Assembly: GCF_001693275.1 (NCBI RefSeq)
Contig: NZ_CP016477.1
Location: 1 to 64,000, forward strand
Reading direction: 5' to 3'
Source: Picosynechococcus sp. PCC 7117
Lineage (GTDB): Bacteria > Cyanobacteriota > Cyanobacteriia > Cyanobacteriales > MRBY01
DNA: 64,000 nucleotides
The first letter of the stretch is position 1; every line of letters starts with the position of its first letter. Positions 1 to 64,000 of the stretch are shown in pieces. Under the pieces are notes generated by a model. That model ran no database searches, had not been told where the DNA came from, and saw only the letters and a list, made by a program, of their open reading frames with translations. The position numbers were made by a program, and so were the translations under genes.

Positions 1-1350
1 GTGACTCAAAATCCCCAATGGCTTTGGCAAGAAGTCCTGACAAAACTTGAACAACAACTGAGTCGCCCCACCTACGAAACTTGGATTCAGCCGACGGCGA
101 TCCAACAGTGGCGAGAGGATGAAATCGTACTCTGTGCCCCAAATGCCTTTGTCCTGAACCATATCCAGAAATATTATGGTGCGTTGATCACCGAAACCAT
201 CGCCGAATTATTGCAGCAGCCCGTTAAGGTACGCCTCACTTCTCCAGAAGGGAATACCCTCGCAGCGACCCAGAGTTTCTATAGTTCCCGCAGTGGCCAA
301 TCGACCCGTCCAGGTAAAAAGACCCCAGAACTCAACTCGAAATATACCTTTTCACGGTTTGTGGTTGGCCCAACCAATCGCATGGCCCATGCTGCAGCTC
401 TAGCGGTGGCGGAATCACCGGGGCGGGATTTTAATCCCCTGGTGCTCTGTGGGGGGGTGGGTCTGGGAAAAACGCACCTGATGCAGGCGATCGGCCATTA
501 CCGTTTGGATACCCAGCCGGATGCGAAGATTTTTTATGTTTCCACGGAGCAATTTACCAATGATTTAATTGTTGCGATTCGCAAGGATAGTCTGCAAACG
601 TTCCGGGAGCATTACCGCACCGCCGATATTTTACTGGTAGACGACATTCAGTTCATCGAGGGGAAAGAATACACCCAAGAAGAATTTTTCTATACCTTTA
701 ATACTCTCCACGAAGCGGGTAAACAAATTGTTCTCGCGAGCGATCGCCCACCGCACCAGATTCCAGGCTTGCAACAACGGCTATCTTCCCGTTTTTCTAT
801 GGGGCTAATCGCCGATATTCAACCGCCTGATCTAGAAACCCGGATGGCGATCCTCCAGAAAAAGGCTGAGGCGGAAAATTTAAACCTATCGCGCTCGGTG
901 ATTGAATATATCGCCACCCACTACACGGCGAATATCCGCGAATTGGAGGGGGCGCTCCTGCGGGCAGTGACCCACATTGCGATCTCTGGGTTGCCGATGA
1001 CGGTGGAAAACCTCGCCCCCATTTTGAACCCGACGGTGGAATATGCTCCGGCGGCCCCGGATGTGATCTTGCAAATTGCCGCCGAAGCCACGGGGGTGAG
1101 CATTGAAGATTTGAAGGGGGCTTCTCGACGACGGGAAATTAGTACAGCCCGGCAAATTGCAATGTATTTGATGCGCCAACACACCGATCTCAGCTTGCCC
1201 CGCATTGGTGAACTGTTCGGTGGCAAAGACCATACCACCGTGATGTACAGTTGCGACAAAATTGGTCAGTTACTGACGAAAAATCAAAAAATCTCCCAAT
1301 TGGTGAGCCAAATTAGCGATCGCATTAACCACCACCACCAAAACCTCTAG
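1..1350 (+). CDS. dnaA: Chromosomal replication initiator protein DnaA
   Basis: DnaA binds 9-mer boxes at the origin and, as an ATP-bound oligomer, opens the duplex and helps load the replicative helicase. The 449-residue protein has the full family layout: an N-terminal interaction domain (about 1-85), a variable linker (about 85-115), the AAA+ core with Walker [10 protein letters not shown] near residue 150 and Walker [10 protein letters not shown] near 210, and the C-terminal DNA-binding domain with the signature [15 protein letters not shown] near 400. The start is GTG at the first base of the window, so nothing upstream can be judged. The 73 bp downstream contain no convincing DnaA box, so this window gives no support for the origin lying on that side. 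Confidence 0.98.
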
Positions 1351-1423
1351 GGACAAGCGGCCCACATCGTGCCAAAAAAGACACCGCTACAATGAGCAGT
1401 AGTTCATCGATTGTGTTTTATTC

Positions 1424-2353
1424 ATGGTTGCTTCCTGCCGGATTGTTTCGCTCTTGCCCAGTGCCACCGAAATTTTAGATTGTCTGGGTTTAACTCCGGA
1501 CGTGGTGGGCCGGAGCCACGAATGTGACTATCCCCCAGAGATTGGCGATCGCCCCGTGTGTACCGCTGCCCGCCTCGATTCAGAATGTCCCAGTGGCGAA
1601 ATTGACCAAGAAGTTTTGGCCTTACTCCAAGGAGCCCTGGGGATCTATGAAGTGAAGCTCGATGTCTTGCAAGCCCTACAACCAACCCACATTGTCACCC
1701 AAGATCAGTGCGATGTTTGTGCCGTCACCCTGGCCGATGTGCAAAAGGCGATCGCCCAGTTGAGTGATCATCCGCCGCAGTTGATTTCGCTCCAGCCCAA
1801 TACCCTAGCGGACGTTTACCAGGATATTCGCCGTGTTGCCCAGCAGTTTAACCGTGATCCCCAACCCGTTTTGCAGGATCTACAACAGCGGGTACAAGCT
1901 TGCCAAAAACGAGGCAAGACTTTAGCAAAACGGCCCCGGGTAGCAGCCATTGAATGGATTGATCCCCTCATGGGCGGCGGTAATTGGCTCCCGGAACTCA
2001 TTGAACTCGCGGGCGGCGACAACATTTTAGGCAAACCCGGCAAACATTCCCCCTACATCAGTTGGGAAACCCTCCTGGCGAGTGATCCCGATGTGGTGGT
2101 GGTGATGCCCTGCGGCTTTGACCTCGAACGTACCCGCCAGGAAATGCTCGCCGACTTGGAGTTGCACCCTGAGTGGAAACAATTACGGGCGGTGCAAAAT
2201 GATCAGCTATTTATCTGCGATGGCAACGCTTATTTCAACCGACCAGGGCCGCGCCTCATGGATTCCCTAGAAATTCTCACGGAAATTTTGCAACCGACTG
2301 GCGATCGCCTTTATCCAAAAACTGCCTGGCAAAAACTCTCTTTATTCAAATAA
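1424..2353 (+). CDS. Cobalamin-type periplasmic binding protein (BtuF/TroA-like fold)
   Basis: The 309-residue protein belongs to the BtuF/FepB-like substrate-binding family. It starts CRIVSLLPSATEIL, the usual opening strand of these proteins, carries the family motif DQCDVCAV near residue 90, and has the long backbone helix in its middle. Family members bind cobalamin or related tetrapyrrole or metal chelates for ABC importers. I see no signal peptide, and no permease or ATPase gene is next to it, so it could be a cytoplasmic or orphan member. It starts 73 bp after dnaA with its own ATG. The family assignment is firm; the ligand is inferred. Confidence 0.85.
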   Translation: MVASCRIVSLLPSATEILDCLGLTPDVVGRSHECDYPPEIGDRPVCTAARLDSECPSGEIDQEVLALLQGALGIYEVKLDVLQALQPTHIVTQDQCDVCAVTLADVQKAIAQLSDHPPQLISLQPNTLADVYQDIRRVAQQFNRDPQPVLQDLQQRVQACQKRGKTLAKRPRVAAIEWIDPLMGGGNWLPELIELAGGDNILGKPGKHSPYISWETLLASDPDVVVVMPCGFDLERTRQEMLADLELHPEWKQLRAVQNDQLFICDGNAYFNRPGPRLMDSLEILTEILQPTGDRLYPKTAWQKLSLFK

Positions 2354-2631
2354 GTAATATTTCAACAAATAGTAACTATCCAAAGAAATATTACATCTGA
2401 GCCTAGTTTTACAACATTTTCTATCAAGTTTATGTTGGCAAAAAAGGAATTATTAGGACAAATTAGGGGATATTTTCGCAAAAACGAGCATCCTCCCCAA
2501 AAAAGCATCCCTTTGGCTTCGCCTGGGAATTTGGCACATTAAAGACATAGCAAGATTTTGAGGGCAGGCGTTTCGTGATGTACCGCCGCTTTGCGATTCA
2601 AAAAATATTATCTAAGGTGAGGATGCTGTCT

Positions 2632-2811
2632 ATGTGGCTCAAAATTAGGCACCTAGTCGATCCTGTATTTCAATATCTCAATCAACCCGTGGGACACACA
2701 GATCGGCATACCGTATGGAACCCGAATCGGTTTTGGTATCTCTATAAAATCAACCTGTTAGAAAAATGCTGGCAAAAAGAAGCGGCCAACAAAGGCCAAC
2801 ATACCTATTAA
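2632..2811 (+). CDS. Small hypothetical protein, basic and aromatic-rich
   Basis: I do not recognise this protein. The reading frame is open from 2575, but a purine-rich ribosome-binding sequence (AAGGTGAGG, 2614-2622) sits at good distance from the ATG at 2632, giving 59 residues. The ATG at 2623 would touch that sequence. The product is rich in Trp, Tyr, His and Lys, has no signal peptide and no membrane segment, and its middle reads WNPNRFWYLYKINLLEKCW. It lies alone between the BtuF-like gene and the convergent nrtS genes. The roughly 280 bp upstream are AT-rich and hold nothing else I can name. Whether it is expressed is uncertain. Confidence 0.5.
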   Translation: MWLKIRHLVDPVFQYLNQPVGHTDRHTVWNPNRFWYLYKINLLEKCWQKEAANKGQHTY

Positions 2812-2831
2812 TCTCTTAACTTTGATGCCAG

Positions 2832-3110
2832 TTACGACGTCAATTTTTGGGGATCTGCTTGGGAACTCTCCTGGGTCGCTTCTGCTTCGGCTCGCAGTCG
2901 GCTGACCAATTGACCATGGACATTGACACAGTAGGGCACACAGTAGGTTATGGCCGCCGCCAGCCAGCGGGTACTGGTCATGGTGCCATTCAACACAGCA
3001 ACACCATGGTTAATACAAAAGTGGACAGTTCCCACAAACAGGGCAACCCGAATCGCCGTTGGTCGAAAGGTGCGATCGCCTAAGGCCCGGAAATAGATTG
3101 TCAAGCGCAT
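2832..3110 (-). CDS. nrtS: NrtS-type nitrate/nitrite transporter subunit (second gene of the pair)
   Basis: This small membrane protein has two predicted transmembrane helices (near residues 20-42 and 53-72) and the family features ALGDRT, TAIRVALFVGTV, CINHG and VPYCVNVHG. NrtS proteins were shown to take up nitrate and nitrite, and in Synechococcus PCC 7002 two tandem copies form a higher-affinity heteromeric complex. An in-frame TTG start exists at 3125, but the ATG at 3110 aligns exactly with the start of the neighbouring copy, giving 92 residues. It has a hydrophilic tail of about 25 residues, longer than its partner. The gap to the upstream copy is about 40 bp, so the two genes are almost certainly cotranscribed. 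Which copy is called nrtS1 or nrtS2 I cannot say. Confidence 0.88.
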   Translation of the reverse strand: MRLTIYFRALGDRTFRPTAIRVALFVGTVHFCINHGVAVLNGTMTSTRWLAAAITYCVPYCVNVHGQLVSRLRAEAEATQESSQADPQKLTS

Positions 3111-3151
3111 CGGTGCAATCCCCAAACTAATAAAAAAGTGGCTCTAGATCT

Positions 3152-3406
3152 TTATGGCTCGGAAGAGGGGTGGGCTTTGGCTTGCTGGCGCATCCGGCTG
3201 GCTATTTGGCCATGGAGGTTAACGCAGTAAGGCACAAAGTAGGTCAAAACCATGGATGTCCAACGGGTTCGGGTCATTGCCCCATGGAGAAAGGCACTAC
3301 CGTGGTTAATGCAAAAAATCACAGTGCCCACAATTAGGGCGACGCGGATGGCAGTGCTGTGGAGGGTGCGATCGCCCAGGGTTTGAAGATAACTTTTTAG
3401 GCCCAT
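3152..3406 (-). CDS. nrtS: NrtS-type nitrate/nitrite transporter subunit (first gene of the pair)
   Basis: The 84-residue protein is a paralogue of the gene just downstream: both share the LGDRT, TAIRVAL-VGTV, FCINHG and VPYCVN-HGQ blocks in the same order and spacing. It has two transmembrane helices and short hydrophilic ends. In PCC 7002 the two products must be made together for efficient nitrate uptake, which supports reading them as one transporter. The ATG at 3406 lies only 34 bp after the nanE stop on the same strand, so the pair may be served partly by readthrough from purN-nanE. I looked for an NtcA box with GTA-N8-TAC spacing in that gap and found none. Confidence 0.88.
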   Translation of the reverse strand: MGLKSYLQTLGDRTLHSTAIRVALIVGTVIFCINHGSAFLHGAMTRTRWTSMVLTYFVPYCVNLHGQIASRMRQQAKAHPSSEP

Positions 3407-3440
3407 CGGTGAACCTCTAATTTGTATATCTGAATTTTAC

Positions 3441-4133
3441 TCATGGGTGGCCTGGGGCGATCGCCTGACAAAATTTTTGTGCCAAGAGATCAACACCGGT
3501 AATCGCTGTCCCAACAACGACGCTATCAGCCCCCAATTGGAAGGCTTTTTGCAGCATTTCTGGGGTGTGGATGCCTCCTTCGCAGATGATCGGCTGGTCA
3601 AAATCCTGAGCAAGTTTTTCAAGCAACCCAAAACCAGGGGGCGTTAAATCTTTGGTGTTCCCCGTATAGCCGTAGAGGGTCGTCCCCAAAATATCAGCAC
3701 CAGCTTGGGCGGCCCATTGAGCATTTTCGTAGGTGTCGAGATCCGCCATCACCAATTTGCCTGTTTGCTGGTGAATCCCGGCGATCAGATCCGCGAGGGT
3801 TTCTCCGTTCGGGCGGGGGCGGGCCGTGGCATCAACGGCAACAATATCGGCTCCCGCTTCGACCACCGCCAGGGCATCTTCTAACCGGGGGGTAATGTAA
3901 ACATCTGATGCGGGAAAAGTACGTTTCCACAAACCGATAATCAGGATCTGGGGTAGTTTGGCCCGCACAGCGCGGATGTGTTCGGGGCTATCGATGCGCA
4001 CCCCAACGGCTCCTTGATTGACGCAAGCTTGGGCGATCGCCGCAATCATTTCAGGGTCATGGAGGGGAGAATCAGCGGGGGCTTGGCAGGAAATAATCAG
4101 GCGATTTTTAAACTGGGCAATCAGATCAGACAT
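3441..4133 (-). CDS. nanE: Putative N-acetylmannosamine-6-phosphate 2-epimerase (NanE family)
   Basis: NanE interconverts N-acetylmannosamine-6-phosphate and N-acetylglucosamine-6-phosphate, usually in sialic acid or amino-sugar catabolism. The 230-residue protein is a single TIM barrel of normal length with the family motifs LIISCQAP at the N terminus, VGVRIDSPE, GLWKR, DIVAVDATARPRPNG, LVMADLDTYENA, LGTTLYGYTG and a phosphate-binding end ICEGGIHTPE plus VVVGTAITG. The lysine in GLWKR fits the family's catalytic position. No nanA, nanK or sialic acid transporter gene is visible nearby, so its role here may be amino-sugar salvage. It follows purN by 18 to 20 bp and is probably cotranscribed with it. 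Confidence 0.92.
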   Translation of the reverse strand: MSDLIAQFKNRLIISCQAPADSPLHDPEMIAAIAQACVNQGAVGVRIDSPEHIRAVRAKLPQILIIGLWKRTFPASDVYITPRLEDALAVVEAGADIVAVDATARPRPNGETLADLIAGIHQQTGKLVMADLDTYENAQWAAQAGADILGTTLYGYTGNTKDLTPPGFGLLEKLAQDFDQPIICEGGIHTPEMLQKAFQLGADSVVVGTAITGVDLLAQKFCQAIAPGHP

Positions 4134-4151
4134 GGGCTTGATGGGAAATTT

Positions 4152-4796
4152 CTAGGAATATTGGGACACAGCTAAGGCGATCGCCGCTGGAAAAATACGG
4201 TGTTCTTGCACTTGAATACGGCGATGGAGCGTTTCAGGAGTATCATCGGCCAAAATCGGCACCACTGCCTGCATAATAATGTCGCCACTATCGACTTCGG
4301 GACTAGCAAAATGCACCGAACAGCCCGTCACTTTTACGCCAGCCGCTAAAGCCTGTTCTACAGCGCGAATCCCTTTAAAGCTGGGTAATAAACTGGGGTG
4401 AATGTTCAAAATCCGATTTTCGTAGCCCGTGAGCAAAACATCCGTAACGATGCGCATCCAACCCGCCATAATCACCCACTCCACCCCATGGGCGCGCAGG
4501 CAATCTAAAATTGCTTGGTCACAGGCTTCCCGCGAGGCAAACTCCCGGTGGTTAATCAGTTGGGTTTTCGTGCCAAATGTTGCGGCCCGTTCTAAAACCT
4601 TCGCCTTGGGGTTGTTGTAAATCAGAATCGGGATCTCTGCGTTAAGTTCTTTGGCGATCATGGCCTTGGCGATCGCCCCGTAGTTACTGCCGCTACCGGA
4701 GGCCAAGACTCCCAACTTTACCGGACGGGATAAGGGCACATCCGCCAGGGTTACAGGGGGAGAAATTAAAGCAGAATTTAGCGTAACATTACCCAT
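4152..4796 (-). CDS. purN: Phosphoribosylglycinamide formyltransferase (GAR transformylase)
   Basis: PurN transfers the formyl group of 10-formyltetrahydrofolate to glycinamide ribonucleotide, the third step of purine synthesis. The sequence has LGVLASGSGSNYGAI for phosphate binding near residue 30, VIMAGWMRI, the catalytic NIHPSLLPSFKG, and the GCSVHFASPEVDSGDII segment with the catalytic Asp. The reading frame extends to a TTG at 4823, but the ATG at 4796 is preferred. Even so, it has an N-terminal extension of about 25 residues before the Rossmann core compared with E. coli PurN. nanE follows immediately on the same strand. Confidence 0.95.
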   Translation of the reverse strand: MGNVTLNSALISPPVTLADVPLSRPVKLGVLASGSGSNYGAIAKAMIAKELNAEIPILIYNNPKAKVLERAATFGTKTQLINHREFASREACDQAILDCLRAHGVEWVIMAGWMRIVTDVLLTGYENRILNIHPSLLPSFKGIRAVEQALAAGVKVTGCSVHFASPEVDSGDIIMQAVVPILADDTPETLHRRIQVQEHRIFPAAIALAVSQYS

Positions 4797-4888
4797 CAAT
4801 CGCGGTAATCCTCGGAAGTACAACCACTAAGCATATCGGTTCCCTAGTCGAAAGTCAGATATTTTTGCTCGGTGGCATCGGGGTAGGG

Positions 4889-5230
4889 CTAGGCTGAATC
4901 TCGATCCTCGAAACGAATAATATCTTCGTCTCCCAAAAATTCGCCGTTTTGAATTTCGATCATCACCAGATCAATTACCCCCGGATTTTCGACCCGGTGC
5001 CTGGTATTCATCGGGACATAGGTAGATTGGCGGGGAGTCAAGATAATTTCTTGGTCGTTGCAAATCACCTTCGCTGTCCCGGAAACGACGACCCAATGCT
5101 CGCTGCGATGGTAGTGCATTTGGGTGCTGATGTGGTGACCGGGTTTCACTTCGATGCGGTTAATGCGGTAGCGATCGCCTTCTTCGAGGATCGTGACTTT
5201 GCCCCAGGGGGGTGTGCGGGTTTCAAGCAT
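4889..5230 (-). CDS. Single-domain cupin, mannose-6-phosphate isomerase-like
   Basis: The 113-residue protein is one cupin domain that resembles the C-terminal part of type II phosphomannose isomerase/GDP-mannose pyrophosphorylase proteins. It begins RTPPWGKVTILEEGDRYRI, then has the metal-binding motif HYHRSEHWVVVSG (two His, one Glu) and a distal His in NTRHRVENPG. The nucleotidyltransferase half of the bifunctional enzymes is missing, as is common for stand-alone cyanobacterial copies. It may isomerise a sugar phosphate or act as a small sugar-binding cupin. It is about 40 bp downstream of the ArsC-like gene on the same strand and probably shares its transcript. Confidence 0.85.
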   Translation of the reverse strand: MLETRTPPWGKVTILEEGDRYRINRIEVKPGHHISTQMHYHRSEHWVVVSGTAKVICNDQEIILTPRQSTYVPMNTRHRVENPGVIDLVMIEIQNGEFLGDEDIIRFEDRDSA

Positions 5231-5270
5231 AGGGATAAGTCCGGCGGGATTTCAAGATTATTTTAAAGGC

Positions 5271-5630
5271 TTACTGAGTACCGAGGCGATCGCTTAGTTC
5301 CGCTTCACTGGCCCGAAATCCCACCAAGACCGCCTGGTTATCCCGCACGAACAAAGGCCGTTTTAAGAGCATTGCATCTTGACTAAAAGCCTCGATCCAC
5401 TGGTTATCATCCCAGGTTTTCTTTTCTTCTCCCAAGGCCCGATAGGATTGCCCAGAAGTATTGCGCATTGGTTTGCTGCCTAGTGTTTTGACCCATTGGG
5501 CGATCGCCTCTCTGCTGGGAGGTTGCTCTTTGGTATTGATAAATTCGTAGGAAATTCCGGCTGTTTCTAGCCATTTCAAAGCTTTTTTACAGGTGTTGCA
5601 GGTGGGAATGCCGTAAACTCGCAGGGCCAT
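5271..5630 (-). CDS. ArsC/Spx family thioredoxin-fold protein
   Basis: The 119-residue protein has the thioredoxin-like fold of the ArsC/Spx/YffB superfamily. An N-terminal YGIPTCNTCKKA gives a CxxC pair near residues 11-14, followed by the typical FINTKEQPPS, TSGQSYRALG and LLKRPLFVRD segments and a VGFR motif near the end. The CxxC arrangement and length fit Spx/MgsR-like proteins and unclassified arsenate reductase relatives equally well. The classical ArsC arginine triad is not fully evident, so I do not call it an arsenate reductase. It is the first gene of a short leftward unit with the cupin. Confidence 0.82.
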   Translation of the reverse strand: MALRVYGIPTCNTCKKALKWLETAGISYEFINTKEQPPSREAIAQWVKTLGSKPMRNTSGQSYRALGEEKKTWDDNQWIEAFSQDAMLLKRPLFVRDNQAVLVGFRASEAELSDRLGTQ

Positions 5631-5743
5631 TTTGTGATCGGTTAAACAAAAGATAACTTTGTTTATTATCCATGATCCTCAGGGCAGCCCACTTTGGCAG
5701 AAGTGTTACAACGGAACTGTAGCAAGTCCCCAAATTTTTCATC

Positions 5744-6823
5744 ATGACGACCATTTCTGCCGAAAAATCAATTGCAGCTTGGCTTGGAGAGGAAGCAGAA
5801 AGTCTCTTGGGTCACAGCGCGAAAATTAATCAAAATCTGCTCACCCTCCCTGGAGCCGATATCGTGGAACGGGTCTATGCCCAAAGCGATCGCCCCACTC
5901 CAGTGTTGCGGGCGTTGCAACAATTGTTTGGTACGGGACGACTGGCAAATACAGGCTATCTCTCAATTTTGCCCGTTGATCAAGGCATTGAACATTCCGG
6001 GGCGGCTTCCTTTGCGCCCAACCCGATTTATTTTGACCCCGAAAATATTATTCGTCTGGCGATGGAAGGGGGGTGTAACGGCGTGGCGACGACCCTCGGC
6101 GTGTTGGGGATGATGTCCCGCAAATATGCCCACCGCATCCCGTTTATCGTCAAACTCAACCACAATGAACTGCTCACCTATCCCAACGGTGCGGATCAAA
6201 TTATGTTTGCGACGGTGGAACAGGCATGGAATTTGGGGGCGATCGCCGTCGGTGCAACGATTTATTTTGGCTCCCCAGAATCGAGCCGACAAATTCAAGA
6301 GGTTAGCCGTGCCTTTGCCCGCGCCCACGAGCTAGGAATGGCGACGATTCTCTGGTGTTATCTGCGCAACGATGTGTTTAAACAGGACAAGGATTACCAT
6401 TTGGCGGCGGATTTGACGGGACAAGCGAACCACATGGGCGTAACCATTGAGGCGGATATTATCAAACAAAAATTACCAGAAACCAATAACGGTTACGGGG
6501 CGATCGCCAAAGCGACGGGCCAAAAATACGGCAGAACTCACCCCAAAATTTACGACGAACTCACCAGTGATCACCCCATCGATCTCACCCGTTATCAAGT
6601 GTTGAACTGTTATGGCGGGCGGGCTGGTTTAATTAATTCCGGTGGCTCCTCCGGCGAAAACGATTTTGCCCAAGCAATTCGCACTGCTGTGATCAATAAA
6701 CGTGCGGGTGGTTGTGGTTTGATTTCTGGTCGTAAAACCTTCCAACGACCCATGACAGAAGGGGTTAAACTCTTTCACCTCATTCAGGATGTCTATCTTG
6801 ATTCTGAAATCACCATCGCTTAA
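5744..6823 (+). CDS. Class I fructose-bisphosphate aldolase (DhnA/FbaB-like)
   Basis: The 359-residue protein belongs to the DhnA-type class I aldolases, which cleave fructose-1,6-bisphosphate through a Schiff-base lysine and need no metal. Visible family segments are [15 protein letters not shown] near residue 80, [37 protein letters not shown] and the phosphate-binding end [18 protein letters not shown] plus [17 protein letters not shown]. Length matches E. coli FbaB (about 350). Cyanobacteria generally use a class II aldolase in the Calvin cycle, so this enzyme is probably an accessory or condition-specific isoform. It stands alone with free space on both sides. No strong terminator is seen after it, only an imperfect hairpin near 6833-6855. 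Confidence 0.93.
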
Positions 6824-7049
6824 GGGGGTGTCGTCCTGGGGCAAAGGAGGACTGTTCTTTAAATATTGATCAAGTCTCAGTTCTCAGTAATGATTGCCAT
6901 GGCATTTTTTAGGAGGCTTGAGCAAGAGATGATTATGCACGTTTTTTAGCCTGCCAAAAGCACCCTTAGCTCGTCATCTAATACCGCTTAAGTATCTTTG
7001 ATTCCAGAAATGCTATAACGGTGAATATCCCGATTGCAAGAAAGACTAT

Positions 7050-7619
7050 ATGGTTATTGCTGAAGAAAAATTTCCCCGATTCACTCCTGACGAATATTTA
7101 CGTTGGGAGGAACAGCAAGTCGAAAAATACGAATATATCGATGGTCAAATCTATGCCATGGGGGGCGGCAACAAAAACCATAGTCTAATTGCCGTGAGGC
7201 TGTCGAGTTTATTTTTTAATCATCTGGATGGTAGCGGTTGCGAAACCGGAAATTCTGATCTCAAAATCAAAATTCCTAACAGCCATAACTATACCTATCC
7301 AGATATCAGCGTCACCTGCGATGAGCGAGATCAGTCCACCACCCAATTCATTACATATCCTTGTCTGGTTGTCGAAGTTTTATCAAAAAGCACTGAGGCT
7401 TATGATCGGGGTGGCAAATTTAGACTCTATCGCCAAAATCCGGTCTTAAAAGATTATTTACTGGTGAGTTCTACCGCCATTGAGATGGATTTGTATCATA
7501 AGAATAAATCAGGAGAATGGCTGATCACTAACTATCAAGCCGGAGATATGGTCACCCTAGAAAGTATTGGCCTCACTTTTTCTATTGAGCAAGCTTACCA
7601 AGGACTAAGATTTTTATAA
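7050..7619 (+). CDS. Uma2-family (DUF820) restriction-endonuclease-like protein
   Basis: This 189-residue protein is a member of the large Uma2/DUF820 family of PD-(D/E)xK-fold proteins that is greatly expanded in cyanobacteria and of unknown function. It shows the usual opening FTPDEYLRWEEQQVEKYEYIDG, then NHSLIAVRLSSLFFNHL, YPDISVTCD with the catalytic-type Asp, and LVVEVLSKSTEAYDRGGKF with the Glu and Lys. Length is typical. Some related proteins are linked to transposons, but no mobile element is next to this copy. Its region is more AT-rich than its surroundings and lacks HIP1 sites, which fits an accessory gene. Confidence 0.9.
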   Translation: MVIAEEKFPRFTPDEYLRWEEQQVEKYEYIDGQIYAMGGGNKNHSLIAVRLSSLFFNHLDGSGCETGNSDLKIKIPNSHNYTYPDISVTCDERDQSTTQFITYPCLVVEVLSKSTEAYDRGGKFRLYRQNPVLKDYLLVSSTAIEMDLYHKNKSGEWLITNYQAGDMVTLESIGLTFSIEQAYQGLRFL

Positions 7620-7714
7620 AAAAGAATAAGTTCAGCACTTTTTTAGGTCTTTGATAGCGTTAACAATACAAAATACTAGCTAGGATAGAAAGAGCATATT
7701 TTTTTAGTAAAATA

Positions 7715-7948
7715 ATGAAAAATAACGATTCTCAATATTTAATTTCTCCAGAGAAAGTTCTTCGTGAGAAAACGCTTTTACAAGCACCCGTTGATTGGAA
7801 AAAACTCATCGATAATAGAATTTTAGAGAAGGTAGGGCTTAAAAAATATCGATGCCTTGTTAACTCCGATGAATTGACAGAGGAAGTCAGAGTAAAAATA
7901 GAGTCAGTAAAACAATGCACAACTGGGGTGATTATTGGCATTTATTGA
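7715..7948 (+). CDS. Hypothetical small protein, 77 residues
   Basis: I do not recognise this protein. It is charged and Lys-rich, with no signal peptide or membrane segment, and its middle reads DWKKLIDNRILEKVG. Like the Uma2 gene 95 bp upstream it is AT-rich and free of HIP1 octamers, which suggests the two belong to one acquired stretch. There is no clear ribosome-binding sequence before the ATG, and the 118 bp after its stop, up to the DUF1995 gene, hold nothing I can name. The gene call is tentative. Confidence 0.4.
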   Translation: MKNNDSQYLISPEKVLREKTLLQAPVDWKKLIDNRILEKVGLKKYRCLVNSDELTEEVRVKIESVKQCTTGVIIGIY

Positions 7949-8066
7949 AACATACTCAATGAGCCTCAAAGATTGTGGAAATTTAAAGTCATCCGTAGAA
8001 AGCTTTTGACGAAGCGATGGGGAACATTTGATAATGAATCGATGTTCTGTTGTGCGTCGGTAAACC

Positions 8067-8822
8067 ATGTCCAATCTGCCCCAATCCTTTGAAGAAACCC
8101 TCGAACAAGCGAAAGCCGCAACCCTAAACAGTTTAGAAGCAGGCTGTGGGCGGATTTTAATTGAATTGTGCTTTCCTGAGATTGCCCTACAGGCCCAGGC
8201 CTTGGCGTGGAATTGGGCGCAACTATTTGTCGAAGAGTACGGTTCGGGACTGAAAATCTTCTTTCCGGATACGGGGGCAGCGGCGTTGGCGCGGCGGGAT
8301 TGGGGCGAAATTCCCTTTAAGGTGACGGATATCGGCACGTCGCGATCGCCGATCGAAAATAAAATCGGCGATGATGACCAAATTTTTATTATTGTCTGCC
8401 CGTCGGCGGTGGAAGTTGCCCAGGTCGAAAAGCTCTGTAACTTTGCTGGCGATCGCCCGGTGATTATGCTGATTCCCCAACTGGAGGATGTGTCCATTGT
8501 CGGGATTGGCTATGCGGCGCGGCAACTGCGGGAACGGTTTATCAGCACCCTCGAAACCGCCTACTACATCCGACCCTACGAAAGCGCGATGGTTTGGCGT
8601 TCTTATCCCTCGGCGTGGGAAGTGTATCTCGAAAAAGAAGCAGACCAATACGAACTGATTGCCAGCGAAACGACCAAACCCCTTGGCGAATATTTAGAGC
8701 GGCTGCTGTTGGCGGCGGTGGAACCCGAAGCGGGGGAAGCGGCTAATCCCAACGCACCGAAAATTAAGAAAACAGGACTGCTTGGGGGTCTGCAAAACTT
8801 CCTAAAAGCCCTCAGCAATTAA
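8067..8822 (+). CDS. DUF1995 family protein
   Basis: The 251-residue protein matches the DUF1995 family of cyanobacteria and plastids. It opens with LPQSFEETLEQAKAATLNSLEAG, has the conserved IELCFPEIALQAQALAW and IKIFFPDTGAAALA-like segments, a VVCPSAVEVAQVEKL block, and the motif YYIRPYESAMVWRSYPSAWEVY near residues 170-195. Plant relatives (LPA3-like) act in photosystem biogenesis, but a function for the cyanobacterial proteins is not settled. The last 35 residues are low-complexity followed by a short helix. The phosphoesterase gene starts only 19 bp after its stop, so the two are probably one transcript. Confidence 0.88.
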   Translation: MSNLPQSFEETLEQAKAATLNSLEAGCGRILIELCFPEIALQAQALAWNWAQLFVEEYGSGLKIFFPDTGAAALARRDWGEIPFKVTDIGTSRSPIENKIGDDDQIFIIVCPSAVEVAQVEKLCNFAGDRPVIMLIPQLEDVSIVGIGYAARQLRERFISTLETAYYIRPYESAMVWRSYPSAWEVYLEKEADQYELIASETTKPLGEYLERLLLAAVEPEAGEAANPNAPKIKKTGLLGGLQNFLKALSN

Positions 8823-8841
8823 GTTTGAGACCGCATAACTA

Positions 8842-9756
8842 ATGATTGATAACCGTTCACTAACCATTGCCGTGGTGGGAGATGTCCATGACCAATGGGA
8901 TGCCGTTGGCGATCGCCAAGCCCTAGAGATTCTTGGGGTAGATCTCGTGTTGTTTGTCGGGGATTTTGGCAACGAAGCGGTGAAATTAGTGCAACAAGTG
9001 GCGGATCTTCCTTTCCCGAAAGCCGTGATTTTAGGGAACCATGACGCCTGGTACACCGCCTCCGATTGGGGTCGCAAAAAAGCCCCCTACGACCATGCCA
9101 AAGAAGACCGTGTGCAAGCCCAGCTAGAGATTCTAGGAGAAACCCATGTGGGCTACGGCCATTTAGATTTACCGGAATTTCGGCTTTCGGTAGTCGGGGC
9201 GCGGCCCTTTAGTTGGGGGGGCGAAAAGTGGAAGAATAAGAAATTTTATGGCGATCGCTATGGCGTCCATGACTTTACGGAATCCACCGCGTTAATTGAG
9301 AAAAATATTGCGGCCTGTCAGTACGAAACCCTGATCTTTCTCGGACATAATGGCCCTACCGGATTGGGTTCGGAACCAGAAGATATGTGTGGTCGCGATT
9401 GGAATCCCCTGGGGGGTGATTTTGGTGATCCGGATTTTGCCCTGGCCCTGGCGATCGCCCGCCGTCAGAATAAGACAATTCCCCTAGTCACCTTTGGCCA
9501 CATGCACCACAGCCTCCGGCACCGCAAAGATCGCCTGCGCACCCAATGCCAATTTTTAGACGAAACCCTCTATTTCAATGCCGCCCGCGTCCCCAGAATT
9601 CAAACCTACAATAATGGCGATCGCCGCCACAGTTTTTCTGTGATTACCCTCACCCAAGGCCGCCCAAGCAAAGCCGAACTGGTGTGGGTCAACCCAGCCA
9701 ACCAGCAGCAAACGAGAGCAATCCTCTGGTCGCTGCCCCTCAGCTCTCTTCCGTAA
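8842..9756 (+). CDS. TIGR04168-type calcineurin-like metallophosphoesterase
   Basis: This 304-residue protein is a binuclear-metal phosphoesterase. The metal-ligand motifs are all visible in order: VVGDVHDQWD near residue 12, LFVGDFGNEA near 35, ILGNHDAWY near 65, FLGHNGPTG near 165 and TFGHMHHSLR near 215. The length and cyanobacterial context fit the TIGR04168 family found in cyanobacteria and plants, whose substrate is unknown. It follows the DUF1995 gene closely. Its last 17 bp overlap the 3' end of the convergent VOC gene, so the two transcripts must run into each other. Confidence 0.9.
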   Translation: MIDNRSLTIAVVGDVHDQWDAVGDRQALEILGVDLVLFVGDFGNEAVKLVQQVADLPFPKAVILGNHDAWYTASDWGRKKAPYDHAKEDRVQAQLEILGETHVGYGHLDLPEFRLSVVGARPFSWGGEKWKNKKFYGDRYGVHDFTESTALIEKNIAACQYETLIFLGHNGPTGLGSEPEDMCGRDWNPLGGDFGDPDFALALAIARRQNKTIPLVTFGHMHHSLRHRKDRLRTQCQFLDETLYFNAARVPRIQTYNNGDRRHSFSVITLTQGRPSKAELVWVNPANQQQTRAILWSLPLSSLP

Positions 9757-10120
9757 TCTCGATCACGTTGCCGTCTGGATCTTGCAAAAATAAGGCCCGT
9801 CGCCCCGATGCGCTCATCTCATAGGGATAATTTTCTTCGTCCAACTGCGATCGCACTGCGTTCAGATCCTTCACACCGAAAGCAATGTGGGGATTCCGAC
9901 CTAACTTTTCTGGATTGGCTAATTTCGCCTGGAACGTCGGATCTTCGATCAAATGAACCTGCATCTGGGGTAATTGGTACCACACGCCACCGTAGTTAAA
10001 GGGTCGTTCTACCTTTGGTAGCCCCAGCAGTCGATCATAAAAGGCCGCTGCCCGCTGCACATCCGCCACCAAAATTGCTGTATGTAGACAACGGGTTACT
10101 TGAATCTGAGGCGTTACCAT
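9740..10120 (-). CDS. VOC family protein (glyoxalase/bleomycin-resistance fold)
   Basis: The 126-residue protein is a single vicinal-oxygen-chelate unit. It shows LHTAILVADVQRAAAFYDRLLGLP at the N terminus, VHLIEDP in the middle, PHIAFGVKDLNAV, and the ending LFLQDPDGNVIEITEES, with His, Glu and Glu residues at the usual metal positions. Such proteins range from lactoylglutathione lyases to dioxygenases and antibiotic-binding proteins, and the sequence does not say which. It is convergent with, and overlaps, the end of the phosphoesterase gene. Confidence 0.88.
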   Translation of the reverse strand: MVTPQIQVTRCLHTAILVADVQRAAAFYDRLLGLPKVERPFNYGGVWYQLPQMQVHLIEDPTFQAKLANPEKLGRNPHIAFGVKDLNAVRSQLDEENYPYEMSASGRRALFLQDPDGNVIEITEES

Positions 10121-10187
10121 ACTGAATTGCTTGCTTAATGCTTAGTTTGACTGCTCACGTTTCCTAAATTCAAGGGGAGACAACTCC

Positions 10188-10490
10188 CTAGGAATCCGTA
10201 GTTGCAAAATTAATCCAGCCTTCAATTTTAGGCCCGAGGCGAAACAATAGAGATTGGGCTAACCCTAAATGGTCAGCGACTAACAACAGTATCATTGCCT
10301 GGTCTTTTACGGTCGTCAGTTGGGTTGGGCAGGCCTCAAAATCTAGGGTTAAGACAGTAGATTCGCCCCAGACTTCACGATAAATTTGGCACCGACTGGG
10401 AAGCAGGGCCGTGAGTTGACGAAAGCGTTCTAAGGCTTCTTTTTCAAAGGCAGCACTACTACCTTGGGTCGAAAAAGGTTGGTGGTTCAT
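10188..10490 (-). CDS. Hypothetical protein, 100 residues
   Basis: I do not recognise a named family. The protein is soluble with a mixed helix/strand pattern: an N-terminal helix around EALERFRQLTALLPS, a strand pair around CQIYREVWGESTVLTLDFEA, and a helix DQAMILLLVADHLGLAQSLLFRLG. Codon use and GC content match the surrounding core genes. It is on the same strand as the VOC gene 67 bp further on, and the structured non-coding region lies upstream of its start. The reading frame is convincing; the function is unknown. Confidence 0.6.
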   Translation of the reverse strand: MNHQPFSTQGSSAAFEKEALERFRQLTALLPSRCQIYREVWGESTVLTLDFEACPTQLTTVKDQAMILLLVADHLGLAQSLLFRLGPKIEGWINFATTDS

Positions 10491-10631
10491 AGGGGGATTG
10501 TCGTTGATGACAAAACGCTGGCTTCTTCTTTTACCTTAAGGGTTGCTTTGGGGCTGTGGGGGCAGGCGTTAGAATTGTTATCAGAAAAGTCGCAGTAAGA
10601 CTCCGCTGTTCTAGGGCGGTGATATAAGATG

Positions 10632-11054
10632 ATCGCCTGACGCGAGGCAGAAGCAATTCCAATATCTAGGCATTTTGCTACACTGAATTCTAGCGGATAG
10701 GGTAATCAACCGCTCTAAAAACCCAGTAGCCTCACGGCTCTACGCTGAACCTTGACAATCAAAGATATCGGGTTCTATCCAATAGTTCTAGGTTCCCCCG
10801 TTCGGCTGAGCTCACGCGGAAGTCTCACAGCCGAAGCCTGTGGATAGGTAAAATCTTTGCAGGAACTAGACGACCAGCATTTGAAACAAAGCGTTTCAAG
10901 TCAAACAAACATTGGACAAATCCAACTACCCAGGGGCACTGGGAAAGTAACGCTTGGGGAGAGACCCACCTCTGGTTAGGGCTTCGCAAGGAATCCTAGG
11001 TAAGTGGACTCGCTGAACCAAGAATCCTCTCGCCTTTAGGCAGGGGAGTGTCAA
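10632..11054 (+). mobile_element. Transposase-less IS200/IS605-like element with a structured RNA body (HEARO/omega-RNA candidate)
   Basis: No protein frame is credible here. The right end (11027-11054) is a hairpin with arms CTCTCGCC and GGCAGGGGAG followed by GTGTCAA, the form of right ends in cyanobacterial IS200/IS605 elements, which are cut after TCAA. The left side has a short hairpin GCCT/AGGC at 10635-10648. Between them hairpins are packed closely: AGCGG/CCGCT (10692-10714), GTAG/CTAC with inner GCC/GGC (10726-10743), a nested stem CAAAGAT/ATCTTTG, TATCC/GGATA, TTCGGCTG/CAGCCGAA (10760-10859), TTGAAAC/GTTTCAA (10881-10899), TTGGA/TCCAA (10912-10925) and CCCAG/CTGGG (10929-10943). This fits a guide-RNA element of the IscB (HEARO) or TnpB kind that lost its protein. 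Ends and class are inferred by eye. Confidence 0.5.
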
Positions 11055-11209
11055 CTTTGTGAATTGAGCATGACAATAGTATGAAGAAATATCCCGGTCT
11101 TTCTTCTGGGCTTAGAGAAAAATTTTAAATTTGGAGGGGGTTTGGGAAAATAACGTAAGATCAAAATACCGTTTTCTTTTCACGGCCAATGTTTTTGTGG
11201 GGAACCTCA
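11055..11209. other. Intergenic stretch right of the IS200/IS605-like end
   Basis: This AT-rich stretch separates the element end from the next small gene. It presumably carries the promoter for the small gene and the AAA ATPase, but I could not pick out a convincing sigma-70 pair. Together with the 140 bp left of the element (10491-10631), it belonged to a normal intergenic region of about 300 bp before the element was inserted. Confidence 0.35.
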
Positions 11210-11440
11210 ATGGTTGAGTTTAATAGGCTGGTCAAAAAGGGAATTGATCGTAGTGTGAGACGGGGTCTCCTGAATCAAATTCGCCACGGCCTTGACATCA
11301 AATTTCCCCAGGATGCAGATCGCATTTTTGCCGATATTCAACAAATTCCCAGTCTGCACGGCCTCAAAATGATTGAGAATCAACTTTATCACCTCCAGAC
11401 AGTCGAGGAACTCCGTTTGCTCTATCGCAATTTACTCTAA
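11210..11440 (+). CDS. Small conserved-type helical protein upstream of the AAA ATPase
   Basis: This 76-residue helical protein starts at the ATG at 11210 (a frame-open ATG at 11189 is less likely; GGGGAA precedes 11210 at workable distance). It reads MVEFNRLVKKGIDRSV, then RRGLLNQIRHGLDIKFPQDA, and ends with EELRLLYRNLL. There is no membrane segment. The sequence suggests a compact three-helix domain, but I cannot name a family. It ends 26 bp before the ATG of the Ycf46-type ATPase and probably shares its transcript, so a link with that protein is plausible but unproven. Confidence 0.65.
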   Translation: MVEFNRLVKKGIDRSVRRGLLNQIRHGLDIKFPQDADRIFADIQQIPSLHGLKMIENQLYHLQTVEELRLLYRNLL

Positions 11441-11466
11441 GTCGGGTCGGGAGTTTGGGGAGAACC

Positions 11467-13005
11467 ATGGGCTTTTTGGATAACATTCACAGTTTAAAAA
11501 CCTTCATCTGTGCGTTTCATCCGATCATCGTCATTGAGACTGTCGAAGAGGAACGGGTAGAGGCGCTCCTGCGGGAAGTGGTCAAAGATTTACACATGCC
11601 CTTATTTGAATGGACGGTGAATTTGGGACTGGCCCCGACCCCAGGGACAAAATATGCGCCCCGCACCAATGACTATGCTCGACCGGGGGCGAACAAACCG
11701 ATCGCCTTTGAAAATACGGCAGATCCCCTCGATGTACTGAAATATATGGGCCAGATTGAACGCAATGGCATTTTTTGGCTCAAGGATTTTGCGCCCCACC
11801 TGGAGGATCCCAAAGTCATCCGGGAAGTACGGGAGTTGGCTGAGATTTATGGGGTTGTGAATTCGGCGATGGTGCTGACGGGGGAGTCGATCACTTTACC
11901 AAAGGCGATCGCCCACGATGCGGTGTATTTTGAACTGACCCTCCCGGATGGGGACGAACTGTACCAAACCCTGTCGGAGGTGATGCGGGAACTCAAGGTG
12001 CGCCACAAGCTAGCCATTACGCTCCAGGGGGAAGAACTGAATCAATTTGTTCACGCCCTCAGTGGGATGACCCTCAAGCAGGCGCGCCAGGCGATCGCCT
12101 ATGCTGCCTTGATCGACGGAGAACTCAACGGGGCCGACATCCTCAAGGTGATCCACCGCAAGGCCCAGATCCTCCGGGAAGAATCTCTCCTGGAACTCTT
12201 TCCCGTGGAAGAAAATACGGCGAAATTGGGGGGCTTTGTGGGTCTCAAACAATGGCTCAAGCGGGCTCAAGTAGGCTTTAGCTCGGCGGCAAAACGGGTG
12301 AATCTCCCGGCTCCGAAGGGGATTTTAATCGTTGGGGTGCAGGGTTGCGGGAAATCCCTCGCGGCGAAAACCATTGCTAGGGAATGGCAACTGCCCTTGT
12401 TAAAACTGGATGCGGGCCGCCTGTACAACAAATTTGTCGGTGAATCGGAGAAAAATTTCCGCCAAGCAATCAAACTGGCTGAATCCATGGCTCCGGCGGT
12501 GTTGTGGATCGATGAAATTGAAAAAAGCTTTGGTAATCCCAGCGGTGAGGGCGATGGGGGTCTGAGTTTACGTTTGTTTGGTTCGTTTTTAACTTGGCTC
12601 CAGGAGAAATCCCAGGAAGTTTTTGTCGTTGCAACGGCCAATGATCTATTGCAACTGCCGCCGGAACTACTGCGGAAAGGCCGCTTCGATGAAATTTTCT
12701 TTGTGGACTTGCCCAATGCCCAAGAGCGGGCGGCGATCTTTTCGATTCACCTGGCGCGCCATCGACAAAATGTCCAAGAGTTTGATCTACGCATCCTGGT
12801 GACGGCGGCGGCGGGCTATAGTGGCGCAGAGATTGAACAGGCAATAATTGCCGGGCTATACCAGGCTCTCTACGCCCAAACTCCCTTAACGACGGATGCG
12901 CTGGTGGCCCAGATGAAAAGTACGGTGCCCCTGTCGGTGTCGCGGCGGGAAGATGTGGAAAAATTACGGGCGATCGCCTCGGAACGTTTTGTGTCAGCGC
13001 GGTAA
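11467..13005 (+). CDS. ycf46: AAA+ ATPase, Ycf46/Slr0374 type
   Basis: The 512-residue protein matches the Ycf46 family of cyanobacteria and red-lineage plastids. A family-specific N-terminal half (about 1-260) begins [23 protein letters not shown]. The AAA+ core follows, with Walker [13 protein letters not shown] near 290, a pore-like [16 protein letters not shown], Walker [12 protein letters not shown] near 345, sensor 1 VVATAND near 385 and an arginine-finger region [15 protein letters not shown]. Slr0374 in Synechocystis has been connected with inorganic carbon acclimation; the same role here is an inference. The open frame reaches back to a TTG, but GGGGAG at 11457-11462 places the start at the ATG at 11467. 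rsmD starts 9 bp after it. Confidence 0.92.
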
Positions 13006-13014
13006 AATACCGGG

Positions 13015-13554
13015 ATGCGCATCTATGGCAATCGACAAATCAAAACTCTCCCTGGCGAACTAACGCGGCCCACCCTGGCAAAGGTGCGGGAGGCAATTTT
13101 TAATGTTTGGCAAGGACAGGTGTCTGGCTGCCGCTGGCTGGATCTTTGTGCGGGTTCTGGCTCCATGGGGGCTGAAGCATTATGTCGCGGCGCGGTGAAA
13201 GTTGTCGGCATTGAGAAAAATTCCCAGGCTTGCCGCATTATTCAAGAAAATTGGCAGAAAGTGGCTAAAGTTGACCAGGAATACCAAATTTTAAAAGGTG
13301 ATCTCCTCAAACGCTTAGAAAATTTAGGGGGTGAAACCTTTGATTTGATTTATTTTGATCCACCCTACGCCGCGAAACTCTACGACCGAGTTTTAACCAA
13401 AATTGTTGATTTAGAATTGCTCGCTCCCACCGGAGAATTGGCCGTGGAATATGACCCGAAACTCTGGCAACCCCTTGAATTACCGGGACTAGAGCTATTT
13501 AAAGAAAAAAGCTATGGCAAAACGGCGATCACCTTTTACTGTCCTGCTGATTGA
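13015..13554 (+). CDS. rsmD: 16S rRNA (guanine(966)-N2)-methyltransferase RsmD
   Basis: RsmD methylates G966 of 16S rRNA in the 30S subunit using S-adenosylmethionine. The 179-residue protein has normal length and all the family marks: RPTLAKVREAIFNVW near residue 20, the SAM motif LDLCAGSGSMGAEALCRGA near 42, VVGIEKNSQACRII, and the catalytic motif YFDPPYAAKLYDRVL (DPPY, N-type base methylation) near 118. It begins 9 bp after the AAA ATPase and is surely cotranscribed with it. A short repeat cluster begins right at its stop codon. Confidence 0.95.
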   Translation: MRIYGNRQIKTLPGELTRPTLAKVREAIFNVWQGQVSGCRWLDLCAGSGSMGAEALCRGAVKVVGIEKNSQACRIIQENWQKVAKVDQEYQILKGDLLKRLENLGGETFDLIYFDPPYAAKLYDRVLTKIVDLELLAPTGELAVEYDPKLWQPLELPGLELFKEKSYGKTAITFYCPAD

Positions 13555-13722
13555 CACTCCCCTGACCCCTCTCAAGAGGGGAATGGTTTGTGGGTGTTCT
13601 GGAAAGTCCCTAACATCCTCCCTAGAGGGAGGTGGCGCAGCCGGAGGGTGTTCTCTTCCCTGGAGGGGAATCAGAGGGGTGTCACCTAGAGGGAGGTGGC
13701 GAAGCCGGAGGGTGGAAGGGTG
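13555..13722. repeat. Cluster of short G/C-rich intergenic repeats
   Basis: Two direct copies of a 29-30 base unit begin at 13621 and 13685 (CCTAGAGGGAGGTGGCG, one variable base, then AGCCGGAGGGTG) and differ at one position. The left part TGACACTCCCCTGACCCCTC (13551-13570) is also found in inverted, slightly altered form at about 13654-13684, and CCTCCCTAGAGGGAGG (13617-13632) is itself a palindrome. This is the type of short mobile or amplified repeat scattered between cyanobacterial genes. It sits between the convergent rsmD and hydrolase genes, where its hairpins may also end transcription. Confidence 0.7.
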
Positions 13723-14610
13723 TTACCCCAAACGCTGCAACCAATCAAGGATCAAAGAATTAACCAAACTGGGATTTTCGTCGTGGGGACAGTGGCCTGC
13801 CCCCGGAATGGGATGAAACTCGACCCCGGCATTTTGCGCGGCGAGATCTTGGTAAATTTGCGAGCCTTTGATCGGTGTCCAGGGATCGCGATCGCCCCAA
13901 AGCACCAGTAAAGAATGTTGCCGTTTTGGTAAAAGTTCCGTCGGGCTATCCCCAGGAGGAGCCGTAATCACCGACGCAAAGACCTGTTGCGCCCCTGGAT
14001 CACAGGAAGGTTCGTAGAGCATCTCGACCAATTCATCGGTGACGGCTTGGCGATCGCCATAGACTTGATAAAGGGTATTTTTGATGCGCGATTTTTGACG
14101 CACCTGATTAAAAATAAATGGCCCCGTTAATCGCGAACTAACCAATTTCGCGAAAGTACCCATCACCACCCGTAACGGTAGAGCCAGTTCATCGGGGCGA
14201 TGGTTGAGGCCGCCCGCGCAGTTAATTAACACGCCCCCCGCACAGAGGTCAGGATAATTCGCTAACATCGCTAAACTGAGCAGACCGCCGATGGAATTGC
14301 CCACAAATACCGTGGGTTGCTGGATTTTCGCTTGCCAAAAATCGCGGAGTAAATCTTGCCATAGGTCGAGGCTATAGTCCCAGGCGGGTTTCGCTGAAGC
14401 GCCGAAGCCTAATAAATCTAAAGCAAAAACTTGATAACCCTGGGCTGCCAGGGCGGGAATGTTGTGTTTCCAGTGACCGATCGAAGCGCCAAACCCATGG
14501 ATCAGCAGGAGCGGTTGACCTTTCCCTTGGACGGTGTAGCGGATTTGTTGGTCGCGCCAAGTCCAATCGAGGGGCGTTAGGGCGGAAAGAGGAGTGACGG
14601 CCTGGGTCAT
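13723..14610 (-). CDS. Alpha/beta-fold hydrolase
   Basis: The 295-residue protein is a standard alpha/beta hydrolase. The oxyanion region is LLLIHGFGASIGHW near residue 30, followed by LLGFGASAKP, the nucleophile elbow VGNSIGGLLSL (Ser) near 105, a cap region, the acid region LVLWGDRDPWTP near 235 and the catalytic His in IPGAGHCPHDENP near 270. The frame is open to 14772, overlapping the WD40 gene, but the ATG at 14610 gives a normal N terminus. The substrate is unknown; relatives include haloalkane dehalogenase-like and pheophytinase-like proteins. It lies 62 bp downstream of the STAND gene on the same strand. Confidence 0.92.
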   Translation of the reverse strand: MTQAVTPLSALTPLDWTWRDQQIRYTVQGKGQPLLLIHGFGASIGHWKHNIPALAAQGYQVFALDLLGFGASAKPAWDYSLDLWQDLLRDFWQAKIQQPTVFVGNSIGGLLSLAMLANYPDLCAGGVLINCAGGLNHRPDELALPLRVVMGTFAKLVSSRLTGPFIFNQVRQKSRIKNTLYQVYGDRQAVTDELVEMLYEPSCDPGAQQVFASVITAPPGDSPTELLPKRQHSLLVLWGDRDPWTPIKGSQIYQDLAAQNAGVEFHPIPGAGHCPHDENPSLVNSLILDWLQRLG

Positions 14611-14672
14611 GGTTTTTGCGAAATGAAATCGGTGTAATGAAGTGAATGACTTACTTTTGTGAGTATAACGTG

Positions 14673-17600
14673 CTACTCCGGTGGGAGGTCGAGGAGGGCC
14701 GTACACAATTGGCGATCGCCTGGGCGTTGGCTGGGAGAAATTTTTAAATCGCCATAGATTAATAGTCGGCAACTTTTCTGGAGTAATTCATCGAGATCGA
14801 GATTCCAGAGAATGAGTTGATTGTTTTGATCTAAAGTGGCGATCGCCTTTCCTTGGGGCTGCCAGTGGAGTTGCGTGATCGGAGCTTGGTGCCCCGTGAG
14901 GCTGCCGAGGTAGGTGCCATCCAGTTGCCAAAATTGCAGATGATGGTTTTCTGTATTGGTGATCAACAAAGGTAAAGCACCGTAGAAACCGATGCGGTCG
15001 GGGCCATTGCTTTGGTGGTTGATTGCGCTGGGTTCCCCAAAGACGGGATTATTATTGTCGTAGGTCATTGGGTAAACGAACACCTGATGATTCCGCCCCG
15101 TCAAGCCAAGGTGACGACTATCCGCCCCAAATTGGAGATCCATGATTTCTGTGGCAAAGGGGGGAAATTGGGTCACAAGGAAGAAAGAATTATTCCGTCG
15201 CCGCTGCCAAATTTGCACGGTGCGATCGCCCGCTGCCGTCGCCAATAATTTTCCGTCGGGGCTGAATTGTAGGGCGGTAATTGGCCCCCGATGTTCCGTC
15301 AAGATCTGCAACAGTTCCCCAGTTTCCGTCCAGAGGCGCACCGTTTGATCCTGGCTGCCCGCCGCAAACATTTTCCCATCACGACTCCAGGCAACAACGT
15401 TAATTTTGTCCTGGAAGCCCCCCAGGGTTTGCAAAATCTGTCCATTTCTTTGGCGGAGCTTCACCCGGCGATCGTCTCCCCCGGTGACGAAGTGGTGACC
15501 CCGTGGTTGCCAGGCGAGATTGGTAATCGACTCATTGCTGGATTTTACGACTTGATCCTGGTGGGGCCACTGCCGCAAAGGTTGGTTGGGCTGGGCGAGC
15601 AGAAGCTGGAAACTATTCCCCACAAAGGCAAAGTCCGTAATGGGCACATCTGGGGCCATGGTTTGGCGATCGCCTGGGGGCCGAAAAACAGCCGGAATAA
15701 AATTTTGACTAAAGTCCCGCACCGTTGTTGCAGTAGTCGATGCAGCGAGGGTGCTGAAATTTTGTTCTAGGGCAAGGAGCACCTTAAGTCTGGTTGCGGG
15801 GGTAACGACATCATCGTCCTTATCATCCAGTCGTTGCAAGACCACCGCCGCCCGGATACTTTCCCGGAGAGCCTCGACGGGTTGGGCACCATCCTGGAGC
15901 ACCTTGGCAGCCTCGGCCAATTTCATCAAAATGGCGTTTTGCGCCCCTTGCCACCGTTGGTACCGTTGTAGTTCCACCCAGCGCAGACCAAATCCCAAGG
16001 CGATCGCCACCAGCCCCAAGCGCCAAACGGTGCCTACAGACAGCTTCCACCAGCGCCGCCAGAGCATTTCCCGTTCCCGACCAGTGATGCGCTGGAGCCA
16101 CTGTTGGGACTGAAAGGCTTGGTAGTGGTGCCGAATGGGTTCAACGAGATCGGGCCGGGCCAGTTGGTAGGACTCTTGGCCGCCATAGAGTTGAGCGCGA
16201 ATTAGCCCCGTTGTTTTAAAAATATGCAAAATGAGTTCTGCCTTTTCTTCCCCCAGGCGGCGATCGCCAAGGAATTGACGACCCAGTTGGAGGATGTCCG
16301 CCTTGGTGAGCACCAGTTGACTATGGCGCAAATCCGTAAAGTAATGGAGAAATTGCCAGGCCAAATCACGGTTTTCATCGCCGCAGTAGCGAATGATCCC
16401 CAGCAGCGATCGCTCCAACAGCAGCAATTTAGGCGGAAAGCCCAACCCTAAATATTCTTCCCTGGTATAAAGATGATCCTGGTGCAGTTGCGCGCCGATG
16501 ACCTGGAGTTCGAGGGGGCGAATTTCCCCGTGGCCATCCTGCAGATCCTGAATTAGTTGCTGCATTAACCCTTTGTCTAGGGGCAGTTTGGCCCAGGTTG
16601 CCACCTGTTCTAAAAGGGCGATCGCCGCATCGGGACACAGATTTCCCAGGCGATGGCGGAGACGGTGGTCAAAAAGATTGTGGTTCGCCTCCCCTAGATC
16701 CGCCCCTGCTTCCCAATCCAAAAGGGGCGCTAGGGCCTCGTTACGACAGGACAGGATTACTTTCACCGTTGGCAGTTGCAGACTTTGGGCCAAAAAGCGT
16801 AAAAAATCCTGACGCTCTTCCGGGTTGGGATATTGCAAGAAAAACTGCTCAAATTGATCAAAGATCAACACCGTCAAAGGGGCAAAATCTTGCTGCTGTT
16901 GGAGGTGAACGAGGGGATCTAAGCTGGGGGGATTGGGCCAGGGACAAAAAGGGCGATCGCCATGGAGTTGTTGCACCAGGCGGCGGGCCCACTGACCATA
17001 ATTTTTAAAATAAATAACCTGTACTGGCCGTCCATCTAGGGGTTGGCTTTGGAGTCTGGGGATCAGTCCTGCTCGAAGAAGGGAGGTTTTGCCCACAGCG
17101 GTAGCCCCATGGAGCAAAATCAGGTTGGGTTGGGGGCGCTGCAACCGATGGAGCAAGGTCTGGAGATCCTGATCTCGTTGGGAACCCTGGAGCATCACCA
17201 GACTGAGAGGATCATAGGGCGAACACAGGTTCCGTTGCAGCTGATCTGGTAGGGGTTGAGTCCCCACAAAAGGCCGCCAACCCCAGCTTTGTTCGTATTG
17301 TTGGCGTTCCCAGGCGAGGTCAAAGGCCTGGCGATAGTCCTTACCTTGTCGGTAAAGATCACCCAGACAAGCAAAAATCTGATCATAGAGCCGTTGTTGC
17401 CAGTGGCCCCAGGGAATAGGTAATGTTTTGGGCGCTGTGAGTTGGCTGCGGCTGGGCGGCAGAATTTCTTCTAGGGTGGCGATCGCCTGGGCAAATTGAC
17501 CAAGGGCTTGGTTTGCTTGGGCCAAAATAAAGGCACTCCAAGCTCTGACCACCACTGGGGGCGCTTCATCCAGGGCTTGGCAATGTTCTAGGGCTGTTTG

Positions 17601-18833
17601 GGCGAGGGTTTGAGCTTTGTGCCATTGTTGTTCCTGAAGGGCGATCGCCGCCATTAGACCGTAATGCTGGGCTAGTAGTTCGGGTGGCCAAGGCTCCTGA
17701 ACCCCCTTAAGGAGTGACCAAGCCAAATCCCCTAGGGCTGACCTGCGCTGCCACTGCTGTAAAAATACGCCGATCAGTAAACTCAGTTGACTAACCCAAA
17801 CCCATTGTTCCTGTCGTTCCCAGAGGCAACGGCTTAGGCGGAGATAATAGAGAGCTTGTTCTCCTTCTGGACTGGGGGCCTGATAATTCTGGGGGCGATC
17901 GCCTAGGAGTAGACCCAAATGAAACAAAATCAGAGCTAGTTGTTGACCCTGAGAACGCGATAATTGCTCTAGCAACGGCGAATTTGGATTGTCCCGCAGC
18001 ACCTTGAGCCAATCGATCCCCTGCTCCCCACGGCAATAGTGGCGCAGACTATCCTGATAGGCTTGCCGGGCCGTTTGCCATTGCTGATCTTGGTGGGCTT
18101 GTCGTCCCTGGATAAAACAGAGCAAACCCGCGCCGTCACCCAGGGTCTTGGTGGCTAACTCTAATTCTCGATAACCCCGTTGACCGGGCGCTAAATTCCA
18201 GTGGCGATGATCGAGAAAAATTAGGGGGCCAGCGGCGGTTAGTCTTTGAAAGTAGTCCTGTTCTGTACGTTGCCAAAAATTCTGAAGCGCTTGGGAAGGC
18301 CAGGTAATTTCTCCCAAATCCGTTGCGGTGGCCAGCCCATCAGAAACTTGCCGTTGTTGATCATCTGCCGTTGGTAGCGTCACAATCCAGGGGAAAATTT
18401 GATGTTGAAACGTTGCCGCAGTTAAGTTAATGGCTGGGGTTAACCCAAAAACCATGGCTCCATTAATGTGAGACGGTTGGATACCCAGATTGGTTAGGGT
18501 TGTCTCTAACAGATTTAAAATCGCTCCGAGATCATCGGCCTGGGGTTCGAGCCACAGACAAAGTAGCCCCTGGGCGATCGCCTTTTTTTCTAAATCTGCC
18601 AATGCCTGGTCACTGTAGTATGCCGCCGTAAACTGAGAAAAAACCTGGTGCCATCGCAGTTTTAGATTGCCCTGGAGTTGTCCCAGAAGTTCCTGTTCTT
18701 GGGCTTGATAGTTGCAGCGAACAAGATAAAGTCCTGGTTGAGCATCACTACGGGGAGAAGACCACAATCGGTCGGCCAACCGCTGCACAATGGGGCGGGA
18801 CGTGGGAAATGGCGGGCCAGGGCGATTGATCAT
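14673..18833 (-). CDS. Large STAND NTPase with TPR-like and WD40 regions
   Basis: This 1386-residue protein combines four parts. Residues 1-220 are an N-terminal region I cannot name; 220-530 contain helical TPR-like repeats (GRQAHQDQQWQTARQAYQDS and similar). The nSTAND-type NTPase domain has Walker A LLHGATAVGKTSLLRAG near 575 and Walker B VLIFDQFEQFF near 650. A single hydrophobic helix follows near 930-955 (VWRLGLVAIALGFGLRW). The last 300 residues carry about five WD40 repeats, recognisable from endings such as VRLWTETG, VQIWQRR and LILWNL. STAND proteins are ligand-switched signalling scaffolds, some in antiphage defence or programmed death, and are common in cyanobacteria. HIP1 sites run through the gene, so it is not a recent arrival. 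The target is unknown. Confidence 0.9.
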   Translation of the reverse strand: MINRPGPPFPTSRPIVQRLADRLWSSPRSDAQPGLYLVRCNYQAQEQELLGQLQGNLKLRWHQVFSQFTAAYYSDQALADLEKKAIAQGLLCLWLEPQADDLGAILNLLETTLTNLGIQPSHINGAMVFGLTPAINLTAATFQHQIFPWIVTLPTADDQQRQVSDGLATATDLGEITWPSQALQNFWQRTEQDYFQRLTAAGPLIFLDHRHWNLAPGQRGYRELELATKTLGDGAGLLCFIQGRQAHQDQQWQTARQAYQDSLRHYCRGEQGIDWLKVLRDNPNSPLLEQLSRSQGQQLALILFHLGLLLGDRPQNYQAPSPEGEQALYYLRLSRCLWERQEQWVWVSQLSLLIGVFLQQWQRRSALGDLAWSLLKGVQEPWPPELLAQHYGLMAAIALQEQQWHKAQTLAQTALEHCQALDEAPPVVVRAWSAFILAQANQALGQFAQAIATLEEILPPSRSQLTAPKTLPIPWGHWQQRLYDQIFACLGDLYRQGKDYRQAFDLAWERQQYEQSWGWRPFVGTQPLPDQLQRNLCSPYDPLSLVMLQGSQRDQDLQTLLHRLQRPQPNLILLHGATAVGKTSLLRAGLIPRLQSQPLDGRPVQVIYFKNYGQWARRLVQQLHGDRPFCPWPNPPSLDPLVHLQQQQDFAPLTVLIFDQFEQFFLQYPNPEERQDFLRFLAQSLQLPTVKVILSCRNEALAPLLDWEAGADLGEANHNLFDHRLRHRLGNLCPDAAIALLEQVATWAKLPLDKGLMQQLIQDLQDGHGEIRPLELQVIGAQLHQDHLYTREEYLGLGFPPKLLLLERSLLGIIRYCGDENRDLAWQFLHYFTDLRHSQLVLTKADILQLGRQFLGDRRLGEEKAELILHIFKTTGLIRAQLYGGQESYQLARPDLVEPIRHHYQAFQSQQWLQRITGREREMLWRRWWKLSVGTVWRLGLVAIALGFGLRWVELQRYQRWQGAQNAILMKLAEAAKVLQDGAQPVEALRESIRAAVVLQRLDDKDDDVVTPATRLKVLLALEQNFSTLAASTTATTVRDFSQNFIPAVFRPPGDRQTMAPDVPITDFAFVGNSFQLLLAQPNQPLRQWPHQDQVVKSSNESITNLAWQPRGHHFVTGGDDRRVKLRQRNGQILQTLGGFQDKINVVAWSRDGKMFAAGSQDQTVRLWTETGELLQILTEHRGPITALQFSPDGKLLATAAGDRTVQIWQRRRNNSFFLVTQFPPFATEIMDLQFGADSRHLGLTGRNHQVFVYPMTYDNNNPVFGEPSAINHQSNGPDRIGFYGALPLLITNTENHHLQFWQLDGTYLGSLTGHQAPITQLHWQPQGKAIATLDQNNQLILWNLDLDELLQKSCRLLIYGDLKISPSQRPGDRQLCTALLDLPPE

Positions 18834-18893
18834 GGCAAATCCAAGGGTAATTTCCAGGAAAGAGAACTAACTTCAGTAAGATAGTCATACATT

Positions 18894-19763
18894 GTGTCGG
18901 TTTTAACGTCACCTATGACAGAAATCACCATGGCAACACGGGAGCAGCTCCGGGAACAACGGAAGCAAAAACAACGACAGCGTACCCTCCGCTGGTTCCA
19001 GGGTCTATGGCGATCGCTGGCCCTGATAGGGTTGGCCTATGGGGCATTCTGGGTCTTAGACCGACCCGATTGGATTATCAAAAGTGCCGCCCAAATCACC
19101 ATTGAAGGCAATCAAGTCCTGCCCGCAGAGCGGATTCGTCCCCTGATCCCCCTCACCTATCCCCAACCGATCCTAACCCTCAAGCCCCAGGAACTAGAGC
19201 AAGCCATTGAAGCCCAAGGGGCGATCGCCGAAGCCCTGGTTTCCCGTCGTCTGGTGCCCCCCAGTCTGGCGATCCAAGTCCAAGAACGCTTCCCCGTCGC
19301 CCGCTCCCAAACGCCCATCTCTAGCCAAGGCGATCGCCCCCTCGAACCGGGATACCTAGATGCCGAAGGGCAATGGTTACCCGCCGCAGTCTACGAACCC
19401 CTCAGTGAATATCAGCCCTTACCGACCCTCGAAGTGACCGGAATTCGAGAACTACAACTGTCCCTTTGGCCCGAACTCTATCGCACCCTAGGGCGATCGC
19501 CCGTTGAAATTTTGAGCATCAACTGGCAAGACTCCAACAATTTGATTTTGAACACCGAACTTGGTAGTTTTCACCTGGGGCCAGATCTGACGCAACTCGA
19601 GGCCCAATTAGCGGCGATCGCCAAGCTCCAACAAACCCTTGGCACAACCATTCCCGCCCAGGATATCCAATACATCGATCTGCAAAATCCTGACGAGCCG
19701 ATTATCCAGAGCAACAAACCCATCCTTCCCCCAGCCTCCCAGCCCGAAACCCCCCAAACCTAA
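18894..19763 (+). CDS. ftsQ: FtsQ-type cell division protein with POTRA domain
   Basis: FtsQ is a bitopic membrane protein of the divisome that links early and late division proteins. The 289-residue protein has a basic cytoplasmic N terminus (REQRKQKQRQRTLRW), one transmembrane helix near residues 42-58 (LALIGLAYGAFWVLD), then the POTRA domain AAQITIEGNQVLPAERIRPLIP and the FtsQ beta domain. It ends in a Pro-rich tail. The frame opens with GTG at 18894; in-frame ATGs at 18915 and 18930 are possible alternative starts. ftsZ follows after about 155 bp, the usual ftsQ-ftsZ order of cyanobacteria. It is divergent from the STAND gene, 60 bp away. Confidence 0.9.
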   Translation: MSVLTSPMTEITMATREQLREQRKQKQRQRTLRWFQGLWRSLALIGLAYGAFWVLDRPDWIIKSAAQITIEGNQVLPAERIRPLIPLTYPQPILTLKPQELEQAIEAQGAIAEALVSRRLVPPSLAIQVQERFPVARSQTPISSQGDRPLEPGYLDAEGQWLPAAVYEPLSEYQPLPTLEVTGIRELQLSLWPELYRTLGRSPVEILSINWQDSNNLILNTELGSFHLGPDLTQLEAQLAAIAKLQQTLGTTIPAQDIQYIDLQNPDEPIIQSNKPILPPASQPETPQT

Positions 19764-19917
19764 AAAAATGATGCCCCTGTAACAGCAACATTTCCCAAAA
19801 CCTGGCAGTCTAAAAAAGCTTGAAGGTCTTATGATCTAAGAAATTTCTCCCAAAAGATACTTAATAAATCCTGTTAAACGACTAAACTTAAATATTCATA
19901 TCCATCACACTTTTTTT

Positions 19918-21171
19918 GTGACCGTGAGCCAAAACCATCTATTCCAACCCCATAACGCCTCCTTCGATGCGACTGGAAATCATTCCGCCAGCGCCGAAGA
20001 AACCGCGTCGCAATTTCCGATCATGCCCAGCAGCGTTGCTCAAATCAAAGTCATCGGTGTGGGTGGTGGTGGCTGTAATGCGGTGAATCGGATGATTGAA
20101 GGGGGCATGTCGAGTATCGACTTTTGGGCGATTAATACCGATGCCCAGGCCCTAACCAACTCCAAAGCAAAAAAGCGCCTGCAAATTGGTCAAAAAATCA
20201 CCAGGGGTCTTGGGGCTGGTGGTAACTCAGCCATTGGTCGCAAAGCCGCCGAAGAATCTCGCGATGAAATCGCCCAGGCCCTCGAAGGCGCAGATCTCGT
20301 CTTTATTACTGCTGGCATGGGGGGCGGTACTGGCACTGGCGCCGCCCCCATCGTCGCCGAAGTCGCAAAAGATTTAGGTTGTCTCACCGTTGCGGTGGTG
20401 ACCCGACCCTTTAAATTTGAAGGCCGCCGCCGCTCGAACCAAGCCGAAGAAGGCATCAAAGAACTCCAGAGCCGCGTCGATACCCTACTGGTTATCCCCA
20501 ATACAAAGCTCCTGGATATGATCCCCCAGGAAACGTCGATGTCCGAAGCCCTGCGCGCTGCCGATGAAGTGCTCCGCCAAGGGGTACAAGGGATTTCCGA
20601 TATTATTACCATCTCTGGCCTGGTGAATGTAGACTTTGCCGATGTGCGGGCGGTAATGGCCGATGCCGGTTCTGCTCTGATGGGGATTGGTGTCGGTTCT
20701 GGTAAATCCAGAGCACGGGAAGCAGCCTTGATGGCTATTTCTTCGCCACTGATGGAGTCGTCCATTGAAGGAGCCCAAGGCGTTGTCCTGAATATTACCG
20801 GGGGCCACGATCTGACCTTGCATGAAGTCAATGATGCTGCGGAGGCCGTTTACGAAGTGGTCGATCCCAATGCCAACATTATTTTCGGGGCGGTGATCGA
20901 CGAACATCTCCAAGGGGAAATCAAAATTACGGTCATTGCCACTGGGTTTGCTGTAGAGTCCCAAGCCGCAGAAACGCCCCAGCCTTTACCCCAACAGCGA
21001 CGGATGCAGGCGGTTCCCCAGCCGGATCTTTCCCAGGCTCCACCAGTACCAGAAACCCCTAGGCCCCGTCCCGCTGCACCACCCCAGGCCCAGCAGCCCC
21101 CCGCCCCCCGGAATGGTTTTCCGGATATTCCTGACTTTTTGATGCGTCGTTCTAATCGTTCTAAGCAGTAG
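19918..21171 (+). CDS. ftsZ: Cell division GTPase FtsZ
   Basis: FtsZ polymerises into the division ring. The 417-residue protein shows [16 protein letters not shown] near residue 42, the tubulin signature [17 protein letters not shown] near 137, the T7 loop region [12 protein letters not shown], and the C-terminal FtsA/SepF-binding peptide [11 protein letters not shown] just before the end. An N-terminal extension of about 35 residues and a Pro/Gln-rich linker of about 50 residues are typical for cyanobacteria. It starts with GTG at 19918. The 150 bp upstream are AT-rich and probably hold its promoter. thiD begins 4 bp after its stop. Confidence 0.98.
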
Positions 21172-21175
21172 GTCG

Positions 21176-21979
21176 ATGGCAATCACTCCGGCGATCGCCT
21201 TAACCATTGCCGGCTCCGATAGTGGCGGTGGGGCAGGCATCCAAGCCGATCTCAAAACCTTTGCCTTCCATGGTGTCCATGGCACCAGTGCGATCACCTG
21301 TATCACGGCCCAAAATACCATTGGCGTCACCGATGTGGTGGCCCTGAATTCAGCTATGGTGACTGCGCAAATTGAGGCAGTGGTCAAAGATATTGGCGTC
21401 CAAGCGGTGAAAACAGGGATGCTCCTGAACGAGAACATCATGGCGGCGGTTTTGGCGGCTGCAGCAATCGGTAGGCTCCCCAACTGGGTTTTGGATCCGG
21501 TGATGGTTTCCCGCACGGGGGTACAGCTCATCGACGACGGGGCGATCGCCTTTTTGCAAAAGCAATTAATCCCCCTAGCCCAGATCCTCACGCCAAACCG
21601 CTACGAGGCAGAGATTCTCAGCTGTCTAGAAATTACCGATCTCGCTACCATGGAACAGGCAGCCCAAAAAATTCACCAGCTTGGTTGTGGGGCAGTGCTT
21701 GTGAAAGGGGGAGCGATGACCGGGACATTGCAAGGGGTGGATGTGTGGTTCGATGGTGAACGGCTTGAAATTTTAAAAACGGAATGTATCCAGACCCCCC
21801 ATACCCACGGCACTGGTTGTACCCTTTCGGCGGCGATCGCCGCTCGCTTAGCCCTGGGAGATCCTCCATTCCAAGCCGTTAACAAGGCAAAGACCTACGT
21901 CACAGAAGCCCTAAAACATAGCCTAGCCATTGGTCAGGGGACGGGGCCAGTGGGCCATTTTCATCCGATTTTGCCCTAA
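21176..21979 (+). CDS. thiD: Hydroxymethylpyrimidine/phosphomethylpyrimidine kinase ThiD
   Basis: ThiD phosphorylates hydroxymethylpyrimidine twice to give the pyrimidine half of thiamin. The 267-residue ribokinase-fold protein has the N-terminal motif [56 protein letters not shown] and the anion-hole/catalytic ending [19 protein letters not shown]. Length is normal. It starts only 4 bp after ftsZ, so translation is probably coupled. Its stop codon overlaps that of the convergent GTPase gene by 2 bp. Confidence 0.96.
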
Positions 21980-23337
21980 ACTGCGGCGATCTCTGCTTGT
22001 AGTCGATATAGCAGGGTTTGGCGGTCGCACTGGGCGAGAATTTCTTTGATCGTCGTACTTGCCCCCAGGTTTCCCCAACTGCAGCCATTTTGCAGATAGG
22101 TCTGGGTCACTTTTCCGATCACGTAGCTACCATAGGCGGCAATTCCTCCCTGGGCGAGGGCGGCAGTGCCATAGAGACCGAGGGTACTCGGATTGGTTAG
22201 AGATTCAAAACTGAGGGCCGTTTTGCCTAAACCCAGAAAGACTCCGCTACCCAGTTCCGCCACAAACAAAATTCCCGCACTGATTAGAATATTGCGCCAG
22301 AGTTTGGCTGCCTCATGGCTGGTCATTGGCAATCCATACAAACGGGCGAGGGCACGGATCAAGGCTAAATCAGCAAAGGTCCCCCCAAGGAGATCCAAAA
22401 AGCCAATGGGATTTAGGGCGATCGCCGCACCTTTGGTTTTGGCATAGTTCCAGATCAATTCTTCGGCTTCAGTTTGGCGATGGGAAAGCGTTTTTTGGGC
22501 GATCGCCGTTTGCAAGTGACGCGCCTGGACAAGGGCATGGACAGCCATCAAAGATTTCCCTTCGCGGCTGAGGATCGTAAAAATCTTTTCCCGTAGGGGA
22601 TCAATCTGGGCGTTGGGGGTTTCCCAAGCTTCTTCGACACGGCCATCGGGATGTTCGATGCGGACGGCGAGGGGTTGGGGTTCGGCGGCAACCATGACGA
22701 TTTCTTCGGGACTGAGGGGAAACTGGGTGCCCGTTGATTCTTGGCTCAGTTGTTGGAGTTGCTGGAAAATACTTTGGCGATCGCAGTCGGGATAGAGATC
22801 AATTTTGTTAAATACCACGAGCAGTGGTTTGTGCTGTTGGCGCAGTTCGTAGAGAGATTCATATTCGGTGCGGGTAATATCGCCGGCGATGATAAACAAA
22901 ATCAAGTCAGAGTTTGCCGCCACTTCCGCCGCCATTTTTGTGCGGGCTTCCCCGGCAATTTCATCGAGGCCTGGGGTATCGACTAATTCAATTTTGAGTT
23001 TTTCCGTTGTCAGGGGCCAACGCACCGCCCGTGGATATTGGGTTACCCCGTGGAGGGGGCCAGTTTCGAGCATTTTTTCGCCAATGAGGGCATTGATCAC
23101 CGCTGATTTGCCGCGACTGACCAGGCCAAAGGTGGCAATGCGCAGGAGATTTTGATCGAGTTTGGCGATCGCCGTTTGGAGTTGTTGCAATTCGGGCCGT
23201 ACAGCCGCTTTTAATGCTGGGTCGGGGGGATAGTGCCAATGGCGGCGGGTGTTGCCATACCAAGCCAGGGCCTGCTGGAGACTGGCCCGCGCTAGGGTAA
23301 AGTGCCTTTCCTGTTGTTGACTATCCATCGATGACAC
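21976..23337 (-). CDS. Dynamin-like/Era-type GTPase with C-terminal membrane region
   Basis: The 453-residue protein has a GTPase domain in its first half, with P-loop GLVSRGKSAVINALIG near residue 70, switch region VTQYPR, G3 DTPGLDEIAGEA near 122 and G4 NKIDLYPDCD near 180. The second half carries hydrophobic segments (LGGTFADLALIRALARLYG and ILISAGILFVAELGSGVFLGLG) resembling the DUF697/YcjF type of membrane-associated domain. Such proteins are common in cyanobacteria and are thought to act in membrane or ribosome-linked processes, but no function is established. It is convergent with thiD and overlaps its stop. Confidence 0.85.
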   Translation of the reverse strand: MSSMDSQQQERHFTLARASLQQALAWYGNTRRHWHYPPDPALKAAVRPELQQLQTAIAKLDQNLLRIATFGLVSRGKSAVINALIGEKMLETGPLHGVTQYPRAVRWPLTTEKLKIELVDTPGLDEIAGEARTKMAAEVAANSDLILFIIAGDITRTEYESLYELRQQHKPLLVVFNKIDLYPDCDRQSIFQQLQQLSQESTGTQFPLSPEEIVMVAAEPQPLAVRIEHPDGRVEEAWETPNAQIDPLREKIFTILSREGKSLMAVHALVQARHLQTAIAQKTLSHRQTEAEELIWNYAKTKGAAIALNPIGFLDLLGGTFADLALIRALARLYGLPMTSHEAAKLWRNILISAGILFVAELGSGVFLGLGKTALSFESLTNPSTLGLYGTAALAQGGIAAYGSYVIGKVTQTYLQNGCSWGNLGASTTIKEILAQCDRQTLLYRLQAEIAAV

Positions 23338-23470
23338 AAGAAACTACCTTTCCTATTTTCCATGATTTACGGTTTATCTACACAGTGATCATCATAGAAT
23401 GACGAATAAAGCCATTGGGCGATCGCTGAACCGGATTTGCCACCAGTTAAAATTAAAATAACTTGAAATT

Positions 23471-23662
23471 ATGACAAACGATATGGAAAAAGTTATTAAA
23501 AAAGCCCCCTTACATGAAAGAAAAAATGATCGGCAATTTTGGCTAACAAAATCTTATTTAGAACGATTAGCCGCCCTAGAAAATATCCGCAAAGAGTATC
23601 ATCAATGGCAATACAATGCTGAACCAAGATTTCAAAGAATTTATACAATTTCTCAACGCTAA
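23471..23662 (+). CDS. Small partner protein of the nucleotidyltransferase unit
   Basis: This 63-residue charged protein has the pattern FWLTKSYLERLAALENIRKEYHQW near residues 23-46 and ends PRFQRIYTISQR. Proteins of this form are commonly found directly upstream of, and overlapping, a stand-alone nucleotidyltransferase gene in cyanobacteria, and the same arrangement is present here with a 47 bp overlap. I infer that the two act together, perhaps as an antitoxin-like partner or regulatory subunit, but no activity is established. The gene is AT-rich relative to the neighbouring core genes. Confidence 0.65.
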   Translation: MTNDMEKVIKKAPLHERKNDRQFWLTKSYLERLAALENIRKEYHQWQYNAEPRFQRIYTISQR

Positions 23663-24056
23663 TCAGGTTCGTTATTTAGTTGTTGGGGGCTATGCTGTGG
23701 CGTTCTACGGCTATCCTCGCTACACAAAAGACATTGATATTTGGCTTGAAGCTTCCCAGGAAAATGGCGTGAAAGTCATGCAGGCACTGCGGGATTTTGG
23801 TTTTGGTGACCTTGACTTACAAACAGAAGATTTTGCAATGGCTAATCAAGTTATTCAGTTAGGATATCCGCCGAGTCGTATTGATTTGCTGACTTCAGTA
23901 GACGGAATTCAATTTGCAGATTGCTATGATCTGCGGGTACCAGTTGAAATTGAGGGGACTGTCATTGATTTCATTGATTTGGAAAATTTGCGGTTAAATA
24001 AACGTGCTTCGGGTCGATGGTAGGATTTAGCTGATTTGGAAAATTTACAGGATTGA
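23616..24056 (+). pseudogene. Stand-alone nucleotidyltransferase with a premature stop near its end
   Basis: The reading frame encodes a minimal nucleotidyltransferase-type protein: FKEFIQFLNANQVRYLVVGGYAVAFYGYPRYTKDIDIWLE, with the GG motif and the D-x-D pair, then IDLLTSVDGIQF and FIDLENLRLNKRASGRW. At 24021 a TAG ends the frame after 135 residues. Translation of the following bases in the same frame gives DLADLENLQD and then TGA at 24054. That continuation is the usual end of this family (GR-x-QDLADLENL), so the TAG most simply arose from a CAG (Gln). The lost part is only 11 residues, so the truncated protein could still fold. It overlaps its small upstream partner by 47 bp. Confidence 0.75.
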
Positions 24057-24149
24057 AGTGTCAAAGCGGGCCAACTTTTCGATCCGGTTTCAGGCATTTG
24101 GGTTTACCCTAAAGCCAAGTAATCGCCGGGACATGGGCAGAGTTTCATC

Positions 24150-25229
24150 ATGCAACTGGAAACGATCTTAATCAACTGGTTAATGGCTCAAGAAACCCAA
24201 GCAGCAGACTTGCTCTACTTACTGGAACAAGCCCAAGCGGATCCAAACCAAGCTGCAGCCCTCAATTATGATCTGAGTCTGGCCGGCATTACCCATCGGG
24301 CTAAGGATTTTTTGGCGATCGCCCCGGAAATTCTCCAGCTTTGTAAGACTCTCAAATTCCACGATCAAGGCGCAATTCTCAAAACCCTCTGGGAACTGTG
24401 GTTGCCCCTGGCCCAACAAATTCGTACCGCTCGCCAACAGCAGGATCAACCGCTAATCTATGGCATCCTCGGCGGCCAAGGCACAGGCAAAACGACCCTC
24501 TGTCGGGTGTTGCAAACGATTCTGGCGCAGTGGCAATATCCCTGTGTGGCGATTTCCATTGATGATCTTTACAAAACCTATGCCGAACGTCAGGATTTAC
24601 GGAAAGCTCAGCCGGAACTAATTTGGCGTGGCCCCCCCGGTACCCACGATGTAGACCTGGGCCTAGAAGTTTTAACGCAACTACAACGAGCCAACCTGGG
24701 GGATAAAATTGCCATTCCCCGCTTTGATAAGTCTTTACATAATGGTGCGGGCGATCGCCTTGGGCCGGAGTGGATTGATCCGGTGGAAATTGTGCTTTTT
24801 GAAGGGTGGTTTGTGGGTTGTCGGCCCGTTGCTCCGGAAGTTTTTGACACAGCCCCAGAGCCGATTTTAACCGCAGGCGATCGCCTTTTTGCCCGCCGCA
24901 TTAACGAGGCTTTAGCAGAATATGTTCCCCTGTGGGAAAAGCTGGATCGGTTGTTGGTGCTCTCCCCGGAAGATTATCGTCTGAGTAAACAGTGGCGCAA
25001 GGATGCAGAACACCAAATGATCGCCCAGGGTAAAACGGGAATGAGTGATGCAGAAATTGATCAGTTTGTGGATTATTTTTGGCGATCACTCCACCCAGAA
25101 CTCTTTATCCAGCCCCTCACCCAAAATCCCCATTGGACAGATCTGGTGATTGAAATTGATGCCGCCCATCGCCCCCACAAAATCTATCACCCCAGCGATT
25201 TAAAGTCAGTTTCTCTTTTCCCTCGCTAG
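24150..25229 (+). CDS. glyK: D-glycerate 3-kinase (photorespiratory)
   Basis: Glycerate 3-kinase converts glycerate to 3-phosphoglycerate, the last step of the photorespiratory cycle. The 359-residue protein has a helical N-terminal region (about 1-100) and then a P-loop kinase domain with Walker A GILGGQGTGKTTLCRVL near 107, VAISIDDLYKTYAERQDL, WRGPPGTHDVDLGLEVL, IPRFDKSLHNGAGDR and VLFEGWFVGCRPV. These features match the plant-type GLYK family shared by cyanobacteria. It stands alone, convergent with the LysE gene 25 bp away. Confidence 0.93.
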   Translation: MQLETILINWLMAQETQAADLLYLLEQAQADPNQAAALNYDLSLAGITHRAKDFLAIAPEILQLCKTLKFHDQGAILKTLWELWLPLAQQIRTARQQQDQPLIYGILGGQGTGKTTLCRVLQTILAQWQYPCVAISIDDLYKTYAERQDLRKAQPELIWRGPPGTHDVDLGLEVLTQLQRANLGDKIAIPRFDKSLHNGAGDRLGPEWIDPVEIVLFEGWFVGCRPVAPEVFDTAPEPILTAGDRLFARRINEALAEYVPLWEKLDRLLVLSPEDYRLSKQWRKDAEHQMIAQGKTGMSDAEIDQFVDYFWRSLHPELFIQPLTQNPHWTDLVIEIDAAHRPHKIYHPSDLKSVSLFPR

Positions 25230-25254
25230 ATTCAACATGGGTTGTTGGCAAAAA

Positions 25255-25872
25255 TCACTGCTTGAAAATCAGATAAGTGCCACCACAAACCATTGCTGTT
25301 CCTGCCGCGACCCTACCTGCTTTTTGAGCCTTGGGTGATTTGACTCGCTTGACTAATTGTTCTGCAAAATAAGCGTACACAGCTTTGACTCCTCCCACCG
25401 TCACAATGGTGGTAAGCACAATGGTGATTGCTTCAGAAGATCCAAGAGTTTTCAGATCAACGATTGCCGGAAATAAGCTGGCATAGAAAAAAATAGCCTT
25501 AAGATCCCCAAGGGTAAGAGCAAACCCACTCAGAAAACTTTCCAAAAAATTTGTGCGACGTTGATTGTTTACCTTGAATTCAAAAGTCTGTTTTGTCCGA
25601 ATTAAGCCGATCCCCAGCCAAATTAGGTAAAGTCCCCCCATGATTTTAATGAGGGTAAATACTGAGCCGAGTTGTTGCGCTAACGCACTCAACCCCAACA
25701 AAGCAAGGCAGACAAAGACTAAATCTCCAGCGACAATCCCAGAGGCCACAGCCAAGCCATTGCGAAAGCCTGCCGTCGCAGAACGGGTCACAACAAGGGC
25801 AACACTGGTACTAGGCAGTGCCGCCAACGCGATCATTGTTGTAAAGAAATAAACAAAATTTAAATAGTCCAT
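25255..25872 (-). CDS. LysE/RhtB family exporter
   Basis: The 205-residue protein is a LysE-type amino acid or small-molecule exporter with about six transmembrane helices. It starts MDYLNFVYFFTTMIALAALPS, has the family segment GFRNGLAVASGIVAGDLVFVCLALLG, then IMGGLYLIWLGIGLIR and FLSGFALTLGDLKAIFFYASLFP. The open frame extends to 25929, but the ATG at 25872 gives the normal family length and N terminus. The substrate cannot be read from the sequence. It is divergent from csaB. Confidence 0.9.
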   Translation of the reverse strand: MDYLNFVYFFTTMIALAALPSTSVALVVTRSATAGFRNGLAVASGIVAGDLVFVCLALLGLSALAQQLGSVFTLIKIMGGLYLIWLGIGLIRTKQTFEFKVNNQRRTNFLESFLSGFALTLGDLKAIFFYASLFPAIVDLKTLGSSEAITIVLTTIVTVGGVKAVYAYFAEQLVKRVKSPKAQKAGRVAAGTAMVCGGTYLIFKQ

Positions 25873-26003
25873 GGACGCATTCAAGCCTCTGTTGAAGATT
25901 TTTGTTTCTAGGGGGACATAGCCCGTCACTCAACTTTAGGCGGACAATTGGGCGCAATCAAACACGCCGATATAATAAAGCCTATCTTTTCGTTAACGAC
26001 ACA

Positions 26004-27035
26004 ATGCCAAATGTTGTTCTGTGTGGCTATTACGGTCAGGGAAATGCCGGGGATGAAGCCCTGCTATTGACTCTGTTACAGATGTTGCCCCCTGGGGTGA
26101 AGCCCATTGTCCTCTCCCACAATCCAACCGCGACGACCCAAGCCTATGGTGTGACCGCAATTCCCCACAAATCCTGGGCAACCCTCAAGGCGATCGCCAA
26201 AGCAGATGGTTTTATCTTTGGGGGCGGCAGTTTATTGCAGGATGTCACGAGTTTAGGAAGCCTGCTATATTACGCTGGTTTGATGAAATGGGCGCAACTC
26301 CTAGGAAAAAAGACCATCGCCTGGGGCCAGGGCATCGGCCCGTTGCAGTCTAGTTTGGCGAATCAGGTTACGCGCTTTGTGCTGCGGGGTTGCACAGGAA
26401 TCACTGTGCGGGATCAAGCTTCAGCAGATTTATTAAAAAATTGGCAGATTCCCCACAGGCTCGCCCCAGATCCGGTGTGGGCTTTAGCCGCAAAACCTTT
26501 TCTGGAAATGCCAGATTTACCCCATCCCCGCATTGCGGTCAATCTCCGCTCCCACCGCACTTTAACCGCCCCAAAAATTGCTGTTCTGGGGGAAGCCCTC
26601 AAACAATTTCAACGGCAGCATCAGGCCAGTGTGATTCTTGTGCCGTTTCAAAAAAGCCAGGATGAGGCGATCGCCAAGCAACTTTACGACGAATTAGCAG
26701 AACCCAAGGCAATCATTACCCCATTGCAACCGCAACAGTACAAAAGCCTGTTTGCCCAAGTGGATTTTCTGATTGGGATGCGCCTCCATAGTTTGATCCT
26801 CGCCGCCGCCGCTTGTCCCTGCTTTGCCCTGAGCTACGATCCTAAGGTGGCCCAGCTACAGCAACAATGTCACCTCCCTGGCCTTGATCTGGATCAACTC
26901 CCCCGCGATGCAACTGCGATTACCGAGCAGTGGACAGCCGCTTTGCAAACCGCCGAAAAGCTGACCCCAGCCCAGCAGCAAACGATTCAATCCCAGGTAC
27001 AGACCCATCAGGAAATACTGACAATCTTTCTTTAA
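26004..27035 (+). CDS. csaB: Polysaccharide pyruvyl transferase CsaB
   Basis: CsaB adds pyruvyl groups to cell-wall-linked polysaccharide, which in some bacteria anchors S-layer proteins. The 343-residue protein begins VVLCGYYGQGNAGDEALLLTLLQ, the hallmark of the family, and continues with GFIFGGGSLLQDVTS, TIAWGQGIGPL, GITVRDQASADLL, VILVPFQKSQDE and GMRLHSLILAAAACPCFALSYDPKV. The frame is open from 25902, but the ATG at 26004 matches the usual N terminus. It lies between the divergent LysE gene and dps. The polysaccharide acted on here is unknown. Confidence 0.92.
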   Translation: MPNVVLCGYYGQGNAGDEALLLTLLQMLPPGVKPIVLSHNPTATTQAYGVTAIPHKSWATLKAIAKADGFIFGGGSLLQDVTSLGSLLYYAGLMKWAQLLGKKTIAWGQGIGPLQSSLANQVTRFVLRGCTGITVRDQASADLLKNWQIPHRLAPDPVWALAAKPFLEMPDLPHPRIAVNLRSHRTLTAPKIAVLGEALKQFQRQHQASVILVPFQKSQDEAIAKQLYDELAEPKAIITPLQPQQYKSLFAQVDFLIGMRLHSLILAAAACPCFALSYDPKVAQLQQQCHLPGLDLDQLPRDATAITEQWTAALQTAEKLTPAQQQTIQSQVQTHQEILTIFL

Positions 27036-27127
27036 AAATGCGCTCGGTTTTGACACCTAGGATGCGATCGCCGAAAAAATTGTTGATAATGGGCGTAAAA
27101 GTACTCTAACTGGAAAATCTTCACATA

Positions 27128-27664
27128 ATGGGTAGTAAATCCAAAACTAAGACCAAAGCCAAAGAAGAAGTAGCCATGAGCACTGTCTCTGGCCCGATGC
27201 CCATCAACACTGGCATTAGCGAAGCCGATCGAGAGGCGATCGCCAAAGGCTTAAGCCACCTCCTCGCCGACACTTACACCCTCTATCTCAAAACCCATAA
27301 TTTCCACTGGAACGTCACTGGGCCAATGTTCCAGACTCTCCACCTCCTCTTTGAAACCCAGTACAACGAACTCGCCCTCGCCGTGGATCTCATTGCCGAA
27401 CGCATCCGCGCCCTGGGTGTACCGGCCCCCGGTACCTACCAAGAATTTGCCGAACTCTCCGCCATCCCCGAAGGCACAGGAGTACCCACTGCCGAAGAAA
27501 TGATTCGTCTTTTGGTAGAAGGCCAAGAAACCGTTGTCCGCACTGCCCGCTCCATCTTCCCCACCGTGGACAAGGCCAACGACGAACCCACCGCCGATCT
27601 GCTCACCCAACGGATGCAGGTTCACGAAAAAAATGCCTGGATGCTCCGGAGTTTGTTGGGCTAG
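27128..27664 (+). CDS. dps: Dps family DNA-binding/ferritin-like protein
   Basis: Dps proteins form 12-subunit shells that oxidise and store iron with hydrogen peroxide and protect DNA. The 178-residue protein has a basic, Lys-rich N-terminal tail ([13 protein letters not shown]) that could bind DNA, followed by the ferritin-like bundle with [27 protein letters not shown] near residue 58, which holds the His, Asp/Glu ferroxidase ligands shared between subunits, and [13 protein letters not shown]. An in-frame ATG at 27176 would remove the basic tail, but the ATG at 27128 is preferred since such tails are common. tmRNA follows about 100 bp downstream. Confidence 0.94.
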
Positions 27665-27743
27665 AACCTCTTACGAAAAATAATGGGAGGCGATCGCGAA
27701 CTTGATAGCGGGTTTTCCCTCCCTAAGAACCAAGGCCCAATGC

Positions 27744-27749
27744 TATACT
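27744..27749 (+). promoter_or_regulatory. Candidate -10 box for ssrA
   Basis: TATACT lies 14 bp before the inferred mature 5' end of tmRNA and matches the sigma-70 consensus TATAAT at five of six positions. No good -35 hexamer is present at 16-18 bp spacing, so the assignment rests on position alone. Confidence 0.4.
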
Positions 27750-27762
27750 AAATACATTGCAC

Positions 27763-28155
27763 GGGGCCGCAACGGTTTCGACAGGTTGGCGAAAGCTTCC
27801 ACTGTGATGCAGGTCGAGAGTGGGTCTCCTCTCGCAAATCAAAGATCCAAACAAAATGTAACTGCGAACAACATCGTTCCTTTCGCTCGCAAAGCTGCTG
27901 CTGTAGCTTAATAAGAACACCTTAACTTAGGTTCGAGCATTCATAATTCGACTCCGTTAAGGATTATGACTAAACCCCCAACGGATGCTCTCTAGGAATA
28001 CATCTGGTTTGCACTAGAGCTAAGACTAGACCAGAGATTCTTGGCGACTCGGAACAAGCAGTCGTTCCCGTTCTGAGGATTAGAAGGACTAAACCTGTGA
28101 ATGAGCTAGGGGTGAATACCCAGTTTGGACAGCAGTTCGACTCTGCTCGGCTCCA
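27763..28155 (+). ncRNA. ssrA: Transfer-messenger RNA (tmRNA)
   Basis: tmRNA rescues stalled ribosomes and tags the unfinished protein for proteolysis. The 5' end GGGGCCGCAACGGTTTCGACAGG and the 3' end CAGTTCGACTCTGCTCGGCTCCA are the conserved tRNA-like half-molecules; GGGGCCG pairs with CGGCTCC to make the acceptor stem. The CCA tail is not fully encoded. The tag frame reads ANNIVPFARKAAAVA and then TAA at about 27909, close to known cyanobacterial tags that start ANNIV. The one-piece layout is normal for this group. The 3' end is followed by a clear terminator. Confidence 0.97.
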
Positions 28156-28176
28156 TTTCATTTAATCAGTTACAAC

Positions 28177-28214
28177 AAAAAGCCCCCTAAATTAAACGAG
28201 GGGGTTTTGTTTTG
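28177..28214 (+). terminator. Rho-independent-type terminator after ssrA
   Basis: The arms AAAGCCCCCT and AGGGGGTTTT form a strong GC hairpin with an AT-rich loop, followed by GTTTTG. It lies about 25 bp after the tmRNA 3' end and ahead of the convergent CNNM gene, so it may serve both strands. Confidence 0.8.
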
Positions 28215-28233
28215 CGTTAAAGCCTAGCGAATT

Positions 28234-29553
28234 TTAAGCTTGGTCAAGTTCTTTGGCATCCAGCAGCGAAACCAAAACTTTGTCCACCCTTGCGCCGTCC
28301 ATGTCCACCACCTCAAAGCGGATCCCACTCCACTCAAAATGCTCACCCGATTGGGGAATATGGTTTAGGAGGTGCGTCATAAATCCGCCTAAAGTATGGA
28401 ATGCTCCTGTGTCTTCATCGGGGAGCGTTTTCTTTTCCAACAAGGCTTTCAATTCATCAATGTCTAAAAGTCCATCTAATAGCCAGGAATTGTCATCCCG
28501 CTGAATAATCATCGGTTCCTCATCGTGTTCCATAGAGGGCAAGTCCCCAACGATCGCCTCCATCAGGTCATTCAACGTCACCACACCTTCGATTCCGCCA
28601 TATTCATCTGTGACCAAAGCAATGTGAATCCCTGTGGCTTTGAATTGTTCAATCACACTCAGGGTACGTGTTCCTTCGGAAATGTAAAGGGGAGGTTGGA
28701 GCATTGCTTGTATATCGATGGGCTGACCCGATAGTTGCGCACTCAATAGGGTTGTCCCTCGCACTGTCCCCAGGCAATGGTCAAGGGTGTCGCGACCTAC
28801 AGGAAACCGGGAATGGTTACTCTCCATCACTTCTTTGAGGTTTTCTTCTAGGGGAGCGGTGATATCTAGCCACACAATGTCTGTGCGGGGAGTCATCATG
28901 GCTTTAATGGGGCGATCGCCTAGTCGAAAAACCCGTTGAACAATGTCATGCTCTGCCGCCTCAAAGAGACCGGATTCTGCCCCTTGACGAATCAAAACCT
29001 TAATTTCTTCTTCTGTGATGTCCGGTTCATTGGAATCCTGAATCCCCAAAAGATGTAACAGGGCCTCCGTTGAACTGCCCAAGATCCGTACTAATGGCGT
29101 TGTTAAACGAGATAGCCAGCGCATGGGCTTAGCGACAGTACAGGCAATTTTTTCCGGAGCATTAAGGGCAATCCGTTTTGGGACTAATTCCCCAATGACG
29201 AGGGATAGATAGGTAATAATCGTCACCACGATCACGACGCTAATGGCTTCACTGTAGGGTTGTAAGCGCGGAATATTATCGAAGGCAGGTTTGAGGCGTT
29301 GGGCAATGGTTGCACCACCCACTGCGCCGCTCAGGATACCGATTAAGGTGATGCCAATTTGTACAGTCGAGAGAAATTCATTCGGATTATTCGCTAATTT
29401 CAGCGCCGCTCTCGCTTTTACGTTTCCTTGCTCTAACAGTTGCTCTAATCGGATTTTTCGGGCAGAAACGACGGCAATCTCTGAACCGGAAAAGATGCCA
29501 TTCAGGATCGTTAGCAGAAGAATGACCAAAATTTCAAGGACACTCGAAGACAT
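28234..29553 (-). CDS. CNNM/HlyC-CorC family membrane protein (DUF21-CBS-CorC)
   Basis: The 439-residue protein has the three-part layout of the family: an N-terminal DUF21 membrane domain (about 1-200) starting SSSVLEILVILLLTILNGIFSGSEIAVV, a pair of CBS domains in the middle (MMTPRTDIVWLD and HIALVTDEYGGIEGVVTLNDLMEAIVGD), and a C-terminal CorC_HlyC domain ending FEWSGIRFEVVDMDGARVDKV. Family members transport or regulate Mg2+ or Na+; the old name hemolysin is historical. It is convergent with ssrA. cysQ lies upstream on the same strand with a gap of about 140 bp. Confidence 0.93.
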   Translation of the reverse strand: MSSSVLEILVILLLTILNGIFSGSEIAVVSARKIRLEQLLEQGNVKARAALKLANNPNEFLSTVQIGITLIGILSGAVGGATIAQRLKPAFDNIPRLQPYSEAISVVIVVTIITYLSLVIGELVPKRIALNAPEKIACTVAKPMRWLSRLTTPLVRILGSSTEALLHLLGIQDSNEPDITEEEIKVLIRQGAESGLFEAAEHDIVQRVFRLGDRPIKAMMTPRTDIVWLDITAPLEENLKEVMESNHSRFPVGRDTLDHCLGTVRGTTLLSAQLSGQPIDIQAMLQPPLYISEGTRTLSVIEQFKATGIHIALVTDEYGGIEGVVTLNDLMEAIVGDLPSMEHDEEPMIIQRDDNSWLLDGLLDIDELKALLEKKTLPDEDTGAFHTLGGFMTHLLNHIPQSGEHFEWSGIRFEVVDMDGARVDKVLVSLLDAKELDQA

Positions 29554-29694
29554 GGTGGCAAATCAAAAACAAATGAGTCTCTTTAGCATAAGGGGTGATT
29601 GTGGGAAAAGGTGTAAATTCCTGGTTTAACCCTCGCCGTCGTTGAGATGGGTCATGACCCCTTGATTGATCCCAACCTTGCTTTTGGTGACAAA

Positions 29695-30540
29695 CTATGT
29701 CCGATCTAGTTCTGCAAGGATGGCGATCGCCTGCTGACAAAGTTCTGCATGACACGGCCCATTAGACGCCATAATGCCGCCCCACTTCACTACATCGCCT
29801 TGGTTATAGAGCACTTCATTGCCCTCAAAGTAGCTAAATTTTCCCCCTGCTTCCGTGAGGATTAGTTCCGGGGCCGCAAAATCCCAATCTTTTGCTGCAG
29901 ATTTCCCCGATAGAGAAATATAAACGTCAGATTTTTGTTCGAGAATATGGGCAATTTTACAACCGACACTCCCCACATAATTTCTATCTTTAAAGGGTAG
30001 GCGATCTAACAAATCCTGGAAGCGTTGATCCCGGTGGGTACGGCTGGCGACTAGATATAGATCTTCTGGCTGATGGCGCTCAGAAACTTTAATCGGGGTG
30101 ACGGTGCCATCACGAGTTTCCACAAAAGTGCCATTCCCTTTCGACGCGAAATAAAGTTTTTCTGCTTCGGGGACAACCACTACCGCAATGACCGGGCGGC
30201 CTTCATGAACTAAACAAATGTGGACGGCATATTCTCCTGTTTGGTCAATAAAATCACGGGTGCCATCGAGGGGATCAATAATCCACACCCAAGGATGTTC
30301 AACTTTATTGCCGTCGTAGGTTTCTTCGCTGAGATAGGCAAAATCTTCAGTGCCTAACTTTTCTTGAAACGCTTCCAGAATATAGTGATTTGCTGCTAAA
30401 TCTGCCTTGGTGACGGGGCCATCTTTTTTATCAGAAATATTTTTAATATCTCCTTTGTAATAACTTTGGAGAACATCCCCTGCGCCCCAACCGATTTGTC
30501 GGGCGATCGCCAAAACTTCTTCTAACCGTTGCTGATCCAT
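29695..30540 (-). CDS. cysQ: 3'(2'),5'-bisphosphate nucleotidase / inositol monophosphatase family protein (CysQ-like)
   Basis: The 281-residue protein belongs to the Li+-sensitive FIG superfamily. Metal-binding motifs are DGPVTKADLAANHYI near residue 40, YLSEETYDG near 70, WIIDPLDGTRDFIDQTGEYAVHI near 88 and the C-terminal AKDWDFAAPELILTEAGG near 215. In the CysQ branch these enzymes hydrolyse PAP, the by-product of sulfate assimilation; inositol phosphates are an alternative substrate. The frame starts with TTG at 30549, but the ATG at 30540 is the better start. It follows lysS on the same strand. Confidence 0.88.
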   Translation of the reverse strand: MDQQRLEEVLAIARQIGWGAGDVLQSYYKGDIKNISDKKDGPVTKADLAANHYILEAFQEKLGTEDFAYLSEETYDGNKVEHPWVWIIDPLDGTRDFIDQTGEYAVHICLVHEGRPVIAVVVVPEAEKLYFASKGNGTFVETRDGTVTPIKVSERHQPEDLYLVASRTHRDQRFQDLLDRLPFKDRNYVGSVGCKIAHILEQKSDVYISLSGKSAAKDWDFAAPELILTEAGGKFSYFEGNEVLYNQGDVVKWGGIMASNGPCHAELCQQAIAILAELDRT

Positions 30541-30571
30541 TGTTCTCAAATTCTACCCAGGTAAATAAGCT

Positions 30572-32125
30572 TTAAACTGATGTTTTCTCTGCTGGAGAAA
30601 TCTCCTCAGTTTCTTTGCGGTTTTTCAATAGCGGGAAGGCGATCACATCGCGGATACTTTCAGCATTAGTCAACAACATCACCAGGCGATCAATCCCAAT
30701 CCCTAGACCAACCGTGGGAGGCATGCCGTATTCCAGTGCTGTGACAAAATCCTCATCCACATCACAAGCTTCCTCGTCCCCCGCTGCTTTCTTGGCCGCT
30801 TGTTCTTCCAACCGTTGCCGTTGATCGACGGGATCCGTTAACTCAGAGAAACCATTGGCAAGTTCTCGGCCCACAATAAACAATTCAAAACGCTCCGTTA
30901 AACCCGGTTTATCGCGGTGGGGCTTGGCGAGGGGAGACACTTCCACAGGATATTCTGTCACAAAAGTGGGCTGAATTAAAGTTGCTTCTACCTTTTGCTC
31001 GAAGGCTTCATTCAGTAATTGCCCGATGGTTTTACATTTTTCGGGAATGTGCATTCCTACAGATTCAGCGGCTTGCTTTGCGGCGTTAAGGTCATCAAAG
31101 CTGAGGAAATCGATCCCTGTGGCTTCCTGAACGAGGTTTTGCATGGTTTCCCGGCGCCAGGGAGTACCCACATCAACGATCACCTCACCATAGGGCAGTT
31201 GAGCTTGACCGACGACGTCCTTCGCAAGGGTACGAATTAGATCTTCTGTGAGATCCATCATGTCGAAATAGTCACCATAGGCTTGGTAGACTTCGATGGA
31301 GGTAAATTCGGGGTTGTGCTTAGTGGAAACGCCCTCATTGCGAAAGATGCGCCCTAATTCAAAGACTCGCTCAAAGCCACCGACCACTAATCGCTTCAGG
31401 TGTAATTCCGTGGCGATCCGCAGATAGAGCGGCATATCAAGGGTGTTGTGGTGGGTAATGAAAGGACGGGCTTCTGCGCCGCCAGCTTCGGCTTGGAGGA
31501 CGGGGGTTTCAATTTCGAGGAAATCGCGGTCTTCAAGATAACGGCGGATGGCGGCAGTAATTTTGGCGCGACGGCGAAATGTCTCTTTAACTTGGGGATT
31601 AATAATCAGATCAACATAACGCTGACGGTAGCGTTTTTCGATGTCGGTGAGGCCATGCCACTTATCAGGGAGGGGCAGCAGGGATTTGGTGAGCATGGCA
31701 AATTGACTCACTTTAATGGAGAGTTCCCCTTTTTCGGTGCGCTTGATAATACCTTTGACACCAATAATATCGCCGACGTCGGTGAGTTTTTTGAGGTGGT
31801 TGAATGCGCCTTCGAGGTCGGGCATTCCGCCATTAATTAATTTCTTATCGAGGTAAAGCTGGATCGTGCCAGTTTCGTCCTGGAGGCTAAAAAACGCAAG
31901 TTTACCGAAGACACGACGGGCGAGAATTCTCCCAGCAATGGATACGGTGTCTTCGACTTCTTCTCCAGCTTCGATGTCTTTATATTTTTCCTGTAGTTCG
32001 GCGGTGTGGTGGCTGATCTCCCATTTGTAGGCGTAGGGATTCATGGCGATCGCCTTGAGTTGATCAACCTTTTCTAATCGGGTAGCACGAATGTCATCGA
32101 GGGAGGAATGGCTAGACTCAGACAT
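30572..32125 (-). CDS. lysS: Lysine--tRNA ligase, class II
   Basis: The 517-residue enzyme charges tRNA-Lys. It has the N-terminal OB-fold anticodon domain ([32 protein letters not shown], about 60-100) and the class II core with motif 1 near 190 ([10 protein letters not shown]), motif 2 [32 protein letters not shown] near 255 and motif 3 [18 protein letters not shown] near 475. A linker insert [20 protein letters not shown] is present near 440. The ATG at 32125 leads the cysQ gene on the same strand. Confidence 0.97.
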
Positions 32126-32213
32126 GGGAAAATTAAAGACTGTGAAGGCTCGTCGCAGAACTCGGTTATTATAACGGCTTCGTTCTCAAAACAGAACCGC
32201 CACGGCCTTTAAC

Positions 32214-33182
32214 TCACGGGGAGCGAGAATAGCTCAGGGGAATTTGGGGTGTGAGGTGCCGGAGGAAGCCGAGGAAAAATTGGGCCGCCGCTTCGGTGGC
32301 ATAGGCACGGAAGGGCAGGGGGGGTTGAGGATTTCCGTAGCTCTGCACCGCTTTGATCACAATGGCAGGACAGTCTATTGCAGTAGCCAGGGTTGTGGTG
32401 GCGGCACTGCCGATATCTAGGCCAAATAGGTGAGTCTGGGTCGCAAAAGGATCCTCCTCGGTCTGGAAATTGGTATTGGTCACATCGGCGATCGCCCCTA
32501 GGTGGACTGCTGGAACTGCTGGATCGTGGGGGAAACCCGTCGCTAAATGGAGCGCGTGATTATCACGGATTAAATCGATGGCCAGGGCCGTGAGACGAAC
32601 CGGGTCGGCAGTGAGTAATTTTTCGGTGACTAATTGCTCGAAAATCAAAGGCCAGTCGGGACAGTGATAGCGGCGCTCAGGGTGGGCCTGGGGTGGGGGG
32701 CAATGGTCAGGCTTGAGTTCGTGGTCGTAGAGAGTGTGGAGTAACCAGCCCCGCTGGTGCAAGCTTGATTTAGGACGCGGCGTTTGGATTTGCTGTTGCC
32801 AAGCGCTAGATTGCCCCAGAAGTCGCGTTTGCCAAGGTTGGGCGAGGATGTAGGCGGAGTCACTGGTGCGGTTTGCTGTTGGTAGCGTGAAAATTTTCTG
32901 GGCAACGATAATATCCCCTAAAACAACTTTGGCCGGATTGCCTCGACAGATGCCAACCATCACAACTAACTGCGGCTTTAGATGGTCGCCTAGGGAAATA
33001 AGACGCTGGGGATTAGCAAGGGATTTGGTAGAAAGATGCACAAGGGCGAGTTGTAACCCGTTGTAATCGGTGGCGAGGTAGGGAGTACCACAAGGGGTTA
33101 AGGTTTCCTGCCAGGGGTGATGGATCGCCCTTTGGAGCGCAAGAAACTCATCGGGAAAAACCGTAAGACAAAGAATTTTCAT
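32214..33182 (-). CDS. Phosphorylase-superfamily (nucleoside phosphorylase/nucleosidase-like) protein
   Basis: The 322-residue protein starts MKILCLTVFPDEFLALQRAI and shows LVVMVGICRGNPAKVVLGDIIVAQKIF near residue 80, the purine nucleosidase-like core, and AVHLGAIADVTNTN with DIGSAATTTLATAIDCPAIVIKAVQSYG near the C terminus. This is the pattern of MTA/SAH nucleosidase-like domains often fused or linked to signalling systems in cyanobacteria. An insert of about 80 residues lies between the two halves. The frame begins further upstream, but the ATG at 33182 is the natural start. Its substrate is unknown. Confidence 0.8.
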   Translation of the reverse strand: MKILCLTVFPDEFLALQRAIHHPWQETLTPCGTPYLATDYNGLQLALVHLSTKSLANPQRLISLGDHLKPQLVVMVGICRGNPAKVVLGDIIVAQKIFTLPTANRTSDSAYILAQPWQTRLLGQSSAWQQQIQTPRPKSSLHQRGWLLHTLYDHELKPDHCPPPQAHPERRYHCPDWPLIFEQLVTEKLLTADPVRLTALAIDLIRDNHALHLATGFPHDPAVPAVHLGAIADVTNTNFQTEEDPFATQTHLFGLDIGSAATTTLATAIDCPAIVIKAVQSYGNPQPPLPFRAYATEAAAQFFLGFLRHLTPQIPLSYSRSP

Positions 33183-33421
33183 GGCATGGGCCGCAAGACA
33201 ATACTGGCGCAAATGACCGCAGGAAATCTCAAAAATTGTGCCCTTAAAATTAACGGGAAAAAAGGGGCAAATTTTAGGATCCTGTATCTCTATTGTAATC
33301 TGACCTCTTGGTGATAGATCTCGCTAAAAGGAAGGCGATCGCCCCTGGGCTTTGTCAGGCAACTTTACAGTCTGAAACATTTGGCCGATAATCATTGGGG
33401 CATTCCACACCGTAGCGATCC

Positions 33422-34432
33422 ATGGCGAAACAGCGCATTCTCTCTGGGGTACAACCCACCGGTAATCTTCACCTCGGCAACTATCTTGGGGCGATCCAAA
33501 ACTGGGTGGAAATTCAACAGGACTATGACAGTTTTTTTTGTGTGGTAGATCTCCACGCGATTACGGTGCCCCATGACCCCAAGGTTCTAGCAAATAATAC
33601 AAAGGCGATCGCCGCATTATATTTAGCCTGTGGCATTGATTCAGAGCACTCCACAATTTTTGTTCAATCCCACGTTAAGGCCCACAGTGAACTGGCTTGG
33701 TTACTAAATTGTGTGACCCCCCTGAACTGGTTAGAGCGGATGATTCAGTTCAAAGAAAAAGCCCAAAAACAAGGGGAAAACGTCAGCGTTGGCCTGCTCG
33801 ATTATCCGGTGCTGATGGCCGCTGATATTCTCCTGTATGATGCCAATAAAGTGCCCGTGGGCGAAGACCAAAAACAACATTTAGAGCTGACCCGCGACAT
33901 TGTGATTCGCATTAACGACAAATTTGGCACGAAGAAAAACCCTGTGCTGAAAATGCCGGATCCGCTGATTCGGACGACGGGCGCTAGGGTGATGAGTCTC
34001 ACCGACGGCACCAAAAAAATGTCCAAGTCCGATCCCTCGGAACTAAGCCGGATTAATCTTTTGGATCCTCCCGATGTGCTGACGAAAAAAATTAAAAAGT
34101 GCAAAACCGATCCCGAACGGGGCCTAGAGTTTGACAATCCTAACCGCCCGGAATGCAATAACTTGTTGGGGTTGTATGCTCTGCTCAGTGGTAAACCCAA
34201 AGAAACTGTAGCCGCCGAATGTGCCGATATGGGCTGGGGTCAATTTAAACCCCTCCTCACAGAGACCGTCATTGCCGCCCTGGAGCCAATCCAAACGAAA
34301 TACCATGACATTATGGCGAACCCCGATTACCTCGATCAGGTGTTGCGGGAAGGCCGGGAAAAAGCTGACACTGTTGCAAATGCGACCCTCAAGCAGGTGA
34401 AAGACGCCCTTGGTTTTCTGCCGTCCCTGTAG
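33422..34432 (+). CDS. trpS: Tryptophan--tRNA ligase, class I
   Basis: TrpS charges tRNA-Trp. The 336-residue enzyme has the class I signature as GVQPTGNLHLGNYLGAIQNW near residue 9 (the HIGH equivalent), MAADILLYDANKVPVGEDQKQHLELTRDI near 135, and the KMSKS loop TKKMSKSD near 197. Length and order are normal. The ATG at 33422 directly follows CGATCC. metF begins 43 bp after the stop on the same strand. Confidence 0.97.
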   Translation: MAKQRILSGVQPTGNLHLGNYLGAIQNWVEIQQDYDSFFCVVDLHAITVPHDPKVLANNTKAIAALYLACGIDSEHSTIFVQSHVKAHSELAWLLNCVTPLNWLERMIQFKEKAQKQGENVSVGLLDYPVLMAADILLYDANKVPVGEDQKQHLELTRDIVIRINDKFGTKKNPVLKMPDPLIRTTGARVMSLTDGTKKMSKSDPSELSRINLLDPPDVLTKKIKKCKTDPERGLEFDNPNRPECNNLLGLYALLSGKPKETVAAECADMGWGQFKPLLTETVIAALEPIQTKYHDIMANPDYLDQVLREGREKADTVANATLKQVKDALGFLPSL

Positions 34433-34475
34433 AATGGTTCATTACCTGTGATTTTTTTACCCTAAAACTGCTTCC

Positions 34476-35387
34476 ATGACCACCCGTCTGCGTCGTGCCA
34501 TCGAAAATCGAGACTTTGTCGTTACGGCTGAGGTTGCGCCTCCAAAGGGGGGTGACCCAACAAAAATGCTACGGATGGCAAAATTGCTTGGTGATCGCGT
34601 CCATGGGGTGAATGTGACCGATGGGAGCCGGGCCGTGATGCGAATGTCTTCTATTGCCGCCTCAACTTTACTCTTGCAAAACGGTATCGAACCAATTTTT
34701 CAGGTGGCCTGCCGCGATCGCAATGTCATTGGTCTCCAAGCAGATTTAATGGGCGCCCATGCCCTCGGTTTACGGAATGTGTTGGCCCTTACGGGGGATC
34801 CCGTCAAAGCGGGCGATCACCCCAAAGCCAAGGCGGTTTTCGATCTCGAATCGGTGCGTCTGTTAAAACTGATCACCAAATTAAATAACGGCCAAGACTT
34901 TAACGACAAAAAAATGCCCGATGGCCCCCTGGATTTGTTCCCTGGGGGTGCGGTGGATCCCCAGCTGAAAAGTTGGTACACCATTGAATCTCGCTTTGCC
35001 CGAAAAGTAGAGTCTGGGGCGCAGTTTTTCCAGTCGCAAATGATTACGGATTTCCAGCGACTCGAAGAATTTATGAACCGGGTGGCCAGTCAATATGATG
35101 TGCCCGTATTTGCGGGAATTTTTCTGTTGAAATCGGCAAAAAATGCTCAATTTATCAACCGCTGTGTACCAGGGGCGCAAATTCCCGATGCGATTATTGA
35201 GCGCCTAGCCCAAGCGGAAAATCCCCTCGAAGAAGGTCTCAAAATTGCGGCGGAGCAGGTAAAAATTGCTAAAAATCTCTGCCACGGTGTCCATATGATG
35301 GCCGTCAAAAAAGAAGATCTGATTCCGCAAATTCTTGATTTAGCGGACGTTTCCATTCAAATCTCCACGGCACCGGCCTTAGTTTAA
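34476..35387 (+). CDS. metF: Methylenetetrahydrofolate reductase family protein
   Basis: The 303-residue protein is a single flavin-binding TIM barrel of the MetF family, which reduces 5,10-methylenetetrahydrofolate to the 5-methyl form used for methionine synthesis. Visible blocks are FVVTAEVAPPKGGDPTKML near residue 14, VNVTDGSRAVMRMSS, PIFQVACRDRN, NVLALTGDPVKAGDHP near 105, and VPVFAGIFLLKSAKNAQFINRCVPGAQIPD near 210. The protein is of the short bacterial type with no regulatory C-terminal domain. It lies between trpS and the PhzF gene on the same strand, with gaps of 43 and 17 bp. Confidence 0.9.
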   Translation: MTTRLRRAIENRDFVVTAEVAPPKGGDPTKMLRMAKLLGDRVHGVNVTDGSRAVMRMSSIAASTLLLQNGIEPIFQVACRDRNVIGLQADLMGAHALGLRNVLALTGDPVKAGDHPKAKAVFDLESVRLLKLITKLNNGQDFNDKKMPDGPLDLFPGGAVDPQLKSWYTIESRFARKVESGAQFFQSQMITDFQRLEEFMNRVASQYDVPVFAGIFLLKSAKNAQFINRCVPGAQIPDAIIERLAQAENPLEEGLKIAAEQVKIAKNLCHGVHMMAVKKEDLIPQILDLADVSIQISTAPALV

Positions 35388-35404
35388 GTTTATTTTTAAC
35401 CTAT

Positions 35405-36307
35405 ATGTCACAAACCTATACTTTCCATACCCTCGATGTGTTTACAGAGCAAATTTTCGGGGGTAATCCCCTGGCGGTGTTCCCCCAGGCCCAAGGGTTA
35501 AGTTCGCATCAAATGCAGGCGATCGCCAAGGAGCTTAACCTTTCAGAAACTGTCTTTGTTTTCCCGACAAAAGATCCTGATACGGACTTTCAACTGCGGA
35601 TTTTTACGCCCGCCGCCGAAATTCCCTTTGCGGGCCATCCCACCGTGGGAACCGCCTACCTTCTGGCCCATCTCGGTTATCTACCCGCAAATTGTCAGCT
35701 TGTGCGTTTCCAAGAAGAAGTGGGAATTGTCCCCGTCTCTATCTATTGGGAACAGGATCAAGTTCGTACCACTGCCCTAAGTGCGGCCCAGTTGCCCCAG
35801 TTTATTGAGCGATCGCAGCCCATCGATTACGCTTCCCTGGTAAATCTCCAGGCCCACGACTTACACCCGGTGTTAAAGCCGGCGGTGATTTCCTGTGGAC
35901 TGCCCTTTTTATATCTGCCCCTCAAGGATCTAGACGCCCTGAGCCGTTGCTCCCTCAACCGCACCCTTTGGGAAGAAGCATACCAACATCAATTGACGGC
36001 CCACATCTATCCCTTTGTCGTAACCGAAGACAATCAAGTTTATGCGCGGATGTTTGCCCCCGGCCTGGGCATTGCTGAAGATCCGGCAACGGGTTCAGCG
36101 GCCACGAGTTTAGCAGGTTATCTACATCGCTACCTACCCAGCCAGGCGACATTACAAACTTGGCAAATTTACCAAGGCATTCAAATGGGGCGGCCCAGTC
36201 AACTAATGCTGACCATGCAACAGCAAAAAGGGGAATTGACGGAGATCGCCGTGGGCGGGTCTTCTGTGCTCGTCAGTGTCGGCCACATTAATGTGCCAAC
36301 GTTTTAA
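35405..36307 (+). CDS. PhzF-family isomerase-like protein
   Basis: The 300-residue protein matches the PhzF/YddE family, whose fold resembles diaminopimelate epimerase. It opens TFHTLDVFTEQIFGGNPLAVFP, then LNLSETVFVFP with the conserved catalytic-type Glu near residue 47, FTPAAEIPFAGHPTVGTAYLLA, and the end ARMFAPGLGIAEDPATGSAATSLAGYL. True PhzF isomerises a phenazine precursor; no phenazine genes are present, so the cellular substrate is unknown. It starts 17 bp after metF and ends just before a bidirectional terminator. Confidence 0.92.
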   Translation: MSQTYTFHTLDVFTEQIFGGNPLAVFPQAQGLSSHQMQAIAKELNLSETVFVFPTKDPDTDFQLRIFTPAAEIPFAGHPTVGTAYLLAHLGYLPANCQLVRFQEEVGIVPVSIYWEQDQVRTTALSAAQLPQFIERSQPIDYASLVNLQAHDLHPVLKPAVISCGLPFLYLPLKDLDALSRCSLNRTLWEEAYQHQLTAHIYPFVVTEDNQVYARMFAPGLGIAEDPATGSAATSLAGYLHRYLPSQATLQTWQIYQGIQMGRPSQLMLTMQQQKGELTEIAVGGSSVLVSVGHINVPTF

Positions 36308-36316
36308 GCCAAAAAA

Positions 36317-36341
36317 AGATCCCTAAAACAATTAGGGATCT
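36317..36341. terminator. Bidirectional terminator between the PhzF gene and ftsH
   Basis: AGATCCCTAA and TTAGGGATCT form a perfect 10 bp stem with a 5-base loop. A run of seven A residues precedes it on the + strand, which is a T tract for the leftward ftsH transcript. It is placed between the two convergent stop codons and probably serves both. Confidence 0.8.
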
Positions 36342-36387
36342 CGTTTCTCACCGTAGTGATTAGCAATAATTCAATTTTCCGAGTTGC

Positions 36388-38250
36388 TTAAGCTGCAGTA
36401 CTGGAGAAAGCGGCCATTTGCACGTCACTTTCCATGAGTAGGGTTTGTAACTCCTCAGCGTCAACGGTCTCTTTTTCGACGAGCATCGCTGCTAATTTAT
36501 CGAGGACACTGCGGTTACCGACAAGCACATCTTTCGCGCGCTTGTAGGCTTCTTCCACGAGGCCCCGGACCTCTTCGTCAATTACGGCGGCTGTTTCATC
36601 GGAGAAGTCCCGATCAGAGGCAATGTCACGACCCATGAAAACGTTACCGTTTTGGCGACCCAAGGCCACAGGCCCCAGGCGATCGCTCATCCCGAAGCGG
36701 GTAATCATTTGTCGGGCAACATTAGCGACCTGCTGTAAGTCATTAGAAGCACCTGTGGTCACTTCTTCTTCACCGAAGATAATTTCTTCAGCAATGCGGC
36801 CACCGAGGGCAACGGCCATCTGGTTCTGTAAATAGGCACGGGAGTATAGACCAGAATCCATGCGATCTTCACTGGGGGTAAACCAAGTTAAACCGCCAGC
36901 ACGACCCCGGGGGATAATGCTAATTTTTTGGACTGGGTCATAGTCAGGCATCAAAGCACCAACGAGGGCATGGCCCGCTTCATGGTAAGCAACAAGGGTT
37001 TTGCGCTTTTCACTCATGACGCGGTTTTTCTTCTCAGGGCCAGCGAGGACGCGATCAATTGCATCGTTCACTTCGTCCATGGAAATTTCCGTCAAATTGC
37101 GACGGGCTGCCAGAATTGCTGCCTCGTTTAGGAGGTTCGACAAATCTGCACCGGTGAAGCCGGGAGTCCGACGGGCAATTTTTTCGAGATCCACATCCTT
37201 CGAGAGGGTTTTACCCCGGGCATGGACATTGAGAATTTCTAAACGACCGGAATAGTCGGGGCGATCAACGACTACCTGACGGTCAAAGCGACCGGGACGC
37301 ATTAACGCCGCATCCAAGACATCGGGACGGTTAGTCGCAGCAATGATAATGATGCCAGTGTTACCTTCAAAACCATCCATTTCTGTCAGGAGCTGGTTTA
37401 GGGTTTGTTCCCGCTCATCATTACCGCCACCGAGACCAGCACCACGGGAGCGACCCACGGCGTCAATTTCATCAATAAAGACGATACAGGGGGCATTTTG
37501 TTTGGCCTGTTCAAAAAGATCACGGACACGGGAAGCACCGACCCCGACGAACATTTCGACGAATTCAGAACCAGAGATGGAGAAGAAAGGTACACCGGCT
37601 TCCCCAGCAACAGCTTTCGCCAAGAGCGTTTTACCGGTTCCGGGAGGGCCAACGAGGAGCACCCCTTTGGGAATTTTTGCACCGATTGCAGTGAACCGAT
37701 CAGCGTTTTTCAAGAAGTCAACAACTTCGGTTAACTCAAGTTTGGCCTGCTCAATCCCTGCCACATCACCAAAGGTGACTTGGGTCTGGGGTTCCATTTG
37801 AACCCGTGCCTTTGATTTGCCAAAGTTCATGGCCTGGGAACCGGGGCCACTCTGGGCGCGCCGGAGCAGGAAGAATAACCCCACGAGTAGTAGGATTGGG
37901 AAAATGAGTGTACTGAGGGCGCGGAAAATCCAATTGTCGTCACTCTGGGGCAACACGGCAATATCGACATTGTTTTCGCTGAGGATGTCGATCAACTCCG
38001 TATCACCGGGGGGGAGGTTGACGAGGATAGGCGTGCCATCTTGGGCCGGGACAAAAGCTTTAGTGCGATCGCCACTAATTTTGACACTTTCGATATTGCC
38101 CTGCTGGACTTCTTGGAGAAACTGACTATAACGCCAGGTCTCTCGACTTTGGGGTTGCTGATCCAAGAAAGACACAGCCAAGGAGATCACGACGATCGCC
38201 AATAGGGCGTAAAGCCCGGTACTGCGCCATTTTTTGTTATTTTTGTTCAC
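36388..38250 (-). CDS. ftsH: ATP-dependent zinc metalloprotease FtsH
   Basis: FtsH is a membrane-anchored hexameric AAA protease; in cyanobacteria members remove damaged photosystem II subunits such as D1. The 620-residue protein has two membrane helices ([18 protein letters not shown] near 12 and [16 protein letters not shown] near 115) that bracket a lumenal domain. The AAA module has Walker A GPPGTGKT near 205, Walker [12 protein letters not shown] near 260 and the second region of homology [21 protein letters not shown]. The M41 protease domain has the zinc motif [12 protein letters not shown] near 425. Cyanobacteria have several paralogues, and which one this is cannot be decided here. 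tamB lies upstream on the same strand with a 141 bp AT-rich gap that may hold its promoter. Confidence 0.96.
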
Positions 38251-38391
38251 TACTGAGAGCCTCCTAGGATTTGAGGATAAGCAGAATAATTATGCGATTC
38301 TTAAAAGAGCGTCTTATCCTGTGTTTCAGGTTGGTTATTAAATAATGTTAACGTTTCTCAGGAGAGATTGTTAAATTTTCTGCTTTTGTGT

Positions 38392-41300
38392 CTAAAATCG
38401 CAGGTCATATTCGACAGAAAAACGATTATCGTTGTTGAGATCCGTTGAGCCTCGGACAAAAATCTCATCGTTGACCCGATACCGGAGACCAAACTGAGCG
38501 GGCTGGCTACTATTCAGAATTTGCAGCACTGACAGGGACAAATCTGGGCTGATATTGGCACTGAGTTCTGCCCCCAGTCCCAAGGTTGAACTGCTCTCAT
38601 CTTCATCTTCTGTAATCACCGTGGGGAAGAGGCGTAGTTCACTCAAACCAAGGGCATTGCCAATGACATCTTGGATATTACTCAAAAGGGCAGAACCAGC
38701 TAAGTTAGCCAAAGCTAGGGTTTCGTTGGTGCTGCCCCCGGTGAAGTTTTCTAAGAAAGATCCCCCCAAAAGAGAAATCAACTCCGTTTCACTACGGGGC
38801 GGACTACTGGTCAATTCAATATTTTCATCTAAATTGCTCGCCCGTCCCCGCACATTGGCTTGGATACGGATGGTTTCGACGGTGCCGATCTGGCTGGGGC
38901 CAAAGACGCTATTGTCACGAATTTCAGCAGAAAGGGGATCGGTAGTGGCAAGAAATGACCGGGAATTTTCCAATAGAGAAGTCTCTAGGGTGATGTCAAG
39001 CTCTGGATCGAGGCCAAAGTTGGGGGTAAAGGTCGCGGTATTACGATTGCCCGCAAGCCGCAGTTGGGCAGCAAAGAGATTGACCTGACCCCGATCTAAC
39101 TGAATCACCCCGGCAGGACGCAGATCATTGAGGGTGCCATTGAGGGTTAAATCCCCCGTTGCGAGGAAGTTCAGAATCGGTTGCCGGGTAATTTGCACGC
39201 GATCGCCAAGGGTGATTTTCAGGTCTTTAAACTCTGTGATCGCCCGCAGATCGACATTGGAAACGCGTTTCGGTGTTGGGGATGTCCCTGGGTCAAGCTG
39301 TTTATTCCCGGCCGTGGTTTGTTGGTCTGTGGCTGCGGCTGAGTTGCCATTACCATTGCCATTTTCTTGGTTCCCTGCCAGCGAAATACGCCCTTCTCGG
39401 AGGGTTAAATCGCCCCCAATGGTCGGCTCTAGGCTTGTACCAGCAATGATCAGATTGCCCGCAACGCCCCCTTGGTAGAGATCAGGCAGCACAAAGTTGA
39501 GATCTTCTAGGCGCACATCGAGGGTTTGGCTCTCGGTCGTCGCCCTGGCGAGGGGCAGTTGCCCAGAGATCGCCACCTGGCCACCACTAAAATCACCGGT
39601 GAGTTCTTGGACGGTCAGGGTATCTAGATTAAAGTCAATTTGCCCATGGACATTGGTCAAGGGGGCATCAGGCAGTACCTGGGCTTGGATCTCTGCCTGG
39701 GCGATCGCCACCTGACCATCCGCCACCAGATCCACTGGCCGCCCCGTATCGGGATCAATTTCTCCGTCAATGGACAGATCCACTTCCCCTTCACCCCCCA
39801 GCCAAGCCACTTGACCCCGCGTCAAAATATTTAAGAGGGCAAATCCCTCATTCTCAAGGTTAAATGTGAGATTGAGCGCGTTACTCTCCGGGACAACCGT
39901 CGCATTGGGGAGTTGGTAAGGAATACTGCCTGTAATTTGGAGGGGGTCAGCCTCGGCCACCAGTTCACTATCAACGATGAAATCGAGGCGGGCATCATCA
40001 TAGGTGAAGTTCCCCTTGACGCTATTGATCGGCGTGTCATTAATACTGGCGTTAGCCATGGTCATTTCGCCCCGGGCCGAGGGATCATCAGGAGTTCCCG
40101 CAAGGGCAGCATTGGCGTTAATAAAACCGTCGATCGCCACCGCCTCAGGTAAATCAACAAACTTTTCTAAAAAGGCTACAGGGACTTCGGTGAGGCGCAA
40201 TTGTCCCGTTTGGGTATCGCCCCCAAAGCTACCAATAAAGCTTAGGCGTCCCCCGCCATCTTGTTCCGAGAGACGAATGCCCACGGGCCGCAACGTTAAG
40301 ACCCGATCCCGCAGCACACCCCGCGCAATAATTTGGGGCATCGTGATTTCGCCCCACTGCCAAGGGGAACCGACAATTTGTGATTCGCCAAATACAGCCA
40401 CTTCGCGGTATCCGCCAGTGAGATCAAAGTCTGCCTGGAGGCCAGTATCTGCATTGTAGGCAAGGCTCAAATCGCCGCTAAATTCCCCCCGTAGGTCTGC
40501 TAATTCTGCGGGCAGGAGTGGTTTACTCTCGGCGACATCTAAATTGAGTTGGCTTTGGACGCAACTGAGGAGAGCGATTCTTTCGGCAAAGGATTGTTGG
40601 CGATCGCCACGGCTGTAGAGGGCCGGATTTTCGCCATTATTTTCCGGCGGAGTCGCTTCAGCCATGCCGTTGAGGAGGGTATCACAACGATATTTTTCCC
40701 GTTCAGGGGGCGTGGCATCGGCTAATTCCAGGGTGGGTTGGGCTGGCACGGCCACAGACTCAATTTCAGTGGTAATGGGGGGCGGATCCTGGGGACGGTT
40801 GGCATAGAGATCGGCGCTCTGATCGAAGCGACTGGAACGGCCAAAATAATCCGGTAGGGACAAACTACCGAGATTTTGGAAATCACCGTAATCGAAAATT
40901 TGCAGGGCCGCTAAAACATCTTCAATCCGGCCTTGTTCGATGGTGCCCGTGGTTTGAATAGTTGGGTTAGGACGGTTTTCGTTGGCTAGGGCAATGGTGC
41001 TATCGACGCTGTAGAGGCCACCGTTTTGCGCCCATTGGAAATCCTGGAGCCTGAGGGTATCGTTGGCAAAGTAAAAGTTTCCACTGAGGCGATCGCCTTC
41101 AAGATAACCCAGCATCGGTTGGGCGATCGCCACCTGACCGGACACCGAATTCGCCTGGAGATCCGCCCGCAGTTCACTGGAGAGTCGTCCCCCCAAGACC
41201 ATCGTTTCTAGGGGAAAATCAAGCCGTTGCAAAGCGGGTTGTCCCTGGGCCACCTGTTGAATCAAGGTAACGGGGAGGTTGCCACTACTCAGTTGGAGTC

Positions 41301-44187
41301 GGGTCGGTTCGAGGCCCGCTTGGTTGTACTCCAGGGCGAGGTCTAGGGTCGAGCCATCGAGCTTGAGTTCGGCCTGTTCTGGGCGGAGACGGGAATTCAG
41401 ACGGGCAAAAATCTGGTCTTCTTCCCCTTCGATAGCGATAATGGTGCGGCGATCGCTGCGGGTTTGAATGGTGCCCTGGAGGGTGGGGTCGAGGGTTAAT
41501 TCGGCTAACTGTACATTATTGAGAGCGACTTGACCATTGATCTGGGGCTGCTGGAGCGTCCCTTGGATCGTGCCCCGAAAATCCCCTTGACCTACAACAT
41601 CGAGGGCCTGGGCCACCTCCGGTAAAGGCAGTTGCTGGAGATCGAGATTTTGGGCTTCTAGGTTGAGGGCCAATTGTGTAATTGCTTGGCTTGCATCGCG
41701 ACCGAGGCGATCGCTATCAATGGTTAAGACCCCATCGGCCCGGAAATTTTCGGCGATCGCCCTTTGGATTTGCAGTTGCTGCCCATTCCAAGCCCATTGA
41801 CTGGTTAACGGAGAATTAATCAGGGCGACTCCTTCACTGAGGCGCAGATCCCCTTCGGCCCGCACATTCTTCAGGTCTGGCTCGGTCACATCCGCCGTTA
41901 ATTGCACAGCGCCACTGCCAATTCCCTCCAGGCTACTATTGAGGCGATTCAGAGCCAAATTTTGAGCGGTAAAATCCCCTTGGAGTTGGCCATTCTGGAG
42001 CGTTAACAATCCGCCGTCAATGACACCGCCTGCTAGTCTGGCGCTCAGGGAACCCTGGGCCAACATCCCCTCTACTGAGAGATCTTCTAAATTACCCCGC
42101 ACTTCAAACTGACCCTGGCTGGGGACTGTATTTGCCACATTGGCCAATTGGGGGGCAAAGCTCACTAAATCTACATTATTTAGGGCGGTGCGACTGTACC
42201 ATTCCCCCCCAGCGACGGTGACGCCCTCGGTGCGAATCTCGCCATTGCCCACCGTGAGGCGTCCGGAACCCGTTGCTTCGACGGTATTTAAGTTCACCTC
42301 AGCTAAGGTTCCCCCAGTCTGGAACTGGCCGGAGTAGTCCGCCACTAGGGTACGAGGAACAGCGGGTAAAATTTCTTTAAGATCGAGGTTATTTAAAGCC
42401 AGGTCAGCGCGCCACCGACCATCCCCAACGCGAATATTGCGGGCGATCGCCTGACCATTGGCAAAACTGGTGCGGGCCTGACCAGTAATGTCGAGGGAAC
42501 CCGCTTGTGCCTGGGGTTCTGACTGGCCAAAGGTGCCCGCAACTTGGAAATCACCATTGACGATACTGCGCTGGAGAAAGGAGGGCAGTTCCTGTTCCGT
42601 AAGCTGGGCGAGACGCAGTCCCTGGGCGCGGGCAGGGGTTTGGAATTGGGTTTGGGTAATGCGCAGGTTGGGCATCGTCACCAGGCCCCCAGCCACGGGC
42701 ACCACAGCGGTACCTGAGACGACAAATTCTGAGACTTGGTTCAGGGGCGCTTCAAACACCACATCCGTGCGGCCCGGCCCGGCAGTGACGGGTAAATTGA
42801 GTTCGTAGAGTTGGGCCAGGGCATTCGTCGGTAGTTGATCCCCCTGGGCTGCAATGGCGATCGCCCCAGGCGAATATGTATTTTCATCGGCCAATTGAAT
42901 TACCCCTTGGCCGGTGATATTGCCTCCCAAGGTAGGTTGGGCGGTGAACTGCTCAACCAGAAAACGATTACCCGTAATGGTCAGATCGCCCTGAAAACGC
43001 TCCAGGGTCAGGCGATCAACTTTTAATTGGCTGGCATTCGTTGCCGCAACGGCCAATTGAATTTGTTCCAGTGGCCCCCCAAAGGTCACCGTCGTTGCCA
43101 ATTGACCCTCTACCGGAAAGGCCGGGGATTCTAATTCAAAGGTGTCCAGGATTTGGGCAATTTCTGTGGGGGCAGTCTCAATTTGCCCCGTAAAACCCGT
43201 TTCAAAATTGATATTGAGATCGCCATTAAATGGAAGCGTCCCCAGGCGGCCTGTCGTCTGTTGGAATTGAAGTTCTTGGTTTTGAAAGCCAATTTTGCCG
43301 GAAAAATCTTCTACGGGTTTGGCAAGGGCCGGAACGATTAGGGTCGAACCCTCGGCCATTAACTCCCCATTCCAATCGCTGAGGTCGCCTTCTTCTAGGA
43401 ATAACTCGATGGCACCATCTACTACACCACCGGAAAAGGTAACAGGGGGAACCACCAGGTTAGAAATGGCGACAGGGTCTAATTTCTGGGCGCGAATCCT
43501 GAGATTGCTGGTTTCTTGGTCAAAATCGAGGATTCCTTCGATGTTTAAGTCTCCCCCCGATGCCAACTTCCCCTGGACATCAAAATTGATCACTTTGTTT
43601 TGGTTCGTGAGGCGGCCTTTCCCGGAGGTGATCGCCAACTGCACAGGGGGACTCAGGGTGCCGGAACGTTGGCGGGCAATTAACGTCAGTTGACCCCGGC
43701 GGAGGCGGATGTTATTGATATTGACTTCGAGACCTTCGGTGTCTGGGTCATCGGGAGCAATGTTCAAATCTAGCCATCTGCGGGCTTGGTTTTGCTCAAC
43801 GGTCACCTGGGGATTAATCAGGGTGAGGTTTAAGTCTAAGCGCCGTCGGGTAAGCAACGTCCACAGGTTAAAATCAACGGCGATCGCCTCAACCAGAAGC
43901 TGATCATTGGAATCCGCCGTTGGTGGCAGTTCAGACGGGCCAAACCGTAATCCCCCCAAGGAAAATCCTTGCACTGACCCCAGGTTAATGGGGCGATCAA
44001 TTTGCTTATTAAGCTGCTGCTCAATTTGTGGCGATAGGCGCTGGTAGATGTAGTAACGCCCATAGCCTAGGCCCGCTCCCACGGCTAACACAAGGCCCAC
44101 AGCCGCTCCTGTAATGAGACGTTGACGCCGACGGGATGGTGGAACTTGCACTGAGTTTTCGGAAGAAGGGGGAAGGTTTTGGCTCAT
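38392..44187 (-). CDS. tamB: TamB-like translocation and assembly module protein
   Basis: This 1931-residue protein has one N-terminal transmembrane helix (LITGAAVGLVLAVGAGLGYG, about 26-45) and then a very long series of beta-strand repeats typical of bridge-like TamB/AsmA proteins. It ends in the DUF490 domain, whose marks are TFTPNFGLDPELDITLETSL near 1730, LTSSPPRSETELISLLGG near 1800 and an outer-membrane-like end RFSVEYDLRF. In bacteria TamB spans the periplasm and supports outer-membrane protein assembly or lipid transport. Plant and cyanobacterial relatives (TIC236-like) serve the chloroplast envelope or its ancestor. The frame opens with TTG at 44205; the ATG at 44187 is preferred. 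Confidence 0.92.
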   Translation of the reverse strand: MSQNLPPSSENSVQVPPSRRRQRLITGAAVGLVLAVGAGLGYGRYYIYQRLSPQIEQQLNKQIDRPINLGSVQGFSLGGLRFGPSELPPTADSNDQLLVEAIAVDFNLWTLLTRRRLDLNLTLINPQVTVEQNQARRWLDLNIAPDDPDTEGLEVNINNIRLRRGQLTLIARQRSGTLSPPVQLAITSGKGRLTNQNKVINFDVQGKLASGGDLNIEGILDFDQETSNLRIRAQKLDPVAISNLVVPPVTFSGGVVDGAIELFLEEGDLSDWNGELMAEGSTLIVPALAKPVEDFSGKIGFQNQELQFQQTTGRLGTLPFNGDLNINFETGFTGQIETAPTEIAQILDTFELESPAFPVEGQLATTVTFGGPLEQIQLAVAATNASQLKVDRLTLERFQGDLTITGNRFLVEQFTAQPTLGGNITGQGVIQLADENTYSPGAIAIAAQGDQLPTNALAQLYELNLPVTAGPGRTDVVFEAPLNQVSEFVVSGTAVVPVAGGLVTMPNLRITQTQFQTPARAQGLRLAQLTEQELPSFLQRSIVNGDFQVAGTFGQSEPQAQAGSLDITGQARTSFANGQAIARNIRVGDGRWRADLALNNLDLKEILPAVPRTLVADYSGQFQTGGTLAEVNLNTVEATGSGRLTVGNGEIRTEGVTVAGGEWYSRTALNNVDLVSFAPQLANVANTVPSQGQFEVRGNLEDLSVEGMLAQGSLSARLAGGVIDGGLLTLQNGQLQGDFTAQNLALNRLNSSLEGIGSGAVQLTADVTEPDLKNVRAEGDLRLSEGVALINSPLTSQWAWNGQQLQIQRAIAENFRADGVLTIDSDRLGRDASQAITQLALNLEAQNLDLQQLPLPEVAQALDVVGQGDFRGTIQGTLQQPQINGQVALNNVQLAELTLDPTLQGTIQTRSDRRTIIAIEGEEDQIFARLNSRLRPEQAELKLDGSTLDLALEYNQAGLEPTRLQLSSGNLPVTLIQQVAQGQPALQRLDFPLETMVLGGRLSSELRADLQANSVSGQVAIAQPMLGYLEGDRLSGNFYFANDTLRLQDFQWAQNGGLYSVDSTIALANENRPNPTIQTTGTIEQGRIEDVLAALQIFDYGDFQNLGSLSLPDYFGRSSRFDQSADLYANRPQDPPPITTEIESVAVPAQPTLELADATPPEREKYRCDTLLNGMAEATPPENNGENPALYSRGDRQQSFAERIALLSCVQSQLNLDVAESKPLLPAELADLRGEFSGDLSLAYNADTGLQADFDLTGGYREVAVFGESQIVGSPWQWGEITMPQIIARGVLRDRVLTLRPVGIRLSEQDGGGRLSFIGSFGGDTQTGQLRLTEVPVAFLEKFVDLPEAVAIDGFINANAALAGTPDDPSARGEMTMANASINDTPINSVKGNFTYDDARLDFIVDSELVAEADPLQITGSIPYQLPNATVVPESNALNLTFNLENEGFALLNILTRGQVAWLGGEGEVDLSIDGEIDPDTGRPVDLVADGQVAIAQAEIQAQVLPDAPLTNVHGQIDFNLDTLTVQELTGDFSGGQVAISGQLPLARATTESQTLDVRLEDLNFVLPDLYQGGVAGNLIIAGTSLEPTIGGDLTLREGRISLAGNQENGNGNGNSAAATDQQTTAGNKQLDPGTSPTPKRVSNVDLRAITEFKDLKITLGDRVQITRQPILNFLATGDLTLNGTLNDLRPAGVIQLDRGQVNLFAAQLRLAGNRNTATFTPNFGLDPELDITLETSLLENSRSFLATTDPLSAEIRDNSVFGPSQIGTVETIRIQANVRGRASNLDENIELTSSPPRSETELISLLGGSFLENFTGGSTNETLALANLAGSALLSNIQDVIGNALGLSELRLFPTVITEDEDESSSTLGLGAELSANISPDLSLSVLQILNSSQPAQFGLRYRVNDEIFVRGSTDLNNDNRFSVEYDLRF

Positions 44188-44401
44188 GGTGGCAACAGTT
44201 TGCAAGTGTTGCGATCATTATAGAGAGGATGACCCTATCGCAATGGCTTTTGTCGCTTTTTAATTACCACAGATTTTGGATCTGCCCCAAACGGTCAGCG
44301 AAAAAAATTTTGGTACCGATTCCATGCAGCACAGATTCCCCATGGCCCCAGTGTCAAAGATTTATTTTTTGACCGTCGCCACATTAATAAATTTGTCACA
44401 A

Positions 44402-44429
44402 AAAAAGGGAAGTGATCACTTCCCTTTTT
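44402..44429 (-). terminator. Palindromic terminator after the small leftward gene
   Basis: AAAAAGGGAAGTGA and TCACTTCCCTTTTT form a nearly perfect 14 bp palindrome with A runs on one side and T runs on the other, so it can act on either strand. It lies 65 bp past the stop of the 128-residue gene on the minus strand. Confidence 0.75.
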
Positions 44430-44493
44430 CAACCCTAAATCATGAATGGATGTCGTTGTCCCTGACAGAAATTCTGTTGGCTCAAGCCTCTTT

Positions 44494-44877
44494 CTAGAAT
44501 TTGATGTTTTGGGCCATCGCTTTAAAAGCAGCCATGTTTGCCCCTGGGCGGCGACGATTGGAACGGTTGCCGGGTTTGAGGAGATAGTTTTCTGCAAAGG
44601 CTCCAACTTCTACTGTCTGTGCGAGGACGGCTTCTCGGCTTGCAGCTTGAATGGCGGCAACAATCACATCGGTGGGGTCATTAACATTGGGGGCCGGGAC
44701 ACTGGCTACGGGAGCGGGGGCCTCTTGGGAAGCTTCAGTAGTAGGGGCTTCTACCTGAGGTGTTTCCTGTACCCGCACTTCGGGCGCAACGGACGCTTCG
44801 GCGATTGTGTCGTTACCTTGGGAAGGTAATTCCATGAAAAAGTTATCTTTCTTTTTTCCTAAAATTTTTCCTAGCAC
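44494..44877 (-). CDS. Hypothetical cyanobacterial protein with Pro/Ala-rich linker
   Basis: I do not recognise a named family. The protein has three parts: a short basic N terminus (LGKILGKKKDNFFMELP), a Pro/Glu/Ala-rich linker of about 60 residues, and a compact C-terminal block AENYLLKPGNRSNRRRPGANMAAFKAMAQNI that looks conserved. There is no signal peptide or membrane helix. The start is judged to be GTG at 44877, since GGAG lies 7 bp upstream; a TTG at 44883 and ATG at 44835 are alternatives. It is divergent from cruP across 226 bp and has its own strong terminator, so it is probably a single-gene transcript. Confidence 0.7.
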   Translation of the reverse strand: MLGKILGKKKDNFFMELPSQGNDTIAEASVAPEVRVQETPQVEAPTTEASQEAPAPVASVPAPNVNDPTDVIVAAIQAASREAVLAQTVEVGAFAENYLLKPGNRSNRRRPGANMAAFKAMAQNIKF

Positions 44878-45103
44878 GGGCAAGCTCCTGAATATTAAAA
44901 ATGAATTAAAACAGCACTCAACGCACCAAATGATTAAGCCTGAATATTTTGGCGGTGTTAAGTTACGCTGATTCTATTGATTAAGTTTTATGAAGTCAAG
45001 GCAATCCCGGAAATTCAAGATTTTTTAAGTATTTATAACCATCACTCCCAGGGAAAATGATAAAAAAGAGCCACAGTGTGCAGAAAAATGAGAGGCGATC
45101 GCC

Positions 45104-46645
45104 ATGGGTCAGGTAGAAACAATTTTGGGCGCAATGCCAGGGGATCCCCTCAATGGGCTACGGGCCGCTGATCAACGGTGGCAAAATTGGCGACAGGGTA
45201 AGATTGGCGCTCCGGCGATGGTGGAAATTGGTACGGAAGACTGCCCTGACTATGATTGTGATGTGCTCGTCTGCGGGGGCACTTTAGGCTTGCTCCTCGC
45301 GGCGGCCCTGCAACGGCGGGGATGGCGGGTGATTATCTTGGAGCGGGGGCCATTGCAAGGGCGCGTTCAGGAATGGAATATTTCCCGGAGTGAGTTGCAG
45401 ACGCTTCTGGATTTAGAACTGCTCAGTGAGACCGAACTGCGCGAAGTCATCGCCACGGAATTCAATCCCCTGCGTATCCAATTCCATGGGGGAGATCCCC
45501 TCTGGGTGAAAGATATTTTAAATATTGGTGTGAGTCCCCGGCGATTACTGGCGGTTTTGAAGGAAAAATTCCTCACCTGGGGCGGCAAGATTTTTGAGAA
45601 TCACCCTTGCACAGGGATTACGGTTTCGCCGCAGGGGGCGATCGCCAGGACTGAAAAATTCACGTTCCACACCCGCTTAATTTTGGATGGTATGGGGCAT
45701 TTTTCTCCCATTGCCCAACAGGTGCGCCAAGGCCAAAAGCCCGACGGTGTCTGTCTAGTGGTGGGAAGCTGCGCCCAGGGGTTTGCAGCGAATAGTAAGG
45801 GAGATTTAATCTATTCATTCACGCCGATTCGCAACCAATGTCAATACTTTTGGGAAGCCTTTCCCGCCCACGATGGCCGCACTACTTATCTATTTACCTA
45901 TCTCGATGCCCATCCCCAACGGTTTGACCTAGCTTTTCTCCTGGAGGAATATCTAAAATTACTGCCTGACTATCAACAGGTGGATTTAGCCGCCTTAGAT
46001 TTTCAACGGTTTTTGTTTGGTTTTTTCCCAAGCTATCGTCGTAGTCCTCTGCATTATCCTTGGGACCGCATTTTGCCCATTGGCGACAGTAGTGGCGGCC
46101 AATCCCCCGTTAGTTTTGGTGGCTTTGGGGCAATGTTGAGGCATCTGGAGCGACTCACCAACGGTTTAGATGATGCCCTGACCCAGGACTGTTGCGATCG
46201 CCAATCCCTCGCCCAGCTACAACCCTACCAACCGAATCTTTCGGTCACCTGGCTGTTCCAAAAAGCGATGAGCGTGGGGGTCAACCAAAGCTGTCCACCA
46301 AACCAGATTAATGACCTGTTAAATGCGGTCTTTGGGGTGATGGCCCAGTTAGGGGAAGATACCCTCAATCCATTTTTGCAGGATGTGGTGCAGTTCCAAG
46401 GCCTAACGAAGACATTACCCAGGGTGAACTTTAAAACGGTGTTGCCCCTGTTGCCCCATTTGGGGGTGGGCGCGTTGGCCGATTGGTTGCGCCATTACCT
46501 TGCCCTGGGTCTCTACACTTCAAGCTATGCGCTCAGTCAGCGTCTGCCCATGGGAGATAGTTACCAGGCCAAACGACGGCGTGAAGCGTGGCAATATGGG
46601 TCGGGCCAAGATTTTCATCAGGCAGGACTCACGGAACAGGACTAA
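45104..46645 (+). CDS. cruP: CruP, FAD-dependent lycopene cyclase paralogue
   Basis: The 513-residue flavoprotein matches CruP, the CruA-related protein of cyanobacteria and plants. It has the dinucleotide-binding motif VLVCGGTLGLLLAAALQRRG near residue 54, the FAD-end motif ILERGPLQGRVQEWNIS, and the conserved substrate region ILDGMGHFSPIAQQ and GDSSGGQSPVSFGGFGAMLRHLERL near 330. In PCC 7002, CruA is the main lycopene cyclase; CruP showed cyclase activity in a heterologous test and has been linked to limiting reactive oxygen species. It stands alone and is convergent with the uracil-DNA glycosylase gene. Confidence 0.9.
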   Translation: MGQVETILGAMPGDPLNGLRAADQRWQNWRQGKIGAPAMVEIGTEDCPDYDCDVLVCGGTLGLLLAAALQRRGWRVIILERGPLQGRVQEWNISRSELQTLLDLELLSETELREVIATEFNPLRIQFHGGDPLWVKDILNIGVSPRRLLAVLKEKFLTWGGKIFENHPCTGITVSPQGAIARTEKFTFHTRLILDGMGHFSPIAQQVRQGQKPDGVCLVVGSCAQGFAANSKGDLIYSFTPIRNQCQYFWEAFPAHDGRTTYLFTYLDAHPQRFDLAFLLEEYLKLLPDYQQVDLAALDFQRFLFGFFPSYRRSPLHYPWDRILPIGDSSGGQSPVSFGGFGAMLRHLERLTNGLDDALTQDCCDRQSLAQLQPYQPNLSVTWLFQKAMSVGVNQSCPPNQINDLLNAVFGVMAQLGEDTLNPFLQDVVQFQGLTKTLPRVNFKTVLPLLPHLGVGALADWLRHYLALGLYTSSYALSQRLPMGDSYQAKRRREAWQYGSGQDFHQAGLTEQD

Positions 46646-46668
46646 GTGCAGCCCGAAACGGCGAGGTC

Positions 46669-47346
46669 TCAAAAGGCGATCGCCCCCAGACGATTTTGCA
46701 ACATCTGAGGAAACTGGGCGTAGTAGCGTTGATTTAGGGGGGATGGGTGGGGCAAAGGCGACAAAGTAACGATCTTTTGGTGTTCCATTCCCAGATCGTC
46801 CACCGCCCGGAGGGTCACTTGCAAGGATGTCTCAAAGCGATCGCCCCGCCGGAAGAACCCGTTTACCTCTCCCCGTCGTCCGTAGGGGTCAAACCACTTA
46901 AAGGCTTCCGTACCCAGGGTGATGATTTGGTTGCCCTGCCAGTGCAACACCAACAGCCGCTCCACAAAAGGGCGAAATCGTTCCTTAACCGACACCGGAT
47001 AGGCCTTGTTGCCCGGTGGTTTGTAGGGCACCGTATTGGTCAGCAAAATGCGATCGCACACCGTCGCCAATTGCGCCTTGTCATGGATTTTTTTGTGGTG
47101 AACTGCATAATAAAATCCCTGGCGTACCAGGGTTCCCGCAGCACCATAGAGGGGTTGGCGGGCGTGCACCTCATCCCGTCCCAAATCCCGCCCAAAAAAA
47201 CACAGGGATGCCTTGAGATTCCCCGCATAGAGCACTGGCTCCGTGGGATTAAGGCGTGCTGCTTGGTACACAGGCACATCAATGGGAAATGGTTCCCGCT
47301 CTGCCTCTGTCTTTACCTGGGCAATTAACGTCGCAATATCCGTCAT
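46669..47346 (-). CDS. Uracil-DNA glycosylase superfamily protein
   Basis: The 225-residue protein has the UDG-fold motifs: LCFFGRDLGRDEVHARQPLYGAAGTLVR near residue 50 (motif 1 region), ILLTNTVPYKPPGNKAY near 100, and the DNA-intercalating loop motif LSPLPHPSPLNQRY near 198. This pattern is nearer to the family 4/5-like or uncharacterised UDG groups than to classical Ung. Such enzymes remove uracil or deaminated bases from DNA. It is transcribed leftward toward cruP, and the 480 bp upstream separate it from the pix operon. Confidence 0.87.
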   Translation of the reverse strand: MTDIATLIAQVKTEAEREPFPIDVPVYQAARLNPTEPVLYAGNLKASLCFFGRDLGRDEVHARQPLYGAAGTLVRQGFYYAVHHKKIHDKAQLATVCDRILLTNTVPYKPPGNKAYPVSVKERFRPFVERLLVLHWQGNQIITLGTEAFKWFDPYGRRGEVNGFFRRGDRFETSLQVTLRAVDDLGMEHQKIVTLSPLPHPSPLNQRYYAQFPQMLQNRLGAIAF

Positions 47347-47825
47347 GGTCTCAACTGGAGAGGGCTAGAAATCTATGTCATTGTTGGCGATCGCTACTGC
47401 CCTTTGTCAACCCAAATCATCGTTAACGGCGTCTTTTTCTCGCCTAGAACAGTAAAAGCTACATCAAATCTTCACAAAATTGTCTAGGAGAAATCTCTAT
47501 AATTTTTTCTTAAGAATTACTTTCAAACGTCCCACAGTCAACATGTTCTTGAACTTCACAAAAGTTAAAACAAGCTTCAGTGTTTATACGTAGAAAGCAA
47601 CAGCGGAATTAAGAACCGCCTCAATACTTGTGCGGCAATAAAAATCAAAATAAAGCGAATAAATTCCCATGCAAAGAAAATATTGTTTGGGTTTATTGTG
47701 CTGCTAATTGCTTGATTTCTAGGGTTTTAAATCAATAAATTGATTTGTGTATTGTTGCAAAGTTTTTGTTAGGTGATCGTGATGTTATGGGTATATTAAA
47801 ATCGAGAATGCTCTAGACACAGAAT
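47347..47825. promoter_or_regulatory. AT-rich 479 bp divergent control region of the pix operon
   Basis: This is the longest gene-free stretch beside the pix operon. It is much more AT-rich than its surroundings and has only one HIP1-like octamer core, near its left end. A TATAAT is present at 47498-47503, but no well-spaced -35 accompanies it, and TTGTTA (47766) with TATATT (47792) are 20 bp apart, which is too far for a standard pair. The small palindromic TCAATAAATTGA lies at 47732. I see no small protein gene and no recognisable RNA. A long 5' leader for pixG is possible. Confidence 0.45.
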
Positions 47826-49034
47826 ATGACTGCTGCAGGCAATACACTCAGTTTCATCGCCGATCAACTAAACCAGTTGTGCCAAACCCGGGCTACGGGT
47901 GAGTTGATTGTGGGGAATAGTCAATACCAGGGGCATATTCATCTCCTGTCCGGGCGTCTTCTCCATGCCACCGCCGGTATCCACTCTACCCGTCGTTGGA
48001 ACCGCATTACCCAACGGCTCGCCCCCCAGTGGACGCCAAATCCCCAAGAACTGATCAGCTCGCAAATGTGGGAATATCAGCTCCTTTACCAAGGGATCAC
48101 AACCAAACAACTGACGGTCATGCAAGCGAAGGCAATTATTCGGGCGATCGCCCAGGAAGTCTTCTTCGATCTTGGTTGCTATGCCGATGCCACCATCGAA
48201 TCCCATGAAACCCAAAAAAATGCCACAGAAATCGCCCTCAGTTTGTCCTTGTCTTACCTAGAAGTCGAACCCGACCTCAAGCGAGTGATGCAACTCCAAC
48301 AACAATGGCAAGCCGCTGGTCTTGGCAACTTGAGTCCCACCCTCGCCCCAGTGCTAAAGGCAGGTATTGATGCCAGTGCCCTTGGCAGTTTGGGTCAGTA
48401 TCTCAATGGACAATTCACCATGTGGGACATTTCTGTGTGCCTTGGTAAATCGGTTAATAGCGTTGCCAATGCCCTAATTCCCCTATTAAAAAAGCGCATT
48501 GTTCAACTGAAAAAAATTGCCGATTTACCCCCTCCCCTAGGCCATCTTGCAGAATCTACCGATGCTGATGGCCCCACTTCCGGCAGTCTGAGATCGCCCG
48601 AAAAGCGTGATGCCCTCATTGCTTGTATTGATGATAGCCCCGTGATTCTCCAAACCCTACGGAAAATCCTCGAAGGGGCTGGTTATCGCACCATCGGCAT
48701 TAGTGAACCCATGCGGGGCGTTGCCAAGCTCATCGAGAGTCAACCAGACGTGATCATTCTTGACCTCGTGATGCCCAATGCTAGTGGTTACACCGTGTGT
48801 AAGTTTCTCAGGCAAACCTCTGTGTTTGAAAAAACGCCAATTATTGTCTTGACCAGCCGCGATACCTTGATTGATCGCAATCGAGCCAAGCTCGTGGGAG
48901 CTTCAGATTTTTTGGGGAAACCACCGGATCCAGAGAAAACCATTGCCTTAATTGAAAAATATTTAGATGAAGTTGCCGCACAGGATAATGAAACAGAAGA
49001 TGTCACCTTAAAAGTTTCTAGCTCTACCCGATAA
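47826..49034 (+). CDS. pixG: PatA-like response regulator PixG
   Basis: The 402-residue protein has an N-terminal PATAN/DUF4388-type region (SFIADQLNQLCQTRATGELIVGNSQYQGHIHLLSGRLLHATAG), a helical middle, and a C-terminal CheY-like receiver from about residue 260 (ALIACIDDSPVILQTLRKIL, phospho-acceptor Asp in VIILDLVMPNASGY, Lys in FLGKPPDPEK). This is the layout of PixG of the Synechocystis phototaxis cluster and of PilG. PATAN-type receivers in cyanobacteria interact with pilus motor proteins. It is the first gene of the pixGHIJL run, and the receiver is likely phosphorylated by PixL. Confidence 0.9.
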   Translation: MTAAGNTLSFIADQLNQLCQTRATGELIVGNSQYQGHIHLLSGRLLHATAGIHSTRRWNRITQRLAPQWTPNPQELISSQMWEYQLLYQGITTKQLTVMQAKAIIRAIAQEVFFDLGCYADATIESHETQKNATEIALSLSLSYLEVEPDLKRVMQLQQQWQAAGLGNLSPTLAPVLKAGIDASALGSLGQYLNGQFTMWDISVCLGKSVNSVANALIPLLKKRIVQLKKIADLPPPLGHLAESTDADGPTSGSLRSPEKRDALIACIDDSPVILQTLRKILEGAGYRTIGISEPMRGVAKLIESQPDVIILDLVMPNASGYTVCKFLRQTSVFEKTPIIVLTSRDTLIDRNRAKLVGASDFLGKPPDPEKTIALIEKYLDEVAAQDNETEDVTLKVSSSTR

Positions 49035-49116
49035 AATTTGACTTTTCAAAGTTTACTTAAGGGTTGCTCTCAAACAAAAATTGTTATTTAATTTGAATTT
49101 TTCTCAGAGGTTTGTA

Positions 49117-49479
49117 ATGGCAACTTTATTATTAGTTGAAGATAGTCCGACAGAAGCACAAATTATCACAAGTTGCCTAGAAAATGCCGGGTTTAGCTTG
49201 CTAAAGGTGACGACGGCAGAGGCAGCGCGGGCCATCCTGGATCACAAAATGATCGATGGCATTGTCTTGGATGTGGTGCTGCCGGGCCAAAGCGGTTTTG
49301 GCTTTTGTCGTGAGGTGAAAAATAATCCAAAAACCCAAAATATTCCTGTCATCATGTGCTCTAGCAAAGCTGAAAAAATGGATAAAAAATGGGCCAGTAA
49401 ACAAGGGGCCAATGATTATGTCACCAAACCCATTGACCAAAATGAATTGTTAAACGCGGTACGGCGTTGGATCCCTTAA
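49117..49479 (+). CDS. pixH: CheY-like response regulator PixH
   Basis: This is a stand-alone receiver domain of 120 residues: LLLVEDSPTEAQIITSCLE, acceptor Asp in GIVLDVVLPGQSGFGFCREV, Thr/Ser in IMCSSKAEKM and Lys in VTKPIDQNE. The frame is open from 49081, but the ATG at 49117 with AGAGG upstream is the correct start. Position two in the run, between the PatA-like regulator and the CheW-like protein, identifies it as PixH. It probably receives phosphate from PixL and competes with or modulates PixG output. Confidence 0.92.
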   Translation: MATLLLVEDSPTEAQIITSCLENAGFSLLKVTTAEAARAILDHKMIDGIVLDVVLPGQSGFGFCREVKNNPKTQNIPVIMCSSKAEKMDKKWASKQGANDYVTKPIDQNELLNAVRRWIP

Positions 49480-49553
49480 GCTTGGCGCTGCCTGATTTGC
49501 CATCCCGTCTAGCGCAACTTTTGTTGACTGAAGTTTGATTTGGAGCGTTGTTT

Positions 49554-50045
49554 ATGGCCCCTGTGACCTCTGCCCCGGAAAGTAGCACAACACAATACAT
49601 TGGTATTCTTTTGGCCGATGGTTTTCGGGCCATGGTGCCCACGGCTCAATTGGTCGAAACGATCAATGTCGAGTTGGGACACATTGTGCAAATGCCAGAT
49701 TTGCCGCCTGCGGTGGTGGGGGTCTGTGGCTGGCGCGGCGATGTGCTATGGCTGGTGGATTTAGCCTATGCCCTGCGTTTGCCTCCTTTATTGGCTGGTG
49801 ATTATGGGCGATCGCAATGCCATGTTTTACGGGTTACGGTCAACCACCAGACATTCGGGATTCTCGTCGCCGAGGTGCAGCATCTCATACGCGGCGATCG
49901 CCTGGAGTTATTACCTGGTCCTCCAGGGCAAATCCCCCCTGAGGTTTCAGCTTTGGTGGCTGGCCAGTTTCGGACAGCTTCGGGGGAAACCATCTTGAGC
50001 ATCAACCTCGAAGCCTTGCTAGATCACCTCAAATCCCCAGGCTGA
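49554..50045 (+). CDS. pixI: CheW-like adaptor PixI
   Basis: The 163-residue protein is a single CheW domain that couples the MCP receptor (PixJ) to the histidine kinase (PixL). It reads GILLADGFRAMVPTAQLVETINVELG, then VVGVCGWRGDVLWLVDLAYAL with the typical G-x-x-x-x-R-G-x-x-x-x-x-x-D motif, and FGILVAEVQHLIRGDRLELLP. The start is the ATG at 49554; a TTG two codons upstream is in frame. It lies between pixH and pixJ on the same strand. Confidence 0.92.
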   Translation: MAPVTSAPESSTTQYIGILLADGFRAMVPTAQLVETINVELGHIVQMPDLPPAVVGVCGWRGDVLWLVDLAYALRLPPLLAGDYGRSQCHVLRVTVNHQTFGILVAEVQHLIRGDRLELLPGPPGQIPPEVSALVAGQFRTASGETILSINLEALLDHLKSPG

Positions 50046-50140
50046 TTTTTCCAGACTGAATAATGAATCGGCCCAATGTTTTGGCCCCTCATTTTTTCAT
50101 TTCCCTGCGTTTATCTAAATTGAAATTCCCTGAAACTGCC

Positions 50141-53100
50141 ATGACTCAAGCTCCCTTCCGCCCCAACAGCTCCCAAGACAACCGTCTTCAGTCCCAATCC
50201 CTCGGCCACGACCGCAAAGAACGACCCATTGAAGAAACGGTGACCATTGTGCCGGTACAGGCCACCAACGCCAACAACGGCAAGCATTCCACCCTCACCT
50301 CAAAGGCTGGCACCCTTGTGAGTGAACTCAGTAATCTTCGTTCCAACATCGACATGATGACGGAAGAACTCCAATCTCTGTTAGCCACAGAACGGGCGGC
50401 AGTGGAACGGGCTGAGCTTCTCAATGCGATGACTTCCCACATTCGTGAGTCCTTAAGTTTTGAATATATTCTCAATGCGACGGTCTCGGATGCGCGCAAT
50501 GCCCTAGATGTAGACCGGGTGGTGGTGTATGTCTTTGATGACCCAGATTGGCTCGGCAAAGTGATGTACGAGTCCGTGGAACGGCGGTGGCCCAGCGCTT
50601 TGGGAATGTCCTATTCTCTAGTGGGGTTATCAGACCATGCCATTCGGCTCTTTCAGCAGGGGCGGGTTGAAGCGTTCAACAATCTCGGCCACGGAACAAC
50701 AACAGATGATACCCAACTGGATCAATGGCAACAATTGGAAGTCCAGGCAAGTTTAACGGCACCGCTGCTTTTGGGGGGAGAGTTGTATGGGTTATTGGTG
50801 GCCCACCAATGTGCGATCGCCAGGGAATGGTCAGAGTCGGAGATCGAATTTTTCCGGCAGTTAGCGGTACAGGTGGGTTATGCCCTCGACCAAGCTCAAT
50901 TGTTAGATCAACAGCGGGCGGCAGCAGAACAGGCCCAATGGTTAAACCAAATCAGTGCGCGGATCCGGGAATCTCTCACGCCAGCGGATATTTTTGCGGC
51001 GGTGGTTCAGGAAGTGCAAACTGCGCTCCGGGGCGATCGCACGGTGGTCTATCAGCTCGGTGAAAATGCCCTTGGGGGTCAAGTGGTTGCTGAGGCTGTG
51101 GAACGGCAGTTTCCGACAATCCTGGGCCTAGAACTCGATCTTCCCTGGCTGGAGGCCTCCCACCAAGACGCCTATCTCCGGGGTCAGGTGACTGTCATCG
51201 AGGATATCTACGATGCCAATCTTGATGAAGCGGTGCTCAATCACCTAAAGGCGAAAGGGATTCGCGCCAGTGCGATCGCCCCCATTATCGCCCGCCAAAA
51301 ACTCATGGGCTTTTTGATGGTGCACCAATGCTCACTACCCCGCCGTTGGGCCGATAGTGAACTAGAGATTTTGCGCCAGGCCGCCACCCAGGTCAGCACT
51401 GCCCTCGATCAAGCCTTTGCCCTCCAACAGCAAGAAAATGCCGCCCTCCAGGCCCAAATTCTCAATGAATTGTCGTCCCGTCTCGGTAGTTTTAACGACA
51501 CCGCAGAGATCCTCGAAACAGCAGTAGACGATGCCCGCGAAGCCCTCCAAGCCGACCGAGTGCTCATTTTCCGGGTCGATGGCCCCCAAAAAGCCATGGC
51601 GATCGCCGAAGCTGCCGATCCCCGCTGGAAAAGCCTCATGGGCAAAACACTCCAGGACTGTGGCCTCGATGAACGCTACCTCAAGCAGGCCCAGCGCGGC
51701 AAACTCACCGTCCTAAATCGCCTCAGCGACATCGGTTTGAGTGCCTCCCAACTAGAAACCCTCGACCAGGCCCAGGTGCGGGCGATGATGATTGCTCCCA
51801 TTACCATCGAACGCAATCTTTTCGGCCTGATCGTTGTCCACCGTTGCCAAGGTGCCCACCCCTGGCAAGAAGTCGATAGCAACCTGCTCCAGCAAATTAG
51901 CAACCAAATTAACTTTGCCCTCGAACGCATTAGCCTCATTGAACAGCGGCAGATGACTGCCGAGCGCGCCCAACGCCTAAGTGAGATGAGCGCCCGTCTC
52001 CAGGAATCCCTCGAAGTCCAAGAAATTCTCAGCGCCGCCGTCGAAGAAGCGCGAGACATCCTCACCGCCGATCGAGCGATCGTCTATCGCTTAGATCAAA
52101 ACTGGCGCGGCCTGATCAATGCAGAATCCGTTGTGTCTGGTTTTGAGTCGATCCTGGGATTAAAAACCAACGAACCCCGTGTCACCGAAAAATTTGCCAA
52201 GGCCTACATCCGGGGGAAAGTGACGGCCTATGCCAACATCTACGAAGCCGACTTTATCGACTGTCACATCACCGAATTTGCGACCCATGCCGTTAAAGGC
52301 TACATGGCCGTTGGCATCGTCGCTAACCAAAAGCTCTATGGCATGTTGATCGTGCATCAATGTTCTGGGCCGCGCCAATGGACTGACCTAGAGATCAATA
52401 CCCTAAAGCAAATTGCCCAGCAGATTGGCTATGTTCTAGAGCAGGCTTTCCTCAAGGAAGAACAAGACCGTGCCAAGCGCCTGAATGAAACCCGGATGCG
52501 ACTCCAGGCCGCCTCGACGGTAGAGGCCATTCTCAATGTCGCCGTCGAAGAAGCCCAGGATCTTTTGGGCACAGACCGGGCAATTGTCTATGAATTTGAT
52601 TCCTCTTGGAAAGGGCTGATCACCGCAGAATCAGTGGAGCAGGGCTACCCCACAACCCTCGGCTTACGCACCAATGAACCCCGGGTCACAGAAAAGCTCT
52701 CAAAAAATTACCAGAAGGGTCACATCGTCGCGATTCCCGATATTTTTAATGCTGATTTTGTTGACTGCCATGTGAATGAGTTTGCTCCCTATGGTGTCAA
52801 GGGTTATATGGCCACCGGGATTAGTGCGAACCAACGTCTCTATGGCATGTTGATTGTGCACCAATGTGCCAGCACCCGTCTTTGGAGTGAGGTGGAAATT
52901 GATATCCTCCGTCAACTCTCAGAACAGGTGGGGTATGCCCTAGACCAGGCCCTCCTCCGCCGGGAACAGGAACAGGCACTCGTCCGGACACGCCAAGTAA
53001 ACCTCATCAGTTTCCGGATCCGTGAATCCCTCGATCTAGAACGGATCTTCCGGACTGGCGTCGAAGAAGCCCTCAAGCTCATGAAGTGCGATCGGGTCGT

Positions 53101-54538
53101 AGTTTATCGCTTTGATGACAACTGGGATGGCCGGATTAAATACGAAGCCGTCAAATCCGGTTGGCGCAAACTCAGCGAAGATATGATGACCTCCGGCGAT
53201 GCCCCCTGTTTCCCCGAAGATTACGTTGAACCCTATCGCCAAGGGCGGGTGCAAGTGACCCCCGATGTCTCCCAAGCTGGCCTCACCGCTTGTCACGAAG
53301 AACAACTCGGTAAATGGCAGGTAAAGGCCAACGTGGTGGTTCCCATTCTCGTTAACCAAAAGCTTTATGGTCTTTTGGGGGCGCACCAATGTTCGAGTAC
53401 CAGAGAATGGGAAGCTCCCCTGGTAGAGTCCTTCCGTCAGGTGGCGATCCAGTTGGGCTATGCCCTCGACCAAGCCCTCCTCCTCGAAGAAGTCGAAACA
53501 TCCCGTCGCCAAGCAGAAGCCGTTTCCGAAGAACAGCGTCAACAGCGGGAGCAACTCCAAGGGCAAATTGAAAACTTCCTCGAAGAAATCGAAGAATCCT
53601 TTGAAGGGGATTTGACCGTGCGGGCTGGGGTCACTGAAGGGGAAATGGGCACTGTCGCTGACTTTTTCAACGCCACCCTTGAAAATCTCCAACTGCTGGT
53701 ACAGCGGGTACAGGAATCGACAACCATTGTGTCAGACACTGCCCAAGAAAGTGAATCCTTGATTCAAAACCTGTCTGCGGAAGCGCTGCGCCAAGCCGAA
53801 AGCGTCAATGTGGCCCTCGATAAGCTCTTTAAAATGACTGGATCCATCCAAGAGGTCGCCAGCAACGCCCAGGAAGCCCAAGCCAAAGTCCAATTGGCGA
53901 ACAAAACCCTCCAATCAGGGGACATGGCCATGAACCGTACGGTGCAAGGGATTGTGGCGATCCAACAAACCGTTGAAGCAACGGCCCGCAAGGTTAAAAA
54001 TCTGGCGGATTCTTCCCAGAAGATCTCCCGGGTCTTAAACCTGATCCGCGAACTGGCCAACCAAACCAATTTACTCGCCCTGAATGCTTCTGTGGAGGCA
54101 ACTCGCGCTGGGGAAGAAGAACAGGGATTTGCCGTCGCCAATGAAGTGCGCACCCTAGCGGAACAATCGGCCAACGCCACCAAGGAGATTGAGGCGATCA
54201 TCGAAGAAATCCAGGCGGAAACCAACGAGGTAATCAAAGCCATGGATGTGGGCCGGAAGCGGGTCTTGATCGGGACGAAATTAGTGAAAGGGACACGCCA
54301 AGCCCTCACGGATCTTGCCAAGGTCAGTATGAGTATCAACCAAACCGTCGAAAAAATTGCGGATTCGGCGTCTACCCAGGTTGATATTTCCAATGAGCTG
54401 AACCAAACGATGCAGGATGTGGCCAATGTTTCTAATCAAACCTCCGCCCAATCGGTGAAGGTGGCGGAATCGTTCACCAAGCTCCTGGGGGTAGCCGGGG
54501 AACTGCAACAGAGTGTGTCTCGCTTTAAGGTGCAGTAG
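50141..54538 (+). CDS. pixJ: PixJ-like methyl-accepting protein with six tandem GAF domains
   Basis: This is the receptor of the pix pathway. The protein has six GAF domains in a row (about residues 100-1130 from this start), joined by alike helical linkers, a HAMP-like region near 1150-1200, and a C-terminal MCP signalling domain with the tip motif [45 protein letters not shown] split across helices. No transmembrane helix is visible. GAF6 has LTACHEEQL and APCF, the Cys-His chromophore site and a second Cys of cyanobacteriochromes; GAF4 and GAF5 carry DCHITEF and DCHVNEF. GAF1-3 lack the Cys. The frame is open from 50063, but that N terminus looks non-coding, so the ATG at 50141 is used. 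Confidence 0.88.
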
Positions 54539-54652
54539 TTGTCGGGGTATCGGGGAGAGGCGATCGCCCTTTCCCCACCCTGTCGAGTAACATCGCATCG
54601 CAACATTATTTTTTATCATCACATCGGTTGAGTAGGGGATCATCATCCAATC

Positions 54653-57600
54653 ATGGCCAAGGAAACAGTTGATACAAACGATCAAGCCTATGAATTCTTT
54701 GTCCAGGAATCACAGGCGCTTTTGCAGCACCTCGAAACGGGTTTGATGAACCTCTGCCAAGACCACGAAACACCGACAATCCATGGTTTGATGCGGGCCG
54801 CCCATTCCATTAAAGGGGGCGCTGCCTGTGTGGGCTTGATGGCCATCCAAGCGATCGCCCATGATCTAGAAAACGGCATCCGGGCTCTTTATAAAGAAGA
54901 CACTGTATTCGATGTGGAGCTGGAAAACCTGTTGCTCGAAGCCTATGACGCCCTCCAAGACCCCATCAATCAGCAAATTCACCAAGGAGAATATGACCCT
55001 GACCACGCTTTAGGACGGGCAAAACCGATCTTTAGCCAGTTAGAAGAAAAGTTAGGCCATGCCCTAGATGAAGCGGCAGAACTGCCAGAAATGCAGATGG
55101 AAGGGGATATTACTGAATTTATTTTCAAAGAAGAAGTCCCCCAGGCCCTTGGTCGCCTCGAAAATTACGTCAACAAACCGCCGACGAAAAATCCTCACGG
55201 GGAACTCGTTTCCCAAATGGAAGTTTTGGCAACCCTAGGCGATATGTTGAACCTCGAAGGCTTTGCGGCGATCGCCCAGGTGGCCCAAGCGGCCCTCGCA
55301 GCCAATGCTGAACAGTATCTGGAGATTGCCCGCTGCGCCCTTGCTGATTTTCAAGCAGGCCAAGCCGCTGTCCTCGCTGGCGATCGCACCCAGGGAGGAG
55401 AACCCAGCGCCGCCCTCCAGCAACTCAGCCAAACCCAGACTCCCTCCCCGTCAACGGCACCAGAAACTCTTCCCCTAGAGACGGTCAATGACCTCGTGAA
55501 TAACGGCAATGGCGAAGATTTAGGAAACGGTCTTTCCCTCGATGCCGATGAACTGGCCGCCCTCCAATTTTTAACCCAAAATGCCCGACCAGAAGCCGAG
55601 ATGCGACCCGTCCTGGGTGACATTGATCTGGCTGAACTGATCCTAGAGGCCGATGATGCCCTAGGGGAGGTCGATGTGGATCTCACAAGCTTGGTGCTCA
55701 TGGATGAACCGGAACCCAGCGAACCGATCATCCAGAATGATATTGTTTCCACCGAGGACGAGACTCCCCCCAGCTCTCCTGAGACTGAGGCGTTAGAACC
55801 CAAGTTAATTCCAAATTCTGCAGCAGCAGCTCCGGTTCCAGAAAAGGCTCCAGTTCCAGAAAAGGCGATCGCCCCCCCTGCCAATCCCGTTCTACCAAGC
55901 ATTGACACCAATAGCCTCAGCGTGCGCCTCGACATGGGCCGCCTCAATCACCTCAACAGCCTGGTTGGCGAATTAGTCACCCAGGACAACAGCGCCCTAC
56001 TCCGGAATAAACAAAGCAGCGATGCCCTCGATTCCCTCAAACGCTGGTATGGTCGCTTCGATAAAATTACCGCGCAATTCCAAGAATATGCCAAAGAACT
56101 GGTGGTCAAAAATCCCCAGGCCCGGGCTCAGTTGGCGCAATTTGTCATTTTTGCTTCGGCCATGACCGAGGAAATGGCCCAGCTCAGTGAAACCATTGAA
56201 GACACTACTCTTATTGCTCAGCAGGATCAGCAAGCCCTCAAACAACGACAACAAACCCTCAAACAACTAGAAAATAATCTAATCCAAGCGCGGATGTTGT
56301 CCATTGGGGAGCTTCTGAACCGTTTTCCGCGTACTGTGCGTGATCTTTCCGTTAAGGGTAATAAACCCGTCAGCTTGAACCTAGAAGGAACCGATACCCT
56401 TGTGGATCGAGCGATTTTATCGAAGCTCTATGATCCTCTGGTTCACTTAGTTCGTAATGCCTTTGACCATGGCATCGACTCCCCCGAAGAACGCCTTGCC
56501 CACAATAAATCAGAAGCGGGCACGATTACAATCAAAGCCTACAACCGGGGCAACTCTACCTACCTTGAAATCCAGGATGATGGTCGCGGCATTGACATTG
56601 AGAAAGTCCGTGCCAAAGCCGTGCGCAAAGGCTTAGTCAGTGCCACTGAAGCGGCGGAATTATCTCGGTCACAACTGTATGAATTACTCTTTGTTCCGGG
56701 TTTTTCAACAGCAGAAAAAGTCAGTCATTTATCGGGTCGGGGGGTGGGCCTCGATGCGGTACGTCTGCAAATTCGCGCCCTCAAGGGGAATATTTCCCTG
56801 ACCTCTGAGCTAGGCCAAGGGACAACTTTTACCCTCCGGCTCCCCTGGAGTATGACCATTACAAAATTGTTGATTTTCCGTTGTCAGGAGAGTGTCTTTG
56901 CGGTTCCTATCAATAGTTTGTCGGCGATCGCCGCTGCCGAAAAAGCAGATCTCACAAAAGACGGTCACCAAGAACAGTTCCGCTGGCAGGGGAAAACAGT
57001 GCCCCTCGTCCAGGCCCTCCTGAGTGGCTTTAATTATCCCGCTTCGGCCATTGCCAGTCGCCAACAAATTGGCTCTTTAGCCCAGGGCAATATTAGTAAT
57101 ATTTGGAATCAAGTGGGCCAACAGATGGTTTTGGTCATGGCCCAGGCCAATGAAGTGATTGGTTTGCGGGTCGATCAAATTCTCCTCGAACAAGATCTGG
57201 TGATCAAACCCTTTGGGACGGCGATCGCTTCACCTCGGTATATTTCTGGTTGCACTATTTTAGGGGATGGTCGTCTCGTTCCTGTCCTAGATAGTGCTGC
57301 CCTCATTGAACGGGTCTGCCAAAAAGATAGCCACAACACAACCATCATTAATCCCCAATTCCAGACCCGCCAGCCAAAATTAACTTTGCCGACTGTCCTC
57401 GCCATTGATGATTCTCTAACGACCCGACAAACCCTCTCCACCACCCTGCAAAAGGCCGGTTATCGCGTCATCCAGGCCCAAGACGGTGCCGATGGCCTCA
57501 ACCAACTGGAGCTTCACCCTGAAGTAGTCGGGATCATCTGTGACGTGGAAATGCCCAATATGAACGGCTTTGAGTTTCTCGGCCGCTGTCGCAAAAAACA

Positions 57601-57787
57601 TCCGAAAGCGGAACTTCCGGTGCTGATGCTGACTTCCCGGGGCAGTAAACGCTACCGTCAGTTGGCCCAGCAGTTGGGGGCAAATGGCTACTTAACGAAG
57701 CCCTATTTAGATCAAGAGTTAATCGAAACCCTCCAAGGGGCGATCGCCGAAGCAAAGGCACAACCAGCGGCGATCGCCACCCCTTAA
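54653..57787 (+). CDS. pixL: CheA-like hybrid histidine kinase PixL
   Basis: The 1044-residue protein contains an N-terminal Hpt domain with the phosphorylated His in MRAAHSIKGGAACVG (about residue 47), a long Pro/Glu-rich linker (about 240-420), a dimerisation/H domain, the HATPase domain with VHLVRNAFDHGIDSPEERL near 600 and EIQDDGRGIDIEKVR near 645, GVGLDAVRLQI, a CheW-like regulatory domain near 730-880, and a C-terminal receiver with AIDDSLTT and acceptor Asp in IICDVEMPNMNGFEF. The layout matches PixL of Synechocystis. It closes the pix run 114 bp after pixJ and is convergent with DUF3318. Confidence 0.93.
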   Translation: MAKETVDTNDQAYEFFVQESQALLQHLETGLMNLCQDHETPTIHGLMRAAHSIKGGAACVGLMAIQAIAHDLENGIRALYKEDTVFDVELENLLLEAYDALQDPINQQIHQGEYDPDHALGRAKPIFSQLEEKLGHALDEAAELPEMQMEGDITEFIFKEEVPQALGRLENYVNKPPTKNPHGELVSQMEVLATLGDMLNLEGFAAIAQVAQAALAANAEQYLEIARCALADFQAGQAAVLAGDRTQGGEPSAALQQLSQTQTPSPSTAPETLPLETVNDLVNNGNGEDLGNGLSLDADELAALQFLTQNARPEAEMRPVLGDIDLAELILEADDALGEVDVDLTSLVLMDEPEPSEPIIQNDIVSTEDETPPSSPETEALEPKLIPNSAAAAPVPEKAPVPEKAIAPPANPVLPSIDTNSLSVRLDMGRLNHLNSLVGELVTQDNSALLRNKQSSDALDSLKRWYGRFDKITAQFQEYAKELVVKNPQARAQLAQFVIFASAMTEEMAQLSETIEDTTLIAQQDQQALKQRQQTLKQLENNLIQARMLSIGELLNRFPRTVRDLSVKGNKPVSLNLEGTDTLVDRAILSKLYDPLVHLVRNAFDHGIDSPEERLAHNKSEAGTITIKAYNRGNSTYLEIQDDGRGIDIEKVRAKAVRKGLVSATEAAELSRSQLYELLFVPGFSTAEKVSHLSGRGVGLDAVRLQIRALKGNISLTSELGQGTTFTLRLPWSMTITKLLIFRCQESVFAVPINSLSAIAAAEKADLTKDGHQEQFRWQGKTVPLVQALLSGFNYPASAIASRQQIGSLAQGNISNIWNQVGQQMVLVMAQANEVIGLRVDQILLEQDLVIKPFGTAIASPRYISGCTILGDGRLVPVLDSAALIERVCQKDSHNTTIINPQFQTRQPKLTLPTVLAIDDSLTTRQTLSTTLQKAGYRVIQAQDGADGLNQLELHPEVVGIICDVEMPNMNGFEFLGRCRKKHPKAELPVLMLTSRGSKRYRQLAQQLGANGYLTKPYLDQELIETLQGAIAEAKAQPAAIATP

Positions 57788-57799
57788 TTACTACAGGAA

Positions 57800-58453
57800 T
57801 TAGCTTATTTTCGGACGGCGTACCTGTTGGTCTTCCATCTGGGCCTTGGCTTTGGCTGCACTCTTCCGTAAGAACTGGAGCCGTGTTTCGTAATCTTTGC
57901 GTTTGCGGCGGTTGGGGGTTTGCTCAATCAGGGCTTTAAGGGCACTCCCCAAACTCTTGTAGGCATTGGGCAGGGTATAACCAAACCGAGTAGCGAGGCG
58001 AATCGCCTGTTCGTCGGCATCAATGGCGATGGTCATCCGTTTTTCACCGCTATTTTTTTGCCATAGTCGGTAACCCGAAAAACCACAAAGGGCGATCGCT
58101 AAAACCAAGAGCAAACCATCCTGGACCCAAAGCTCGCCCACAGCACCCCCCAGACCAATGGCGAGGGCTGCCATTTCCCAGCCTTCCCGGGGAATTGTAT
58201 CGTTCTGGATCTTTGCAACTTCATGCCAAAACAAGAGGTTGCGTTGGTCAATGGCGAGATTTTCCCACTTCGCCAAATCAATTTGAATTTCGACTTCATC
58301 TTTACCTAATTCTTCGCAGCGGATGAGAGGGGGATTGACTTCTGTGCTGCCCTCAACCATCACCCAACTTTGCAACTCAGGGGGCAACAGCGTCTTGAGG
58401 CGACGCAGCTCACTCATTTCGGCTCTGGCAGAAAAAGTGGAATAGGAAGTCAT
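57800..58453 (-). CDS. DUF3318 domain-containing membrane protein
   Basis: The 217-residue protein matches DUF3318, a cyanobacterial family of unknown function. It has a soluble N-terminal part that contains ELRRLKTLLPPELQSWVMVEG near residue 15 and LFWHEVAKIQNDTIPREGWEMAALAIGLGGAVGE, then one or two hydrophobic helices (near 95-150), and a basic helical C terminus ALIEQTPNRRKRKDYETRLQ. It is convergent with pixL, 12 bp apart, and lies downstream of the ArsR gene on the same strand with about 115 bp between them. Confidence 0.85.
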   Translation of the reverse strand: MTSYSTFSARAEMSELRRLKTLLPPELQSWVMVEGSTEVNPPLIRCEELGKDEVEIQIDLAKWENLAIDQRNLLFWHEVAKIQNDTIPREGWEMAALAIGLGGAVGELWVQDGLLLVLAIALCGFSGYRLWQKNSGEKRMTIAIDADEQAIRLATRFGYTLPNAYKSLGSALKALIEQTPNRRKRKDYETRLQFLRKSAAKAKAQMEDQQVRRPKIS

Positions 58454-58570
58454 AGGATCGGCAATCTGTAGGTGGGCTAGGGAATAAATTCTTGCTTCGT
58501 TATAACAATTGTAAACTTTCGTGACCTAATCCTTTTGTTAACCTTGGACAGCATCAACAAAGGCGATCGC

Positions 58571-58918
58571 CTAGGAAGTCAAAGAGGCATTGCGAAACTT
58601 CTTTGCCTGTTCTTCAATGCGCTCAGCCAAGCGATTACAAACTAAATTACACAGGTCGTAGATCAGTTCATCACTGACCCGATAATAGGCAGAAGTTCCT
58701 TCACTCCGTCGCTGTAAAATTCCTGCCTGGAGCATCACCTTGAGGTGTTTAGACACGTTTGCTTGGCTTGTATCCGTTGCCTGAACCAAATCCTGGACGC
58801 AGCGTTCCCCGTCCTGTAAAAGACCTAAAATCCTCAACCGCATCGGTTCTCCCAGAACACTAAAGTACGAAGCTACCTGTTGGAGAACTTCTGGGGGCAT
58901 CTGATGGTCGTCAGGCAT
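58571..58918 (-). CDS. ArsR/SmtB-family winged-helix regulator
   Basis: The 115-residue protein is a small winged-helix repressor: YFSVLGEPMRLRILGLLQDGERCVQDLVQATDTSQANVSKHLKVMLQAGILQRRSEGTSAYYRV across residues 18-82. Cys residues occur at about 40, 90 and 94, with the last two in the C-terminal helix. Cysteines at similar places serve metal or thiol/persulfide sensing in related proteins such as SqrR/BigR, but the spacing here does not prove any of these. There is no obvious target gene next to it. The promoter region upstream holds AATTGATTATT (58966-58976), which may be part of an operator. Confidence 0.88.
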   Translation of the reverse strand: MPDDHQMPPEVLQQVASYFSVLGEPMRLRILGLLQDGERCVQDLVQATDTSQANVSKHLKVMLQAGILQRRSEGTSAYYRVSDELIYDLCNLVCNRLAERIEEQAKKFRNASLTS

Positions 58919-58981
58919 TGGTTTTCTCAGAAAAAGGAATAGATAGTTTAAGACTATTGTATCAATTGATTATTGGAATGC

Positions 58982-59479
58982 TTAGGTTGGGTTGACCCAC
59001 ATTAGGGTCTGACCAAATTCAATGGGTTCACCGTCTTCAACGGCAATTTTAACAACTTCACCGCTGACTTCTGCCTCAATCTCATTCATTAATTTCATCG
59101 CTTCGATGATGCAAACGGTTTGACCATTGCCAACGCGATCGCCGACGGCAACGAAGGGATCTTCACCAGGGGCCGGCGCGCGGTAAAACGTTCCCACCAT
59201 GGGGGAGGTGATAGCGACCCACTTATCATCAATGCTTGCACTGGGAGCCGGGGTTTCCGCTTGGGGGGCTTCTGGGGTTGCAGTCGGTTGAGAAACAACG
59301 GGAGTGGACGTCGCTGGTTGGGCGATCGCCTCGGACATCACCATCGTCTGGGGAGCAGCCACAACAGTACCTTTGCTCACACGGAGTTCAAAATCATCGG
59401 TTTTGAGTTCAAACTCGGTGACATTGGTTTGGCCGATGGTGGATAGAAGTTCTTGGATCTCTTGTAAATTAATAGCCAC
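58982..59479 (-). CDS. accB: Acetyl-CoA carboxylase biotin carboxyl carrier protein
   Basis: AccB carries the carboxybiotin group between biotin carboxylase and carboxyltransferase in fatty acid synthesis. The 165-residue protein has an N-terminal helix (INLQEIQELLSTIGQTNVTEFEL), a Pro/Ala/Thr-rich linker (about 45-85), and the biotinyl domain with ITSPMVGTFYRAPAPGEDPFV near 88 and the biotinylated Lys in CIIEAMKLMNEIEAE near 130. It follows efp by 85 bp on the same strand, the usual efp-accB order in cyanobacteria. accD, encoding another subunit, is at the right edge of the window. Confidence 0.97.
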   Translation of the reverse strand: MAINLQEIQELLSTIGQTNVTEFELKTDDFELRVSKGTVVAAPQTMVMSEAIAQPATSTPVVSQPTATPEAPQAETPAPSASIDDKWVAITSPMVGTFYRAPAPGEDPFVAVGDRVGNGQTVCIIEAMKLMNEIEAEVSGEVVKIAVEDGEPIEFGQTLMWVNPT

Positions 59480-59564
59480 AGAACAGGTTATTCCTCACAA
59501 CTGCATGGGTAGGGGGGAGATCCAAGCCAGGATTAGTGCGGATCTCCAAAAAAGCTTTGGGGCT

Positions 59565-60122
59565 TTATTCGCGACCGAGATAGGTATCGGTGCGGGTATC
59601 GATCTTGATGCGCTCACCAATCGAGATAAAAAGAGGCACATTGACCTGGGCCCCTGTGGAAACGATGGCGGGTTTGGTGCCCCCTGTGGCCGTGTCGCCT
59701 TTCACACCAGGATCTGTCTCCGTGACTTCGAGGACAACGGTATTCGGGAGTTCAACGTCAATGACTTGGCTGTTCCAGAAGAGGACATTAACTTCCATTT
59801 CTTCCATCAAGTATTTAACGCGATCGCCAATTTGCGCTTCCGTTAGGCGGACTTCTTCATAGGTTTCCATATCCATAAAGACAAACTGCTCGCCCTCTTT
59901 ATAGGTATGTTGCATGGTGCGTTTGTCGAGGATCGCTTGGGGAACGGTTTCACCAGCGCGGAACGTTTTTTCAACGACGCTGCCTGTTTGGGCGTTTTTT
60001 AGTTTTGTCCGGACAAAGGCGGAACCTTTACCGGGTTTAACGTGGAGAAATTCGACGACGCGCCACACTGAACCGTCTAATTCGATGGATGTACCAGTAC
60101 GAAAGTCATTACTTGAAATCAT
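59565..60122 (-). CDS. efp: Translation elongation factor P
   Basis: EF-P relieves ribosome stalling at polyproline stretches. The 185-residue protein has the normal three-domain layout, starting [40 protein letters not shown], with the loop Lys in PGKG near residue 34 and the C-terminal signature [33 protein letters not shown]. The modification enzymes for this Lys are not in the window. It is immediately upstream of accB and probably in the same transcript. Confidence 0.97.
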
Positions 60123-60190
60123 GGAGCTTTAGCAACATTACGGGCTTGCATAATCAAACCATATTCTACCGTTGATAGGGAAATTTCCGG

Positions 60191-60883
60191 CTAAATTCCT
60201 CCACTGCTTTCGGGGGGAGGTGTTTTTCCAGTTTTAGGGGTGGCGATCGCCGCAATGCCGCAAACTTCTAAGCCCCCACGCACAAGGGTTTGTTGGGCTT
60301 CAGTGGCCGTTGTCCCCGTTGTGTAAATGTCGTCGATCAGCAAAATAGGCTGGCGCAATCCTTGGGATATAACTTTAGGGTTAAGGGAAAAAGCCCGTTG
60401 CAGTTCCCGTTGTCGTTGTGCCACCGTCAGTTCAAAGAGGGCTTGGGTTGCTTTTGGGCGTTGGAGAAGCTGGGCTTCGTAGCGCAATCCGGTGACTTGG
60501 GCAAATTGACGGGCGATAATTTCTGCTTGGTTAAAACCCCGTTGCTGTTGTTTTGCGGGGTGCATTGGGATGGGGATAACGGTTAATTTTTGCTGGTTTG
60601 GAAAGGATTTTCGCCATTGTGAACCCAATTGGGTACCGAACCAGCGTCCCAGTTGAGGGCAATTGTCATATTTCATTGTGGCGATCGCCCGTTTGAGGCT
60701 GCCGTCATACTGGCCCCAGACGAATAGCGGCAGATCGTTTTGCCAGTGGCGTTTAGGATTGATGAGCTTTGTTTTTTGTAATTGGCGATCGCAGTCCCGA
60801 CAGACGATATGTTCTCCAGGGCGATCGCAGAGGGGACATTTATCCTGAAGAAATAGGGAAAAGAAATCTTGAAAAAGTTTCAT
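60191..60883 (-). CDS. comF: ComF family protein (phosphoribosyltransferase-like)
   Basis: ComF proteins are needed for natural DNA uptake and later processing in competent bacteria; PCC 7002 is naturally transformable. The 230-residue protein has an N-terminal zinc-ribbon (CPLCDRPGEHIVCRDCDRQL), then VWGQYDGSLKRAIATMKYDNCPQLGRW near residue 65 and the PRPP-binding motif ILLIDDIYTTGTTATEA near 190. The ATG at 60883 overlaps the stop of the VapC gene as ATGA, so translation is coupled. The frame would also allow a TTG at 60892. It is the last gene of the leftward antitoxin-vapC-comF array. Confidence 0.92.
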   Translation of the reverse strand: MKLFQDFFSLFLQDKCPLCDRPGEHIVCRDCDRQLQKTKLINPKRHWQNDLPLFVWGQYDGSLKRAIATMKYDNCPQLGRWFGTQLGSQWRKSFPNQQKLTVIPIPMHPAKQQQRGFNQAEIIARQFAQVTGLRYEAQLLQRPKATQALFELTVAQRQRELQRAFSLNPKVISQGLRQPILLIDDIYTTGTTATEAQQTLVRGGLEVCGIAAIATPKTGKTPPPESSGGI

Positions 60884-61299
60884 GATTGCCAAGGATTAAC
60901 AACATCGATGCCACAATGGTGAAAATCGTCAATGTTGCGAGTCGCGATAATACCTTGGTTGATCAAACAAATCGCCGCAATCTGAGCATCAAACTGAGAT
61001 ATTGGTCTTCCTTGTTTTCGCCGCGCAGATGAAATGTCTGCAAAAGCAATGGCGGCCTCATCATCAAAAGCGAGAATCTTATGGCGAAACTCCATTTGGA
61101 ACATATTCCGAGCCGCTTGAGTGAGTTGCTCCCGTCGCTGCCCCTCTGGCAAAGTGGCAATACCATAAAGAATTTCCGCTTGAGTGATCGCCGTCATAAA
61201 AAGTTCTGTACGGTTTTTTTGGGCAATCCAAGCTTTCACCAGATGGGAGCCTTGGGGCTTCATGAGCTCAGAAAGAACATTTGTATCTAAAATAATCAC
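60880..61299 (-). CDS. vapC: VapC/FitB-type PIN-domain toxin
   Basis: The 139-residue protein is a PIN-domain ribonuclease of a type II toxin-antitoxin pair. The acidic active site residues are visible: MIILDTNVLSE (Asp5), ITQAEILYG (Glu near 42), FDAQIAAICL (Asp near 104) and TRNIDDF (Asp near 122). FitB-like toxins cut RNA, often tRNA or rRNA. The antitoxin gene ends 6 bp upstream. The stop codon TGA overlaps the ATG of comF by sharing ATGA, which is unusual for a toxin gene and suggests coupling. Confidence 0.93.
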   Translation of the reverse strand: MIILDTNVLSELMKPQGSHLVKAWIAQKNRTELFMTAITQAEILYGIATLPEGQRREQLTQAARNMFQMEFRHKILAFDDEAAIAFADISSARRKQGRPISQFDAQIAAICLINQGIIATRNIDDFHHCGIDVVNPWQS

Positions 61300-61305
61300 C
61301 GTGCT

Positions 61306-61545
61306 TCAAGCGAGAAAGACATCGCGAATTTTTTCCCGGGGGGGTAAGGGAATTTCAAATTCATCGAATTCTTGGAAATGTTGGGCGATCGCCTCCACCA
61401 AATTTTGTGATGACTCCTCTGCCACTAAAGCTTTTTGCAATATATCAATAATTTCTGCTTCGAGGGTACGTCCATGTTTCTGGGCACGTTCTTGTAAACG
61501 CTCGCTGAGATGCCGATCTAAATCGTGAATTGAGATGCTGGCCAT
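61306..61545 (-). CDS. FitA-like ribbon-helix-helix antitoxin
   Basis: This 79-residue protein begins MASISIHDLDRHLSERLQERAQKHGRTLEAEIIDIL, an Arc/FitA-like ribbon-helix-helix DNA-binding domain, and ends in an acidic tail (EFDEFEIPLPPREKIRDVFLA) that would bind the PIN toxin. It is followed 6 bp later by vapC on the same strand. Such antitoxins repress their own promoter together with the toxin; the operator should lie in the 95 bp upstream of 61545, but I could not mark it. Confidence 0.92.
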   Translation of the reverse strand: MASISIHDLDRHLSERLQERAQKHGRTLEAEIIDILQKALVAEESSQNLVEAIAQHFQEFDEFEIPLPPREKIRDVFLA

Positions 61546-61589
61546 ATTTTTTTAGGCGTAATTGTCTAACTTCGATTGTAATGTGTCAT

Positions 61590-61616
61590 AAAAAACTCCC
61601 TCAGACAGAAGGAGTA
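61590..61616 (-). terminator. Terminator after the bicupin gene
   Basis: On the minus strand ACTCC and GGGAGT flank an 11-base spacer and are followed by TTTTTT. It lies about 25 bp past the bicupin stop codon and ahead of the antitoxin gene, so it separates the two transcripts. Confidence 0.7.
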
Positions 61617-61640
61617 ATCTGCACTAACGAGTGTTTTTCA

Positions 61641-62552
61641 TTACTTGGCGAATTGAATGTCTAGGGTACGCATATAAATTTGCATCCCTGCATCCTGTAC
61701 CGGAAAAACAAAGGCATCTTCGTCAGACTCGTTGTGGTGGGAATGCCAAAGGCTCGGTGGCGTTACAAAAACGCTATTGGGCTGCCACATTACTTTCACT
61801 GGGTTGATGATATTGCCATCGTTATCAAGGGATTTGCCGATCAACGTGTAGGTATTTTCTTTCGCTGAAACCGCTAAATCTAAGGCAATGGAATTGTGAC
61901 GGTGGGGCTTTTGGGAAGAATGGGGCGGCACCAGATTATACAAAGACCACATGGTGTGGGTGGCGGTGCGGGTTGCTTCGCTTTCGGGGTTGCCTAAAAT
62001 TACACCGTTACGGTTGAGGTTGCGACGAATGCCTTCTTCCCGGATACGTTCAATTTCGCTGTTGAGATATTCGCTGGCGTAGAAAGCCGGTTCAAAGCGG
62101 GGGGCAGTGGGCCGAACGCCAAGATAAGCCAACATTGGTGCGTCGTGAACCCAATAGAGCGCACTATCTTCATCGGCATAGTGGGTAACGCCTGCATTCA
62201 TTGGCAGGGTAAAGGAGTCGCCTTTTTTCCATTCGAGTACGCCATATTCAGTTTCGGTACGCCCGGCACCGCGCATCACATAAAAAACTTCAGAACTGGA
62301 AGCGGCGATCGCCGGAATCTGGTCCCCAGCATTAATCCGAATATAGTTAGCGAGAAGATTCGGAGTCGTGGCGGGGTATTTTGTCCCCAGTTCCACCGCA
62401 AGGTCGAGGGGAATGACCCGTGTTTCACCGGATTCATGGAGGCTGGCCGGAAATGCGCGAATGGGTACATCTGCTAAACGCGGATTGGCTGCCTTGTGAT
62501 ATTCCCAGCTGAGTGCTGTCTTCTGCCAAGTCTGATTCATGACATTTTCCAT
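61641..62552 (-). CDS. Bicupin protein, dioxygenase-like
   Basis: The 303-residue protein has two cupin domains. The first contains IPAIAASSSEVFYVMRGAGRTE near residue 75 and a GVTHYADED His further on; its first metal motif is incomplete (SSSEV in place of HxH). The second has QKPHRHNSIALDLAVSA near 205, with two His residues of an H-x-H pattern, and LWHSHHNESDEDAFVF near 268. This fits gentisate-type or related bicupins, but the degenerate first site makes a single-metal enzyme likely and the substrate is unknown. The ATG at 62552 with GGGAG upstream is the preferred start. An IS1-type element starts about 200 bp upstream. Confidence 0.8.
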   Translation of the reverse strand: MENVMNQTWQKTALSWEYHKAANPRLADVPIRAFPASLHESGETRVIPLDLAVELGTKYPATTPNLLANYIRINAGDQIPAIAASSSEVFYVMRGAGRTETEYGVLEWKKGDSFTLPMNAGVTHYADEDSALYWVHDAPMLAYLGVRPTAPRFEPAFYASEYLNSEIERIREEGIRRNLNRNGVILGNPESEATRTATHTMWSLYNLVPPHSSQKPHRHNSIALDLAVSAKENTYTLIGKSLDNDGNIINPVKVMWQPNSVFVTPPSLWHSHHNESDEDAFVFPVQDAGMQIYMRTLDIQFAK

Positions 62553-62821
62553 ATCCCGACTCCCGCTCAACCTAAATTAATACCTAAAGAAAAATGTCTC
62601 TCCGCGACGCCCTATCAAGACATTGTTTGGGTCGATGCAAAGAGATGTTTAATCAAAGTTAACATGAATGCCAGTAATAACAGTACATTTAGCAACAAAA
62701 TCCCTAAAGGGTGCCATTGTTTATGCTAATCACGGCAATGTTTTTTACTTACTTTGTCGGTGGTACTAAAAGGGTAATGACGGTTTTGTTAAGGTAGAAC
62801 GGAAGTCATTGACTCCGACCC

Positions 62822-63121
62822 ATGCCTCAATGTCCCAGCTGTCAATCCCAACATACAGTCAAAAATGGGCACATCCACAACGGTAAACAGCGCTTTCTCT
62901 GCAAGCAATGCGGTCGTCAATTCGTGGAACATCCCACCAATAAACTCATTGATGCTGAAACCCGCGCTCTGATTGACCGTCTGCTTTTCGAACGTATTTC
63001 GATGGCCGGCATCGCCAGAGCTGTTCAAGTTTCTGAACAATGGCTGCAAAATTACGTCAATATGAAAGCAGCACAAGTACCAAGAAGGGCCAAGGTTGTC
63101 CCCAAAAAAAGGGGTCTTTAA
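62822..63121 (+). CDS. insA: IS1-type InsA protein
   Basis: The 99-residue product has a zinc-finger start CPSCQSQHTVKNGHIHNGKQ with paired Cys (CPSC and CKQC) and a helix-turn-helix region IDRLLFERISMAGIARAVQV, the layout of IS1 InsA, which binds the ends and represses. It ends just after a run of seven A bases (63104-63110), where ribosomes can slip back by one base to enter the catalytic frame. Confidence 0.9.
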   Translation: MPQCPSCQSQHTVKNGHIHNGKQRFLCKQCGRQFVEHPTNKLIDAETRALIDRLLFERISMAGIARAVQVSEQWLQNYVNMKAAQVPRRAKVVPKKRGL

Positions 63122-63531
63122 AGGTGCAGTGTGACGAACTCTGGTCTTTTGTTGACCACAAAGGCAATAAACAGTGGGTCTGGCTGGCCCTTGACGTTCA
63201 AACCCGGGAAATTATTGGTCTGCACGTTGGTTGCCGTGGTCGAGAGAGTGCAAAAGCACTGTGGGCGTCATTGCCTGGGGTATATCGGCAATGTGGAGTC
63301 TTCTACACGGATGAGTGGGAAGCCTACCGTGGCGTATTCCCTTCAAAGCGTCATCGGGTGGTTAGCAAACAGAGTGGTAAAACCAGTTATATTGAGCGCT
63401 TTAATTGTACTGTGAGGCAAAGGATGTCACGGTTTGTGAGACGCAGTCTAGCCTTCTCCAAGTGTGTATTTAATCACATTGGACTATTGTGGAATTTCAT
63501 CCATCACTACAATTCCTCATTACCCCTTTAG
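63040..63531 (+). CDS. insB: IS1-type transposase (InsB frame)
   Basis: This frame carries the catalytic domain of the IS1 family transposase: QCDELWSFVDHKGNKQWVWLALD (Asp), GVFYTDEWEAYRGVFP (Asp) and SYIERFNCTVRQRMSRFVRR (Glu), the D-D-E triad. It is in the -1 frame relative to insA, and fusion at the A7 run (63104-63110) would give an InsA-InsB' protein of about 236 residues. The stop codon lies inside the right inverted repeat. The nominal ATG at 63040 is not a likely start on its own. Confidence 0.9.
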   Translation: MAAKLRQYESSTSTKKGQGCPQKKGSLKVQCDELWSFVDHKGNKQWVWLALDVQTREIIGLHVGCRGRESAKALWASLPGVYRQCGVFYTDEWEAYRGVFPSKRHRVVSKQSGKTSYIERFNCTVRQRMSRFVRRSLAFSKCVFNHIGLLWNFIHHYNSSLPL

Positions 63532-63545
63532 TACTACCACTTTGT

Positions 63546-64000
63546 CTACTTGTAAAAGTCGTTGGTCGAAGTAGAGGCAATGGGTTCGTAAACTTTTTCT
63601 TTTTCTACATGGGGAGCCAATTGTAGCTCTGGCAGAATCGGGTGAAAGGGCTGATGGAGGCTAATCATTTGGGCGAGGGTTTTTTTCAATTCAGTGCGGG
63701 GCACAATCGCATCCACAAACCCATGTTGGAGTAAATATTCAGACGTCTGGAAATCGTCAGGAAGTTTTTCGCGCAATGTTTGTTCAATGACGCGGCGTCC
63801 AGCAAAACCGATGGTTGCTTTGGGTTCGGCAAGAATCAAATCTCCCAACATCGCAAAGCTAGCGGTGACGCCCCCGGTGGTGGGATTAGTCAAAACAGGG
63901 ATGTAGAGTAATTTTTTGGTGCGATGGCGTTCGAGGGCACCAGAGATTTTCGCCATCTGCATCAGACTGAGCATGCCCTCTTGCATTCTTGCTCCACCAG
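63546..64000 (-). CDS. accD: Acetyl-CoA carboxylase carboxyltransferase subunit beta (3' part)
   Basis: This is the C-terminal part of AccD, which transfers the carboxyl group from carboxybiotin to acetyl-CoA. The visible residues run [22 protein letters not shown], then [41 protein letters not shown] and [13 protein letters not shown], the typical crotonase-fold end of the beta subunit. The gene continues beyond position 64000, so its start and zinc-ribbon are not in the window. The final residues [10 protein letters not shown] and the TAG stop lie 7 bp from the IS1-type element. Confidence 0.96.

Follow-up and report, generated by a model that had tools for sequence, protein, structure and literature searches.

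Closest described systems

TnpB is a CRISPR ancestor. Its guide RNAs (omega-RNAs) are generally reported to derive from the transcript of tnpB, the canonical omega-RNA being processed from tnpB mRNA (PMC10278001). The omega-RNA of ISDra2 features a scaffold of 116 nt, with pairing between nucleotides −5 to −3 and −103 to −105, and a 5′ part, from −231 to −117, that is dispensable for cleavage (PMC10097598). RAGATH-18 (RF03064) is the guide RNA of IS607 TnpB (PMC11061315).

HEARO (RF02033) and IS605-orfB-I (RF03065) are likewise structured RNAs of IS200/IS605-like elements. In IscB systems, the guide is located at the 5′ end of the RNA.

With the PATEs of Haloquadratum, tnpB-less IS605-type elements are already known (PMC3119063). 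They are mobile and protein-less, carry IS605-like near-terminal palindromes, cause no target duplication, and attract palindromic secondary inserts. Some of them are simple core deletions, and no conserved RNA is described in PMC3119063.

The element reported here lies in a window of 64,000 nt, the whole stretch of DNA that was analysed. With the ISDra2-type omega-RNA (PMC10097598) it shares a scaffold that ends at the right terminus and a guide that would be the right flank, the arrangement of stems 1 to 4, a pseudoknot of a stem-1 loop with the nucleotides just before the guide, and TTAY/TCAA ends. It differs by the lack of tnpB in cis, an apparent promoter of its own, a pseudoknotted 5′ domain of about 140 nt, and a broken tnpB frame. 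With PATEs it shares mobility, lack of protein, palindromic ends, insertion without duplication, and secondary inserts, whereas the family described here has a conserved RNA with an internal domain that the tnpB elements examined lack.

Limits and mobility of the element

The mobile element occupies positions 10582 to 11054 of the plus strand (473 bp) and is flanked on the left by TTAT. These limits, and insertion 3′ of TTAT without target duplication, can be stated because a genome of the same genus (G002) carries both flanks contiguously: query segments 1–843 and 1316–2661 join at G002:C1:11704. The empty site reads ...TTTTTAT followed directly by CTTTGTGAATC..., or, in longer form, ...AGAATTTTTAT joined to CTTTGTGAATCGAGC... 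In addition, G002 contains four copies at other sites with 81–86% identity to the window element, which agree with the same limits: all four follow TTAT, start with C[AG], and end in GTGTCAA. The features of the element's ends are:

10578 to 10581, plus strand: TTAT target or TAM-like site, seen in the G002 empty site and before four of four G002 copies
10582 to 10691, plus strand: left end, with a subterminal hairpin at about 10603–10619 (CCGC..GCGG)
11048 to 11054, plus strand: GTGTCAA right terminus, scaffold end and TCAA cleavage site

An earlier note on this DNA had placed the element at 10632–11054 and called it immobile. Its right end stands, as does the right-end hairpin (11025–11047) that it saw directly before GTGTCAA (11048–11054), whereas the true start is 10582. 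The left hairpin that it proposed at about 10632 (GCCTGACGCGAGGC) is not kept in the four G002 copies; the conserved one is that at about 10603–10619, which shows compensatory changes in an alignment of these copies. The empty site and the dispersed copies demonstrate that the element is mobile in this lineage.

Among related copies, TTAY followed by C[AG][AG]AAA is found upstream of 39 of 157, against 1 of 157 reversed controls, in a scan that misses many copies because their left ends diverge. The right terminus is [T/C]GTCAA in nearly all full copies read. Subterminal hairpins occur at both ends—the right one covaries (helix 12), and the left one carries the compensatory changes—together with a short fixed target, insertion without target duplication, and a TCAA-type right cleavage site. 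No open reading frame for a Y1 transposase (tnpA) is present inside the element. There is no frame of at least 60 aa between 10490 and 11189, and all six frames average 5–7 stops across the family, in line with the absence of a protein frame reported earlier. The element is a non-autonomous, tnpB-less IS200/IS605 (IS608-like, TTAY/TCAA) element; the earlier assignment to a transposase-less IS200/IS605-like type is borne out by the empty site and by full TnpB elements with common ends.

Conserved RNA structure

The conserved structured RNA spans about 360 nt, from 10692 to 11054. The stems proposed earlier cannot be claimed from the window sequence alone, because folding of the single sequence gives no signal (z −1.07; 19 of 100 shuffles fold equally well), and thermodynamic stability is left out of the evidence. 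They are established by covariation over 38 homologues, collected in an alignment (A1) with a mean column identity of 64%. The structure of 69 pairs, hand-defined and partly derived from the same alignment—and therefore favoured over slid controls—has 96.6% of cells paired in A1 and a covariation score of 0.425, compared with 0.170 after shuffling and at most 0.090 for slid partners. Two-sided changes occur in 42 of the 69 pairs, with a shuffle mean of 28.3 and 0 of 500 shuffles as high, and can be seen directly in the alignment. The features of the 5′ part are:

10676 to 10684, plus strand: candidate extended −10 promoter element TGCTACACT, motif TGnTAnnnT
10692 to 10872, plus strand: 5′ RNA domain, consisting of the P1 hairpin (10692–10714) and a double pseudoknot, as judged by helices 3–6, P1 covariation, and matches of covariance model R1
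10798 to 10836, no strand assigned: palindromic insert of about 38 nt (TTCGGCTGAG...CAGCCGAA), of ambiguous exact phase, located in an apical loop within the 5′ domain

The 5′ domain has a length of about 140 nt, to which the window copy adds the 38-nt insert. In A1 numbering, its double pseudoknot is formed by helices 79–85/173–179 and 93–101/161–168, crossed by 107–111/186–190 and 157–160/180–183. P1 covaries between GCGG/CCGC, CAGG/CCTG, GTGG/CCAC, and GAGG/CCTC. Of 108 distinct upstream sequences, 72 contain TGnTAnnnT ending 5–9 nt before P1 (2.5 on average after shuffling), so that the elements appear to carry their own promoter, unlike an omega-RNA derived from tnpB mRNA.

Comparison of the window copy with the G002 copies yields identities of 94–100% for the 5′ domain and 94–100% for the omega-RNA core, as against 63–84% for the left end. 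This contrast suggests that the RNA is under selection; gene conversion between copies could also play a part. A TnpB-derived remnant in the sense of decay, as the earlier note had also considered, does not fit an RNA that is conserved and covaries next to a drifting left end. Closely related is the reading as a passive MITE, in which TnpA-driven movement depends on the DNA ends alone and the structure of the RNA is left over from the past. The lack of a gene agrees with it, as do the known PATEs, whose ends suffice for mobilisation in trans (PMC3119063), but compensatory changes are found at dozens of internal pairs across divergent subfamilies, the promoter is positioned, the core is more conserved than the left end, and at 64% mean column identity the copies are not all recent or closely related; a passive MITE is very unlikely.

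A large pseudoknotted 5′ domain beside an omega-RNA is also a trait of IStrons, and the 5′ domain could accordingly belong to a self-splicing intron by which the element is cut out of transcripts. However, neither group I nor group II introns match at E ≤ 5, and the left end outside the RNA drifts, though the 5′ splice site would sit there, which makes a minimal IStron highly improbable.

The palindrome at 10798–10836 is ruled out as a part of the omega-RNA: it is missing from the four G002 copies and is a secondary insert, pieces of which recur at three other places of its own genome. Short interspersed palindromes of the TTCGGCTGAGCTCACGC... type are recorded for the window (10798–10836), where the insertion is in the loop of the solo element, and for L003, L004, and L005. 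Relative to the G002 copies, the TnpB element in the same genome as the window (L246) has a similar 24-nt palindrome (GACTCGACTGAGCTCGCCGAAGTC) in its left end. These inserts recall small repeats described in Haloquadratum, for which IS605-type elements are the target (PMC3119063).

In addition, an invariant UUGAC (10750–10759) could pair with the terminal GUCAA (11048–11054) in competition with the loop pseudoknot of the 3′ domain. Being invariant, this long-range TTGAC/GTCAA pairing (helix 2) is neither supported nor refuted by covariation, and its alternation with the covarying loop pseudoknot represents a possible switch between two folds.

The 3′ domain and the predicted guide

The 3′ domain carries the following features:

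10923 to 11054, plus strand: omega-RNA core (helices 8–12), for which alignment shows homology with tnpB elements at their 3′ end
10929 to 10943, plus strand: stem 1 of the core
10935 to 10938, plus strand: loop GGCA, pairing with UGUC at 11049–11052 to form the guide-proximal pseudoknot
10953 to 10957 with 11018 to 11022, plus strand: stem 2 of the core
11025 to 11047, plus strand: right-end hairpin of the core
11055 to 11074, plus strand: predicted guide CTTTGTGAATTGAGCATGAC in the flanking DNA, from TnpB biology

On a Stanieria plasmid and at further loci, tnpB elements have 3′ ends that match the last 105–130 nt of the window element. At these tnpB loci, the DNA that matches the core encodes the C-terminus of TnpB (..GTYAWGE..LNQESPRL*), and the same frame reads ..LGERPTSG*GFARNPR*VDSLNQESSRL* in the window: The C-terminal codons of TnpB are legible, with two stops upstream. 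As read from the sequence, the right end is tnpB-related, with a broken frame and retained RNA stems. The guide-proximal pseudoknot with the stem-1 loop pairs in 36 of 38 sequences, GGC[A/G] facing [U/C]GUC with A–U in 32 of 38 and G–C in 5 of 38, and the end of the omega scaffold coincides with the right transposon end. By sequence and structure, the 3′ domain is a TnpB-type omega-RNA core, which supports the idea of the earlier note that a guide-type RNA takes its guide from the DNA just outside an end, here the right one. In the G002 empty site, the sequence beside TTAT matches the first 10 nucleotides of the predicted guide and deviates by one mismatch, at position 11, within the first 20.

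An IscB/HEARO or IsrB omega-RNA, favoured in the earlier note, would also be protein-less, structured, and bounded by IS605-like ends. However, a search of Rfam 15 yields no family at gathering score, and HEARO, IS605-orfB-I, and introns are without a match at E ≤ 5. No open reading frame for an HNH-containing IscB lies in the element, and related RNA is found at tnpB ends instead. With this Rfam null and a core homologous to the tnpB 3′ end, HEARO/IscB is rejected, and the residual probability of any such RNA is negligible. The guide-RNA idea of the earlier note is thus largely right, and its HEARO assignment, left boundary, and immobility are wrong; no other RNA family scores above gathering, an empty site exists, and the stems covary.

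RAGATH-18 is a TnpB-type guide RNA too and gives a weak local match at 10953–11024 (23.6 bits, E 0.064). This candidate is rejected: The score compares with a gathering threshold of 44.9 bits, and the match is not repeated in 14 related loci. RAGATH-18 also differs by its IS607 ends and AGGAG target motif. Elsewhere in the window, 27763–28158 is an ordinary tmRNA gene with the tag peptide ANNIVPFARKAAAVA.

Distribution of the family

Relatives are found by sequence search in 65 of 100 related genomes. A gapped motif of the conserved 5′ part yields at least 107 loci in species-representative genomes, almost all labelled cyanobacteria; a pattern scan of viral contigs (IMG/VR) yields none. The covariance model R1, built on the 5′ domain, finds the RNA in 136 of 293 genomes sampled from the same order, where a single genome can contain as many as 21 copies; in a phylum-wide sample, 43 of 291 genomes match, 41 of them from the same order. 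The family is an old and abundant one that is for the most part restricted to one cyanobacterial order, and its R1 matches comprise several divergent subfamilies.

The divergent subfamilies (L217–L245; e.g., in G144, G118, G263, and G251) have right ends that are longer, for example AGTATGTCAA, and 5′ domains of other kinds; some genomes contain about 20 copies. In the phylum-wide sample, two genomes outside the order, G312 and G350, belong to the same class and have weak 5′-domain matches (11 and 3 copies, respectively; E ~1e-5). Loci L130 and L138 place the RNA on contigs labelled as Candidatus Gracilibacteria and Chloroflexaceae MAGs, which may reflect transfer or a binning error.

Probable supply of TnpB in trans

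None of 60 covariance-model loci has tnpB within 1.5 kb. Among the 107 pattern loci listed, none has tnpB in cis; four have any tnpB in the sequence retrieved around them, at the closest about 1.2 kb off and on the opposite strand. Copies with a full core are also without tnpB. A simple core deletion of an IS605 element would account for the ends, which match those of the TnpB element, yet the 5′ RNA domain is present in no tnpB locus examined.

The genome that carries the window has seven TnpB-domain matches. An intact TnpB element of 1397 bp with an open frame of 432 aa lies on the minus strand of G000:C1, with its TnpB at 2764375–2765595 and its right end at 2764357. This right end is 86% identical over 56 nt to that of the window element, TTAT adjoins on the left, and the left end is identical in 60 of 60 nt to two solo copies of G002. 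As inferred from these sequences, this element would be the obvious source of TnpB acting in trans; elsewhere in the same genome (C1:1717097) lies a gene for a Y1 transposase. The four G002 copies (L057–L060) have near-identical RNA and different left-end types, one of them identical to that of the TnpB element, and left ends appear to have been exchanged between elements.

Across the 293 genomes, with six TnpB candidates per genome scored and a threshold of E ≤ 1e-60, the matching TnpB clade occurs in 124 of 136 RNA-bearing genomes and in 77 of 157 others (Fisher p ~1e-15, ignoring phylogeny and transposon load). Several of the 12 RNA-bearing exceptions have only broken or partial clade copies, and G002 and a few others have only distant TnpBs. 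G002, with its four solo copies, contains no partner-clade TnpB at E ≤ 1e-60, only other TnpB clades, and no TnpB gene adjoins a right-end match on its contig 3.

These exceptions bear on the reading that the RNA serves another protein—a domesticated Cas12/TnpB relative or an unrelated binder of the 5′ domain—and merely inherited its omega core. An intact partner-clade TnpB is lacking in RNA-bearing genomes such as G002, G290, and G291, and the strongly constrained 5′ domain has no counterpart in tnpB elements. The ends, the target site, and the right terminus, however, are common to TnpB elements, and it is the TnpB clade that co-occurs, TnpB being the protein profiled; a different partner is quite unlikely.

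A decoy or regulator of TnpB, that is, a guide-RNA parasite that sequesters TnpB or competes against the native omega-RNA of TnpB, would fit the extra 5′ domain missing in tnpB elements and the up to 21 copies per genome facing few TnpB genes, and pieces of TnpB mRNA can inhibit cleavage (PMC10278001). Against this, the guide-proximal pseudoknot is maintained by compensatory change, as is the exact end of the scaffold, which would be expected if targeting by the guide is important. This role is unlikely.

Proposed mechanism

The element is probably a non-autonomous transposon with a promoter-driven guide RNA as its sole gene product, which TnpB uses in trans to retain the element. The computational support consists of mobility, the ends, the conserved RNA structure, the promoter motif, and the matching TnpB element; from there, we infer transcription, TnpB binding, cleavage, and the role of the 5′ domain. 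Transcription would start at about 10691, pass 11054, and continue into the flank, yielding the scaffold plus the guide CTTTGTGAATTGAGC..., and read-through by RNA polymerase past the right end would provide each insertion with a guide of its own. A TnpB produced at another place in the cell would bind and trim the solo RNA in trans. The TnpA transposase, also in trans, would excise the element and leave a resealed site in which TTAT is followed by CTTTGTG...; TnpB would then cut this TTAT-plus-guide site, and recombination with the sister chromosome would restore the element.

The least certain step is the contribution of the 5′ domain. Its conservation is not explained by TnpB guide function alone, because the 5′ part of the ISDra2 omega-RNA is dispensable (PMC10097598); the simplest guess is that the pseudoknotted domain probably serves to stabilise or present an RNA whose source is not tnpB mRNA.

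Significance

In the open-licence literature, PATEs are the only precedent found for tnpB-less omega-RNA families. Within this literature, a widespread family retaining the guide RNA alone, with an added, strongly covarying pseudoknotted 5′ domain, appears to be new. Tentatively, and with rather less confidence than in the mechanism, it may represent an old, large class of cyanobacterial RNA-only elements, or guide-RNA satellites, in which a promoter-driven new 5′ domain and an omega core exploit TnpB in trans, the 5′ domain adding a function unseen in described omega-RNAs, such as recruitment, RNA stability, self-processing, or control of TnpB.

If true, guide and nuclease would prove to be separable in nature, as in CRISPR, with many guides per effector. 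This raises the questions of whether the nuclease of a transposon can serve many guides in trans, by what means an element without a nuclease is retained, and what role a constrained 5′ extension has for a compact RNA-guided nuclease—the last of which bears on the engineering of such systems.
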